Under the pieces are notes generated by a model. The model saw only the letters and a program-made list of their open reading frames with translations, did no database searches and was not told the origin of the DNA. A program made the position numbers and the translations under genes. Source: Utricularia gibba (Eukaryota > Streptophyta > Magnoliopsida > Lamiales > Lentibulariaceae). Taken from it: DNA of 64,000 bases. Below, one piece after another: positions 1 through 64,000 of the stretch. The stretch's first letter is position 1; each line of letters starts with the position of its first letter. The DNA lies in NCBI GenBank assembly GCA_002189035.1, contig NEEC01000014.1:188501-252500 (forward strand). The letters are read 5' to 3'.

Positions 1-1003
1 GGAGCAGCCCCAAAAGCCCAGCTTGTTTTCATCGTTGGAGACATTTAACTCTCAAGAGAGTCTTCCGCCATAACTCCTCTACGCACAAATCCGATCCGTT
101 GTCAAAAATTCGATCGTTTGACAGCGAGGTTTCGGGGGAACGGGATGCGTTGTCGCTTTACCCAAACCGGACTCCAAACAATTTTCACCGCCCTGATCTT
201 CCCCCGCATTCGCTCCACCCACTCGAAACAAACGTAAAAATTGCACTTTTCACCAAAAAAGTTAGCGATTGAGCTAAAGTGCTATCATAGAGACGACACT
301 GCACCTGTTATGTACCAAACCACAGGGAAAGAATATTCAGATCCCACTGTTAAAACGGGGTAGTTGTGTAGCCATTGAATGGTCTCCGCTCTGGAGCCAT
401 GTGATTTGAAATAAAAATTTGGAATTTTTCTTAGGATTCTTACGACAAGGTGGGTTCCTAATTGGTGTAGATAGAAATGATGTCCAATAGGATGCTAATG
501 ATTGCGGTAAGATGGATCACTGCATCAGAAGGAGAACTGATTTTGGGAACATGGCCAATGGCCCCAGCTGTAGTTTTGGTTTCAGATAAACATCTCCAAG
601 AGCAGAAGAGGTCAACATGACCCCATGCTTTGAATCCCCCTGTCTGCTGGGATATTTTCTCTGGGTAGATATTGATTTTTTTAAATGGGGTGTGTTGCTC
701 TTGAATCTCTCACTGGTTAGTGAAGGAATATTACTGATACACGCTTCGGTCCCTCTCTGTTCCATCAGGATGTGGATCGCCCTCGATTCTTCGATAACCT
801 TCCGCCATTAGAATCTCTCAATTCTGCGTTTTGGGGGTATTGTGAATTCAGGAGTACGGTTCTTCCCAAGGAAATGTCTATCACTTTGGGTTCATCTTGT
901 ATCAAGTCTTCCTCTTGATCTCAATTCTCAACTGGGTTCATCTTGAAACCTAAATTGAATTGCGACTGACGCTGTAAGGAACCAACCAATTTTAGCGATT
1001 TCC
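1..1003. other. Upstream non-coding region
   Basis: I see no convincing gene here. Short ORFs occur on both strands (for example around 517-811), but they lack recognisable domains and overlap each other. The right part probably holds the promoter and 5' leader of the membrane-protein gene that starts at 1004. Confidence 0.5.
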
Positions 1004-1438
1004 ATGGCTTCCCCTGTTTTCTTCTTGATATGCACTCTCCACTCCGCTGTCGCCGTGACTTGCGGATCGCTTCTGATGTTCTCCAGAGATGAGATTCTAG
1101 TTTTTAGCCATGGGAAAGATCACGCGAGTAAGCTTTTGGGCTCGACTCCGCATGACCAGCTATTGATTCAAACATCTGATTCGTTTTCTGGGTTGCTTTT
1201 ATTTGCTATCGGCTTTCTGTTGTTCATGGTGGCTTTTGTCAAGGACAGGGATTTTCATAGCTTCTTCGCCAGAGGATGTGTTGTTCTCCATATCACAATG
1301 GCGATTTGGAGAATTTACTTTGAGAGAAAGGTTGAAGACCTGGGGTATGATTGGGTGAGGCTCGTGCTGGGGGACATAGTTCTTGGACTTTCTTGGCTAT
1401 TTTTTCTGGTGTATTCATGGAGGGAGAAATATGATTGA
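1004..1438 (+). CDS. Conserved plant four-helix membrane protein (DUF7865-like)
   Basis: A single-exon ORF of 144 residues. Hydrophobic stretches lie near residues 5-26, 63-79, 87-106 and 118-139, which predicts four membrane helices. A polar loop with STPHDQLLIQTSDS (residues 47-60) sits between helices 1 and 2. The C-terminus is short and charged (WREKYD). I recognise the pattern as a small plant-specific family, which I believe is catalogued as DUF7865; no biochemical role is known to me. The start is supported by the ATG opening directly into the first helix and by a length typical of the family. The next gene downstream, thioredoxin m, lies on the same strand about 580 bp away and is an independent unit. 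Confidence 0.85.
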   Translation: MASPVFFLICTLHSAVAVTCGSLLMFSRDEILVFSHGKDHASKLLGSTPHDQLLIQTSDSFSGLLLFAIGFLLFMVAFVKDRDFHSFFARGCVVLHITMAIWRIYFERKVEDLGYDWVRLVLGDIVLGLSWLFFLVYSWREKYD

Positions 1439-2022
1439 AACTGGGGAACGCCATGGTTGAACTCGTCCAAGATAATATAATGTCTTCCGCAAAGATGAAA
1501 TTGTACAGCAATAAGCTGCAGGCCCGGTTTGGGTTGATTAAAGAACGGTGTTCCCTTCCTAAAAGTTTCTTCTTTCTGTGGGTGAAGTTGATTCTGGTTA
1601 TTTTCTAGCTGATTTCCGACATGCATATGGGGCGATTGCTCAAAACAGAAGAGACAAAGTATAAGCATCTGTGTCGCGTCCGGCTCTGGTTCTTCTTTTC
1701 CTTCCCAACCTGGTTGACAACGAGAACTTGTTAAACCTTGCCTGCAACTTGTAGCCTGACAAGAAAAGCGAACGCGTTAGGGTTGGGGGCTAGAGGAAAT
1801 GGGAAATGGGCCACCGGAGGTGGAGGCCCAAAGGAGTGGAATCATGTGGGCCCGCGTCATGAATTCGCTTTCAGGAGCATCCGGAGCCACAGAAAAATAA
1901 TGGGTTTGGTTGCTTTACTTTTTTATTCTATTCACAAGAACCAAGCACTGAATCCTCTTCCTCTTCAGGATACTCAGACCGTGATTTTCTAGCTTCCCAC
2001 CCATCCCTTCCTCCTCTACGCC
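1439..2022. other. Intergenic region between two plus-strand genes
   Basis: This should contain the 3' UTR of the membrane-protein gene and the promoter and 5' UTR of the thioredoxin gene. The ORFs in it are short and unrecognised. I could not place a confident TATA box. Confidence 0.5.
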
Positions 2023-2924
2023 ATGGCTGGTGTGCTCGAAACCCTCGTACTCCCCCGCGCCTCGGCTATTTCGTCAGTCGCATTCTCGCCTGTCGCCATC
2101 TCTAGCTCCGTCGGATTTTCCAACTTCGGAGGTCTCAAGATCCGGCCGTCGCTGTCCTTAGCGAAGCCGAGCTCGGGCAAGAGGCGCGGCCGTGGAGATG
2201 GTAGGATTGTCTGCGAGGCTCAGGAAGCTGCTCTAGAAGGTACATGTTTCTTGATAAGGAGGTGGAGTTGAATTTGTTTGTAATTGATTGTGCGATCGAT
2301 TCTGTTAATAGATGATTGCTGAAACACATCTTACTAAGAGCGGAATTTTTGGAATTCTTGGTGGATTTGCTCTAGTTTTTTGTATTTTGGGTCATGGAAT
2401 CAGATTTCACACTCCGTGTCCACAATTGTTAGTGGTGGACACGAGAAATTGTTTGGCGGTGTTTCATCAGAATTCATTGGACCTGTACGATGTCTTTCTT
2501 TATCTGAGGCGTTCTTTATGGTGTTTCTTTGTGTTGATTCTTTGTGTTGATTCTTCAGTTCATCAGTATCAACGACACACTTCATTTGTTTCTTGAATTC
2601 TGCGTTCCAGTGGCTGCTGTTACTGATTCAACTTGGGAATCTCTTGTCCTCAAGTCCGATTCACCCGTTTTGGTTGAGTTTTGGGCGCCCTGGTGTGGCC
2701 CTTGCCGCGTTATTCATCCCGTCATTGATAAACTGGCTAAGCAGTATGCTGGTAAGCTCAAATGTTTCAAAGTCAATACTGATGAAAGCCCTTCTATTGC
2801 GACGCAGTATGGAATCCGGAGTATTCCGACTGTGATCATCTTCAAGAATGGAGAGAAGAAAGATGCTGTTATTGGTGCAGTTCCTGAGTCTACGTTAACA
2901 ACCTCCATCGAGAAGTTCTTGTAG
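2023..2924 (+). CDS. TRXM: Thioredoxin m-type, chloroplast precursor
   Basis: Two exons, 2023-2239 and 2611-2924, joined across a GT-AG intron (donor at 2240, acceptor ending 2610) with a split Val codon, give 176 residues. Residues 1 to about 64 are rich in Ser, Ala, Arg and Lys and end in RIVC, which fits a stromal transit peptide. The mature domain carries the redox site WCGPC at residues 100-104. It also has the cis-Pro segment SIPTVIIF and the C-terminal helix typical of m-type thioredoxins. Family knowledge: these proteins are reduced by ferredoxin-thioredoxin reductase and regulate Calvin cycle and photosynthetic enzymes by disulphide exchange in the stroma. The intron lies exactly between transit peptide and mature domain. 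The gene looks intact. Confidence 0.95.
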
Positions 2925-3454
2925 AAGCTGCAACTTGTTCATACTGCTACTCTCCTTCCCTTTTACATTTTACCAAACCGCATGTAATGTATGGTCACCT
3001 AAGGTATTCTAAATTCGTTGCCTGCCAAATTTCGTTCTCCTTCCATTTTTTTCCTGATTTCAGGTCATCTATGGCAGTTCACCCGACGATTCTAGGTTTA
3101 TGCTCCAGTTTTAGGTTGAATGTATAGGAGCCATTCTCGAACAACTGGTTGCGTTCGTTTGCAACAACCATGGCAACACTTCTGAAGAACAAGATAATAC
3201 CGCATAACGTCTGTGCACTTATGATGTTGAATGGTGATCAACAGAGCAGCAGGAAAACTGGAGGTCGAATCAGCGAGCACAGAGTAGAGTGCAACCTCAA
3301 GACATGAACATTTATTCATGTGTATTCGTATCACCAACACACAACCAGGTGAAGTCAAGATGATGCTGATACAGTCGAAACACAAGCAAAAACTGAGCAT
3401 CCTGACGCCGCGCCGCAACATGTGTACTTCTGGATCGAAACCGGGAAGGGAGGC
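2925..3454. other. Convergent 3' region
   Basis: Non-coding DNA between the thioredoxin stop codon (+) and the DUF1218 stop codon (-). It should hold both 3' UTRs and their polyadenylation signals. The ORFs present are short and show no family features. Confidence 0.5.
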
Positions 3455-4376
3455 TCACCGATAAGCAGCCATACCAACCCCAGGTTCTCTGCCAAATGCG
3501 GTGGTGCCTTCCTTGGCCTTCGAGTAGCTCAAGTAATAAGCCTTGGAAGTTATGCTGGTGAACACCACGAACGCTGCCCCAGCTGCGAAGACCCCTTCCT
3601 CACTGTTTGGCAAGACGGGGGTTCTCGAAAAACATGGTTGAGTACCGAGTGTGATAGGCATTCCTAACCGATCCAGCCAGCAAACAGATCTCGGCAATGA
3701 GGAAAGTTACCCTGCAGATAAAAATGTTTGATGAAGTCATCAATTGTCAGTGAAGCATATTGAAGGAGGCGGCTACCAGCAAATGATGAAAAGAAGAAGA
3801 GCACAAGCCCTCGAGCCTCCAGCCCTTAGAGGAGATCCACAACAGAAGCACTTGCTTGCCAGCATTATGATTGCTTGGCTGGCCAGGAGGAAAAGAAGTG
3901 CGCCAACACCGTAACCTGTCGCAATGTCTGAATCATACACACAATGGTTGTAGTTTCCTTCACTATCCTTCACCGATGTTCCCTGTCAAGCGACAAGTCG
4001 CATAGATGATCTGAAGCAAATGAATGGAAAAAGGATTCCCAAATGCAGGTTCAGATCATTTTCATCTTATAATCATGCAGCTGACTCCAGTTTGTAGTGG
4101 GAACTCAAACCAATCTAGAAAATGCAGGGCATAACCGTATTTAGAAATGTCCGTTCCTCCCAGAAAGTCTGGGAAATCGGGATTGCCGTAACCTACTAAA
4201 AGCAGAATTTATACTTCACCGACAATCGAACACTTCTCCACAGCCAAAAGAAGCGCGAAAAAAGGGAGGGGGAACTCCGAACTTACAGTGCTTCTTCTCT
4301 GCTCGGCGGCGACGGCCAGTCCAAAGGCGATAAGATCGAGAACGGAGACCGCAACTAACAGGAGCTTGGACACCAT
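3455..4376 (-). CDS. DUF1218 four-helix membrane protein with a frameshift in exon 3
   Basis: Three minus-strand exons: 4376-4287, 3982-3777 and 3711-3455. Donors are GTAAGT and GTAGCC and both acceptors end in CAG. The product starts MVSKLLLV, has the family segments AAEQRRST, YCVYDSDIATGYG, KCFCCG and AEICLLAGSVRNAYHT, and ends with FAAGAAFVVF. Four membrane helices are expected. DUF1218 proteins (PF06749, plant only) include the MWL and DEAL proteins, linked to lignin modification and leaf or vein symmetry. Oddity: exon 3 read straight through stops at 3600 after ENPRLAKQ. The conserved last helix lies in the neighbouring frame, reached by one fewer base in the G5 run at 3617-3621 (C5 on the coding strand). 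This is either a real inactivating insertion or a sequence error. Confidence 0.85.
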
Positions 4377-5086
4377 CGCAAGAAAAACGGCGGATCTGGA
4401 TCTGGTACCACTCAAGTTGAGTCGTCAATGTAACTAACTGCTCCCCTCTGGTAACCGAGATTCTTCTTTGGAGTTGGAGTAAATGAAGAGCCACAAATGC
4501 AACCAATGCTGTTGGTTAGTCAGTTAGGTGGATTTGCGTTTGCGCGCGTGAAGGAGAAGCACAGAGACTGTGACACCTCAGCTCCCCCTACCAAACCCCT
4601 CCAACCGGAGCAGATCCCGATCTTTCATGGGGCACCCACATATTCCCTTCTTGGGCTGGGCTCAATCTCAACTAGGCCCAAAACTTATCTAAGCCCAAGA
4701 ATGCAAAATATTAATTCATTACCATGCATTATCTTTACAAATCTGGGGAAAATAATGAAGATACATTATACGTTGTTCGGATAGATTTATATAATGCATC
4801 TGGTGGATATGTGACAAGTGTGTAGGGCAAGGGTTGGGGGCTTGTGAGCGATGAATGCTGTTGAGGGAAAATGAGCCGTGGCCTGGCTTGGCTTGTTGTC
4901 AGTTGTCAGGAGTAGCCAGACTTGTTGATTTCCCGAACTGCACACGCACGCGGAGTTGGGATTCAGAATTCAATTCCTTATTTAAGGCGCAGAGCTGACG
5001 CTTGGGAAATTAGGGAGTTTACGTAACCGAGGAAGCGGTGCTGTTTTCCGTATCTACCTGGATCTTTCTGCTCCCGCGACGGGTTC
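4377..5086. promoter_or_regulatory. Shared upstream region of divergent DUF1218 and ABCG genes
   Basis: The 710 bp between the start codons of two head-to-head genes must contain both promoters and both 5' UTRs. A TATA-like TTATTTAA lies at 4978-4985, about 100 bp before the ABCG start. An ORF at 4497-4784 has no family features and I do not count it as a gene. Whether the two genes are co-expressed cannot be read from sequence. Confidence 0.5.
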
Positions 5087-7433
5087 ATGGCGCCGCCGGT
5101 GGATGCGGAAGTCGGATCCCTGCCCACGCTTTTCTCCAACGTCGACGTGCCCGTTACGCTCAGGGTTGGTATCGCGATTTACTCGATTCTAGTGTTTCAT
5201 CCATTCGATTCAGGATCATTCTCGTTCAAGATTTGTGGATTTCTGTTTCGCAGTTCGAGGAGGTCGTGTACAGGATCAAGAAAACTGTGAAATCGGATGC
5301 CAAAACTATTTTGAACGGCGTCACTGGTGCGGTTTTCCCTGGCGAAATGCTGGCGATGCTCGGCCCCTCCGGCAGCGGAAAAACCACGTTACTGACGGCG
5401 CTGGGCGGCAGATTAAACACCGGTTCCATCTCCGGCGCCGTAACCTACAACGGCAAGCCCTTTTCCAACGGAATGAAGCGCAATACAGGTTGGGCTACAC
5501 TTTTTTTTTAATTATTTTTCGGATTCTTAACCGCTCACGCACATTACACACACTCGATGTGTTGTTACGTGATATTTCTCCCATTCGATTCGAGTACAAC
5601 ATTCTTTTTTGATTATGCATTTTTTACGACTTTAATTATTATTATTAAATTGACCCTAATCCGTCTGGCAGGTTTTGTTACACAAGACGATGTTCTTTAT
5701 CCCCATCTCACTGTAACCGAAACGCTAGTCTACACGGCGTTGCTCCGGCTACCGTCGACTCTGTCGGCATCGGAAAAGATCCAACAAGCCGAGAACGTGA
5801 TCGCCCAATTGGGTTTATCGAGATGCCGGAACAGCATCATCGGTGGCCATTTCCTGCGTGGAGTCTCCGGAGGGGAGCGGAAGCGGGTCAGCATCGGGCA
5901 AGAAGTGCTGATCAATCCGAGTTTGCTGTTTCTCGACGAACCCACATCGGGGCTCGATTCGACTACGGCGCAGAGAATAGTGTTGACGTTGAGGGAGCTT
6001 GCCGATGGGGGAAGGACGATCGTGATGACGGTGCATCAGCCGTCGAGCAGGCTTTTCTACATGTTCCATAAGGTGCTTTTGCTATGCGAAGGGAATCCAC
6101 TGTATTTTGGCAATGCATCAGCGTCGTTGGATTACTTCGCCAGCGTTGGATTCTCACTGACGGTTGCGATGAATCCTGCCGATTTCCTGTTGGATCTCGC
6201 CAACGGTATCCATCTGTTCATTTCTTTAATTTAATTTAATTTTTTAACTTTTCCAGTATCTGGAATATTAAAAAAGGCATTTGATAAGTACCCCGCCTAA
6301 CCCTAAAATTAACAGGATCTCCTGTTGGTACAGGTTCCTGCACAGGTGATTCTTTGGAAGATCAAGCTTTAGTGAAGCAAACCCTTATCTCTTCATACAG
6401 GCAGAACCTGTTGGATAGCATAAGGGGAGAGCTGGCCGTCCACAGTCATCTCGTTTTCCCTGCCAACGACAAGAGGTTTAAGCGATGGTCCAACTCCTGG
6501 TGGCAGCAGTTTTCCGTATTGTTTCGCCGTGGAATAAAGGAGCGAAAGCACGAATCGTTCGCCGGCCTGAAAATCTTCCAAGTCCTTTTGGTAGCCGTCC
6601 TCTCCGGTCTTCTCTGGTTCCAATCTCACAGCATACAGGACAAAGTACATCTCCCAACTACATACATATTTCAAATTCATTTATGCACTTGGATCAGTCG
6701 TTTTTTTTTTTTTTTTGAATTCATATTTTACTACTATCAAGGGTTTAATTCATTGAGCCTCTTTTTTCAGGTAGGGCTTCTGTTTTTCACGTCAGGCTTT
6801 TGGAGTTTCTACCCCCTATTTCAAGCTATCTTCACCTTCCCCAAAGAACGAATGATGCTAGAGAAGGAACGTTCTTCGGGAATGTACCGGTTGTCCTCGT
6901 ACTTCGCAGCACTGACACTGGGAGACATGCCGATGGAACTGGTTCTCCCCACAGCCTTCTTCACCATAATCTACTGGATGGCGGGTCTCAAACCCACTCC
7001 GGTCGCCTTCATCTCAGGCCTGTGCGCTCTTCTCTACAGCGTCCTGGTCTCACAGGGCCTTGGCCTCGCCATCGGAGCCGTCATCATGGATGAGAAATCA
7101 GCTACAATTCTGGGGTCCGTCATCGTGCTCACGTTCCTGCTGGCCAGCGGGTACTATGTACAACACGTCCCCGGCTTCATTGCATGGATTAAGTACATTT
7201 CTTTGACGCAATACACGTTCAAGGTTTTATTGCTATCACAATACACGCACGACGAGACGTATCTATGCGGCAACGCCGGAGGTGGAGTTTGCCGAGTCGG
7301 AGACTTGGCGGTGGTGAAGGCCGTGGGGCTGGACGGGTTGGTGGTTTCGATCGTTGCTTTGGCCGTGATGCTCATCGCGTACCGGCTCGTAGCGTATTTG
7401 GCTCTAATGAGACTTGGGGTGACGAGGAAATAG
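5087..7433 (+). CDS. ABC transporter G family half-transporter (ABCG14/ABCG21 group)
   Basis: Five exons, 5087-5164, 5254-5488, 5672-6205, 6316-6644 and 6771-7433, with GT-AG introns and a continuous frame, give 612 residues. The order is nucleotide-binding domain then membrane domain, as in half-size WBC/ABCG proteins. Visible motifs: Walker A GPSGSGKT (63-70), Q-loop TQDD (108-111), signature VSGGE (169-173), Walker B LLFLDEP (189-195) and the switch His in VHQPSSR (226). The C-terminal half has about six hydrophobic segments and the family patterns [13 protein letters not shown] and GGGVCRVGD. Segments [10 protein letters not shown] and KTILNGVTG, and the C-terminal YLALMRLG, place it near Arabidopsis ABCG14 and ABCG21. 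ABCG14 loads cytokinin into xylem, but I cannot assign a substrate here. The protein would act as a dimer, probably in the plasma membrane. Confidence 0.95.
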
Positions 7434-9345
7434 TGGCTATCAAGAATCAAGACTTGTTTTTTTTTTTTTGTTTTTTTTTCTTTCAATAGTTCTTATTTCC
7501 TATCAATTATTTCAACATGTTGTATCCATCCATATATTATTGGTGTTGAACTCGGGCCGTCACTGTAAAAGACTGACCGAAATATCCACCGACTTCACCA
7601 ATCAACAGATAAGGATGAAGAGATTCCCGGAATCTATGTACCCCCATAATGGTGTTGACAGCTGATGAAGAAATAGAAATAGATTCCGCTTCGAATCTAC
7701 AGGTAGAGGAATTGCTCGAAGAGGAAGAACAGAGGACGCTGACGCGAGTTTCTGAGACTCCAGTCAAGGGGAAGAACGGGGACTCTGCTGGATTTAGTCT
7801 GCTGGTGCTGGGCTCATGCCAGTTCAAGTCTCCCAGCAAGAGGTCCGTCCAAGGTGAAGGCCCAACTCAAGATGACTGGCCCAAATGTGTGGAAAGCAAA
7901 TAGAAGAATAAAGATTGCGTGTTACAGCCGATGCGAAATGAGGAGTTCAAGATCTACATAAATGCTGAGCTCCTCCAAGGCAACGTTCATCTCCCAACGG
8001 ACGGAATTATGAAACTATATATAGATCAACTGCTAAAAGATTAAGAGAGTTAGCTTTTAGTCTTCAACATCCAAGAAAATGTCTCTCTATGTGAAGACTT
8101 GAAGTTTTGTATACACTAATCTTTACGCCTTCCTTTTTCTGCATTCTGATCCCACCAGATTTCTGATTTCACTAACAAATGGCTTTTATAACCAATGTTA
8201 ATCAGAAGAGTAACATGCAATCCCCAAGTAATATGGGGGATTGCAATAGAAAAAAAATTTACAGTGAATACATTTTGGTTTTGGGATTTTTATATGAATA
8301 TCCAGGCAATTAAAAAGAAAAAATATGGCATGTCGCATCACGTCCGATTATTTACCTTCGCATGGTTTGTGATCAAAAGCCAAACCAACTGAGGTTTAAG
8401 AATAAGCATATCGATGTCTTTAGCGATAGACAGCATTTTGTTAGAGTGTTTAGATGATCGCATAACTATGTGTGGAAAAAAGGATATAGAACCGTTTCGG
8501 CCATTCAAAGAGCTGGAATTCAAGTACCGAAGAGGTTTACCCATCGGGGGAAACTCTGATAGTAGTATGTATCAGTGTGGGAGGCTTTGTATGACAGATA
8601 TGAGAAGTGGATGTAGCGAGACTTTGATAATAAGTATTCCTCTTTGAAGGAAGAAACAAAAGATTACTAAGTTATGCACAAATACACATATTTATAGTTC
8701 TCTAGTAACGGTCGCCTACTTCTAGGGGACTAGCCGTTGCTCAGTTGGAGGTTCAACAGCAATGACATCAGCATGTTGGGCCATATCTGTATGTTGGGCC
8801 GTTTTCCTGAAGTGGATGAGTTGATGGATCCGTGTTGGTGGCCCATTTCCTAAGCTTGCTATCCAGTATAATCAGCCCGAGTTGCTGACAGGCCTTCTTC
8901 TTCTTCCTCCTGTTATCTCTCGACGCACTCCTATTTTCCCGGTCTGGGTCTTCCACATTTCTCATAGTTTGCTGCTGTTTTGTCTCATGTTTGTCCTCAC
9001 TCGCCATCAAACTCACTATTGACGCCTCTCAATGCTAGAGAGACAACACTTGGGAATCCATAGCCATAGAACTAGAGAGGCAAGCCAGAGCCATAGCTTA
9101 CCTGAGGGTCAACACAATTCCATTGGTAAACCTTCAAACCGAATTTCTCATCATGATTTGGAGGTGTTTATCCAGATTCTACAATCAGGTTTCCGAGATT
9201 TTTGATAGCAACTAGCAAGGTTATATGGATGCAGAAATCACAATTTTTTGTATCGTTCAATTTGATGACGAAATTTTAAGTACAAGGCAAGAGGTAACAG
9301 CATGCATTATTGAAACTTAGAATGGAAAAGAGAGACAAAATGATT
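7434..9345. other. Intergenic region with LTR-like debris
   Basis: No supported gene. An 84-codon ORF at 7649-7903 starts with a Glu-rich stretch but has no recognisable domain. The stretch around 8020-8160 (TATATATAG followed by a T-rich and C-rich run) and the AACGGTCG/GCCGTT stretch near 8708-8740 resemble promoter and core parts of plant LTRs. I found no terminal repeats or coding domains to delimit an element. The right end should include the 3' flank of the fucosyltransferase copy. Confidence 0.35.
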
Positions 9346-10942
9346 CTACGGTGCATCGTTAACGAGCTGCAATCCTCCCCAACCTTGTACCCCATCGAGG
9401 CACTGTCTAGTATGAGGTCCCGTGGTGTCCGTATTTGTCCCTTTTCTCGCCTTACAATCGTAGTATGGTGGTACATGATAACATGGGTCAATCGACTGAA
9501 CTCGACGACATGGATGGTAATGGCCTGTCTGATTCTTAGACAGGAAGATCATCCGTGATTGTAACCCGCCTAAACCTTGAGCTGCGTACCCAAAAGTTGA
9601 TGATTGGCTTGTAAGCAACTCGTCGCTTAAACCAAGCAAATATATTTCCGCTAAGGCTTTTTTATCATGCTCTAGGTTTTCAAGAAGTTGGTGCTCTTCA
9701 AAGCTTGGTTGATGAACTGCAACCATTTCTCCTGTCACAGTAGCATGCGCCCAATACATCTTCCTCATTTGTTCGAAGTAGTCACGATACAACGATGCCA
9801 ATAGTACAACAATTTTCTTCCTTTTGGGTACGGATCTGGTCAAATTTCCATGGTCGTGCTGATAAACTGATGGAAGTAAACCCTCATTCGCGGTGCATGA
9901 GAGAATTAGATTGAAAACGTCTTCGACTGGGGGTGATAGAAAGTATTAGTTCGAATTTGGATCCCCAATTGAAAGTCAGCATCAGATAAATAAGTATCAT
10001 AGAATCTTCTGACAAACCCCCAAACTACATCTCCAGGACTGAATAAATATCGAGCTAAATGATAAAAAACTGTTTCCTTATCCTGAAATAAGTTATCCAG
10101 CTTTTTTTGGAAGGACATCATGGAGAACAAGGAGGAGCAAAATATTGATTTGACCGTAATATCAACCATGGAACATCTTGAATATATGAGTGGTCTTCGT
10201 CACAGTAAAAAAGTTTATCAAAACTGTCATACGCATTATCCAAATGGACGTATACATAGGAGTAAGGCAATAAACCACTTGAATTATCTAATAAATTTTT
10301 TCTCAACAATTGACCAAAACTTTCGTTGGATTCCCTATGAAAACTTTGAAGTTTATCATTTAGTGGGAAATCCGAAGGAAGCAACCAGGAACTTTTAGGG
10401 AAGGGTTCACAAAAGAGAGAATAAACCGCTTTATTCTGAATCAGAAGAACTCTGTCAGTGAGAATAGCATATAAGAATGTAGAGGCAAGAGTAATGATTC
10501 TATTGCCCATGCCGTCATTCGTTTCAATCCATATGACATATTTGCATTCAGATGTCACTAGGGACATGCTACTTCTGAGGGCATCTACTGTCATGTTGTA
10601 CAAATGTGTATGTGGGCCGCAGATTTTGTGTAAATTCTCGTAACTTCTTAACTTGGAAATGAGATCTGCAGAAGGCTTTCTTATTACTGGATGTTTATGC
10701 AAGAGAGAATCATACCTACTAGGACAAGAACCTCCATCAAATCCACTTGGAAAAAGCTCATCATCAAGTTGCGTGGAGGAATCAATAGCTTGATTAAGCG
10801 TATACTGCCACGCACTCCATCTTGATGATTTGAAAGCGGAGAGCAAGTACAGTATCCCCATCCCAAATAAGACAAAGATGGCCACCAATTTAAGAGGAGG
10901 CAACCAAGGTTTCTTCAATGAATTACTGAAATGTGTTTCCAT
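9346..10942 (-). pseudogene. Xyloglucan-type alpha-1,2-fucosyltransferase (GT37) with two frameshifts
   Basis: Reading leftwards from the ATG at 10942, the protein begins METHFSNSLKKPW, followed by one membrane helix (a type II Golgi anchor). It continues with the GT37 landmarks DGGSCPSRYDSLL, KLRSYENLHKICGP, ECKYVIW, GNRIITLASTFLYA, FCEPFPKSSWLLPSDFP and VPWLI, then LGIQIR, MYWAHATVTGE, FGYAAQGLGGL and PPYYDCKARKGT. Family role: transfer of fucose from GDP-fucose to galactose of xyloglucan or arabinogalactan in the Golgi. The frame is lost near 10120-10135 (after YFAP) and near 9920-9940 (after HPQ). At each point about one base seems missing, after which the homology resumes in another frame. 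The last block 9843-9346 is open to its natural end. I see no splice sites that would remove either shift. A sequencing error is possible but would be needed twice. Confidence 0.8.
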
Positions 10943-11204
10943 GATTACGTGGCACAAAGTAGATTGATATCTACAATGATCCTTATGCCATTACAAGCAT
11001 GAATGGCATGGAGGGAGCACTGTTTTGGTGATCCAAATGAAACGTGTGCGTCTATGTGCTTTAAAAAGTTGGAAAGCCAGACATATTTATACGCAACACC
11101 TGAGCTTCTTCTACAGAATTCCTGCAAATATATTAATTGTAAGGAAATGCCTAAGCAATAATAATAAAAAAAAAGCGTTGAAAAATTTGAGCATATTTTG
11201 GATA
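10943..11204. promoter_or_regulatory. Upstream flank of the FUT copy
   Basis: Non-coding DNA directly upstream of the fucosyltransferase start codon. It leads into a block that is duplicated at 44.76 kb, where a FUT relic also sits on the same side. I could not place a TATA box with confidence. Confidence 0.35.
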
Positions 11205-11760
11205 ATCCAAACTGGAGAATCCTAGGGTCATAGGGCGACAAAGCCCAATAATAGCTACATGTGAATCATTTAGTGATACCGGGTCAAGTTAAGAACCCCT
11301 TTTTATAAAGAAGAATTCGTGAGTACAGCAGGTGTGGGTTGGATCAACCCGATCCAACTAAACCCTGAAATTGTTGGCTTATGTTTGGGTCATTATCTCT
11401 ACTTGTGAATCTGCAACTTTTTAATGATTTTCATTTTAGTAAAGATATGAACTACGCACTAGCTTTGAACGAAGCAGGGTTGCTGCATCGAATAAGTTCT
11501 CAAGGGACAACACCTAAACACTAAGCCCTATGGTGTGCTAGAGAATCATGTGATGTCCTGGATCTTAGTTACTCTCACAGACTGTAACCTTTATAAGGTC
11601 AACGTGTTTGAATTGACACGGATTTAGATGCTACTGCATTTTTTAACTGTTAATGCATTACCCGGGTAGTAAAAAATAAGTATTTGGTAGTATTCCCTTC
11701 TGAAGAAGAAAGATTAGAGTTCAACGTCAAGGGTTTGAATTACTGATTGCTGAATTTTTT
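11205..11760. repeat. Duplicated spacer block, copy 1 (matches 44755-45270)
   Basis: The two stretches can be aligned by eye over about 500 bp in the same orientation. Shared runs include ATAATAGCTACATGTGAA, GTGTGCTAGAGAATCATG, TGAATTGACACGGATTT and CTGTTACTGCATTACCCG (the last with small changes). In both places a FUT sequence lies on the left (minus strand). In the second copy the Pro-rich gene follows directly on the right. The block therefore marks one end of a segmental duplication. Confidence 0.8.
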
Positions 11761-11955
11761 TTTTTATTCTTTAACTTCTGAGATATCTTTTATTGTGCAT
11801 ATCAATTTAATGCGATATTCGGATCAAAGTCAATTGGCCTTATTTCTTGACCACATTTTTATAATTCAATGACTTGCCCTCAAGACATATTCCATTCAAA
11901 TGTTATTTAACGTAGCACGCTTGGGCTACTCCAAATTGGAGCTCATAGGACTTAT
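11755..11955. repeat. Repeat shared with 27435-27665
   Basis: Same-orientation similarity by eye. Shared runs include GCATATCAATTTAATGCG, GATCAAAGTCAA, ATAATTCAATGA and GCACGCTTGGGCTA. No coding content is visible in either copy. It suggests that DNA from this locus was also duplicated next to the methyltransferase gene. Confidence 0.7.
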
Positions 11956-13305
11956 GGCATTTAGTTCTTTATTAGGGTTTCATATTCACTTCATATCTAC
12001 TATCTAAAGACTTCTTTGGTTAGAAACTATGAGCGAAACATAACTCAACGATAGGCTCTTTTTCCCTGCTTACATTGATAATATTCACAGCCGCTTCACG
12101 TATAAATATTTGTGTCTTTTTTTTTTTTTCCCATATGTGGATTCTTTTCTACAGCATATACTTTTTGGTATTTGCAAGTTCATAGATGATGAAATCTAGC
12201 GTCTTAGTTCCGGAGTCAAATGAGCAATTCGATATCCATGTTGCAAAACTTACACGCTAATAACTATAAGCTTTTATATATCCATGGGGTGACGTATGGG
12301 GCCGAGGTGTAGGAGTAGCTCATCTACACGAGAGTAGAATAGAATCTGCTTCTTCTTCTTGTTTTTTTTTTTTAATCATAGCAGGAATCATTTGACCAGT
12401 AGGACAGCGTGGATTCCACCGAATCTCTAGGTACTCTCTGATGGAATTCCAAATGCTGGATGCATAATTAATGCGTCATTAATCAAGTCTTCGCCTCATT
12501 AAACCCTATCCAAAATCAGCGTTGTGAAGGTGAAGCGCCCTCTTTGTATTTATTTTGTCGGAGATAAACATAGATTTTCTACTGCCATGACATGCATGAA
12601 CGAGATTAATAAAAAATACAAGGTCAAGGCAAAACAATTTGTTCACCCAAAAAACTCAAAAGAAAAATGGGGGCTGCTCCACCGCATTAGCTATACTGAT
12701 CCACTAATACAATAAATCATTAGTAGAGTGAATGGGCTACGCTCAGCAAGCCAATTATGATGAAAGAAATAAAGAGATGTAGAAAATTACAATAACAGTT
12801 CATCAATCGCAATCAAAAAGAAAAACAGACGCTACTTATACTCATAGTCCACAAAACATCAGATTGCTCACCACACATTTGCCTGGTTCAGAACAGGTTC
12901 CCATTGGCTCCTTTTTGCTAGCCCAAAAAAGGTGCTCGGGTCAAGTCCACTTAACTTGCATAATGCATACAAGTTGACCCGGTCAGGTATATTTAGTTGA
13001 CCCAAACTAAATATTAAACATGCTCAATATATTTATACCCAACAGTCTAAAATTGGGTGGTTATGAAATTATCGGTGATTCATCGGGTGCATGCGTAAGT
13101 AAGCACCCATAGTCTAAAAGTATGCCGTCGTTTTTTTTTTTTTTAATTTTAATATCCTTAATTATTAATTTATTAATAAATATTTATTCATTTAATTAAT
13201 TAATCAAAATCTTAATTTATTCATTTGATTTTCTCATATTTTCATATGTCTTCATTTAGATTACTTGATAATCACCCATTGATTACTATTATTGCCTTTC
13301 ATTCT
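11956..13305. other. Intergenic AT-rich DNA
   Basis: No gene, RNA or mobile element that I can support. Poly-T runs lie at about 12118-12130 and 12361-12374. A 63-codon ORF at 12524-12715 has no recognisable features. Confidence 0.4.
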
Positions 13306-13945
13306 TGTTATGAGTGAAATCGATATCGGGTGGGAGGCCAATTTAAGATGATAGGTGCGATCGGGAATGCCACACTTAGTCACGTTCTTCACGGTTGGTA
13401 CGATTGAAATAAGAGTGAGCAAAGATTTTTTACGTGGAAATTACCGGAAAACGGAAAAACCACAGAGCTACCTGAGCTCGCTGAAAAAGAGCTTCACTAG
13501 ATGGAGGTCGCGAAGAGGAGAATACAAATTGAAGAAATCTTTTCTTGTCCAACCCGCTTTTCATCGTAATTCCTTATATTTATAGGAGAGCTCAACCTAA
13601 CCGAACCCTGACATCTACGAATATCATGCGCTGGGCGAGGGATCGAGCAAGCGCGGGCGGCGTCTCGCTTGGCGCTCGGGTTTAGGGTTTTTAGGGTTTA
13701 GGGTTTAGGGTTTAGGGTTTAGGGTTTAGGGTTTAGGGCTGTTTCCTACGCCTGCTATACGATCTCACTTTTCAGATATCGTCCGCCTGTTATGCTGTAA
13801 TTCGGCCGCTTTTCAGACTATGTCATCTGGCTAATCTTGTCAGATTTCTAACAGATATCGATCTGCTGATTGACGTTATCCCCTCACGATCTCTTTTGGC
13901 AGCCTTTTAGGAACCGATTACCCTTGACCGATTTATCCCCTATCA
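13306..13945. mobile_element. Solo LTR of the gypsy family seen at 31-39 kb, with an internal telomeric insert
   Basis: It begins TGTTATGAGTGAAATCG and ends CCCCTATCA. It aligns along its length with the LTRs at 31048-31574 and 38374-38850, sharing runs such as GTGAGCAAAGATTTTT, TTTATAGGAGAGCTCAA and CTGCTATACGATCTC. Flanking pentamers are ATTCT (13301-13305) and ATTCC (13946-13950), an imperfect target-site duplication. No internal element sequence follows, so this is a solo LTR. It is 640 bp against 527 bp for the left LTR of the full element. The excess is explained by a replacement at about 13624-13755 that carries telomere repeats. Confidence 0.85.
13681..13738. repeat. Interstitial telomeric repeat tract (TTTAGGG)
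   Basis: Seven perfect TTTAGGG units plus one longer variant (TTTTTAGGG at 13688-13696) lie in one head-to-tail run. TTTAGGG is the usual angiosperm telomere motif. The tract is preceded by a GC-rich stretch (about 13629-13680) and sits inside the gypsy solo LTR, not at a chromosome end. Confidence 0.95.
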
Positions 13946-14212
13946 ATTCCAAATCCGCAATCATCGTTCATTGATTATTATTTTTATTTTATGGATATTC
14001 AATTTTTAATTAAAACTTGTTTTATTTTAGTATTTTTTAAAAAATAATTTCATATAATTTAAATATTATAAATTAAAATTAGTATGATGCATTCATAATT
14101 TTTAAATCACAAATTGACGTAACCGAATTCATAAATCGACCAATCCATATACCTACACCTATGTATGCTAAGAAATTTATTAGTATTCAAATTTCTTCAC
14201 CCAATCTCGTCA

Positions 14213-14452
14213 ATGACGAACTCGAGGAGGTCGGACCCTGAATCCGGAAACGACTCACTTGGAAAGGCCGTCGACGTTAGCAGTGATGGGAGACATTTTT
14301 TCATGACAGTCCTAAGATCAACGATGGTACTTGTAGTCGTAGCGTGTCTCTCTGTCCTTCTCACACGATCAGCGGAAAGTCCCAAGGTGTTTTTCAAAGG
14401 ATCTTCTTATTGGGTGTACTCTGAACCTTCTCATTGGCAGAGTTATGTTCCC
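14213..14452 (+). other. Possible first exon of an unrecognised membrane protein
   Basis: Eighty codons starting MTNSRRSDPESGNDS contain one hydrophobic stretch (about residues 38-51) followed by a polar part ending SYVP. A plausible donor, GTAAGA, follows at 14453 in phase 0. The layout resembles the cytosolic tail and signal anchor of a type II membrane protein. I could not find following exons. The stretch at 15041-15241 is open but has no recognisable domain. It could be the stranded 5' end of a gene displaced by later insertions, or chance. Confidence 0.3.
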
Positions 14453-14579
14453 GTAAGATTTGTACTTTTTTCCTCGTCTTTTTTCTTTGAGTTGAACACA
14501 TATATAGTGAAGGGCGATTCTGTGGTTCATGACCATTTTTGTTTTTTTAATGATTCATTCAGATACGAGTAGTTCCAAG

Positions 14580-15400
14580 AAAATCAGAGTTAGATGTGAT
14601 AGATATTGCATGATATGGGTGTAGAAAATATGACAGTGAAGATGTGAGAGTTTTGGTGTGGATGAATCTTTCTAAAACTCAAGATATTGTATATAACGTT
14701 CAAGAGGAAGAAGTATCTTTATTTTACAAATCCTGGTACCCTTTATATAGAAGGCAAAAAACTAGCCGTTGCCTTCTTGACCGTTGGATGTATTTGTCTG
14801 GTTCATAGCTACTTAGTCGTCGGATTTGCTTCTCCAAAGCATGTGAGGGACAGTGGGCTGTGAAGTGTTGCCTTTGGACTGGACTTACCTCATCTAATGG
14901 GCTGTAGCCCTTTGAGATGAGTAGGGCCCAGCATAATCAAGCTTACTCGTGCAGTGCATTGCTTCTACTTCAGCGAGATTTCCTCCTCACGACAGAACTT
15001 CTCCAAATCGCCGGACTTGTTCTTCCTCTCTTGTTGATCCTTGATATCCGCTGAAGTCTCAATTTCATCCTCACGCTCTAAAGAGATGTTTCGCTATTGC
15101 AATTTGACAGTCGATTTTAAAGATCAAAACCGCAACCCTTCGAAAAGCATGGTTCCAGTACTAAAAAATAAACATAAATTATATGTCAACATATTTGCAT
15201 TAGGAACCCCGGCCGTTTATGGTGCAAAATTGAATTTGTAGACGGTGCCCTTGAAATGGGAACGCAAAAAATGGATTATTTTTGAACGTTTTCTTCCCTT
15301 GCATGACTTTGTTGAAGCATGGAGCCTATCCCGTGGCACAATTTTTGTGTAAATTGTAGGCAGTGATAGATATTTTAGAGTTGAAGAAAACACTAGGGAA
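14580..15400. other. Intergenic, LTR-like fragments possible
   Basis: No supported gene. The stretch near 14700-14800 (CTTTATATAGAAGG followed by GCCGTTGCC and CCGTTGG) has the look of an LTR promoter region, but I could not find paired ends. An open frame at 15041-15241 has no family features. Confidence 0.3.
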
Positions 15401-15439
15401 GGCAGCGATGGAGGACAAGAGAACTGCGATTCTTACGAC

Positions 15440-16012
15440 TGCAAATTAAGCATGGATGGCTCAGAATTCAATCTTCGATCAATTTCTAGTGAGCTTTCGA
15501 ATCGGGAGCAAAACCCAGCAGCTTTTAAAACATTGGTAGTCGTGGGTTTGTACAGGAACGCGTCTTCTCGTTGTGTTAACGCGAATCTCCATTGCTGCAC
15601 TTTGAGCACTCTCGGTGTTAGAACAGGGTATGCAAAACAAAATACAAAGACAGACGTGGGAAACCTTTTGTTCTTTGATTCCACACAATTCAAGTCATAC
15701 ACACACAAGACACACTCATACATTTATAGATACCACACAATACTTATTCGAACAATAACTAATTATTGGATAATTTTCTAAATCTTCCCCTTAAGATAAC
15801 TCCTCCTATCAACAGACCTTCTCGAAGATGGCTTCAAGGCTTGTCTCCAGCACTTCCCCTCAAACTTAAGCCATCTTTCCGACCAAGCAGACCTCGTATC
15901 ACAGCAAGTACCCTTGGGAATGCGGTTTTGTAAAAACATCTGCTAACTAATTCTGAGACTTCACATATTTCAGCTCTACCTTCTTTTCTACAACACAATG
16001 CCGGAGTAACTG
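15440..16012 (-). mobile_element. Copia retrotransposon 3' fragment with LTR part
   Basis: On the minus strand from about 16000 down to 15840, the reading LADVFTKPHSQG corresponds to the end of the copia RNase H domain, where the usual motif is LADxxTK. Stop codons interrupt it. A non-coding stretch with TATA-like TATCTATAAATG lies further along the minus strand at about 15720-15735, which fits the following 3' LTR. Outer boundaries are not resolved. Confidence 0.5.
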
Positions 16013-16354
16013 ATTGCTAAAAAAGTGTGGGGCTGAATAAAAGTGTAGTCGTAGAAAGTGCTGTCGCTTTTATGTCTAGCCGTTGTATCAGGTACAGGAT
16101 CAGGTACAGGATCAGCGCCTGTAACAACTTCAGCTGTGGTGATAGTTCAGTTTCAAGTTAATATGCCAGTCACTCAGGCTGCTTTTTCGTTTTTATTCCT
16201 TTAACTCTCATGTGTTTCTCTTCTACACTCTAAGTTGGACCTCCTCCTCAAGCTCTCTCTCAAAACACAGACTTGATTATTTTAATATCTAAATATTTTT
16301 ATAATTCTTTTAGGTGGATTGTGCGGAGCTTAAGTGGCAAGCTCTTGCACACTA
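16013..16354 (+). promoter_or_regulatory. Upstream region of the Pro-rich gene
   Basis: This is alignable by eye with about 45285-45708, upstream of the second Pro-rich copy. Shared runs include the GGCTGC stretch near 16180, TTCTACACTCTAAGTTGGACC against a close relative, and GTGGCAAGCTCTT. That indicates a common promoter region carried along in the duplication. Confidence 0.55.
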
Positions 16355-16362
16355 GTATATAA
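16355..16362 (+). promoter_or_regulatory. TATA box of the Pro-rich/Ole e 1-like gene
   Basis: TATATAAA lies 92 bp before the ATG at 16454. The motif and its downstream context (GGAGG... then TGCGGTTAAAA) recur before the related copies at 45709 and, on the minus strand, at 55408. That conservation supports a real core promoter. Confidence 0.65.
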
Positions 16363-16602
16363 ATGGAGGGAGGATTTGCGGTTAAAATCACCAGACTACA
16401 TTGTATACAACAGAACCCCGCTCCTGGGTAGTGAGTTGTATACAACTACCAAGATGGCGCTTGGCACCTCTATTCCTTCCATCTTTGCCCTGCATTCTTT
16501 CTCTCTTGTTGTGTCTACCACGGCTTCTTTTCTACCGGATTGTATCCCAAAACCCTGTCCACCATGTTTTTTACCGTGGCTGCCGCCACGGTTGTGTCCC
16601 AC

Positions 16603-16865
16603 TGTTGGAAGAAGTGGATGAACAATACGGAATCAAAACAAAGGGTTATAAGAACAATGATAGAATTCTAGAAGTGTTTACTATCATTTATTCCTTAAAC
16701 CAATACAACTTTATAAGGATGGATGATCCCTATCCAACACTAAACTGCTATGAAGTCAATTACAACTTCTTATCTAAATAAACTAACTATATAAGATCAA
16801 TTAACTTCCAGAAGCATACTGCCACTTTCAACCATACCGCAGACTTTCTGGTTTACCAGCCAACA
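16603..16865 (-). repeat. Copia 3' LTR (left)
   Basis: 263 bp, TGTTGG to CCAACA. It contains about 29 bp near 16640-16675 that are absent from the other LTR. Confidence 0.93.
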
Positions 16866-16872
16866 CCCGCCC

Positions 16873-17571
16873 TTAAACAGGAAAGCCTGTGCAAACCAAG
16901 CAAACTCCTGAGACGTATGAAAGCAGTAGCTTTAAGGGACTTGGTGAAGATATCTGCCATTTGATCTTCACCTTTATATAACAAAGCTCTATAATTCCTT
17001 CCTTCACACAGTCTCTAATATAATGAAAATGAGTTCTCATATGCTTGCTGCGAGCATGAAATACTGGATTCCATCCAAGTGCTATGACAGATTTATTATC
17101 CGCATGCAGCTTAGTGGGGAGGTCACAAATGAATCCTAAATTCTCCAGCATGTATCGCAGCCATATAGCATGACAAAAACAAGCGTTTGGAGCAACATAC
17201 TCAGCTTCACATGCTGATAAAGTGACAATGGGTTGCTTCTTTGAATTCCAAACTATAGCAGTGTCAACAAGGAAGAATGTAAAGCCACTTGTACTCCGAG
17301 AATCATCTAAATTGCCAGCCCAATCACTGTCGTTATACCCTTCAAGTTCAAAATTTTCTGCTGTGGCATACCACATACCAAAGTCCATGGTCCCTTTCAA
17401 ATATCTAAGAATTCGCCTTGCTGCCTTAAGATATATCTCCCTCGGCTTCTTCATGAAACGATAAACCAGTCCCACAAAAAAATAAGATATCAGGTTTGGT
17501 GCTAGTGATGTATCGAAGAGAACCAACAAGACTCTCAAATGAAGTGGCATTAACCTCTTTAGAAGTATCAT
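16873..17571 (-). pseudogene. Copia RNase H domain
   Basis: Contains ILRYLKGTMDFGMWY, NDSDWAGNLDDSRSTSG, the segment SACEAEYVA and HADNKSVIALG. These are the copia RNase H catalytic context (D in SDWAG, E in AEYVA, D in ADNKS). It is in a different frame from the RT block upstream. Confidence 0.9.
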
Positions 17572-18533
17572 TAATGCTCAACTTCACATTATATTCTGAT
17601 GGAGTGTCCACCGAATTACACTGAGTCATGTTGTACCTCTTAAGAAGATCTTTCACAAAGCCTTCTTGAGTGATAAAAATTCCATTGGATAATTGTTTGA
17701 CTTCAATGCCTAGATAGAAGTGCATTAAACCAGCATCAATCATCTCAAATTCTGCATTCATCTTCAACTTAAATTCTTTTACTTTATCTTCCTTGCTACC
17801 AATGACCAATAAGTCATCCACATAGATGCACACAATCAACATATCAGCCTGCTCCTTACCGCGTTCATAGAGAGAATGCTCATGAGGACATTGAATGAAG
17901 TGTCTCCCTTGTAAGTATGCATCGATTCTTTGATTCCAAGCATGTGGTGCTTGTCTCAAGCCATAAAGAGCTTTGTGTAACCTCATAACCTTATCTTCAT
18001 CTCCCTTTTTGATATAGTCCAATGGTTGATCTACATATACCTCCTCTTCTGCCATTTAAAAATGCAGCTTTAACATCCACTTGCCATATCTTCCACCTTT
18101 AATGCGCAGCAAGTGAGATAATAATTCTGATAGTTTCCATGCGTGCTACAGGTGTGAAAACTTGATCAAAATCAATTCCTTCCTTTTGTTTATAGCCTTT
18201 AGCCACTAATCTTGCCTTCAACCAATTACTATCACCATTTGATTTTTTTTTAATCTTGTATACCCATTTAACTCCAATAACAGTCTTGTTTGATGGTATG
18301 TCAACCAAGCTCCAGGTTTGATTCTTCTCGATCGAATGAATTTCATCATTCATTGCTCTCCTCCATTCTGGATACTGATTAGCCTCATAAAAATCCAAAG
18401 GTTCAGTATCCACGAATAAACAAAAGTGAGAGAAGTTGCTTGCTTCATGCCACATGTCATCATTCCTTTCTTCTATTAATGATGATGGAAGGTCAATGTC
18501 ATGATAATTAAGGTGCCTTGGAATCCATCTCAT
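17426..18533 (-). pseudogene. Copia reverse transcriptase (two frames)
   Basis: The block 18533-18099 holds the RT N-terminal part (ALWSLVDIP-like [39 protein letters not shown]). The block 18055-17426 holds the palm with CIYVDDLLVIGS, where YVDD is the catalytic motif, and the thumb (TQEGFVKDLLKRYNM). About 45 bp between them are out of frame, so the RT cannot be translated as one protein. Confidence 0.92.
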
Positions 18534-18842
18534 TTTCTGTTTCCTACGCGATGAAAATGTGGCAGCATTAGAATCACCAGCTTGTGTTGATAGACCTTAT
18601 TCCTGTTGAGGAACACCACCAGAGTCATCATCAACACTAGACTCCAACCACTCGGGGTCCACATAACTATATGAATGATCTGCTTTTGATAAAGATTTCC
18701 AATCCTAGCTTGCATTTTCATCAAAGACAACATCTCTACTTAACAAAATCTTCCTTATAAGTAGATCAAATAGCCTGCAAGTCTTCGAGTGTTGATCATA
18801 TCCAAGGAACACCAGCTTTTGGGATTTATCATCCAATTTACT

Positions 18843-19393
18843 TCACATATCATCTAGCTTATGTGCATATGCAACGGATTCAAAAATCCGCATATGGGAG
18901 ATAGACGATTTGATCCCTTTCCAAGCATCCTGTGGAGTCATATTTGCAACACTCCTTGTAGGAGTTCTATTTAAAATATAAATTGAGGTAGCAGCAGCGT
19001 CTCCCCAAAACTCCTTTGACATATTTTTGGTTCTCAGAAGACATCGAATCATATCAAGAATAGTTCTATTTTTTCTCTCAACAACACCATTTTGTTGAGG
19101 TGTCTTGGCGGCTGTAAGTGATTTATGTATACCAAGCTCCTTGCAATAATCAACAAATTGGTTAGGAGTGAACTCACCTCTTCTATCTGTTCTCAAGCAT
19201 TTAATACATAAACCACTCTGCTTCTCAACCTTGGTCTTGAATTCCTTAAAATATTGAAGACATCAGACTTGTTTTTCATCAAATAAATCCACATCTTCCT
19301 GCTATAGTCATCCACGAATAAAAGGAAATAATTTTTATTTCCCGAAATACATGGTTTAATTGAACTACACACATCACCATGTATTAACTCCAA
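18843..19393 (-). pseudogene. Copia integrase core
   Basis: 19393-19193 reads LIHGDVCSSIKP and LLFVDDYSRKMWIYLM. 19196-18843 reads LRTDRRGEFT, HKSLTAAKTPQQNGVVERKNRT and MTPQDAW. The D, D and E positions of the rve fold are visible (HGD, RTDRRGE, GVVERKN). A frameshift separates the two halves near 19195. Confidence 0.9.
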
Positions 19394-19588
19394 AGGACGC
19401 CTTGCTCTAGACTAGGAAACCTTAGGAATTTATGTGCGTGCTTGTTTTCCAAAAACACAGCCTTCACATATTTGATTTGGTCTAGAGATATGTGGTAAGC
19501 CATTAACCATGTAATTTCTACCCAGTCTTCCTAGATTCTCGAAATTAATGTGTCCAAAACGCATGTGCCAAGTCCAAGCATCATCACC

Positions 19589-19855
19589 CTAACATGTCTT
19601 CAAGCAACAAGGAGAGGTAGACTTAAATATGAGTGAGAACATTCTGTTTTCACTCATTTTTACTGAAGAAATAATCTTCTTCGCATCATCAAGGAAAGTC
19701 AAACGTGCACTCTCCAAATGAATAATGAATCCCCTTTCCAAGAGTTGTCCTAAGCTCAAAATATTATACTTTAAGCCTGGTACAAACCAGACATCAAATA
19801 TAATCCGATGACTCCCATCTGTTAATGATAGCAAGATGTTGCCTTTTCCTTTCAC
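19589..19855 (-). pseudogene. Copia protease end / pre-integrase segment
   Basis: The reading FDVWFVPGLKYNILSLGQLLERG is the conserved segment between the copia protease and the GAG pre-integrase domain. Zinc-binding parts of the pre-integrase (RFGHINFENLGRLGRN) are recognisable just beyond in another frame at about 19490-19570. Confidence 0.85.
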
Positions 19856-20043
19856 AGGTATTTTTTATGAATCCCCAAGAATAATCGAACTACTATAAGC
19901 TTCATTCAGTGAGTAGAAAATATTTTTATTTCCACTCATGTGATTACTAGCCCTACAGTCTAACTACCAAGTATTCAATTCATTTGTAAATGTTTTTGTG
20001 GCCATCAATAACACGGGTGACTCAGACTCTTCCTTGGGTGCTT

Positions 20044-20996
20044 CTACAATGAGAGTGTTCTGCTCACCACCATTAGATCAACATTCCCATGAATAATGAC
20101 AATATTTTTGACAATTATAACATTCAACATTAGCCTTATTGAATTTCTTAAAGTTAGTTCCTTCATTCGACTTTGAACCACCTCTACCACCTCTTCTTGT
20201 CCAATTTGAGTGTCCTCTGCCATGGTAAGAATGAGAATATTCCTTGGTCTCATCAGATGGTGTTGAAGACCAATGGCTAGGATTTCTTCCCCAATGAGAT
20301 CTACGACCTCTTCCACGGCCTCGAGAATTCCAATATTTTTTCTCACTTTTGGCACTTTCCGTACCCTTTAGTTGAAGAAGCTTGGATGAGGATGAGGAGT
20401 CATCCCCATGTTTCAATCTAACCTCATATGCTTGAAGAGATCCAGTCAACTCATCTAAAGACATTTTATCAAGATCATTGGCTTCTTCAATTGCAATGGT
20501 AACATAATCATACTTGCTATCAAGTGAGCGTAAGACTTTCTCAACAAGTCGAATGTCGGGTAGCACCTCTCCAAACCTTTTCATCTGGTTTGAAATTTCT
20601 TGGACACGGATGATATAATCACCAATACTTTCTCCAGTATTTTGATGAAGTGATTCAAACTCTCCTTGAAAAGTTTGCAATTGAACTCTCTTCACTTTGT
20701 CAACCCCTTGACAAGAGTTTGATAAGGCATCCCATGCCTGTTTTGTAGTTGTTGCAGCTGCAATTTTCTCAAAAAAGACGATTGTCCAAGGCTTGATGTA
20801 TTGAGGATAATGCTTTTTTATCCTTCTTCATTGTTGCCGCATCAGAATGTATGGTTGTACCAGTTTGAATAACATTCATCACTTCATATGCTCCAAACAA
20901 TGCTTGCATTCTGATTTTCCAATTATCAACGTTATCCTTTGTCAACATAGGAACTGGAAAAGCACCGTTATTCAACATCCCGTGCTCTGATACCAC
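20044..20996 (-). pseudogene. Copia gag
   Basis: 20996-20769 carries the gag N-terminus (LTKDNVDNWKIRMQALFGAYEVM). 20695-20078 carries the UBN2-type core (FQGEFESLHQ, VEKVLRSLDSKYDYV) and an Arg/Gly-rich tail ending in a CCHC-like knuckle, CYNCQKYCHYSWEC. A stop and a frame change interrupt it at about 20770. Confidence 0.88.
20984..20995 (-). other. Copia primer-binding site
   Basis: On the minus strand TGGTATCAGAGC lies three bases downstream of the 5' LTR end. This is the usual complement of the initiator Met-tRNA 3' end in plant copia elements. Confidence 0.9.
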
Positions 20997-20998
20997 TT

Positions 20999-21232
20999 TG
21001 TTGGAAGAAGTGGATGAACAATACAGAACGAAAACAAAAGAATTTTATTGTCATTTATTCCTTAAACCAATACAACTTTATAAGGATGGATGATCCTTAT
21101 CCAACACTAAATTGCTATGAAGTCAGTTACAACTTCTTATCTAAATAAACTAACTACATAAGATCAATTAACTTCCAGAAGTATACTGCCGCTTTCAATG
21201 ATACTATAGACTTTCTGGTTTATCAGCCAATA
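20999..21232 (-). repeat. Copia 5' LTR (right)
   Basis: 234 bp, beginning TGTTGG and ending CCAATA on the plus strand. It is flanked on the right by the TSD CCCAC. Confidence 0.93.
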
Positions 21233-21330
21233 CCCACAACTTGCATCCCTATGGTGTGTACACCACCACCATCACCGCCACCGCCACCATACCATCCACC
21301 AACCCCATCACCACCGCCACCCTCACCTTG

Positions 21331-21729
21331 TTGTTAGTGGATGAAGTGAGACAGGAGAAACAAAGAAGAAGAAGAAGCCTACAGACTCACTTGACAAACT
21401 TCAAGCACGACAGCCACAAGAAACGAAAGGAAAATCCCGTAGAGCAATTTGGGGTTTATAGTCTTGGGCCCTTTGCCCAATATTGGAAGAGTACCGAAGT
21501 GGACAAGCCAGACCAAACCCAATCAACTTGGCAATCTGCCCAAAGACTAGCCATTATTGCGACAATCCAATAGACACCTCTAAATCCCTCAAAGGCTACC
21601 TTGTCTATAAATATTGATGTATCACTGATGTAAAAAACACATCACTTCAAGTCTTACATTGTTCTATACAGAAACTTTACAAAGCTTTGGTCTACTTCTT
21701 CACTTTCACATTCTTCTTTCACTGGCCAC
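21331..21729. mobile_element. Probable solo LTR inside the Pro-rich gene
   Basis: About 399 bp interrupt the proline-codon run. CCTTG occurs at both edges (21326-21330 and 21730-21734). The insert starts (T)TGTTAGTGG and has a TATA-like CTATAAATATTG near 21605-21616. The exact ends are uncertain because the right edge does not end in a clean CA. Confidence 0.5.
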
Positions 21730-22131
21730 CCTTGCCACCACCCTTTCCACCACCGCCACCATCCTCACCACCACCTACTCCATCGCCGCCGCCACCGCCA
21801 CCATTGCCTCCACCATCACTACCCTGTGCTAAGTTGATTATATTGATCATCTTGTATTGCTGTCCTGCTTTGATAGTCCCTCCGCCTCCGGTGCCACCTT
21901 TGGGGCCCTCCATCGCACTTGGAGGTGTAACTGTAACTGATGGGTAACGGGCAAGTCGTGCAGACTGCTACTACTGATTCAAGTGGAGGAGTTAGATTCT
22001 CAGCGAATGTTGACCTTGGTGTTGTTCCAACTTGCACACTCGTGGTCCCAACAACACCTTCATGTGGCCTTATTGCACCAAAGCCACTGCGGGATCAGCA
22101 AGGCAATCTCGCTGCTCAAGCTTGCCCGTGA

Positions 22132-23079
22132 GTCAGCCCCTGCCCACGCCATGGGACTCATAATACATATACAAAAATAATATCTCCACCCAGTGAGATC
22201 AACTTGTGTTTGAGTGTTGTGCTGATCAAGTGCACTCTCACGCCTTGTCTTGTTACTTTGGGCACGATGGCTGAATAAAGTGCATCAAACTTATTATTCA
22301 CTTCTTTAGGCTGATGCTTGAAAATATAACATCCAAGTAACCAAGTAACCATCAATTGACCAATTGAGATTATTCTACAGAATGCCTAGGTTTTTTGGCC
22401 TCGTAGTATATGATTGAAAACTAAATGCTGGTTTAAATCGAACCAATCACACTGCAATGCTAATTCATAGCATGAGGTCAAACCTTGTAGGCCAGCTAGT
22501 CAACTGAATCTAGCTCGTCCATGACCAAGATATACACTTGACTTTGATGTCTCTTGGAATATCGATAATCCCAACTTTTAAAGCATCTTTTCACGTATTT
22601 TTTGAGGGTCAAGGATATTCAGGTTTCTTCCATAAAGCCAAATTACAACACTTCACTTGGTTCACGAGTCATAAATTGTGATCATGAACATGTATGTCAT
22701 ACTTCTGCGCAAACCAGTGTGATCCAGTGGCACAACTCTCAGAATGGATGATAGAAAAATGATTCGGAAAACCCAAAGGTTTATTGGACACTCCCGCCTG
22801 GGCAACTGAAATCCTTCTTTTGTAAAACTTCAGAGCCCTTCACTGATGGGTTTGAGTTGAAAAATTACAAAGAATACATTATTGTTCACCACGAATGATG
22901 GAGAAGCTTGCTCTTGGGTCTTTTGCCAGGTTTTGAGGACAAATGACGCCTGAACATGTTCCATATGGCTAGTAGTCATCTAATATGGAAACAATTATGT
23001 CGAAGTAACTGTATCACGACACCCTGGCCCTGATATCGAAGAATAATACAAAAGGTTGATCCACATTTTAAATAATAAA
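22132..23079. other. 3' flank of the Pro-rich gene, duplicated elsewhere
   Basis: Non-coding. 22165-22600 matches 46085-46480 in inverted orientation (for example CTGATCAAGTGCACTCTCA and TGGAATATCGATAATCCCAA). The part near 22200-22330 also matches the flank at about 26680-26790 in direct orientation. I see no gene in it. Confidence 0.65.
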
Positions 23080-26000
23080 ATTCTATTTTTTTGTTTGTAG
23101 AAAAATGCAAAAGAAATAGCAGATCATATTGTTTCAGTCTGAACTGGGTTACTCTATCAAAGTTGATGCTGCTAAAATGCTGTATTCCATAGTATTTTGG
23201 AATCATCGAAGAAATATCAGATATCAAATTCTCAGATTTTTGCTGCAGCACATGCCAGAAAGGAAAATCAACTAGACATTCCTTTCATATGAGTACAACC
23301 AAAAGCAAGGAAAAGCTGGAATTAGTACATATAGACCTCTGCGGATCATTCAAAGAGCCATCCTTAAGTGGAAGTAAGTATTTTTTGATATTCATTGATG
23401 ATTATAGCAAATATTGTTAGGTCTATTTCCTAAAATCCAAATCAGAAATGTTCGAGCTATTCAAAAGATTCAAGGCAATATCAGAAAAACAAAGTGGTCA
23501 TAAACTAAAGAAATTAAGGTCTGACAATGGAGGGGTTTTTACCAAAGCTATTGAGTCAATACTGCAACAATGAAGTCATTATTCATGAACTCACTACCCC
23601 TACACACCAGAGTAGAATGGAATTAGTGAAAGAAAGAACAGAACAATACTGAATATGGCAAGATGTTTGCTGTTCGAAAAAAATATGCCACTTGGTTTTT
23701 GGGCAGAAGCAGTCTCAACAACAGTATATTTGTTAAACCTACTTCCCTCAAGAGCCATAAATGGGAAAACTGCAATGGAACTTTGGTTAGGAAAAAGGAA
23801 GTCTATTGGTCACCTAAAAATATTTGGCTCTACATGCTACGTGCATGTCCCAAAAGAAAAACGAACAAAGTTTGATGAACGAGCAAAGCTGGGAATTTTT
23901 GTCGGATACAGTCTTGTGACCAAGGGATATAGAATCTATGTACCTGAAACAAAAGAATTACTCATTAGTAGAGATGTAACGTTTGATGAGGAAAATTGCT
24001 ATACATGGACTAACACAAATTCTGTGTGTACAACAATCACATTTGACAAAAGACCATACCTAGTTCAAGACCCACGATCAACTCAGCACATTGATATTTT
24101 CGCTGGAAATTCATCCAATGATATTCCTGAACCTGAACAGAATATTTATGAGGAGAATGCTGAAGAAAACAGAGTAATGGAAAGAGATGACCTCAACACG
24201 AATGGTTATGAAATGCCTGAAGCTGAAACTCATACAGAAAATCTGGAAATAATGGATGCTATAATATCACTAGCTACTCCAGAGGAAGAAAATCTCACAG
24301 ACTCAACAGAAAATACTACGGATGCTGAAAAGTCATCAAATGAAACAGATGATGATGATTGGGACAGAAAACCAGAAGTAAGAAGACAAAGAATGTTGTC
24401 GAATCTATATCAAGATGGATCACTACACACCTCAAGCGTAATGGAAGATAAAAATGAGAGCTCTACTGCTCTATCGGTCGATGTTCTGTCCTGCTATGCT
24501 ATGTCAGACCCTACGACATATCTAGATGCAAGCAAAGATGAGAAGTGGAAAGCAGCAATGCAAAGCGAAATAGATTCAATTCTAGCAAATAATACATGGG
24601 AATTAGTGGATACTCCAGCACACTTGATCACCAAACCGATTGGATTGAAATGGATCTATAGAACCAAACTAAATGCTGATGGGACCATCAACAAATATAA
24701 AGCCAGACTCGTCGCCAAAGGGTACTCACAGATTGCTGGAGTGAATTATGGTGAAGTCTTCGCTCCAGTTGCAAGGTTTGACACCGTGAAGTTGTTACTT
24801 GCCATATCGGCCTGCCAAGGATGGAATGTCCATCACATGGATGTTAAAACTGCCTTTCTGAACGGGGTACTTACAGAAGAAATTTACTGTCAACAACCAG
24901 AAGGATTTATATTGAAAGGAGAAGAAAGGAAAATACTGAAACTCAAGAAGGCACTTTATGGACTAAAACAGGCACGAAGAGCTTGAAACGAAAGGATAAA
25001 TGCCTTCTTTGAGACATAAGGCTTCTCACAAGTGCATGGAGAACAAACGTTGTTTGTCAAAAACGTTCAAGATGACAAGTTAATTGTAAGCATATATGTT
25101 GATGACTTACTGTTAACCTCCAACAGTAATGTATTAATGGCAAGTCTGAAGGAAAGACTTAAGAAAGAGTTTGAAATGACTGACTTGGGAGATATGCACT
25201 ATTATTTGGGAATAGAAGTTGACCAGCAAATTGGAAAAGGGACATTCCTACATCAGAAAAAATACTCTTTAGAATTAATCAAAAAATTTAATCTAGTAGA
25301 TGCGAATGGATGTCGTTCTCCAATGGACACTGGAAAGCAAATGGAAAAATCAATGGATGATGCAGAGTGTGATCAAACTCTTTACCGAAGCTTGGTAGGA
25401 AGCCTAATCTACCTTAGCCACACTCGGCCTGATCTTTGCTATAGCGTAAATCTCTTGTCAAGATATATGAAGAGTCCAAAAATGAGCCACTACCAATCTG
25501 CGAAAAGAGTGTTGAGGTATGTAAAAAGGACATCATCCTATGGTCTATTCTTCACATACTCAGAAGGAAGCTATCCTACTCTAAGCGCATACTCGGACAG
25601 TGACTATGCGGGAAGTGCAGATAGTAAGAGTACCTCTGGATATTTGATCTGCCTGAATGACAACCCTTTCTCTTGGTCAACCAAACGTCAAATTGTTGTA
25701 GCGCAATCAACAACAGAGGCCGAGTACATATCTGCCTCGCTTGCTTCGAATCAATGTCTCTGGTTGAGACAATTAATCAAGGAAATTGGGTTTAAATAAG
25801 GACCCATACCGTTAAGAGTGGATAACAAGTCCGCTATTCAGATTGCGAAAAATTCTTCTCAATTCAGCAAGGCGAAACATATATCCGTGAGATTCCATGC
25901 CATACGAGATGCTGTGAAAAGGAAGAAGATCACTATACAATATGTGACCTCAGAAAATCAATTGGCCGACATATTGACTAAACCTCTCGGGAGACAAAAG

Positions 26001-26277
26001 TTCGAAGAAAATAGACAAAAAATTGGAGTTCACAAGGCTGCCGATTTACCGGGAGTTACCTCCATCAGCGACGGGGGGAGTGTTGACAGTCGCTCATGAG
26101 GAATGGGACGATGTTGAATTGAAGACGGAGGCTGCTAGAGAAAACTCTGGAATATTGAAAAAAAAAAATCTATTTGGTATTAAAACTTTATTTTGTCACG
26201 TGCACACACGTGTTTGAACACCCGAGCCCTACTTATCATATTGTAAAACAAGAAACAGTAGTTTTCTGGCCGCCTGA
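23080..26277 (+). mobile_element. Copia retrotransposon, 5'-truncated and decayed
   Basis: Plus-strand order is pre-integrase zinc region, integrase, RT, RNase H, then a polypurine tract GGGGGGAG (26073-26080) followed by a TGTTGACAG LTR start at 26081. No gag, PBS or 5' LTR is visible, so the 5' end is missing. The 3' LTR seems truncated before the Pro-rich fragment at about 26275. Stops lie in the integrase at about 23419 and 23570 and in the RT near 24984-25018, and a further stop near 25797 splits the RNase H. Confidence 0.85.
23240..26099 (+). pseudogene. Copia integrase-RT-RNase H remnant
   Basis: 23240-23600 reads CCSTCQKGKSTRHSF, LVHIDLCGSF, FLIFIDDYSKY and LRSDNGG, with internal stops. 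23655-24986 gives MARCLLFEKNMPLGFWAEAV, then the RT N-half (WIYRTKLNADGTINKYKARL, HHMDVKTAFLNG) and stops after KQARRA. 25032-25799 gives SIYVDDLLLTSN with the YVDD catalytic motif, then LSHTRPDLCYSVNLLSRYM and STTEAEYISA. 25818-26099 gives DNKSAIQIAKN and LADILTKPLG. Each piece is family-typical, and the interruptions make it non-functional. Confidence 0.92.
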
Positions 26278-26625
26278 GTGCTCTTGAATCCTTTGAGTCC
26301 TTTCGTGCTTGAATCCCAAAACTCTACATATTGTTCTCCTACTTTGATGCGCCCTGCAATCCCACCTTTCCCACCTTTTGTAAGCCCACTTGGAGGTGTG
26401 ACCGTAACTCTGAGATGTAAAAACCAAGACTTGCAGACTGCTACCAGTGATTCAAGTGGCCGAGTTATCATCTCCGCGTTTGTTAGTTTTGATGCTATTC
26501 GGTTTTGCAGTGTGGTCGTCCCATCAGCACCCCAATGCAGAAGTTATTCTCCACCAAAGTCACTCACAATCTGTTTCCTTACGCCACCTGTGCAAGGCAT
26601 CGTCACCGCCCAACTATGTCCCTGA
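26275..26625 (+). pseudogene. Pro-rich/Ole e 1-like gene, C-terminal fragment
   Basis: About 115 codons ending in QGIVTAQLCP. They include GGVTVTLRCKNQ, LQTATSDSSGRVII, CSVVVPSAPQC and SYSPPKS, which are close relatives of the same positions in the copy ending at 22131. The signal peptide and proline-rich part are missing because the truncated copia abuts on the left. The 3' flank matches that of the other copy, so this is a tandem duplicate that lost its 5' half. Confidence 0.75.
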
Positions 26626-28442
26626 GTCACCGGCTGGTCATGAATAATAATAATGATGTCCAGTCCATTGTAAGAAACACTTCCATTGAGGGGTGTGCTG
26701 ATCATCTCCTTACTTGATTGATGTAACATGGCTCCCGTGAATAAAGTGTATCAAACTTACTATTCACTTATTTAGGCTGCTGCTCCAATCCATAACATAC
26801 AATCAACTACAAACCAACAACTATTCGTTTCAGGCTCAGTGCCCATGCCAACATTATGCTACAAAAGGCCTAAAGCCTTTTGCCCCTCCTGGTGTGGTAT
26901 GAATGATCTTAAATCGAATCAATACAACTACTTTACAGTAACCTAAGGTTTTGTTTAGCATCCGTATAAAAACCTTGTTTCCTTACAATTTAATAAAAAA
27001 ATATGTGTTTGATTCAAAATATAAGTTAAATACATGTACATATGTTTATGATTTCTTCCAATTGAACCTTTTTATAATTAGCGGGAGAAAATATTTTATT
27101 AAAGTTAATAATGCCATATATTTTTAATAATCATAAATTTGATTTTTAACACAATTTTTTTCAAAAGGTAAGACTAATTTTAATGCATATCAATCAAAAT
27201 TTCTAATTGAATAAACAATACCAATCAACCAAACACAATTTTCATCTTAACTCATAAATAAAGTTTTATCTAATCAATTAATAATTGGAACCTTCCTAAA
27301 TATGAAACCCCTAACCAAAAAAACCCTGAATGGAATCAATAACATTGAAATTATAGTTCATAGCATGATCCCAAACCCTTTACTCCAACTACTGATGACT
27401 AACTAACAAGTTTAATAAATAGGCAATTAGACTTGTTTTTTTTATTCTTGAACAACTCAAATATCTTTTTTTTAGTGCATATCAATTTAATGCGCTGTTA
27501 AGATCAAAGTCAACTTGTACTATTTCGTTAGGAGACTAAGCTAACCATCATTTCTATAATTCAATGAATGCCCTCAAGGCATATTCTGTTCAAATGTTGT
27601 TATTTAATTCCCAAATATGTGGTGGCACGCTTGGGCTATTCGAAATTCGAGCCCTTGGGAGTTGGGAGTAGACTTCACGTATACTATTTAGTTAATTTTT
27701 ATTCAAATCATAATACTAAATCTGAAATTTAAAAATATCATAATATAAACCCTAAAATCTAAACTTAAAATCTAAAACTTAAATTTCAAATCTTAAACCC
27801 TTAAATCTTAAATCACAAAACTAAATATCAAGTTCTAAAATCTAAACCTTCAACTCTAAACCTAGAACAGCGGAGGTAAGATGTGGCAAATTTAAATCTG
27901 AAACCAAAAAAATTAAATCCCAATTAAAATCTTAAACCTTAAATCAGTAATCTTAAAAAATTATGAAATCTTAAACCCTAAACTCTAAATCAGTAATCAT
28001 AAAATTATGAAAACTTAACATATAATATTTCTAAGTTATAAATACTAAATATTAAACTTTAAAATTGAACCCCTAAATTAGAAATCCAAAAAAAAAAAAC
28101 ATTCAAAAACGAAAAAAGCATAAAGTAGGGTAAAGCGCAAAGAACAACTTATTTTTTTGGTAATTTACAAATCTTTGCTATAACTAGGGTAAATGGCAAA
28201 TAAAATAAAAAAGTTCAGGTATTTAACTCATTTCCCCGACTTCACGTATACTCTTTAGATCCACCAAATCTTTCATTTCAACAGTTACCATTTGTGATAG
28301 TCATTTCTAAAATGTAAGTTTAAAAAAGAGAATATTTAATTTTTTTGTGTGTTAAGACATGACTTTTTAAGGTATATCTTTGTTGACGTGGGCATCATTA
28401 AATACAGAAAATGGTAGAGGGAAGGGCTCACAGCAATTTGAG
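26626..28442. other. AT-rich intergenic DNA upstream of the methyltransferase
   Basis: No gene seen. 26680-26790 matches the 3' flank of the Pro-rich copy near 22.2 kb. 27435-27665 matches 11755-11955. 27720-28080 is rich in degenerate CCCTAAA-like words. Confidence 0.5.
27720..28080. repeat. Degenerate AAACCCTAAA-like repeat field
   Basis: Short words such as AAACCCTAAA, ATCTTAAACC and AAATCTAAAC recur many times without a strict period. They resemble decayed CCCTAAA telomere-type or simple AT-rich tandem sequence. Perfect adjacent telomere units are not present. Confidence 0.45.
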
Positions 28443-28450
28443 TATAAATA
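28443..28450 (+). promoter_or_regulatory. TATA box of the methyltransferase gene
   Basis: TATAAATA lies 42 bp before the ATG at 28485. This implies a very short 5' leader of roughly 10-15 bases if transcription starts at the usual distance. Confidence 0.6.
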
Positions 28451-28484
28451 GATCCCCTCTGGTTTAATTCAAGTACACAGAGAA

Positions 28485-29542
28485 ATGAAAGAGGACACAA
28501 GGAAAGCTGCATGGCCGGCTGTATTGGTCTTCTTCCTTCTCAACGCCTTTATACTGGGATACATCTCTCAGTACCAAACCCACCTTCCTCAGATTTCTGT
28601 TGTCGTCATTGACGACCACGACGATTTCGGCTTTGGCACCTGCGCCAAAGCCGTCCCCAATGGGACCGAGCGTCAAAAAATCATGGAGAAGGTGTTTCTC
28701 GGTGAATCGCCTTGGCGGGACTTCCCTCCCCCACACTTGCAGCCGCACCTACGGAGTGATTGGACGGATAAAAGGGGCTCAAACAACCCCGTGTTCGAGG
28801 ATCTGATAAACAAGGTAAAGCCCAAGGTCATAATAGAAATCGGGTCCTTTCTCGGGGCATCGGCAACACACATGGCGGACGTCACCCGCAAACTTGGTCT
28901 CGACATTCAAATCATCTGCATTGACCACTTCCGCGGTTGGCCGTTGTACAGTGATGAGGGCCATGGCCCCCCTATAAAGATGCTCAACGGGGACAGCATT
29001 CTTCTCCACCAGTATATGTTGAATGTCGCCCTCGCCAATGCCACTGAAAACATCATATTCCTGCCCTCCTCTGCAACGGGTGCCCTCGACGCTCTCTGTA
29101 GCTGGGGCATTTACGGAGACCTAATCGAGATCGACGCTTCCCATGACTTCCATTCCGTCTGGGATGACATCAACAACGCCTACAAGGTACTTCGCCAAAC
29201 TAGATGCCCTATCAACCCTTCCTCAGATTTAAAAAGAAAAGAAGTCGAATTTATTTAAAAAGAGAGAGAGATGATCGATTTTATAACGTGATCTTTTATA
29301 AGCCGACCTATTCGAGATGCGTATCACGGAAGGTATAAGAAATATTGTATAATAGTCTTTGGGCTACACCATGCTTATAAAGCGTGTTAACCTCCTGTCT
29401 TTCCCAAAAGGTACTGCGACCTGGAGGTATCCTCTTTGGCCGTGATATTGCCATGAACGGTGTCGAAAGAGCAGTGAATCGATTTGCTAAGCTTCACGGA
29501 TTCCGAGTTGCCGTCCAAGATGAACACTGGATCTTGTACTAA
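28485..29542 (+). CDS. SAM-dependent methyltransferase with N-terminal membrane anchor
   Basis: Exons 28485-29186 and 29411-29542 (donor GTACTT at 29187, acceptor AAAAG ending 29410) give 277 residues. Residues 11-28 are hydrophobic and preceded by Lys and Arg, so a signal anchor is likely. The Rossmann methyltransferase motif I is VIIEIGSFLGASA (115-127). It is followed by a second strand IQIICIDHF (141-149), IIFLPSSATGAL, and GDLIEIDASHDFHSVWDDI (211-229). Exon 2 supplies LRPGGILFGRDI and ends DEHWILY. The pattern fits the class I methyltransferase_24 type found in plants, whose substrates I do not know. A promoter and an open frame suggest an intact gene in the middle of repeats. Confidence 0.85.
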
Positions 29543-31047
29543 TTTCCGGCGGCTACGGAAGCCAATATGTGTTGTTGAGAATTAAAAAATAAATAAATCA
29601 AGTTTATGGTCGAGTTGTGGTTCTTGCTATGATTTGAATGTGTGCTCAAACTTTGTGTAATGTGAACCTGAATCATTGATAGATATTGTTTTGTGCCTGT
29701 TTTATGAATATTTCATGCCTAATTCACGCCGGTGCCTCAACAAAAGTGGAAAAAGAAGAAGAAACACAACCAATGTTATGTTAAAATGGCACCCCACAGT
29801 GGAGAAGGAAATCAAGGATTAGTAGACCTAGACATAAAGAAAACAAGAAAACCCAACGAAAATGGGTTTTCTTGATATATAAATTGCCGCAATATAACAA
29901 GGAGCGACCATTCCATTTTAAGAGAGCATGTAATTATTGAAGGATAAGCACAAGATCCGTAGGACGTCAGCATCAGACAGCAGCATCGCAGCAGTTTTCA
30001 GGCCAAGTTCATTATGTCAGCGAGTAGTTATAGAAGTTACAAGTTTTAGATAAAGTAATTTGGTTGTATGGTTAGTTTTAGATACGAAAGTGCAGGTCTA
30101 TATATTGTAACCAAAACAATGCAATCGAGGAAGCATTAAGTTGAAGTTTATTCTGGTATTACATTTTGTTCTGTCTTGAAAGTGTTTGACATTGGAAGAG
30201 AACGCTTGAAATGTGTAGGGACTTAGAATTGCTTGGTGACAATGAAGAAATTTTATAGCTTCCAAGCTTGAAGCCTTAAAATTGGATTACGATCTAAAAC
30301 AACGAGTTTACAATCTGGAAGCTTGTAAATAAAAGGAGGCCTCGTTGTGGAATGCCCCACTGTAAAAACCAGATTTGCTGAATACCCCGGGTTCTAAAAG
30401 TAATCTCCAAATACCCCTTTTTTTATTATTTTTATTTTTTATATAATTAATGCACATTTTTATCTATTTTAATCTAAAAATATATTTCCATCTGTTTTAA
30501 ATGCACATTTTTATCTATTTAATTTTAAATTCAATTTTGATTTCAAATTAATTCACTTTACAAATTGTAAAATCAAAATTAAATTTTTATTATGAAAATA
30601 TTTTTACAAAAACATGTCTTTACTATAATCGTAATTTACACCTATAACAAATATATAGTATAATGTTATACTAATGTTTTTGAATGCATCATCACTTGTA
30701 CACTTACAATATATTTTTTTGATCACTGAACACAAGTAATCTAGTTAGTAATAAATTTAAATATGAATTGTATTTATATAATGTTGCTATAAAAAATATG
30801 CAATGAAACAAAATATGGTGAATAGTATCCAGAAAACAATTTAATGTTTTTTATGATATTTGGATCATCTAGTATAAAATTATTAAATATTATATATTGC
30901 TTAAAAAATTTATTCATGTGATATTACTTATTATTGAAATATAATAATAAAATAAAAAAATATTTTTATGGTTGTATAAAACAAATTTAACTAAAAATAT
31001 AAATAAATTAAATCAAAATATTATTTAAAGTAAATGCTTATATAAAT
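29543..31047. other. Intergenic AT-rich DNA
   Basis: No gene. A possible LTR promoter lies near 30090-30120 (GGTCTATATATTGTAACC), but no paired ends were found. From 30420 onward the sequence is very AT-rich with no coding capacity. Confidence 0.4.
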
Positions 31048-31574
31048 TGTTATAGTTAAAATCGGTATCCTGTGAGAGGCTGATTTAAGGTGATAGGCAC
31101 GATCGGGAATGTCGCACTTAGTCGCATTTTTCACAGTTGGTTCAATTGAAGTAAAAATGAGCAAAGATTTTTACGTGGAAACCATCGGAAAGCAGAAAAA
31201 CCACGGAACTATCGAAGCTTGCCAGAAAAGGTTTTCACTAGATAGAGGTGGCAAAGAAGAGAATACAAGTTGAAGAATCCTTTTTCCTTTTTTTTTCGTT
31301 CGTCATAATTCCTTCTATTTATAGGAGAGCTCAATCTGACCAAACCTTGACATCTGCAAATACCGGTTGCTTTTTGCAACTGCTATACGATCTCGCTTTT
31401 CAGATATCGGCCGCCTATTATGCCGTAATTCAGCTGCTTTCCAAACTATGTCATATGATTATACCTGTCAGATTTCTGACAGATATCGGTCTGTCGACTA
31501 GCATTATCCCCTCAGATTCCCCTTTTGGCAGTCTTTTAGGAACCAATTACCCTTGACCGATTTATCCTCTATCA
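31048..31574 (-). repeat. Gypsy 3' LTR (left)
   Basis: 527 bp from TGTTATAG to CTCTATCA. It aligns with the solo LTR at 13306-13945 and with the right LTR. Confidence 0.9.
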
Positions 31575-31586
31575 TTCAGCCCCTCT
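31575..31586 (-). other. Polypurine tract of the gypsy element
   Basis: On the minus strand AGAGGGGCTGAA abuts the start of the 3' LTR (TGATAGAGG), as expected for plus-strand priming. Confidence 0.65.
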
Positions 31587-32084
31587 GATTTACCGATATT
31601 GGCCCTTCCAGTGTAAGTCGGGGAATCAGAATCACTATAATGCCGACTTTTGAGATGCTGCCTTCCATGCATGAGCCATAAACTGCTTTGTATCGATATC
31701 TCTGCCACGCGTCGGCTCGTAAATATGCCACATTTTTTCCCGCCCATCCGGGGTACCTCAAACGTCACGTCGCTTCGTCTCCTGAGTCCTTCCATTATAA
31801 ATATCCGCACCCCTTGTCATTTCTCCTCTTTGCTTTCTTCATTCGCTCTCGAGATTCCAACGCTCTCTGAACTCTGCAGTGCTTGCCGCCGTGTTATCCA
31901 CCGGAGATTACAAATTTTCCAGATATCCACTCCTTCTCCGTAACTTTTTGCATCCCTACGGTTGCTTAACTCCCTTTTAGGTCTTTGGAAATTTTTCACG
32001 GGTAGCTATCGCCTTTCTGAGTCGTTTAGCCTCTCTAACTTCTGCCTCATTCTAGGGTTTGGGGCTTCTTTCAATTTTTCGAAA

Positions 32085-34296
32085 ATGGGTAGGAGATCTA
32101 GTGAACTTAATATCCCCTCTCTTCACATTCAGTACTCGATCCCTGATGAGTATCAACTTTCTCTTGCTCGAGATGCCGAAATCCCTTGGGGGATAGGCGA
32201 GGACTCCTTGCCTCCATTCAGTCTTCCGGTTCCGCTTGCCAATTTCGAGAGTGGTTTACGCTTCCCACTCCATCCTTTAATAGTCCACTTTCTCTACACC
32301 TTTGCGATTCTGCTTTATTGCCTTGCCCCGAATTCCATATTCTGTTTCACTACCTTCCTCTTTTGACTCTGGTAGATTCCCTCCATCTCTTCAAGGTTGC
32401 CGTGCGTAAAGCGAAGTCCTCGATGGATGGCCGATCTCATTTTCAATTCCGCCGATTTGAAGATAACCCCAACTTTGTTGTTAAAGCCCCCGATACCCAC
32501 CATGATTGGTGGTCTTCCTTCGTTTGGGTAGCTCCCCCTTTGGGTTTTCGGTGGAACTTCCCAGTCGATCCCCCAACTCCTTTTAGGATCAAAATCTTTG
32601 GTGCGTATCGGTCTTCTTCCGAATCTCGTGAAGTCCTTTATGAGAGGCTTAGTCGAGGCTCAGTTCGGTACGAGTCTCGTGCCTTGATGTTCTCGGGTGA
32701 GTCGCTGAAAGATCAAGTATTATCGGTCGTTCTCGAGACCCCCATTGGCCCGATATTGTTCCTTTTGACGGCACCGATTCGAGAAGCCTTCCTCTTAGCC
32801 TCTCTCCATCCTTCCCTCTTGTTTCGGCTTCACCCCCGATCCCCCAACCTGTTCAAACCGGGGCCCCCAAGAAAAAGAAGAGGGTTAAGACAGTTACACA
32901 CAAACCCTCAAAGAGGTAAAGAGGTAGTCGGGTTCAGCTTTCCCGAGTCTCAGAATCGGCACTATGCCTTATTGCTTTTCCTACTTTCGTTTTCAGCTGA
33001 AGAGATGGCTCGAAGAAGCTCCCTGGAAGATTCGGTGATGGCGCGATTCTCTGCCGAGATGCAGAGGATGCAGGAACCCAAGGAGCCCTCCCCTGCACCA
33101 GTCTGTCTCCTATTTAATAGTTACCGCAAATTCCCGATTATAATCTTTTTTCGGTTTTTCTTTTAGGCTGATACGATTGGAGCTCAGCTAGACGCCGTCG
33201 ATCCTTCCTCGGGGGAAGATCACGTAGTAGAAGTCTCCGAGATCCGGGAGTTGACTCCCCGTCCTTCAGCCGGGAAAGGGAAAGAGAAACTTCCTCCATC
33301 ACCCGATCTCATTGATACTCCCATTCCTAATGCGAGATTCTTTTCGGCTGGTGCTTCAACATCGTCTCCCCCAATCGAGATACAGAGGGATTTTGCCCTC
33401 GTAGAAGTAAGGGATAACCCGGTGCTTCCTCTACCTTCAGTTCCAACTGAACTAAGGAGAATCCTGGATGGAGCTATGCCTAGTACCTCGGATGTTCGGC
33501 CGGAGGCGGTACTTGAAGGGATCTGGCAGGTACGTATCCCGTTTCCTCTTCTAAATTCTAAGTAGTCGGTCCTTGACTTGGAATATTCTTTCAAGCTTTA
33601 ACTCTTGGGTGGGGAGTGGTTAGAGAGATTGGTTCTCAATTGGAGGCAGTCTCTTGGCTTCAAGCCTAGGTTGTGGCTCAGAACGCCCAAATAAAGTTGT
33701 TGGAGGAGGAGATGAGTTCGTTGAAGACCGTTTTAGGGAAACGCACCCGCCAGGAGGAAGAATTGCGGAATGTGATCGAGGAAATGGGAAAGGCGGTTGA
33801 CGATGCTAAATCAGAGAGAGAGGGCTTCAAAGTCCGATTTGAGGAGGCAGAAGCGGAGTTAGAGCATGCCAGGGGCCGCATTTCAGCACAAGAGGCTGAA
33901 TTACTTGATCGACAAGTATCTCGGCAGGGTCTTCTAGATGACTTTGTCAACTCGGCCTGTTTTGCCGAACTCTCCGATATCTATGTAGGAGACTTAATCG
34001 GCTTACTTCTATATTGTCAAAGGCGATAGTTCAGCCGGGAATTCGGGCTTTCAATCATGGATCCGCGCTTCAACAGGGTAAACCCCTTGACGAAGGATGA
34101 GAACATGCTTGATGTTATCGCAGATACTTTCCAAGCCCCGGAGTTTGGGTTCGAAGCTGATCGGGAGTGGCTGATTGCGCTGATTCGGGCGAGGATAGGG
34201 AGAGAGAATGAAGTCAAGTTGAGAGCCAGGATGGAGCGACATACTGGTTCCTCTACCAATCCTCCCGTTAATCCCCCATCTCCTCCTTCACTTTAG
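32085..34296 (+). pseudogene. Antisense extra ORF of the gypsy element (plant transposon protein)
   Basis: Open segments run along the plus strand opposite to pol. 32085-32366 begins MGRRSSELNIPSLHIQYSIP and contains ESGLRFPLHPLIVHFL. 32360-33110 contains HDWWSSFVWV and VRYESRALMF-type segments. 33166-33530 is acidic with RELTPRPSAGKGKEKLPP. 33673-34020 is a coiled coil (EEEMSSLKTVLGKRTRQEEEL). 34057-34296 ends in SMDPRFN-like and Pro/Ser text. The FPLHPF/FPLHPL type of motif is widespread in plant proteins annotated as putative plant transposon protein or gag-like. Donor-like GT sites near 33530 suggest introns, but frame changes near 32340 and 33950 suggest decay. Function unknown. Confidence 0.7.
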
Positions 34297-34563
34297 TGAC
34301 CTTTTTAACTTGGTGTATTTTCCCTCTGCTGTGGGGGCTTCTTGAACATTTTTGATATCCCAGTTCGGGATTTCCTTCTAATTTACTCCATTTTTTGTGC
34401 ATCACTTTTGCCTTTGATGATATCTTTCTTCGGGGGAAGCCCCGAGTTGGTTTTTTATGTCTATTACGTGCTTAGACTTGGGAGGTTCGCCTATGCTTTT
34501 GTGATCCGATAGTGGGTGTCTCTTTGCCAACCCTTTGGTTGGGCTTTTTTATTTTAGTTTGCC

Positions 34564-35014
34564 TTAGTATTTCCTTATGCGAGCTGAACAGCTGCTAGGG
34601 AAGTAAGTCGGAACCCCTAGCATGTTCAAAACGGTCATTGGCCTGGTCATTTCGACCACAAAATCGGCAAGAGGTTGGGCCTTAATTGCTGTTCTCGATT
34701 TAAACTCAATATCCATTGTACTCAATTCGACCGCCCATTTGGCAACCCTTCCGGAAATCTCTGGTCGAGATAGGATATTCTTCAGAGGCTGATTGGTGAA
34801 TACCACGATATGACCTCAGTTTTGTGGCCGCCATCTTCAGAGCCAAGATGAATTTTTCTGTCACCGAATACCGGGTTTCGGCCAGTAACAAAACCTTGCT
34901 CACATAATACACTGGCAGGTGTTTATCTGCCGAGATGGTTGTCAAGACTGCGCTGACTGCAACGGGCGATATAGACAGATATAGTCCTAAGGGCTCTCCT
35001 GCTTTTGGAGCCAC
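34564..35014 (-). pseudogene. Gypsy RT/RNase H connection, truncated
   Basis: 35014-34706 reads VYYVSKVLLLAETRYSVTEK. 34806-34564 reads VFTNQPLKNILSRPEISGR and ends LADFVVEMTRP. This is the connection domain after the RT. The catalytic RNase H that normally follows LADF is absent, and a frameshift joins the two parts. An internal deletion most likely removed RNase H and integrase. Confidence 0.85.
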
Positions 35015-35099
35015 AAGAAGCGGGGGTGATGAGAGATATTCCTTGAGTTTTTCAAAGGCAAGCCGGGCAATCCTCGTTCCATTCTAGAGCGTTTCCCTT

Positions 35100-35810
35100 T
35101 CACAAGACCTTGAAGATGGATGCCGACTTATCGGTTGATTGAGATATGAAACGGCTGAGGGCAGCTAATTTACCCGTGAGGCTTTGATACTCCTTGATTG
35201 TCCTTGGGGGTTGCATTTCGCATATTGCCTTAATCTTCTCGGGGTCAGCCTCGATTCCTCTCTTCGATACGTAATGCCTCAGGAATTTTCCACTTCCCAC
35301 CCCGAAGCAACATTTCAGTGGGTTGAGTTTTAACCCGTATAACTGGCACAAAGAGAAACAAGAATCCAAATATGCTAAATGGTCTTCTTCATTCAAAAAT
35401 TTTACGATCATATCGTCCACATATACCTCCATCGAGGTACCGATTTCAGAAGAGAATATTTTATTTATCAACCTCTGGTAAGTCGCCCCAGCATTCTTTG
35501 AACTGAAAGGCATGGCCACGTAACAGTAAACCCCATCCTTGGTGTAGAAGGTGGTTTTCGGTTGGTCTCTTTCGGCAACGAAAATTTGATGGTATCCTGA
35601 ATAGGCATCCATGGTGCTCAAGAATCGGGATCCGGCAATGGCGTCTACTAGCTTGTCAATCTTTGGCAAAGGATAAGGGTCCCTTTCGCAGCAGGCGTTG
35701 AGGTCGGTGAAGTCAATGCACATCCTCCATTTTCCCTCGGGCTTCGGGATGATGACTGGGTTGGATACCCACTCGGAATACTGGATCTCCTTCACATAAC
35801 CGGCTTCCAA
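35100..35810 (-). pseudogene. Gypsy reverse transcriptase
   Basis: Contains KPEGKWRMCIDFTDLNACC, DAYSGYHQI, VAMPFSSKNAGATYQRLIN and the catalytic VYVDDMIVK, then SLTGKLAALSRFISQS. The usual PFGLKNA segment appears as PFSSKNA. Upstream pieces at 35871-36348 carry the linker from protease to RT in other frames. Confidence 0.92.
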
Positions 35811-36357
35811 GAGTTCCCTTGTTTTTTCTTTGATAATTCGGCACTTTTCCTCTGAGAAATGCCATTGCTTCTACCGAGCTGGTTTTGCCCCTGGGTAGGT
35901 ATCAATATGATGCTCGACAACGGATCGATCAATGCCTACATAGTCTGTAGCAGTCCAGGCAAAAATATCGGCGTTCTTCATCAAAAGTTCAACTAACCTC
36001 TTCTCAAATCCGGTGTCCAGATTGGCACCAATGTGGGTTGCTTTCTGCGCATCTTCTGGTACTAATTGCACCGATTTGTACCCTACTGGTTCCATTGCTT
36101 GTCTAGGGGTTATCGGGATTCCTTTTCTACCATCATCACTCTCGGTTTTTTGCACAGGGGTCTCGGTAGGAAGATACATAACAGAACCGGGCGGTTGGTT
36201 GGTCGATGCCCATCGTGCAAATGCCCCTCGATGTCGGGAATTTAATTTTCAAATGCACAGTGGAGGGTATCATACCGAATTGGTTGATGCCGGGTTGCTC
36301 GAGGATGATGCTGTATGAGACCTCTGAATTTAGGATCAAGAATTCCAACCTCTTGGT

Positions 36358-36999
36358 TTAGTTCTGCCTTGCCGCTCCGAATGTTACGGGCAGGGTTATT
36401 TTCACGATAGTCTGCATGGCCTGCTGATCGAAGGCGTATAACTCCATGCGCACGTGGCGGATGTTTCCCTCGTTGGATGATGCCAGTAACCCGGCTACTT
36501 CCTTCTTCATGATGTTGCAGGAGGATCCTTGATCAATAAGAATCCTTCTTACCTTGGTGCTCCCGCATATTCCCGATACCACCAAAGGTTCATCTCTTGC
36601 GGTTGGGGCAACTGGGACGTCTCTGCCAGAGAAGCTGATCTCTTCTTTTTCCCAAGCAGTTTTCTCAGTCGGACCATTTCCGATCTCGAAGACTTCTCCT
36701 CTTTTGGCGTCATCCAAATATCTCTTCCGCGCTTTTCCGGATACATCCATTTCAGTCCCTCCGGATATCACATAGATTTCCCAAATGTAGGGGGGACTGC
36801 CTTGCATTTGGTGTGAATTCCGTGAACTTTCTGGTATGTCTTGTCCTCCTCCAAGATTTGGTTCCCTGCTGGCTTTTGGGTCTTCCCTCACTGGTTTTGG
36901 GGGGAACTTTTGATATCGGTTACCTTCATTCCCGGTTCGTTCGTTACGTCCTCTTTTCCGGTCTGTCATCAATGCGGGGTTTCGTATCGCGTTACTCAT
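36358..36999 (-). pseudogene. Gypsy gag end and aspartic protease
   Basis: The protease-like site reads RRILIDQGSSCNIM, matching the plant gypsy LIDxGSSxxI pattern, with a dyad-like region further on. Upstream text such as YVISGGTEMDVSGKARKRYL is typical of the region between gag and protease. Confidence 0.85.
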
Positions 37000-38295
37000 T
37001 CCCCGCCAGCATGATATTGCTCGATCATCCTCTTCATTACTCGGCAGTTGACAGTATCATGCCCGCTAATCTTGTGTATTTCGCAATAGGCATCTATTCT
37101 GGTTGGCTCCACCTGATATATTTCACGGCGCTTGTTCGGCCTGGACCCCCGGTTAAGTTGGGTCTCTTGTTGCGGGCTCGGATGGATCTCCATGCAGCTT
37201 TTCATCTTGGCCCTGAGGTTGTTGTCAACTCGGATGTACTTCATGATTTTCCTTAGCAATTCTCCGAGATTCTTTGGTGGGGACTTTGATAGACTCTGTC
37301 CCAATTTCGACATTCCTAAGGCCCGTTTCATTATTTCCACCCTCTCCTTTAAATTCAGCTGGACATCTTGTGCTTGGCAGTTAAATCGGTCGATGAACCT
37401 TCTCAAACTCTCTTTTCGGTGGTCATACCAAACAGAGTATAATGCTGCCTTTGAAGGTGGAGCTTCGATGTTGACAAAGTATCGGGTAGTGAAAAGTAGC
37501 ACTAACTCCTGATAGGATGCCACGCAGCATGGTTCTAACTTTTTGAACCAAGTCTTTGCTCCTTTTTGGAGCGAGCAAGCGAACAGCTTACACTTCTTGG
37601 TCTCTGAATGTCGAACCATGGACATCCTCATATCGAAGTCAGTTACATGTGACTTGGGATCCCCTTTCCCGTCGTACGTGGGTAATTTGTCTGGGACCCT
37701 GAATCCTCTCTCGGGTTCTTCCTCGACTATATCGTCCGAGAAGGGGTCAAAACGCAGCGTTGTGGTCCCAACTGCTCCCTCAACCCACTCTTCAAGGCCA
37801 AAGCAATGTCGGCCAGAACGTCCCTCTCCCGGTGGATACGTTCTGATCGAAAACGTCCCTAAATCCCCTACCCTCTCTTCTCCCCATCGATCTCTGCTTG
37901 TTGATAAGTCTTCTCCTCTCGCGGATCTGATCTAACTCTCTCTTCAACTCTTCTTCCCTTTCTTCCAAGATTTTTCCCACCATGTTTTCCCTATCAGTTC
38001 CTGGCTCATATATAACTTGGTTGCGCCTCTTTCTTTGCAGCATCTCCTCCTCGGTTTCGGATTCAGTCTCCATATCCGGGGGTAATCCGGAATAAGAGGT
38101 TGCTTCTCCGTTCGTGGTGCAGTTTCGGGTGTTCCTTCTGGCGTTGGAGTTGAGACTTGAAGGTGCCCGGAGGTTCTCGAAGATTTCCGTTAGCAGGGCC
38201 TTCAGTTGCTCCCTGCTGGTGATCATAAGGCCGAGGTCTCGTGCGTCGGCGCTTCCGTCCTGAGCTGGGTCGATGGCTGTGCTATTTTCCGCCAT
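36996..38295 (-). pseudogene. Gypsy gag
   Basis: 38295-37792 gives the gag N-terminus, MAENSTAIDPAQDGS, with a charged coiled-coil part (ILEEREEELKRELDQIRERR). 37631-36996 gives the retrotransposon gag domain (GAKTWFKKLEPCCVASYQEL, RFIDRFNCQAQDV) and a Cys/His-like end (YCEIHKISGHDTVNC). The two are out of frame with each other near 37700-37790. Confidence 0.88.
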
Positions 38296-38353
38296 GATTC
38301 ATGATTAACGAGTGGCTCCTGTGGGTTTCTCGAGTGGGGCTGTGGAACGTCGC

Positions 38354-38373
38354 CCCACGGTGGGCGTCAAAAA
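38354..38373 (-). other. Gypsy primer-binding site region
   Basis: On the minus strand TTTTTGACGCCCACCGTGGG follows the 5' LTR end directly. Position and GGCGCC-like core fit a tRNA primer site. The exact tRNA is not assigned. Confidence 0.55.
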
Positions 38374-38851
38374 TGTTACGAGTAAAATCGGTATCCGGTG
38401 GGAGGCCGATTTAAGGTGATAGGCGCGATTGGGAATGTTGCACTTAGTCGCGTTTTTCATGATTGGTTCAATTGAAGTAAAAATGAGCAAAGATTTTTAC
38501 GTGGAAACTGCCGGAAAGTGGAAAGACCACAGAGCTACCGGAGCTCGCCAGAAAAGGTTTTCACTAGATGGAGGTGGCGAAGAAGAGAATACATGTTGAA
38601 GAATCCTTTTTCCTTTTTTTTTCGTTCATCATAATTCCTTCTATTTATAGGAGAACTCAATCTGACCGAATCCTGACATCTGCAAATACCGGTTGCTTTC
38701 TGCAACTGCTATACGATCTCGCTTTTCAGATATCGGTTGCCTGTTATGCTGTAATTCGGCCGTTTTCTAAACTGTGTCATATGGCCATACCTATCAGATT
38801 TCTGACAAATATCAATCTGTCAACTGACATTATCCCCTCAGAGTCCCTTTT
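38374..38851 (-). repeat. Gypsy 5' LTR (right), truncated
   Basis: It begins TGTTACGAGTAAAATCGG and follows the left LTR closely to CCCCTCAGAGTCCCTTTT. It then changes abruptly to the inverted end of the Mutator-like element. The last 70 or so bases present in the other LTRs are missing. Confidence 0.88.
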
Positions 38852-38854
38852 AGG

Positions 38855-38965
38855 GTCCTTTAGTTTTCTACCCACTGCAATTTAGTGGTATTTGAAAAGT
38901 ACCCACTATGTGCTACTATGTTAAAAAAGTACCCATCTTCTAAAAATTATTTTTTATTCTATTCT
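38855..38965. repeat. MULE left terminal inverted repeat
   Basis: Matches the reverse complement of 43685-43795 with few differences over about 100 bp. Confidence 0.88.
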
Positions 38966-39399
38966 ATTTTACTCAATTTCTATTAAAAAAAAATCCTATA
39001 TATTCATTTTATCTACTTGGATATCGGACATGAGTTTTAATTTTATTTTCTATTCATTTTATTATGTAAATTTGATAAATTATGTGAAAATTATTAATTT
39101 ATACTAAATATATGATAATTAAATATAAAAAGAATTATAAAACATTAAAAATATAACTAATTTTTCACTTTAATCAAACTATTGCACCCCAACGCATTTT
39201 GGGGAGAACTAGCTAGCTCTAGGTTCGAATGGCATTTCACCCTTAACCACGACTCATTCGCTAATTCTTCAACATCAGTCGGTATTTATTTGTTAAGTAT
39301 TCATGTTTTTTATTCATATTATATGATATTGTATTTTTTATAACAAAAATAGCTATTATATTTATAAAAAATGTAAATAAATAAATATGTAATATTGAT

Positions 39400-39625
39400 T
39401 TCATTATAAATCATATAACTACATATGCACTTTTTAAAATTGACTATATGTATAATCAATATATATATATATATATATGTAATTAAATATAGTTTCTTAT
39501 GAAATAGATTTAACAACATATTTATTATAAATAAAGCTAAATATACAAAAAATATTCAATATAACATAATTAAATATGATCAATATAACCAACATATATA
39601 ATAAATTGCAGCGTTTACATCATTT
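39400..39625. other. AT-rich MULE interior
   Basis: Includes a (TA)n run at about 39459-39479. No coding content. Confidence 0.5.
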
Positions 39626-42278
39626 TATGAAAAAAAATTAAACATTCTTTGAAATGCATTTTTCTTACGTTGTTGTTGATTCGATGGTCCTGGTGGGTCA
39701 AAGTTCAGGTGTTGTGGACGTTCTTGTATAGAGGCACGTGGCGGTTGAGGAATCGGCTCGAAGTTGTGTCCATATGGCACATCCACAGATGATCTATGTG
39801 GTTGTGAATGACTTGGAGTTGTGTCTTCATCCACATGCATATATCCTGTGTTCGCATGTCTACGTCTTCCTCTATCCATGTTCATTGGAAAGTGTGTACT
39901 ACGATGGCGTCCACGATGAACATGCCTAGCACGTTCAGGATCAACACGAAGAACCACCAGTGGTGAGAGCCAATGTTTCTCAGTTCTGAGTGGCTGAAAT
40001 TGATTTCGATATGCATTCAACAGACGCCGTAGAAGGTGGATTGGATTGAGTAATGTTAGTGGATCGATCCCAAGAAGCTTGCAAGCCTATTCATGCAAAA
40101 CAATTTATATATCATTAATATTGTATTTAAAAATATAAAACAAGTTGTGGTTTGAGAAATTACCTGTTGCGCATGAGAGCACGGTATACCATAATTTTGC
40201 CATTTGGTACAAGTGCAAGTTTGATCTTTGATTTTGATGAAACACACATTCTCCGAGCCATTCTTCCGAATAGTTGTGACTCAAACCACCTTTTGTCGAC
40301 GGTCATAAACCTCCACATTTGTATATGGGATTGGTCTATCCCATCGCTTTAGTAGGAGTTCAGCTTCTTTGCTGAATACTTTGTTTTGACGCTCCATATT
40401 AAGAACCTCTTCCAAACCTTCATACATATATTTTTTGCACCGTGTGAATGTTGCCTACAGGAGGTACACACATATTAGCTTAAAATATTTTATTTAAAAT
40501 GATGTTGATATAATACCTGAGCTAATGCTGTTAATGGAAGATGTCGTGCACCCAAAAGCACACCGTTCATTCCTTCTACTTGATTTGTTGTCATAGTACC
40601 ATATCTCTTGCCACCATCATGAGACAAAGTCCATTTTTGCGCAGGAATTGCATGCAGGTATTCCCATGCCCTAACATTAAGATGTTTAATGTTAGTCATG
40701 TATTCTTCAAATTTATCAATGCAACTTGTATGTGCCGCTTTGTTGAACCAATCTCTGACTCCGGGAGTTTTAAATTTATCCATAAGATTTGCTCGAAGAT
40801 GTCGAATGCAATATCGATGACATCCTCCATGCTCTTCACTAAACGCAGGCACAAGTTGTGCTCCCTTTCTTATTGAACCACATTGATCAGATATTAGACA
40901 TGTTGGCTTATCCAATGTAATATAAGTACCAATGTGTTGTAAAAACCAATGCCAAGATTCATCTGTCTTCTCATCTACAACAGCAAAGGCAAGAGGCAAC
41001 ATCTTCCGAAGTGGTGTAAGTGTCACTACAATAAGTAGTTTATGCTTGTAAGAGGAATACAAATGTGTTGCGTCAGATAACAGGGAGTGTATGCTGGTAT
41101 GCACGTATACACGGTCCAAATGCCCAAAACACATAATTTAATGTTTCGCCATCTTGCCGATGTTTGTAGTCAATTACTGTTTCTTGATTTTGAAGCATTA
41201 CTTCCTGCAAAAAAGAAGGGAGTTTCGGAACTGACTCCTCCCAAGTACCATAGAGCAATTGAAATGCTCTTTGCCTTCCAAACCAAGCTCGGTGATATGG
41301 TATAGTATAACCGGTTTCCTGTTTGATTTTAGTAACAATTGTAGATACTTTGGTCCCAATATCAGCTTGAACATACGGCTTGGCCTTTTCTGCAATATAC
41401 GTTACATTGATATTCTTGTGATTAAAAAACCTTCCTCCAAGGCGCCGACAAGTATGAGGCTCAATCAGTTTATTCACCTTCCATCTATTGATTTTTTTAT
41501 AATGTGCTGCACGAATTCTCCATCTACACTGTTGTTCTCCAAACATGGGGCAACGAAGATCTAGAACTCTTGGCTCACTATCATGCACAATATATTCCTT
41601 GCCAATTCTGATCATGTGATTTCGCACAGCATTACGAAAGTCTTCTTTATCTGTAAATAGTTGACCAATAGTAAATGGAGATTCATATTCCTCTTCCTCG
41701 GGTTCAATAATATTTTCATCATTTGTATCATTTTCATCATCAGACTCATTGGTTTCAGGTGGGAGTTCTGCTCCTGGAACTTGGTGTTCATTGTCATAAT
41801 CCCAATAAGCATCACCATCAGGATTTGGAGCCACTCCAAAATCATAATCTGCATACTCTTCTAATATATGAGATTTGAATTAGATTCATAATACATATCA
41901 TACATTAAAATTATAATATATCATAAAATGCTAAAGTTAATAAAATTAATTATACAACATACCTTCTTCAATTTCCCTTGAAGCTGTTGAAACATCATTA
42001 TCTTCAACATTAATATAACTACTTGGAAAGTTGTTAAAATATGTTGAGGGATCTCCTAAATAGGAGGGAGTGACAGATTTGCTGGAACTAACATACAAAT
42101 CCACCGGTAAAGTAATATGATTTGGATGAAAAACATAAGAAAGTTCCATCTGTGAATAAATAGGCATGTATCGCGTTGTATTACTTTCCTGATCATAGTA
42201 TTGGGCAGATAGATTAAGCGTATATTCGCTGGAGTTGATTCCACAAAATGCAAACAATTGATTGATGAGATCCTTCAT
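39625..42278 (-). pseudogene. MuDR-type transposase, multi-exon and broken
   Basis: Exon 1 is 42278-41963 (MKDLINQLFAFCG; donor GTATGT). Exon 2 starts at 41860 and carries an acidic stretch, the DNA-binding part (DKEDFRNAVRNHMI, RWRIRAAHYKK, HTCRRLGGRFF) and then the DDE core (DATHLYSSYKHKLLI, FAVVDEKTDESWHWFL, LISDQCGS, NQVEGMNGVLLGARHLPLTALAQ). Later exons carry KVFSKEAELLLKRW, the SWIM zinc finger CTCTKWQNYGIPCSHA and a basic tail ending 39625. Damage: the frame breaks at about 41080-41090 between PVI and DATHLY, apparently by a short deletion, and a TGA precedes VTTIRKNGSENVC at about 40275. Family role: cut-and-paste transposition of Mutator elements in the nucleus. Confidence 0.87.
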
Positions 42279-42532
42279 TTAAATATTTATATCAAAATCC
42301 ATAAATCCTACCGGTGGCATATCATAAGTTGTAAAATCTCCATAGTTGATGATATTGCCTCCAGCAAAAATCCTCACACGCACCAGCTTCCTCATTGAGA
42401 TTTGCAAGAACAAATGAAGAGATATCAAGAAAGATTCAAAGATTGAGCATAACCTCTCGGATGAGAGTGTGGCTATTTATAAGCTCTAAAATTAATGATT
42501 GTGGACCTAATGATTGCCCATGCAAAATAAAT

Positions 42533-43245
42533 AATTATGGAGGCCAACCATAATAACATGTAGATGTAAGTGGCAAACACATCACATGATAATTAAACAA
42601 TTCATTTGAATAAATTTATTTCAACATAATATAAATTTATTACTAAATGATAAAGTGTTATTATTATATCTTTAAATATATTTATAGGAAAATTGATGTT
42701 AAAATCTATTTCATTAGAAATTATATTTAGTAACATATATATTAATTATATATACAATCAACTTATGCAAATGTATTAATTTTAATTTTTATGTACTCAT
42801 TGGTTAAGTGACCATAGATTTTTACTTAAATTATATACACAATTATGAAGGCCAACCATAATTCATTTATTATGTGAAGTGGCAAGCACATCACATGCTA
42901 ATCAAATAATTCATTGAAATAAGTTTATTTCAATATAATACAAATTTATTACTAAATAATGAAAAGTTATTATTACATCTTTAAACATATTTATAAAAAA
43001 ATATGATGTAAAATCTATTTCATCAGAAATTATATTAGTTATATATATAATGATTATATATATACAATCAACTTATGTAAATGTATTAATTTTAATTTTT
43101 ATGTACTCATTTGTTAAGTGATAATAACATAAAAGCGACAAACACATCACATGATAATCAAATAATTCAGTTATTTATTTCATCATAATAAAAATTTATT
43201 ATTATATGATAAAAAGTTATTATTATATACTTAAATTTATTTATT
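42533..43245. repeat. 308-bp tandem repeat, about 2.4 units, inside the MULE
   Basis: Unit 1 starts at about 42533 (AATTATGGAGGCCAACC) and unit 2 at about 42841 (AATTATGAAGGCCAACC). They align through ACAATCAACTTATG and TTTTATGTACTCATT. A partial third unit runs from about 43123 to 43245. The repeats are AT-rich and non-coding, and lie between transposase and right end. Confidence 0.85.
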
Positions 43246-43284
43246 TTTGTATTACATATATATTGATTATATTAAATAAGCGGG

Positions 43285-43640
43285 AAAGTGGGTGAAGTGC
43301 TTGCGCGCGACGAGGCGTCATCCTCGCTGCATGGAGGCGCACATCCTGCTCCAGCGTACATTGGTCATGTGGGATACGCGGCGATGTGGGCATGCGCACA
43401 AGCGGCATTGGGGTAGCATGCACGGGTGGCTACTCATGCAGGACGCCTGCACGTCCCGACCTTGCATCAAGTCGCGCACGATGCACGCACGCCGGCCCTC
43501 GCATGCAAGGGAGCGGCGTCAGGGTAGCGTGTGCGGGTGGCGCCTCGCACAAGACGCTCGTGCCATGTGCGGGCGGGTGATGGGCTGGCACGCATGAAGT
43601 GCCATTCCCGCCGCACAATCGATTGACCATGCGCGGTGAT
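43285..43640. other. GC-rich insert in the MULE with 110-bp periodicity
   Basis: About 355 bp of strongly GC-rich, CpG-rich sequence sit between AT-rich stretches. Two related blocks, about 43403-43453 and 43513-43564, share GGGTAGC, CGGGTGGC and GACGC, and a third, weaker block lies near 43306. ORFs on both strands are open only because of composition. It may be captured host DNA, as in Pack-MULEs, or a rearranged subterminal repeat. Confidence 0.6.
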
Positions 43641-43684
43641 CTAGTGGGACTGCATCTTTATTTAATAAAAAATGAATATAATAG

Positions 43685-43795
43685 TATAAAATAAAAAAAT
43701 AATTTTTAGAAGATGGGTACTTTTTTAACATAATAGCACATAGTGGGTACTTTTCAAATACCATTAAATTACAGTGGGTAGAAAAGTAAAAAACT
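43685..43795. repeat. MULE right terminal inverted repeat
   Basis: Inverted partner of 38855-38965. Confidence 0.88.
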
Positions 43796-43798
43796 CAA

Positions 43799-44639
43799 AT
43801 GGGGTGGGTCCGTCAATGGCTAGAAAATACAATCGGTAATTTGTCTTTATTGTGTGCAGTCTGGTAGGCCACAGTGTGGGGCTGAAATATTTTTTATTCG
43901 TCTTGATCTGTAAAGCTGGGCCTTGTAGTATAGAAAATGGGCTCAGCAGCTTCTCTTCTACGTATAACTTTGTCTTTCTGGAATCCCTAGTTCTCATACA
44001 TCATCTCTTCGTCTTCGATCTGCTCAATTGAGTGTACCAGATTCAATTTATCATTGGTTAACGGACAGTTGTTGGATTTCAGATTTCTAAAGAGAAGTGG
44101 TCTGGTAGACAAATAAACTTGGAGCATCTGCGGGTGTTTGGTTTTAAGGCTCTGGTTTCTTAGGCTAACTCTTTTTTTTTCTCTTTTTCTATTTGACTCA
44201 CTTCATCCGCTTGGAATTCATACGAATGCTGGTGATTATTGATCAAAATAAAACCTACTACCAAACTTGAAGACAAATATTATCAAAAGGACAAAGTGGA
44301 CTAAATCAAAACTAGTAGAATTGCAAAACAATGGAATTTTCAGAGTAAAGTTTACTGATTTCTTCAGAATAGTTCCGGCTTAGTGAGGCTAGTAGATCTT
44401 CCATTCCTCTTCATCATGGGCTCAGTCAAATTTACAGGCTCATTTCGTGGAGTGAGCCATTGCTCATAGTACATGAAGGGATTTGATTAACAGTACCTTG
44501 GGTTGGGGCATTTTTCGAAATCAAAATTCTGAATTTGGATGCCAACATCAAATCTGGATAATTAAGTTTTGTAGAATCTACTCACGAGCCCCCAAACGGG
44601 CTTGGCTGGATGGAACAAATTCTATGCCAATAAATGAAA
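43799..44639. other. Intergenic region right of the MULE
   Basis: No supported gene. The part near 44570-44640, next to the FUT relic, may contain more of it in an unreadable state. Confidence 0.4.
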
Positions 44640-44765
44640 GATGAATGGATGTATACGAAAGCATCATCAAACACGGTACTTGAATGGATGTAGAGTTGTG
44701 GAGGGTGGTTGAGATACTTGAATTACCCAACAACTTGTTCCAAAAGTAATTCAAAAGTAAGCCTA
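44640..44765 (-). pseudogene. Fucosyltransferase relic (short fragment)
   Basis: On the minus strand AACAAGTTGTTGGGTAATTC, followed by a stretch resembling ATCTCAACC and CTCCACAACTCTAC, matches the FUT copy at about 61578-61625. Translated in pieces it gives LLGNSSIS and related words of the GT37 segment after DFP. The stretch is short and out of frame. The position, left of the duplicated spacer and in minus orientation, mirrors the FUT copy at 9.3-10.9 kb. Confidence 0.6.
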
Positions 44766-45270
44766 CACTGGGGAATCCTGGGGATAGAGCGACAAGCCAA
44801 ATAATAGCTACATGTGAATAAATCATTTACTTATATAGGTTCAACGGGTTCACTTAGGAACTCATTTTATAAGTTCGAGAGTACAGCGGGTGCTGGTTGG
44901 GTCAATCCGATCTAATTAAACCCTTAATTTCTTGGTTTATGTGTGGGTAAATATCTAGACGAACATCCACTTTTGAATTCGCAAGACTCTTCAATGATGA
45001 ACAACCTTTTTCTAATTTTCATTTCACTAAAGACGTGAACTTTTTGACATGCATTAGCTTTGCACGGTTGCATCTGGTGTGCTAGAGAATCATGACGTCC
45101 TAGACTTAGGCATGACCACATCTTAGTTACCCTCACAGAGTGTAACCTTTATAAGTTCAACGTGATTGAATTGACACGGATTTTGATGCTACATATTTTT
45201 TAACTGTTACTGCATTACCCGAGTAGTGCTTGGTATTCCCTTCTCGAGAAGCAAGATTAGAGTTCAGATG
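44755..45270. repeat. Duplicated spacer block, copy 2 (matches 11205-11760)
   Basis: Direct-orientation match to the block beside the left FUT copy. Here it runs straight into the upstream region of the second Pro-rich copy, without the 4.3 kb that lie between the two in the left copy. Confidence 0.8.
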
Positions 45271-45708
45271 AAGGGGTTGAATAAATGTGCAGTTGTAATT
45301 ACAAAATACTGTTGATTTTATGTCTACCATCCCAAAGTTTAAAATGGTAAGAAGAACCAATGAAGTAGGAGGGGGGAGGGGGGTGTCAAGTGTCTCGTTG
45401 CGGTTCATTTAACTGAAGCAAAAAGAGTCGGTTTGAGAAAGCTGGCCCAAGTTGGGATCGGGTCCCTGGCACAACTTCAGGTGGTGCTTACAGCTCAGTT
45501 TCAGGTTTAGATGCCACTCAGGCTGCTCTTCGGTTTTATTCCTTTAATTCTCATGTGCTTTTTTTCGATGTTCTATGCTGGACCTCCTTCTCAAGCTTAC
45601 TCAAAAGTCAAAACACATACACGGACTTGATTATTTTAATGGATAGATATTTTTATATTATTTTGGGTGGACAGTACCGAGCTCATGTGGCAAGCTCTTA
45701 CAAACCTG

Positions 45709-45716
45709 TATATAAA
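45709..45716 (+). promoter_or_regulatory. TATA box of the second Pro-rich copy
   Basis: TATATAAA, 88 bp before the ATG at 45797, in the same context as at 16355. Confidence 0.6.
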
Positions 45717-45796
45717 TGGAGTAAGGCCGTGCGGTTAAAAGCACAGACTACATACAACAGGACCCTGCCCCTGGGTAGCCAGTTGTACGCAAAAGT

Positions 45797-46081
45797 ATGG
45801 CCGTTGGCAGCTCTATTCTTTCTATCTTCCCCTATTATTTTCTCTCTTGCTGTGACCACCATGTTTTGTACCGTTTCTGCCGTGGCTGTGACCACCACCA
45901 CTGCCTCCGCCACCGCCGCCACCCTTACTGCCACCACCCTCACCTCCGTCACCACACCCATCACCCTCACCATCACCTCCTCCATCGCCGACGCCACCAC
46001 CACCAAGTTGATAATTTCGAGCATCCTATATTGCTGTCCTAATGTGGTAGTACCTCCGGCTACAGCGCCATTATCCCACCT
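45797..46081 (+). pseudogene. Pro-rich/Ole e 1-like gene, N-terminal half (second copy)
   Basis: The ATG is followed by AVGSSILSIF and a hydrophobic stretch, close to MALGTSIPSIF of the left copy. The CCACC-rich run is then read out of the proline frame (His-rich or Thr-rich in the two open frames). LIISSILYCCPNVVVPP near 46010-46055 equals the LIILYCCPALIVPP segment. The gene ends abruptly at about 46081, where the sequence switches to inverted 3' flank. Confidence 0.72.
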
Positions 46082-46084
46082 TTT

Positions 46085-46700
46085 AAAGATGCTTTAAAAA
46101 TTGGGATTATCGATATTCCAAAAGATATCAAAGTCAAGTTTAATTATATATTCACCAAACATGTTTATCAGTTAATTATATTAGATTTAAACCAGCGTGT
46201 AATTTTCAATCATATACTGCGAGGCCAAAAATCCTAGGCATTTTGTAGAATGATCTCGATATGGAATAATCTCAATTGGCATTTTCTCATGATCATCGCC
46301 CAAATCGAGTGTCAAATTGCTTTGGTTACTTTCAATCATCAGCATAAAGAAATGAATAATAAGTTTGATGCACTTTATTCATCCATCGTACCTTACTTGG
46401 CAAGACAAGGCGTGAGAGTGCACTTGATCAGCACAACCCTCAGAGAAAGTTTATATCACTGAGTGGGACATCATTATTGTCACTGAGTTGGCATGGACAG
46501 GGCAGACTCACGGACAAAGTCGAGCCATGACATTGCCTTATCCGGAAGCGGTATAGGGGAACAGATCAGCAATGACTTTGGTGCAATATAATTGCTGCAT
46601 GAACAAACTGATAGGACCACGATGGTGCAAGAGGGAATAACAAATAATAAACATAGGCTGAGAAAGTAACTTGTTCACTTGAATCAGTAGCAGCAGTCTA
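46085..46700 (-). pseudogene. Inverted 3' half of the Pro-rich copy and its flank
   Basis: Read on the minus strand, 46700 to about 46520 gives TAATDSSEQVTF and LAPSW text related to TATTDSSGGVRF and the residues after it. 46480-46085 then matches the 3' flank 22165-22600. The order on the plus strand is therefore 5' half forward, then flank and 3' half backward, which is the footprint of an internal inversion. Confidence 0.72.
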
Positions 46701-46714
46701 CGGGTCTAGATTGT

Positions 46715-46795
46715 TACATTTCAGGGTTACAGTTACACCTGCAAACTGCTACTACTGATTCAAGTGGACGAATTACCATATTTGTGTATTCATAA
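46715..46795 (+). pseudogene. Further forward fragment of the Ole e 1-like domain
   Basis: The reading RVTVT followed by LQTATTDSSGRITIFV on the plus strand is again the TDSSG segment. It lies head-to-head with the inverted piece ending at 46700, so the two form an inverted repeat with about 38 bp between. Confidence 0.65.
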
Positions 46796-47042
46796 ACTTC
46801 AAACAGTAAACAGGTTCGCAGAGGTGGAGTTTTGTTGAATCTCCCTGAGATGATCCCTGGTGGAGCATGTCGCCGCAGCCCAAAAATAAATTGAAGAGGG
46901 GAGAAACTCACAAGTCATGGGAGAAGGAAGAAATTGAATGGTCCATGAAATACATGAATTAATGTGCGGCATAACTCAGTATCCGTGACTCACCTACAGT
47001 CTCCACATAGATTTTTCTTTTGCGGTCACCTGAGCTATATAC

Positions 47043-48183
47043 TGTAATAACCGTGGGTTTAGGAAAGAGAGAGAGAGAAAGGATAGAACGACCCTCGTCG
47101 CCAGTCTAGCGCACTCAAACGAAGTGGTGTGAGAGATGTCGCATTTTCGTGGGATAAGGCACCGAAGCATGTGGGAGACCATCGTGCATTAGGAAAATTC
47201 CCCAGGTGTGGCACAACTCCCTCTCAAGTCGGGTGAGCGCTGGCGGGCAGGCAGGGAGCAAATTCGGGCAGCAGAAGAGGGACGCGGGCAGTGAACAGTA
47301 CCTTCGCGACCCGCCCGCGAGTTTTTACCCATGGGTAGGATTTGGGGGAAAAATTAGGGTTCTTAGCGAGCGTCTGGAACGGAAGCGCGAAGGAGAGCGA
47401 CGGAATGGTGCGTTCGGGTAGGAAACGAGCTCGAAATGTCGGAGAGTCGCGTGGGAGTGTTAAGGTAAGGGCGATTTCGCTTGGGCGCCGTGTGTGGAGC
47501 GTCGTGAGCCCTTCGTGGGCGGGCTGGTGTTCGGCCGCGACACCAGCAGCAACTCAGCTGAGCTGAGGTAGTGGAAGCTATGAGCCTTGAGGCGGGGTTG
47601 GTGCGAGCGCTGAACGGCCGAGGCGCGGTACCGACGGCAACGCGACTTTTGGTCGCGGGTCTTGTAGCCGTAAAGGCCTTCGGGCGAGCTAATGTGTGGT
47701 GTGCGTCGGAATAGGAACGAACACCCTACTCACGAACTAATCCCTTACTCTCGTGTGTAGATTTGGACTCACGGGCATCTGTGGAGGGCACCGATGGGGA
47801 GGCATCGACGGGGTAATCCGGCTGGAGGAAAGACCGCATCTTTGGGCTTGTGTATATGTGTTGTTGACTCGTTAGTTTCGGGAATGTTTCCCTCTTTTGT
47901 CTGTGCGTAAATCATGTGAGGGAAGTGCCTTCCCATGTGTGGCAGTGTAAGATAGGATGGGAAGTGTTTTTCCCTTGAGACAAATATGTACGCAGCTTTT
48001 GTTTGGGAAATGTTTTCCCAAGTGTATATCTTTAGTCTGAATGAGGCATGTTAGCAGTATTATTATGCATTGAGATCTTGGGTTGAGGTAACGTGCTCTC
48101 TTGGCTGGTGTCGGCCACGCTGCGTGGCCGAATACATGATAGTAGCGCACTTAATTATGATTTATGTTATCTGGTGCGTTACA
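47043..48183. mobile_element. Probable solo LTR (1.14 kb)
   Basis: It starts TGTAATAACCGTGGG and ends GGTGCGTTACA, giving a TGTAA...TTACA inverted end. ATATAC lies directly outside on both sides (47037-47042 and 48184-48189). The interior is GC-rich and has no coding domains. It includes GAACAGTACCTTCGCGACCC, a stretch type common in gypsy LTRs. The 6-bp repeat is one base longer than the usual 5. Confidence 0.7.
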
Positions 48184-48189
48184 ATATAC

Positions 48190-50689
48190 ACAGCAGTTTA
48201 CTTATAGGCAATTGATGAATGTTGGAATGGGTTGCTAAATGTCACGGTTTAGCATATTCAACGTATCAAAATAAATTTATAAATTTAGTTATTCTACTAT
48301 ACCAATCATAAAAATTATTATAATGTGTCAAATTAGGATTGAATCCACAATGAATGTTTGTCATTTCTCGAATTACTTTGCATTTACTAAAAACATGAGG
48401 GTTTTTTGGGGATTTAGATCTAATGCATATAAGACATAAAATAGTAGTAATTAAAATAAACGAGTTGTAGGGATGAAGATGCACTGAAATTAATGTCAAT
48501 ATACAAAAAACATAAAATAAAAGTGACTAAACTGGGTTTTACACCAAGGTCTAACTCTTGTGTCACTCAAGAGAGTTCATAGACTTAAATCCAATTTTAA
48601 TATCCTTAAAAATAGAGTGAAGGGTCGCATGAACAATAAATAACATGTTAAACTTAAAAGTAAACACGAAAGATTTAAATAAGAACATGTTCATAAGCTG
48701 AAATAAGGTCTACAGGACATTTCTCATTTACAACAAGGCACCGTAATGTAACAGAAAGCATGAAAACGAAGGAAATAACAACAGTAAGTTCAACAATAGC
48801 AAAAGTGCAAAAAACGCAAATAAAAGTATCAAGCTACTTTTTTAAGCTTTAGATCTGCTGGAAATCAAACCTTTAAGCAAAAAGCTGGTGTAGAAATGTG
48901 GATCTGAAGGTCGTAGGAGCCATTCCCCAAAGAAACACCAGAGAAACCTTTCTCTCTCTCTTCTTCCTTTTTCATTTTCCATCTCAAAAGTAAAGATGGC
49001 TTCATCTTTTCTATGACCTTATAGAAGGAATATCTTTACTTCAAATCTTATTTTGTCAGAAGATGGTTGCTTTCAGTGAAAAGCAACTTTTACATAACTT
49101 TTTTGTCTTTTTTAACTTGTCAATGTAGAAAATATGTTACTACAGTACTAAATTTTATCCTGTTAAGACTTAAACATATATTAGAGAAAAATATTAGAGT
49201 TTTCATTTCAATTATTTCTAATTGAGCCTATTTTCACAATAAACATATTTTAACAAACTAAATATACAAAAATAGATAATTTAGCACACTAAACAACATT
49301 TGATCTTATGAAACACACCTAAAAACATATATAAAAACACAATAAAAATAGTATTATTAGCAATAGTCAAGAAATTTTTGTTGTATGAAAGGATCTCATC
49401 CTTGTAAATCTAAACATGGGTGATTACCCAAAACAACATTTTCTTCACAAATTCATTCCAGTTCACAAACCTTTAACCACATTCATAAACCTCAAAGTTA
49501 TATCACATTCATCATGATGAACCTGACCTGAACATAAGAAATACAAGCTATCTTCTTTGGTTGCTACAATTCTGTTAAGTATTATTTGATTGTCATTTTT
49601 TGTATCTTTTTCTATGTTTAAATGTGATTAAAGTTTTTTTTATTAAAAGTTTATAATATAAGTTGTAGGTTTTATTTATATTAGAGTAATTATCATTATT
49701 ATTGTATTTTATTTAATCTTTTCTTGAATTTAGTTGTATTTAAGTATATGGTTGAAGAGGTACACTTAGCCGAATGCTTGAAAAAAGAGAGAACACAAGA
49801 TAATAAATATGATTTTCTTCAAAAAGACATTTTTCATGATTTTCAAAGGAATAAGGGATATTAATCATGATCCTTGATTTACTCGACACAATTGTGACTA
49901 ATAGAAGGAATGATAATTGCATTGCAGTTTCATAGTAACAATAAGGTTCATTGCAAGGCACGCAAAAGTAGCAGCAAAATTTATGGGTTCAACAAGTGTA
50001 GACGAAAAAATATTTTCTCTTTCTAGTTTATAGGTTATATTTTAAATTTGCATCTCTCTAGACACTTATTTATTTTCTCTCTAGTTTTACTTTGAATTTC
50101 ATATTTTGTATGGATGTTCATGGCTATACTCGTTTCTAGATTAGGAAACTTTTCCTTCTATGTTTTGTAAATAATTTTCCATTTCTTTTCTAAATTTGAT
50201 TGGGTTTCACATACCTCCACATGAATACGCTTCATGATTGTAATCCAAAGCAATGGACAGATAATGATCTCATATTTGGATCATTGAATCATTAGCAATA
50301 TTCAGGCACATGCATACAATTCAACTGTGAAGATAATCAATGGTTGGACTTCTATTTCTATCTTTCCATTCATCAAAGGAGGAGCTATATAAGGTAATTT
50401 TTGTGACTCTTTGCAAGAAAATGTAAGGGAACGCAGATAATTTCTTATTCTTATAATCAAGTATCTGAAAAAACTGGAAATGAGTGAAGATATAACAAAC
50501 ATAGTTGAAAAAGATTTTAATCCCAAAAATAATTCTTTTATTAAAGTTCATTGTTTAACTTTGATTTTGCTATTTACCTTACACAAGGTTCAACTCTCTA
50601 TGATTGACAATTGTACTACACTCTTAAAATGTTTTACATTTTATTTTCTTTTAAAATTTATTTTGAAACAAACACACATCAATGCTTCA
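48190..50689. other. AT-rich intergenic DNA
   Basis: No gene. 48540-49050 (CAAGGTCTAACTC..., later AACACCAGAGAAACC and CTCTCTCTC) looks like degenerate repeat sequence but could not be assigned to a family. Confidence 0.4.
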
Positions 50690-51240
50690 TAGTTTCTTAC
50701 AGCAAGGATTCTTGGAAATGGTATAAGAGATTTGGTCACATAAATATAGAAGCTAACAAAGAAGAAATGGTGCTCAGTTTGCCTCAGATTTCACATGCTA
50801 ATCAAATTTTCGATGGGTGCCTGATTGGAAAACAATCACAAAATATGATACCAAAAGAAGCAACTTTCAGAGGTAAGCAACTTTTTGAACTGCTTCATGT
50901 AGATGTATGTAGACCAATAATACCATATTCTGTTGAAGGCAACACGTATTTCCTTTTGTTTGTTGATGATTTCTCAAGAAAGATTTAGATCTGCCTTATG
51001 AAACACAAGTTTGGAGTTTTTGAGATCTCTTTATTCATGCTATGGTTGAGCAATACAGTGTCCTTAAACTCAAGTGCATCAAAACTTACAAAGGATGAGA
51101 ATTCACTCAAAAAATATTTATGCAATTTTGTGAGATGCTTGGAATTAGAATGAAGTTGTGGAAAGAAGAAACATGATGGTGGTAAATATGATTTTAAGTG
51201 TTGAAAACTACATCTATTTTAATAAAGTTTGGAGAGATGT
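50690..51240 (+). mobile_element. Copia fragment: pre-integrase and integrase start
   Basis: 50700-50988 reads WKWYKRFGHINIEANKEE, ANQIFDGCLIGKQSQ, FELLHVDVC and LLFVDDFSRKI, the pre-integrase zinc region and first Asp of the integrase. A stop follows at 50986 and further degenerate integrase text (KLTKDENSL, VEQYSVLK-like) continues to about 51170. No LTRs were found nearby. Confidence 0.8.
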
Positions 51241-51299
51241 TATATATACTGTAGTATATCTTCTCATCATATTAGTGAGCAAGTGTGGTCCTGATAACA

Positions 51300-51780
51300 C
51301 ATATTTTATTTGTATTTTTATTTTTAAATTAATATTATTGTAGTGATATTAGATATTTTGTGCGTAGTTTTTAATATTTTAGTAACTTTAGTACTATTTG
51401 TGTTTTTATATGTAAAATTCGAATTTAATCAATAATTTAGTATACCTTATGATATTTTTCTAAGTATTAACAGTAGTGTTGTAAAACAAATCAGGCTTAA
51501 TTTAGATGCACAATGTCGATGGAGGACAGCATACGAGGAGGAAATATAAATGATTATACTAACTGTTAGTATTTTCTAAGGCCAAGAATAATAGATGCTT
51601 TGCAAAAGTGAAAGAAGCAGAAAGCAAGAAAAATATTTCGCGAAGAATGATAAAGAATAGGGGAGAACATCAGCCAAGGCGAGGAAGAAGCCGATTTAGG
51701 AGGGAACTTCAAGTGGGAGCTCTTCTAGCACTACAGTTACTTTTGTGCTATTGTTCCAATCCCATTAGTGGCTAGAAATT
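51300..51780. repeat. Dispersed AT-rich repeat (related to 59300-59820 and 62300-62470)
   Basis: Shared order of words by eye: TTTTTAATATTTT, TTTGTGTTTTTATATG-like, TTTCTAAGTATTAACAGTA-like, then ATGCACA...GAGGA and a purine-rich stretch ending CTATTG followed by CCAAT. It is probably one family of retroelement LTR or leader sequence. Boundaries are not resolved. Confidence 0.45.
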
Positions 51781-52973
51781 TTAGTTTCTGGAATTGAGTA
51801 AGATTCTTTCAATGTCTTAAATATCAATCTCGGCTATTCGATGAATTTCTTTTACATTTTGCATATTTTTACATATATATATGTTACAGTTTTTTTGTAA
51901 TATCTATTAATCATTATTCAAGAGTGATTGGTCGTTATTCATGGATTTTGATATAGAACAATGTAAAGAACATCATCCCTACCTTTTGGTTTGAAGTACA
52001 TAGTGAATTATTCATGATCATGATACTTTATTAATAGATAAATATTGACCTCATAACCAAGACATTGATAGTTGATAACAATCTTGCACATTTGCAAACT
52101 TTGATTTTGAGAAAAATCGACGTTAATTAGGGTTTATAGCTACCAACCTAAAATTGATTCAAAACTAGGATCATAAAACTGAAATTCAAATCTAATTAAA
52201 ATAATTAATGATATAAATTGAATGAATTAGACCATTGATAAACGGAAAATTTACAAAAGTCATAAATATGTAAATTTACATATCAAATAAAATTAATGAG
52301 CCTAATACACGCACAACTATATAACAAATATGAATATAGTAAATTAGGGTTGAACATAAGGAATTATGTGTTTATTATATAAAGACTAATGCATTCAGTT
52401 TTTATCACGTTGAATATTAAATCTAAATTAAGACTAATGCAGGTTTATCATAATAAAACAACAAACAGGTAAATTCAATTATTATTTAGCATAAGATAAT
52501 GCAATGCTTTAATGCTTCCAAGAATGATATGATCATTCATTTAACAAATTAAGAGTTCAAGTCTATCTAAACTCTTGTTTTTCTTAACTTTTTTCTAGTT
52601 AGGTTTGTTTATAACAAATATTACCACTTACCCCTCATAAATCTAGTCTGTTTTGATAAAAAAAGTTAATGTGATTATCAAGTTAATGTAATCTAACAAG
52701 TAATAATCATGTTCATTCCTTTTTACCGCAAGTCATCATGTGTGTTTAAGTACTCATGTTGAAGAAAAATAAAACTAGTGCATACAACATTATCCACTAC
52801 ATGCTCATGTCATAATTTGATAAAAAGAAAATAAATAGAAGCAAAATGTAAATAGTTCAAACAGAATGTCAAATCGTTACGATCTACTCTTGATTGGAAC
52901 TAATATTCTTGATAAACAAAAGATTTCATATCATCATATATAAATATTTAAAAATCATTCATCGTTTATAAAT
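51781..52973. other. AT-rich intergenic DNA
   Basis: No supported feature. Confidence 0.4.
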
Positions 52974-53132
52974 ATTGCTTCCCTTCAACCCTAATTTTTA
53001 TTTATTAATATTTAGGCTTTCTCAATTGGGTTTCATGAAATTCCTGATGCTTAATTAATGGAATGAATCCCATGGTAAGCACTAGTTCGATAGGTAATCT
53101 TTTTTTTAAAAAAAAAAGAATTATTTGTTTTC
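52974..53132. repeat. Repeat shared with 58882-59028
   Basis: Direct-orientation match including TTGCTTCCCTTCAACCC, TTTATTTATTAATATTTAGG, GAATCCCATGGTAAGC and AATTATTTGTTTTCGGT. Immediately to the right the copia remnant begins, so the junction marks where the copia was truncated or joined. Confidence 0.82.
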
Positions 53133-53238
53133 GGTATAATTCCCTAGTCACAGAAAAGCATGATTTCTTAGTCATCTTTGCCTCTACCCAAGTCTCACAC
53201 TTAGTAGGTAACTCATGCAATCTAGGAATCAAATTTAA

Positions 53239-54792
53239 TTACTGCATCCTTTTCATGTAGGTATAATTCACATGACTTAGCCTAGCATGCCAAATATCAA
53301 AAGAACACATCATGTAAGCAGAATCAACTTTATTCTCAAAAATAATGATAGCATTCATTACATATAACTCCTGACTACCAATGTATTCTTTCCCAACAAA
53401 GACATTGTTCTTCATCACCACAACAACCCCATTGCCTAAGTTGATGTTTAGGCCACACTTATCCATCTGGATAGCTGAGATGACATTGGTCTTTATGGCA
53501 GGGGCATGCAACACATCTCTCAGAAGGACAGTCTTCCCTAAGGTGAACTTATGGGTGACTTCTCCCTTTTCAGGCACTGGAGTAGTAGACTTGTCAGCAA
53601 ACTTGATCACGTGATTGTCACCTCCAAGTGGACTATAGGAGGAGAAGTAATCCTTCCTTGAGCAAACATGACGGTTTGCTCCAGAGTCCATGATCCAGTC
53701 ACCACTAGCCTCAATTAGGTTCAAGTAACCCAGCATGGTGACAATCACTTCATCATTATCATCCCCCTGAGCCATGTTAACATTGGCTTTGGGAAGCTCA
53801 CTACCAGGTTTGCCAGTCTTCCTGTGCTTGCACTGTGCTGCATAGTGCCCTAGCTTACCACAGACAAAACAATGGCCCTTTTTCTTTTTGATACCATCAT
53901 TAGTAAGAGCTAATACAATATGAGAACCAGAATCATAAGGTTTGGAGCGAGATTTGTACCTCCCTTGTTTGTTCTTCATAACATTCGCCGGGTACTCATG
54001 GCTCATAGGCTTCTTACCTGTTTTCCTCTGCCTCTCTTCAATTGCAATGTGATTGATCAGGTGGTCCAGAGTCATCTTGCGATCAAATTGACGAATCTTT
54101 GCCTTATAGTCATCCCATCCTCGTGGCAGCTTGTGGATCAAAGTTCTGAGTAGTCATGTTGTCCAGGAGGCGATGGAACTCATTGATTTGGACTACCACC
54201 TCCTTGTCATCAGTCATCTCCCACTGCAGAAAATTAGTGACTGCAAATCTGGATGTCACAGCCTCCTCTGCAGTGTACTTGGTAGTCATCGACTTCCATA
54301 TGAAGGCAGCATCCTTGAAGACTACATACACATCGAAGAGACTATCACCAAGGGTGGTAATAATGGTATGACGACATACCCGGCTCGCTCAATCCCAGCC
54401 TGTAGCGAGGATATCAGAGTTAGTGGCTTCCTGTTTGGAAACCTCAAGAGCCCAGGCAATGCCATGCATATCCAGCAACTCAAAGATGCGATCTTTCCAG
54501 CGCCGAAAATTCTTTCCATCAAAGGGCTCGATTTTTGCAGTATCAGGGAACTGGCGACTCACAACCGGATGACTCAGGGACAGATCGTGAAGACCAGAGG
54601 TGACCTGTGGCACGGAGACAAGCGGATTCTGGACCAGATGGACAGGATTTATCTGCAATGCCGGCATAGCAACCAGATTTACAATAGGGAGGTCATCAGT
54701 GTCGGAGTGGCGTTGGTGAACAGTGTGCAGGTCACCGGAGGCACGGGCAGCGGCGGGTTAGGGTTTTCCAAAGAGGCACCAGTCGGATCCAT
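53239..54792 (-). pseudogene. Copia gag, protease and pre-integrase remnant
   Basis: The ATG at 54792 opens MDPTGASLENPN. 54667-54389 gives FPDTAKIEPFDGKNFRRWKDR. 54331-54110 gives FKDAAFIWKSMTTKYTAEEAV. 54141-53239 gives LPRGWDDYKAKIRQFD, the CCHC knuckle CFVCGKLGHYAAQCKH, the aspartic protease site WIMDSGANRHVC and WHARLSHVNYTYMKRMQ. Frame changes near 54680, 54350 and 54130 break the gag. Confidence 0.9.
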
Positions 54793-54810
54793 CGAGAATA
54801 TTCTTTAGAT

Positions 54811-55096
54811 TGTTGTAAATCGAACACAAAAAAAGAAGAAAACCTCAGACACATAAATGTTGTCCTAAAGATTTCACGATCCCCAAAATTCAAGAGACCC
54901 TTCGAGAAGCCTCCGGGAGCCCAACCCGGAGCCCAACCCGATCTAATAAATTAAGACCCTGCGGGCGCGTGAGGCCCAACTTACTCTCAAGCCCATCAAA
55001 TGTATTGGGTTGTCTTCCCTTATAAACTAGTTGAACATGTGTTCAACTAGCAATGTGGGATAGAGCATCCCTTCTCCAATACACCTTATTCCAACA
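54811..55096 (-). repeat. Copia 5' LTR
   Basis: 286 bp; on the minus strand it starts TGTTGGAATAAGG and ends CGATTTACAACA. Only 18 bases separate it from the gag ATG and they do not resemble the Met-tRNA primer site, so the leader is deleted or unusual. Confidence 0.65.
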
Positions 55097-55346
55097 GCGG
55101 TGAGGGTGGGGGAGGTGAATTGGGCGGTGGCGGTAAGGGTGGAGGAGGTGAATCCGGTGGTGGCGGTGAGGGTGGAGGAGGTGAATCGGGCGGTGGCGGT
55201 GAGGGTGGAGGAGGTGATTCGGGTGGTGGCGGTGAGGGCGGAGGAGGTGAATCCGGTGGTGGTGGCGGTGGGCAATGAAGAAAAGCTGTGGTTGCCGCAG
55301 CAAGACAGAGAAAAACTAGAGGAATAGAGCGGCCAACCGTCGTCAT
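55097..55346 (-). pseudogene. Secreted proline-rich protein, truncated by a copia LTR
   Basis: On the minus strand the ATG at 55346 gives MTTVGRSIPLVFLCLAAATTAFLHC, a clear signal peptide. At least ten PPPP blocks follow, spaced by DS, ES, NS or SP (SPPPP repeats as in extensins). The frame reaches the LTR at 55096 and stops ten bases later. The C-terminal Cys domain of the related copies is not found beyond the copia remnant. The upstream sequence (TATA and GGAAGGCTGTGCGCTTAA) resembles the promoter of the copies at 16.4 and 45.7 kb, which supports membership of the same family. SPPPP repeats suggest hydroxyproline glycosylation and wall insertion. Confidence 0.75.
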
Positions 55347-55400
55347 CCTTGTATACGAGTGACTACTACAAGGTGATATTAAGCGCACAGCCTTCCCCCA

Positions 55401-55408
55401 TTTATATC
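55401..55408 (-). promoter_or_regulatory. TATA box of the truncated Pro-rich gene
   Basis: GATATAAA on the minus strand, about 55 bp before the ATG, followed by a downstream context like those at 16355 and 45709. Confidence 0.6.
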
Positions 55409-55796
55409 ATTGTATAGCCCCCGTGAGGGGTCATTTATGAATGTAAGCATCCTTACACTATGGTAAAAATTTTATACTAAAACTCCCTACTTTTCTCACA
55501 TACAATTTTTACAGCGCCTAAATTTCTAATCAACCCCCTTGAGGGATCTGAGCATAGCTTTGGAACACAGTTCTAGGACATTAATTAAGAAACCCTGGAA
55601 AAGCAATGGGTCATTTGTTTGTAGGATAATTTAGCTAATTACCGATATGCAAACTAATTGGTTAAATAGTGCTATTTCAAAAATCTTTACATTATAGTAC
55701 TATTTTATTTATATTTTTTCTAAATAGTCTTAATTTTAATATATCATATTTAATATAATGAGAGAACTAATTTTTATTAAAAAAACACTAAAACAA

Positions 55797-55797
<1 letters not shown>

Positions 55798-55848
<51 letters not shown>

Positions 55849-55849
55849 T
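55798..55849. repeat. Compound (CA)n(TA)n microsatellite
   Basis: About 16 CA units pass directly into about 10 AT units. Confidence 0.95.
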
Positions 55850-56339
55850 TAGTTTTTATAATATATATAACATTCTGATTTATAATACAAACTGTTATAA
55901 TATGTACAATATCTCAATTTTATATTATTAGTTTTATGAAAAATTAAAATTAATAAAATTTTCAATATTTTAATTAATCATTTTCAATTTTTTTTATGTC
56001 TTTTTGAATTAATTTTAATTTTATAAAATATATAATTTACAACAAATCCGAATCAAATCTTTGACCCAAAGATTTAACAAAGATAAAAAAAACATCAATT
56101 AAACTATATGCTCAAGAAAACCATATCAACATCATTTATCTATATGCCACATGGTGTCCTTGTGTCTTAAACATATATACATTGGCATGGGTTATGTAAC
56201 CCATGTCCGTATCTTAGTTGGTAAAATATTTTGCAGTTAAAGTTTAAGTGCTCAATTCACGTTTATCTCAAATAATATTTTTTTAAAATTAAAAACTAAA
56301 AGTACATGTTTTTATAAAACTTGACATTATGATTGTAAT
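55850..56339. other. AT-rich intergenic DNA
   Basis: No supported feature. Confidence 0.4.
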
Positions 56340-57560
56340 CATTATTCCTAAGTTAAAGGAAAAACATCTCAGCCTACACTCAGCCCATCAGGAGGCACAC
56401 AAGCAGACAAATTAACGGCTGTTTTTTTAGCCGTTGAGACTGCCCTATAAATATGTATAACCTGTACTGAAAATTGTAAGTTTTGAAATTTAATCCTCTT
56501 CTTGACTTATAAGCTTGTAGTTCTCAATCTCTGCGTTCAAGATGGTAACCCAATCTCAAGGCTTCAAGCTTGGAACCTATAGAACCTTTTCATGGTGATA
56601 GCTTTGGGATTCTGAGAAATTCCAAGAGACCAAGATCAACTCAGGTCACTCTACCACCCACTGGTTTTATTCTTTCACTCATCCTGTTTCCTGCAGATAG
56701 TAGATCGTTATCATGGCATCAGCTAGCTCATTACCGCCCACTGTCTTTGATGTTAAGAACTATACGATTTGGGCTGTGAAAATGACTAACCACCTCAAGA
56801 CGGCTGTTGAAACTCTGGGATGTCTTTCTAGAAACTCCCAAGTTCAATGATGATGATGCCGAGGCTACAAAAAAATAGAATGACAAGTCTCCTCTAGGAA
56901 GAAGTGTACTTGATGCTGCACTCATGCGGGAAGTTTATAATCATATTATCCACTGCACCTTCCCAAAGGAAGTTTGGGATGCGCTTGTCGAAGAATTCTC
57001 AATCGCAGATGAAAGAAAGGAAAAGAGGTTACCAATCATTGGAGAGCTACAGATGGATGACCTGAAACTATACTCTGGAATCTCTGTAGCAACTTTCAAG
57101 GGCACGTTGATACCTGCGGTCAAAAAATTGAAAGCACTAGGGGAAAGTATGGATGACAGTAGAGTAAAAGAGAAGATCGTTGGAGTGCTCCCTAGACTCT
57201 ACAATTCTGGTATTAGTGCCATCGCTTTGCCAGGAGGAATGAAGAGACTTTTACCTGCTCAATTGATAGAAGCACTTGAAGATGCTGAAATAAGAGAAAA
57301 AAGATACCAATTATAAGTTTAAGGCTATGCAGACTGGACCTATTATGCAAAATTATAATAAAGAAGGGAAGAGTGACTTTTAACCGTGCCCATATTGCAA
57401 CCAGAAAAATCACCTGCCTACCAACTATTTCTATCACCGTGCAAGATTTGTAACTATCGTCAAGAAAAGGAACACATCCAGCTGGTATGCAAGGGAAGAA
57501 AAAAAGATGAGCAATTAAAATGGAACAACTCAGCACAAAAGGGGTACCATTGTTTCTGAA
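56340..57560 (+). mobile_element. Copia fragment: LTR part and gag
   Basis: 56400-56540 has the look of an LTR (AACGGC...GCCGTT, CCTATAAATATG promoter, then CTCTGCGTTCA). A PBS-like TGGTAACCC follows at about 56544. The gag follows from 56713. No protease or pol is present beyond about 57550, so the element is truncated. Confidence 0.65.
56713..57510 (+). pseudogene. Copia gag remnant
   Basis: MASASSLPPTVFDVKNYTIW starts the gag. 56924-57316 gives FPKEVWDALVEEFSIADERK, a UBN2-type gag core, and ends REKRYQL. 57380-57480 gives damaged zinc knuckles (CPYCNQKNHLPTNYF, where a Cys is replaced by Tyr). Stops and frameshifts lie near 56848 and 57316. Confidence 0.8.
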
Positions 57561-58881
57561 TCCCTTAAGAGAGATTCACTTGCATTCTACGCATAACTTG
57601 TAATTCTCCCCTTTTTTCTTTTTAGTGAAACCATCTTCTTCGATGAGCTACCCAACTCCATGGTTTTCCATGCTAATGGTTTTCATGTAAAAAAAATCTT
57701 CAGCTTTCTTTATTGCTTTGATCATAACACCAAAATCGAACTACGAAACCGTTAAATCAGAAGCATAAATACCAGTTTAACACTCCAAATCGGATTCCTT
57801 CTCAGAATCTATTTTTAATCACAACAAGAGTGCAATTAAATTATTAGCCTAAGTATAAGCTGAACTAATAAAAAGTCAATGAAGAAATGTGTGGATGAGA
57901 TTTGAGGATAAGGGAAGTTTGAGTGATAAAGCAACTAGTGAATCTTCCATGATATGTGGCTGTACGTAATGACTTTAAGAAGATGATAATTTGATGGTAA
58001 GTTTTGTTAATTTTATGGTTATTTAGGAAAGTGAGTTATTTACCTTCGATTGGTTGTTATCTCTGAAATTTGTTAATATATTATCGATTATTCATCTTGC
58101 TTGTGAATATTGTGTCGATCTATATTGATCGAGATGCACTAATGCATTAAAAAATAATAGTAGATTTGATTTGAGTTGGAGAAGTGTAGGCTTGCAGTTT
58201 AGCCCGATCTGGTTATGTTCAGGTGAGCAAATCGTGTAATCCTTATTTTCATCTTTGTTAGCTTTACATGTATACAAACAATTCAATCCAACATATAGAA
58301 TACAACATCGAGATGATAATGCAGAAAAAAGATCTGAATTTATCCTTATTTTCATCTTTGTTAACATTCAATTGAATGAATTTGACCACAGCATCCAATT
58401 CATCCATCTAATTTTCATCCTTAATTTCACGACCCTCATCAACCATACCATTAGAGGTAGGACAAAAAGTAGACAAATGAATTTACAGGTAGAAATCGGG
58501 TAAATTTAATCTTATTTACCTTATAAAATAGTAGACTCAAATATAATATGCTTTAAAAAACTTAAAAAAATTAAAAATTAAAAATCATCTACATTTTTAA
58601 GTTTAGTAAATTTAATGTTGAGAGTTTAATATACTATTACTTGTGATCTCATATATTTGTTGTCATATTATTCTTAATTTTAGAAATGAATTAAATTTCA
58701 TTTGATATTACATTTTATAAACACCAAGCCCTCATTTGACTCGTGCATTTTTAAATAAAGATTCCGCATTGCTATGTTTTCTACCACAAAATTGCTATAT
58801 TAATGAGCTCAATACTAAAATCAAGATTCCATATCGTGATATATAAATAGTTACATTTATAAATTAGGGGTGTCTTAGGCA
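57561..58881. other. Intergenic DNA
   Basis: No supported gene. ORFs are short and without family features. Confidence 0.4.
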
Positions 58882-59028
58882 TTGCTTCCCTTCAACCCCA
58901 ATATTTATTTATTAATATTTAGGCTTTCTTAAATTCCGGATGCTTAATTAATGGAACGAATCCCATGGTAAGCGCTAGTTGGATAAGTAATCTTTTTTTA
59001 AAAAAAAATAATTATTTGTTTTCGGTTT
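58882..59028. repeat. Repeat shared with 52974-53132
   Basis: Second copy of the repeat described at 52974. Here it continues on the right without copia sequence. Confidence 0.82.
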
Positions 59029-60860
59029 ACTCACAAGCCACGTGGAACAATTAAGCTAATAGGTAGACAATTTGTTTTCGTTTTACTCAAAAGAAGTTGA
59101 TAAAATTGTTTTGGCATTTAAACTCAACATTTTATGCATATATATAATAACAGATCCAATTGAGCTAATAGCTAGACTATTGATATATGTATCATATTGT
59201 ATATTTGAGTATTACATATTGATACGTAATTAATACAAAAAACTGAAGTATTTTCGTAATATATGTAATATAGTTCAAAATACATATTTCGTTAGTGTTT
59301 TTCTATCAATGTTTAACCGTGCAATTAGATGTTTGAATTATGGTTTTTAATATTTTGATAATTTTAATGTTATTTGTATTTTTTATGTGTAAATGTAGAG
59401 TAAATTGATGGTTTAGCCCATATTATGTTTTTTAATGTTTTTGCAAGTATTAATAGTACTATGATGCAAATCACGTCTAATTATGTACATAAAATCGAGT
59501 AGACATGACATATGAGGAGAGCATATGATAGACTAATTCAACCTTCAACATTCTCTTGGTTAAACCATGAAAACTATAAAGTATAGAAAAATAGAGATAT
59601 TTAGGAGAAATGAAAAAGAAAAAAGATATATTGTTTTGGAGAGAATTCGAAAACAAGAGACCATATATCCAAGAGGAGGGTGGTGAAATGGATCAATAAA
59701 GAGGAGCCACCTCAACCGAGACAAAGACCCAAGAAATTATTCTCAAGCGCTATTGCTCCTAATTGGAAGCAATATTGTGGAATCATAACTCGATTTATTA
59801 TCATTTGTAGGATTGAACATTTTACTTCGAGCTTGTCGTTTTAATGTTATGACTATAGCTATGAACATGATTTTACCTTTGTTTTATGAGGTTTTGATTT
59901 ATTTTGGTATGGGTAGATAGATATTATGTGGTGTGCTTTAGGGAAGAATAGGAAGAGATGTAATATCAGCCTAAGGTTTGAAAACTTGTGAATGTTTATG
60001 TGAATTTTTCTAACAAATTGGAATAGATGTAGGAAAAAAGAAAAAAGAAAACTCAATCATAGAGGTAGACAAAAAAAGTGAGATATATTTTCATAAGTAT
60101 ATGAATTAATAGAATTCACAGGTAGAAATTAATAGAATTAGTTAGATTTTGTCTTATTTAGCTTAAGAAATGGTGAATCTAAGTATAAGGTGATATTAGA
60201 AAACTCGTAAAAATTAAAAAAAATAACCATAAAAATTGGTTCATGTAGAACTAGACCGTCTGAAGTTAGTTAATATTTTTGAATCCTAAAATTCAATATC
60301 AAGTGAGGACATTCCCCAGAAATCATTGAGATACTTACGTTTTAATTTTTTAAATTAAGGTCTAATGTTTTATATTACTTTATTTAATTTATATTTTATT
60401 GTTTACTTACATTTAATTTTATTTACAACTTAAAATATAATTAACCTGTGTTTTTTTGCCTATTTTCACATCACAATTATTATTTCTTTGAGTTCAACTC
60501 CAAAACCCACTATTCATCTTGTATCTAATTTATATTTAATGAGGATAACAGTTTTATGAATTTCATTGAATACAAAAATTTCTAATTTACTCGACGATGT
60601 GAAATTATCGTTTATCAAATATTTGTATCATTATTATTTATTTGCTATGTTGATAACCCACGCTGCACATGAATGAATTCGTGGTTACATGAATACTTGG
60701 TATTATTATTTTTTGTTTGTATAGGAAATTGCTTTTTTTTTTTAGTTTTTTTTATTTGTGGTGCACTCACTCTGAAAAGATTCCCTACGTGAGCATACGG
60801 TCAAATGAAATAATAACATTCATTTCCTCTAATTCATTATATATAGCGTAGGTTCAATTC
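59029..60860. other. AT-rich DNA with a dispersed repeat copy
   Basis: 59300-59820 is related to 51300-51780 (repeat family described there). Otherwise I see no feature. Confidence 0.4.
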
Positions 60861-61905
60861 TTGCTTATGTCTCGTACAACTCGTTATGCGATATCCATCT
60901 CCATTGACATTTTCCTACGTGCGAGTGAAGGTAATCTGAAGGCTTTACTTATTCCCGTTCAGACCATGGAACGCCAAACACCATTCAAGATGTTACTGAC
61001 GCAATCTATCCGGAATGGGTTGAAACTCGTTTTCTTTTTTCTACTACTTTTGGGATGATCCTCGCATTTCTTTACAAAGGTATGCCCATCTTGAGTATAA
61101 CCCTAACCAAGGCAGTTATCAATTCCAGCATCAAACCAACCTCCCTCCAAGTGGATTCGACCGACGTTCTTGCTATAGCAGGTATGATTTCCTCTTAACG
61201 CAAAGATTAAAGAACGGAAAACCTTCTTTATATCTTCTCTCCAAGTTACGGAGCTATGAGGCTCGGCACAAGAGATGTGCTCCGTGTACATTTCTATATA
61301 ACATGACAATTCATGCCCTCAAATTCAACATGTCTACTGCACTCTTCGAATGCAAGTACGTTATATGGCTCCCTTCGGATGGATTAGGAAATAGAATCCT
61401 CAGTCTTGCTTCCACATTTTTGTATTCTCTTCTCACTGATAGGGTTATCCTCGTTGATCTCTTTTGTGAACCCTTTTCCTGAGAGTTTTTGGTTGCTTCC
61501 TTTGGACTTCCCGTTGGCTCATAAATTGGATGGTTTTAACAAAGAATCTGAGGAATCCTTCGGGAAACTATTGGGAAACAACTTGTTGGGTAATTCAGGT
61601 ATCTCAACCCCTCCACAACTCTACGCATACATCCACCTATACATAAACTTTGGAGAAGTCGATAAACGTTTCTTTTGTGATGAAGATCAATCATATGTAA
61701 CGGAGGTACCCTGGTTGATGATCCTGTTGTATCTATATTTCGTCCCCCTCTTTCTTCTCGATGACATGTTTTGAGCAGGAACTAGATAATCTATTTCCTG
61801 ACAAGGAGAGTGTGTTTCATTTCTTGGCCCAGTATCTGTTCCATCCAACCAATTCCGTTTGGGGCTCGTGAGCAGCTTCTACAAAACTTATCTATAGGGA
61901 TTTGA
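60861..61905 (+). pseudogene. Fucosyltransferase (GT37) copy, frameshifted and 3'-truncated
   Basis: The start region (60861-61070) carries a basic N-terminus and a hydrophobic stretch (LKLVFFFLLLLG), then shifts frame. 61145-61480 in one frame reads GFDRRSCYSRYDFLL, LLSKLRSYEARHKRCAP, FECKYVIWLPSDGLGNRI and LFCEPF, then stops. 61480-61765 in another frame reads ESFWLLPLDFPLAHKLDG, FGKLLGNNLLGN and DEDQSYVTEVPWL. The homology continues in a third frame (ELDNLFPDKESVF) and breaks off after SSFYKTYL at about 61898. The last third of the enzyme, including the GYAAQG-type segment, is missing. About six residues are also missing between ILVD and LFCEPF. Confidence 0.82.
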
Positions 61906-64000
61906 TGTGTGCTCCTGATCACCAAGAAATTCATGCCAATTCTTCCTGATTCGTATCCCCTTTACCATCGCATTTGTGCTCGTATATGTGTGGAGATGAT
62001 CGGTATCCATCTCTTAATCAGAACCTGATATTGTTGCATAGTAATTGCAAATACGCCTTGCCCACCGCACACCCTATCACCGTCGTCGACATAACCAGCT
62101 GCATCCCAGAGCATGTACTCGCGCACAGTGAATTGGGACTTTAAAACTCGGATAGCAACAATATTGGTTCCGATTAAGAGATGCGACACCGATCTTCAGC
62201 AGCACCGCTGCCAGCATGAGCCCGACAGTAAAGGTGACGCGGAACAGGGAGAATTGTTGTGAATTGATGACGCTTAGTGTTTTTAGCTTATAAAAACAAT
62301 GTGTTTTAATGTAACTTTTCAATCTTTTAGTAATTTTACTAATATTAATATTTTTATGCCCAGAAGTTGATTAAATAATTGATTTAATAGTTTCCTAGTT
62401 GTTAATAACAATTTTTTCCCAAGTCTTAATAGCAGCATTTCCAAAATCACCAAGTAAATTCTTACAAGCACTATGGCATGTAGCAAGTTGGAAGAGATTA
62501 GACTAAAGTGACAAATTCTTCAACCCTGGATATTTTCATTAGCATCCGTAAACTGACTTCCTTTCAAATTTTTAAGTCATAAAAAAACTGTCAAATTACT
62601 TACACTGATGATCCACAGTTGGAAGGTTTAACTGTGATTGAACCATTGATTTTTTTTAATTTTTTTCTTATGAAAAAATATGACATTTTGATTAAATCGT
62701 AATTGAACCATGATTGAATCATGATTTTTTTATATATTTTAAAATGGTTCAGATTTAATTCAATTGTTTTGATTAATGATTCCCTATTCACTTTCTTCAT
62801 ACGTGAGTTTGGTTTTATTAAGTTTATCATTTTTCATGGAATACAACCCATAAAGCCATTTCAAAGCTCTTCGGCAAAATGAAAGGGATTTGACTTGGTT
62901 CTTTGTTGCTTTTGCACAAGTCATGTATAATTCTTGATCGGAGTCATCATTTTCCCTTCTAGCAAACTTAGAAAACATTTAAAATAGATACGAATATAAC
63001 TTATAGTTTACTTCTCTATCAAAGATGATTTCTTCCTTGATTGTATGTAATAACCGATGCTATCATCTAGTAACTACCACATAGTATCTAAAACCAAACT
63101 ACAAAATAACATATAGATCACCCCTGTAAGTATCCATCCAAAAGCCTTCACCAATCGTTGCCTCATCTATTTTGAATTTATATTTCAACTGAGTGCCCGT
63201 ACACCAAAATTAGTATGGCATGCTATTTTAATCAAGTATGACTTCAGACAAGCTTCCAGGAGGTAGGCTCTAAAGCTCTAATCCACTCCCAATATAAATA
63301 GTATGTTGCAATTTACTGCACTTAAAATGGGCCCAATGCATTTTCCTATTTACTAATGCTTTTGTGTTAAACTTTTCTTTTACAATGAGTTGCATCAAGT
63401 TCAACCGATTGTAAAATAAATACTACAAAAGATTACAATAATTGTCTAATTTAATATTTTTGAATTTTTCATAAAAATTGTTGAGTCAAATCCAAAAAAG
63501 TCATGAGTTTAGATTGAGTCAGATTCAATTCCGAATTCATCCCCAAATTTTAAAACACTGGCACAAGTCATTTAGATCGCCCACCCCTCGCATCCGTGCA
63601 ATTCAGTTCATATATGAGTGTTTCTTTAACCCAAAAAAAAAAAAAGGACTTTCTGCATTTATGCATGTCATCCTTACACTTGGGCCATGCTGATCTGTTG
63701 TATGTTGTTCCAATTTTATCGGGTGTCCACGTAGAGACATGCGTTTCTTCTTCTTCTTCTTCTTCCGTTTATCAGCAAAAAGAAATCACTTTTTTTTATT
63801 GTGATGACAAAACGCTTAATATAACAAGTCAGCCCACATCGCCGTTTCTTCTTTAATATAAATCGTACCTCCATAAACCAGATCTTCTGAAGGAAAAACA
63901 CGAATTCATAGTTATAAAAAACCATTGTTTTTTGTTTGGTTGATTCAGCTTCGTTATGCAATAAAAGGGCTTTGTAAGAACACTAATCCTTACGAAACTC
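61906..64000. other. AT-rich right end of window
   Basis: No supported gene. Minus-strand ORFs at 61962-62322 have a hydrophobic stretch but no recognisable family. 62300-62470 resembles the dispersed repeat at 51300. A (TTC)n tract lies at about 63749-63768. Confidence 0.4.

Follow-up and report, generated by a model that had tools for sequence, protein, structure and literature searches.

How does a short run of plant telomere repeats come to lie inside a retrotransposon relic at an internal site of a chromosome? This question is raised by a 64,000-nucleotide stretch of Utricularia gibba DNA (hereafter the window), in which a long terminal repeat (LTR) holds a 53-bp GC-rich piece followed by (TTTAGGG)n with one TTTTTAGGG unit. 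The initial annotation had described an eight-unit TTTAGGG-type tract with a GC-rich neighbour, both of which we recovered (Table 1). It had offered two origins: repair of a double-strand break with telomeric DNA, and amplification of an LTR variant that carries the tract.

Table 1 Features of the LTR that carries telomere repeats (window coordinates)
Feature	Position	Strand	Evidence or remark
Target-site duplication, left half ATTCT	13301–13305	.	Sequence
Solo LTR, Ty3/gypsy-type	13306–13945	-	TG...CA ends; homology with the window LTRs near 31047 and 38374 and with numerous copies elsewhere in the genome
Insertion, 111 bp	13626–13736	.	Private to the window copy; absent from the 29 other genome copies fetched and from both window LTRs at 31 and 38 kb
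GC-rich filler, 53 bp, 74% GC	13626–13678	.	Single copy in the 100 Mb searched
Telomeric tract, TTTAGGG units and one TTTTTAGGG	13678–13738	+	TRF, unit matches, 61/61 identity to a terminal telomere
Target-site duplication, right half ATTCC	13946–13950	.	Sequence

The host element, a solo LTR of the Ty3/gypsy type

The element has the termini TGTTATG...CTATCA and measures 529 bp once the insert is subtracted. It adjoins no partner LTR and has no internal region, and its flanking duplication is imperfect, with 4 of 5 bases matching. Family membership was read from the related LTRs at 31 and 38 kb, between which the minus strand encodes Retrotrans_gag (6.8e-7) and RVT_1 (2.7e-25) domains. This combination fits Ty3/gypsy and makes the minus strand the sense strand of the LTR family; read in the sense direction, the repeat of the window copy is therefore CCCTAAA. 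Judged by these sequence features, the element is a dead solo LTR of a Ty3/gypsy family, in agreement with the class first assigned to it.

Two other regions to either side were recognized on the minus strand. A Ty1/copia remnant occupies 16873–19411 and includes RVT_2, the domain typical of Ty1/copia reverse transcriptase (6.4e-21 for 18102–18596), and a xyloglucan fucosyltransferase gene lies at 9346–11265 (XG_FTase, 7.2e-71 for 10121–10990).

A clean insertion private to one LTR copy

Comparison with the window LTRs showed ordinary LTR sequence on both sides of the insertion. A genome search with the LTR, in which 40 places of 257 candidates were scored, yielded 30 loci including the window itself. 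The inserted bases are absent from all 29 other family copies that were fetched and from both window LTRs at 31 and 38 kb. Alignments across the insertion site are free of gaps for 28 of these 29 genome copies and for both window LTRs. The remaining copy, L002, also has no insert, and 44 bp of its LTR are missing beside the site, so it offers no base-by-base test of the join. L002 and L003, which is intact at the site, are the nearest relatives of the window copy; with a spacing of about 9.5 kb and a shared orientation, they are perhaps the two LTRs of one element. With ordinary LTR sequence at both flanks and empty copies elsewhere, the proposed direction of the event, a tract inserted into an LTR and not the reverse, holds. 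The empty form is deduced from paralogous LTR copies, and the sample is 100 Mb of one genome.

Without the insert, the window copy would have the sequence GAATATC/GGCTGTTT at this site, where the slash marks the point of insertion. Placement of the insert is unambiguous, because its last base (G) differs from the left-flank C and its first base (A) differs from the right-flank G. In all the empty copies but L002 the two LTR halves abut with no missing or extra base, which makes the event a clean insertion of 111 bp and not a replacement. The earlier estimate, that about 16 bp of LTR had been replaced by about 129 bp, has to be corrected accordingly; it arose from comparison with the two LTRs at 31 and 38 kb, which are only 78–85% identical to the window copy, while the closer genome copies reach 90–93%.

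No target-site duplication surrounds the insert, which sets it apart from an ordinary transposon insertion. At the right junction the target bases GG (13737–13738) continue the repeat (TTTAG + GG), a 2-base overlap that is expected by chance in 1 of 16 cases. The LTR of the window copy has 6 substitutions of its own over 506 sites, or 19 over 438 against the nearest copies, and the tract has 0 in 61; these counts do not separate an insertion of the same age as the LTR from a younger one.

The tract matches the telomeres of the same genome

TRF scored the TTTAGGG array at 104, with 8.4 copies. Six exact, overlapping matches to two telomere units were found in it; when up to 2 mismatches were allowed, the window contained 10 such matches where 0.58 were expected, and every shuffle gave fewer than 10. 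All 61 letters of the tract, including the TTTTTAGGG unit, are identical to a stretch of terminal telomere (C413:5667423–5667483). The identity, variant unit included, shows that the tract resembles the species' own telomere DNA or the product of its telomerase. At eight contig ends, where this variant accounts for roughly 1% of the units, GGGTTTTTAGGG was counted 6 times in roughly 700–800 units. The odd TTTTTAGGG unit is compatible with capture and with synthesis alike, since slippage of telomerase could presumably remake it.

The terminal telomeres themselves (e.g. L032 1231–1943, L034, L037–L040) consist of TTTAGGG with about 6% TTCAGGG, some TTAGGG and TTTTAGGG. The window includes one further telomere-like region, a degenerate minus-strand tract of the TAAACCCTAAATC type at 27718–28025 with a 44-bp unit in about two copies; it is far more decayed than the tract at 13.7 kb.

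A single copy in the genome

The tract site is not terminal. The 146-bp stretch at C98:202110–202255 lies within a 3.1-Mb contig, and its listed matches were itself and telomere arrays, the other telomeric matches listed all falling no more than about 1.2 kb from a contig end. A pattern search of the 100 Mb for four perfect units followed by C gave one hit, the window tract, and for four units followed by A none. This pattern misses interstitial arrays that end differently; within its reach, the single hit indicates that the tract does not belong to a widespread repeat family. The GC-rich piece had no second copy in the 100 Mb, whether by BLAST to E = 10 or by a pattern that allowed 3 mismatches in 26 bases. 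One contig of the genome searched, C1, has a length of exactly 8.5 Mb and may be truncated.

The single copy supports, at the level of sequence, one break-repair event and speaks against an amplified LTR that bears the tract. The check suggested in the initial annotation, a search of the LTR family for copies that hold the tract and the same GC-rich neighbour, thus returned one copy in the 100 Mb and favours break repair.

Possible sources of the GC-rich filler

The GC content of the filler contrasts with 43% in the LTR, and its end, ...CTCGGG, is in register with TTTAGGG. Several sources were considered and set aside. Local templating from the window is disfavoured, as no common word exceeds 10 bases; a hairpin is not indicated (z = 0.11 against shuffles); and the search for a bacterial or T-DNA plasmid source gave one chance-level match, to Halarchaeum (E = 0.03). 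Comparison of the LTR and the filler with known RNA families in Rfam likewise produced chance-level matches only.

We also looked for the telomerase RNA gene of the species, with Pol III promoter patterns and template patterns. The promoter patterns recovered U6, U3, 7SL RNA and U6atac genes and no candidate with a telomere template, and in the 100 Mb neither kind of pattern led to the telomerase RNA gene. One locus, L066, has a Pol III-type promoter motif from 1500 on, followed by a GC-rich stretch with no Rfam match at gathering score.

Origin of the insertion

What has to be explained is a derived insertion in one copy, with no loss of target, a telomeric identity that extends to the variant unit and an overlap of two bases at the right junction. 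We favour, with a probability of roughly 0.87, repair of a break by end joining, in which filler and telomeric DNA, either synthesised or captured, were added and the gap was closed through GG microhomology. Of the two origins first offered, break repair is also the better reading of a tract found once in 100 Mb at a site that is empty in the paralogues.

The double-strand break would have occurred between 13625 and 13737 once the LTR was in place, and would have been processed by non-homologous or alternative end joining. In the order of steps that we consider most plausible, about 53 bp of GC-rich filler would be joined to the left break end. About 58 bp of TTTAGGG-strand DNA would follow, by telomerase synthesis on the 3′ end of the filler or as a telomere fragment carried in, and the G-rich end would then be joined to the right break end via GG/CC microhomology. 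Synthesis by telomerase and capture of telomeric DNA stand at about even odds. Because telomerase adds the G-rich strand to 3′ ends, it would act on the filler, at the left, and the GG at the right would be a joining microhomology and not a priming site.

By analogy, the pattern of a single derived insertion with neither loss nor duplication of the target, filler plus repeats and a short overlap matches telomeric break repair in primates, rodents and horse. Of 66 insertions of telomeric repeats in the horse, 12 had gained seemingly random bases as their sole further change, and 11 showed no modification at all (PMC7215372). In-register target bases are known from primates and rodents (PMC2246262) and from the horse (PMC7215372).

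Other origins were weighed against end-joining repair. That an LTR variant with the tract was amplified by retrotransposition, so that the family spreads telomeric seeds, could reasonably be proposed, since an LTR is copied together with whatever is inserted in it. We found no support for it: the GC-rich piece, the left junction and the right junction occur at no other locus in the 100 Mb, and L002 and L003, the nearest relatives, both lack the insert. We regard amplification as extremely unlikely. It is hardly more credible that the locus is an assembly or sequencing artefact in which a telomeric read became chimeric with an LTR, since a chimera would not be expected to keep the two halves of the LTR, its flanking duplication and every base at the join, as is the case here.

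Two further explanations concern the filler. A fragment from a subtelomere-telomere junction, GC-rich piece included, might have been captured whole from a chromosome end, and non-telomeric DNA followed rightwards by TTTAGGG is indeed the order and orientation of such an end. This is nevertheless improbable, as the GC-rich piece was not present upstream of the terminal arrays at eight contig ends, which do not cover all chromosome ends, and has no second copy elsewhere in the 100 Mb. The filler could also have been reverse-transcribed from part of the telomerase RNA of the plant, by analogy with the TERC-ITS of vertebrates, in which a foreign piece and in-register repeats are likewise inserted together (PMC2246262, PMC8537989). 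If the gene lies within the 100 Mb, however, it cannot be closely matched by the GC-rich piece, which is unique there, and we hold this origin to be very improbable. If true, it would be the first plant TERC-ITS known to us and would demonstrate a direct action of plant telomerase on an internal break.

Relation to known interstitial telomere sequences

The insertion resembles the short interstitial telomeric sequences of rodents, primates and horse in that its repeats appear to have been gained all at once, at a site for which the empty form can be recognized, together with seemingly random extra bases and perhaps with nucleotides in register (PMC2246262, PMC7215372). It differs from them in its repeat, the plant TTTAGGG, in the source of the empty form, which was paralogous LTR copies and not the orthologous locus, and in the filler, whose 53 bp roughly equal the telomeric part in length. 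By this comparison, the insertion is a plant counterpart of the mammalian short interstitial telomeric sequences, and the kind of event is already known. The TERC-ITS of vertebrates share with it a non-telomeric piece beside telomere repeats, and some of them interrupt transposable elements (PMC2246262, PMC8537989); a telomerase RNA origin of the filler, however, is hypothetical at the present locus.

In plants, telo boxes and other short interstitial telomere motifs also place TTTAGGG away from chromosome ends; a telomerase-based origin has been proposed for them, in which units are added singly in promoter regions (PMC3022908). The window locus differs in that about eight units and a filler lie inside a dead LTR. 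Break repair has been named in a review as a possible source of short interstitial telomere tracts in plants (PMC8621592).

About 0.9 kb to the right of the tract, at 14666–14860 on the plus strand, a weak CDC50-like fragment was detected (E 0.0089, which misses the curated cut-off). A telomere tract that precedes a gene might function as a telo box, which is speculative here. We imply no function for the insertion, and any effect on a neighbouring gene is equally a matter of speculation.

A single case does not change the view of how interstitial telomere tracts arise. The locus allows a clean comparison of an internal site of a plant chromosome before and after telomeric DNA entered it, the state before being represented in 29 paralogues. 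Dead LTR copies are ready-made empty sites, which makes it simple to look for insertions of this type across any plant genome.
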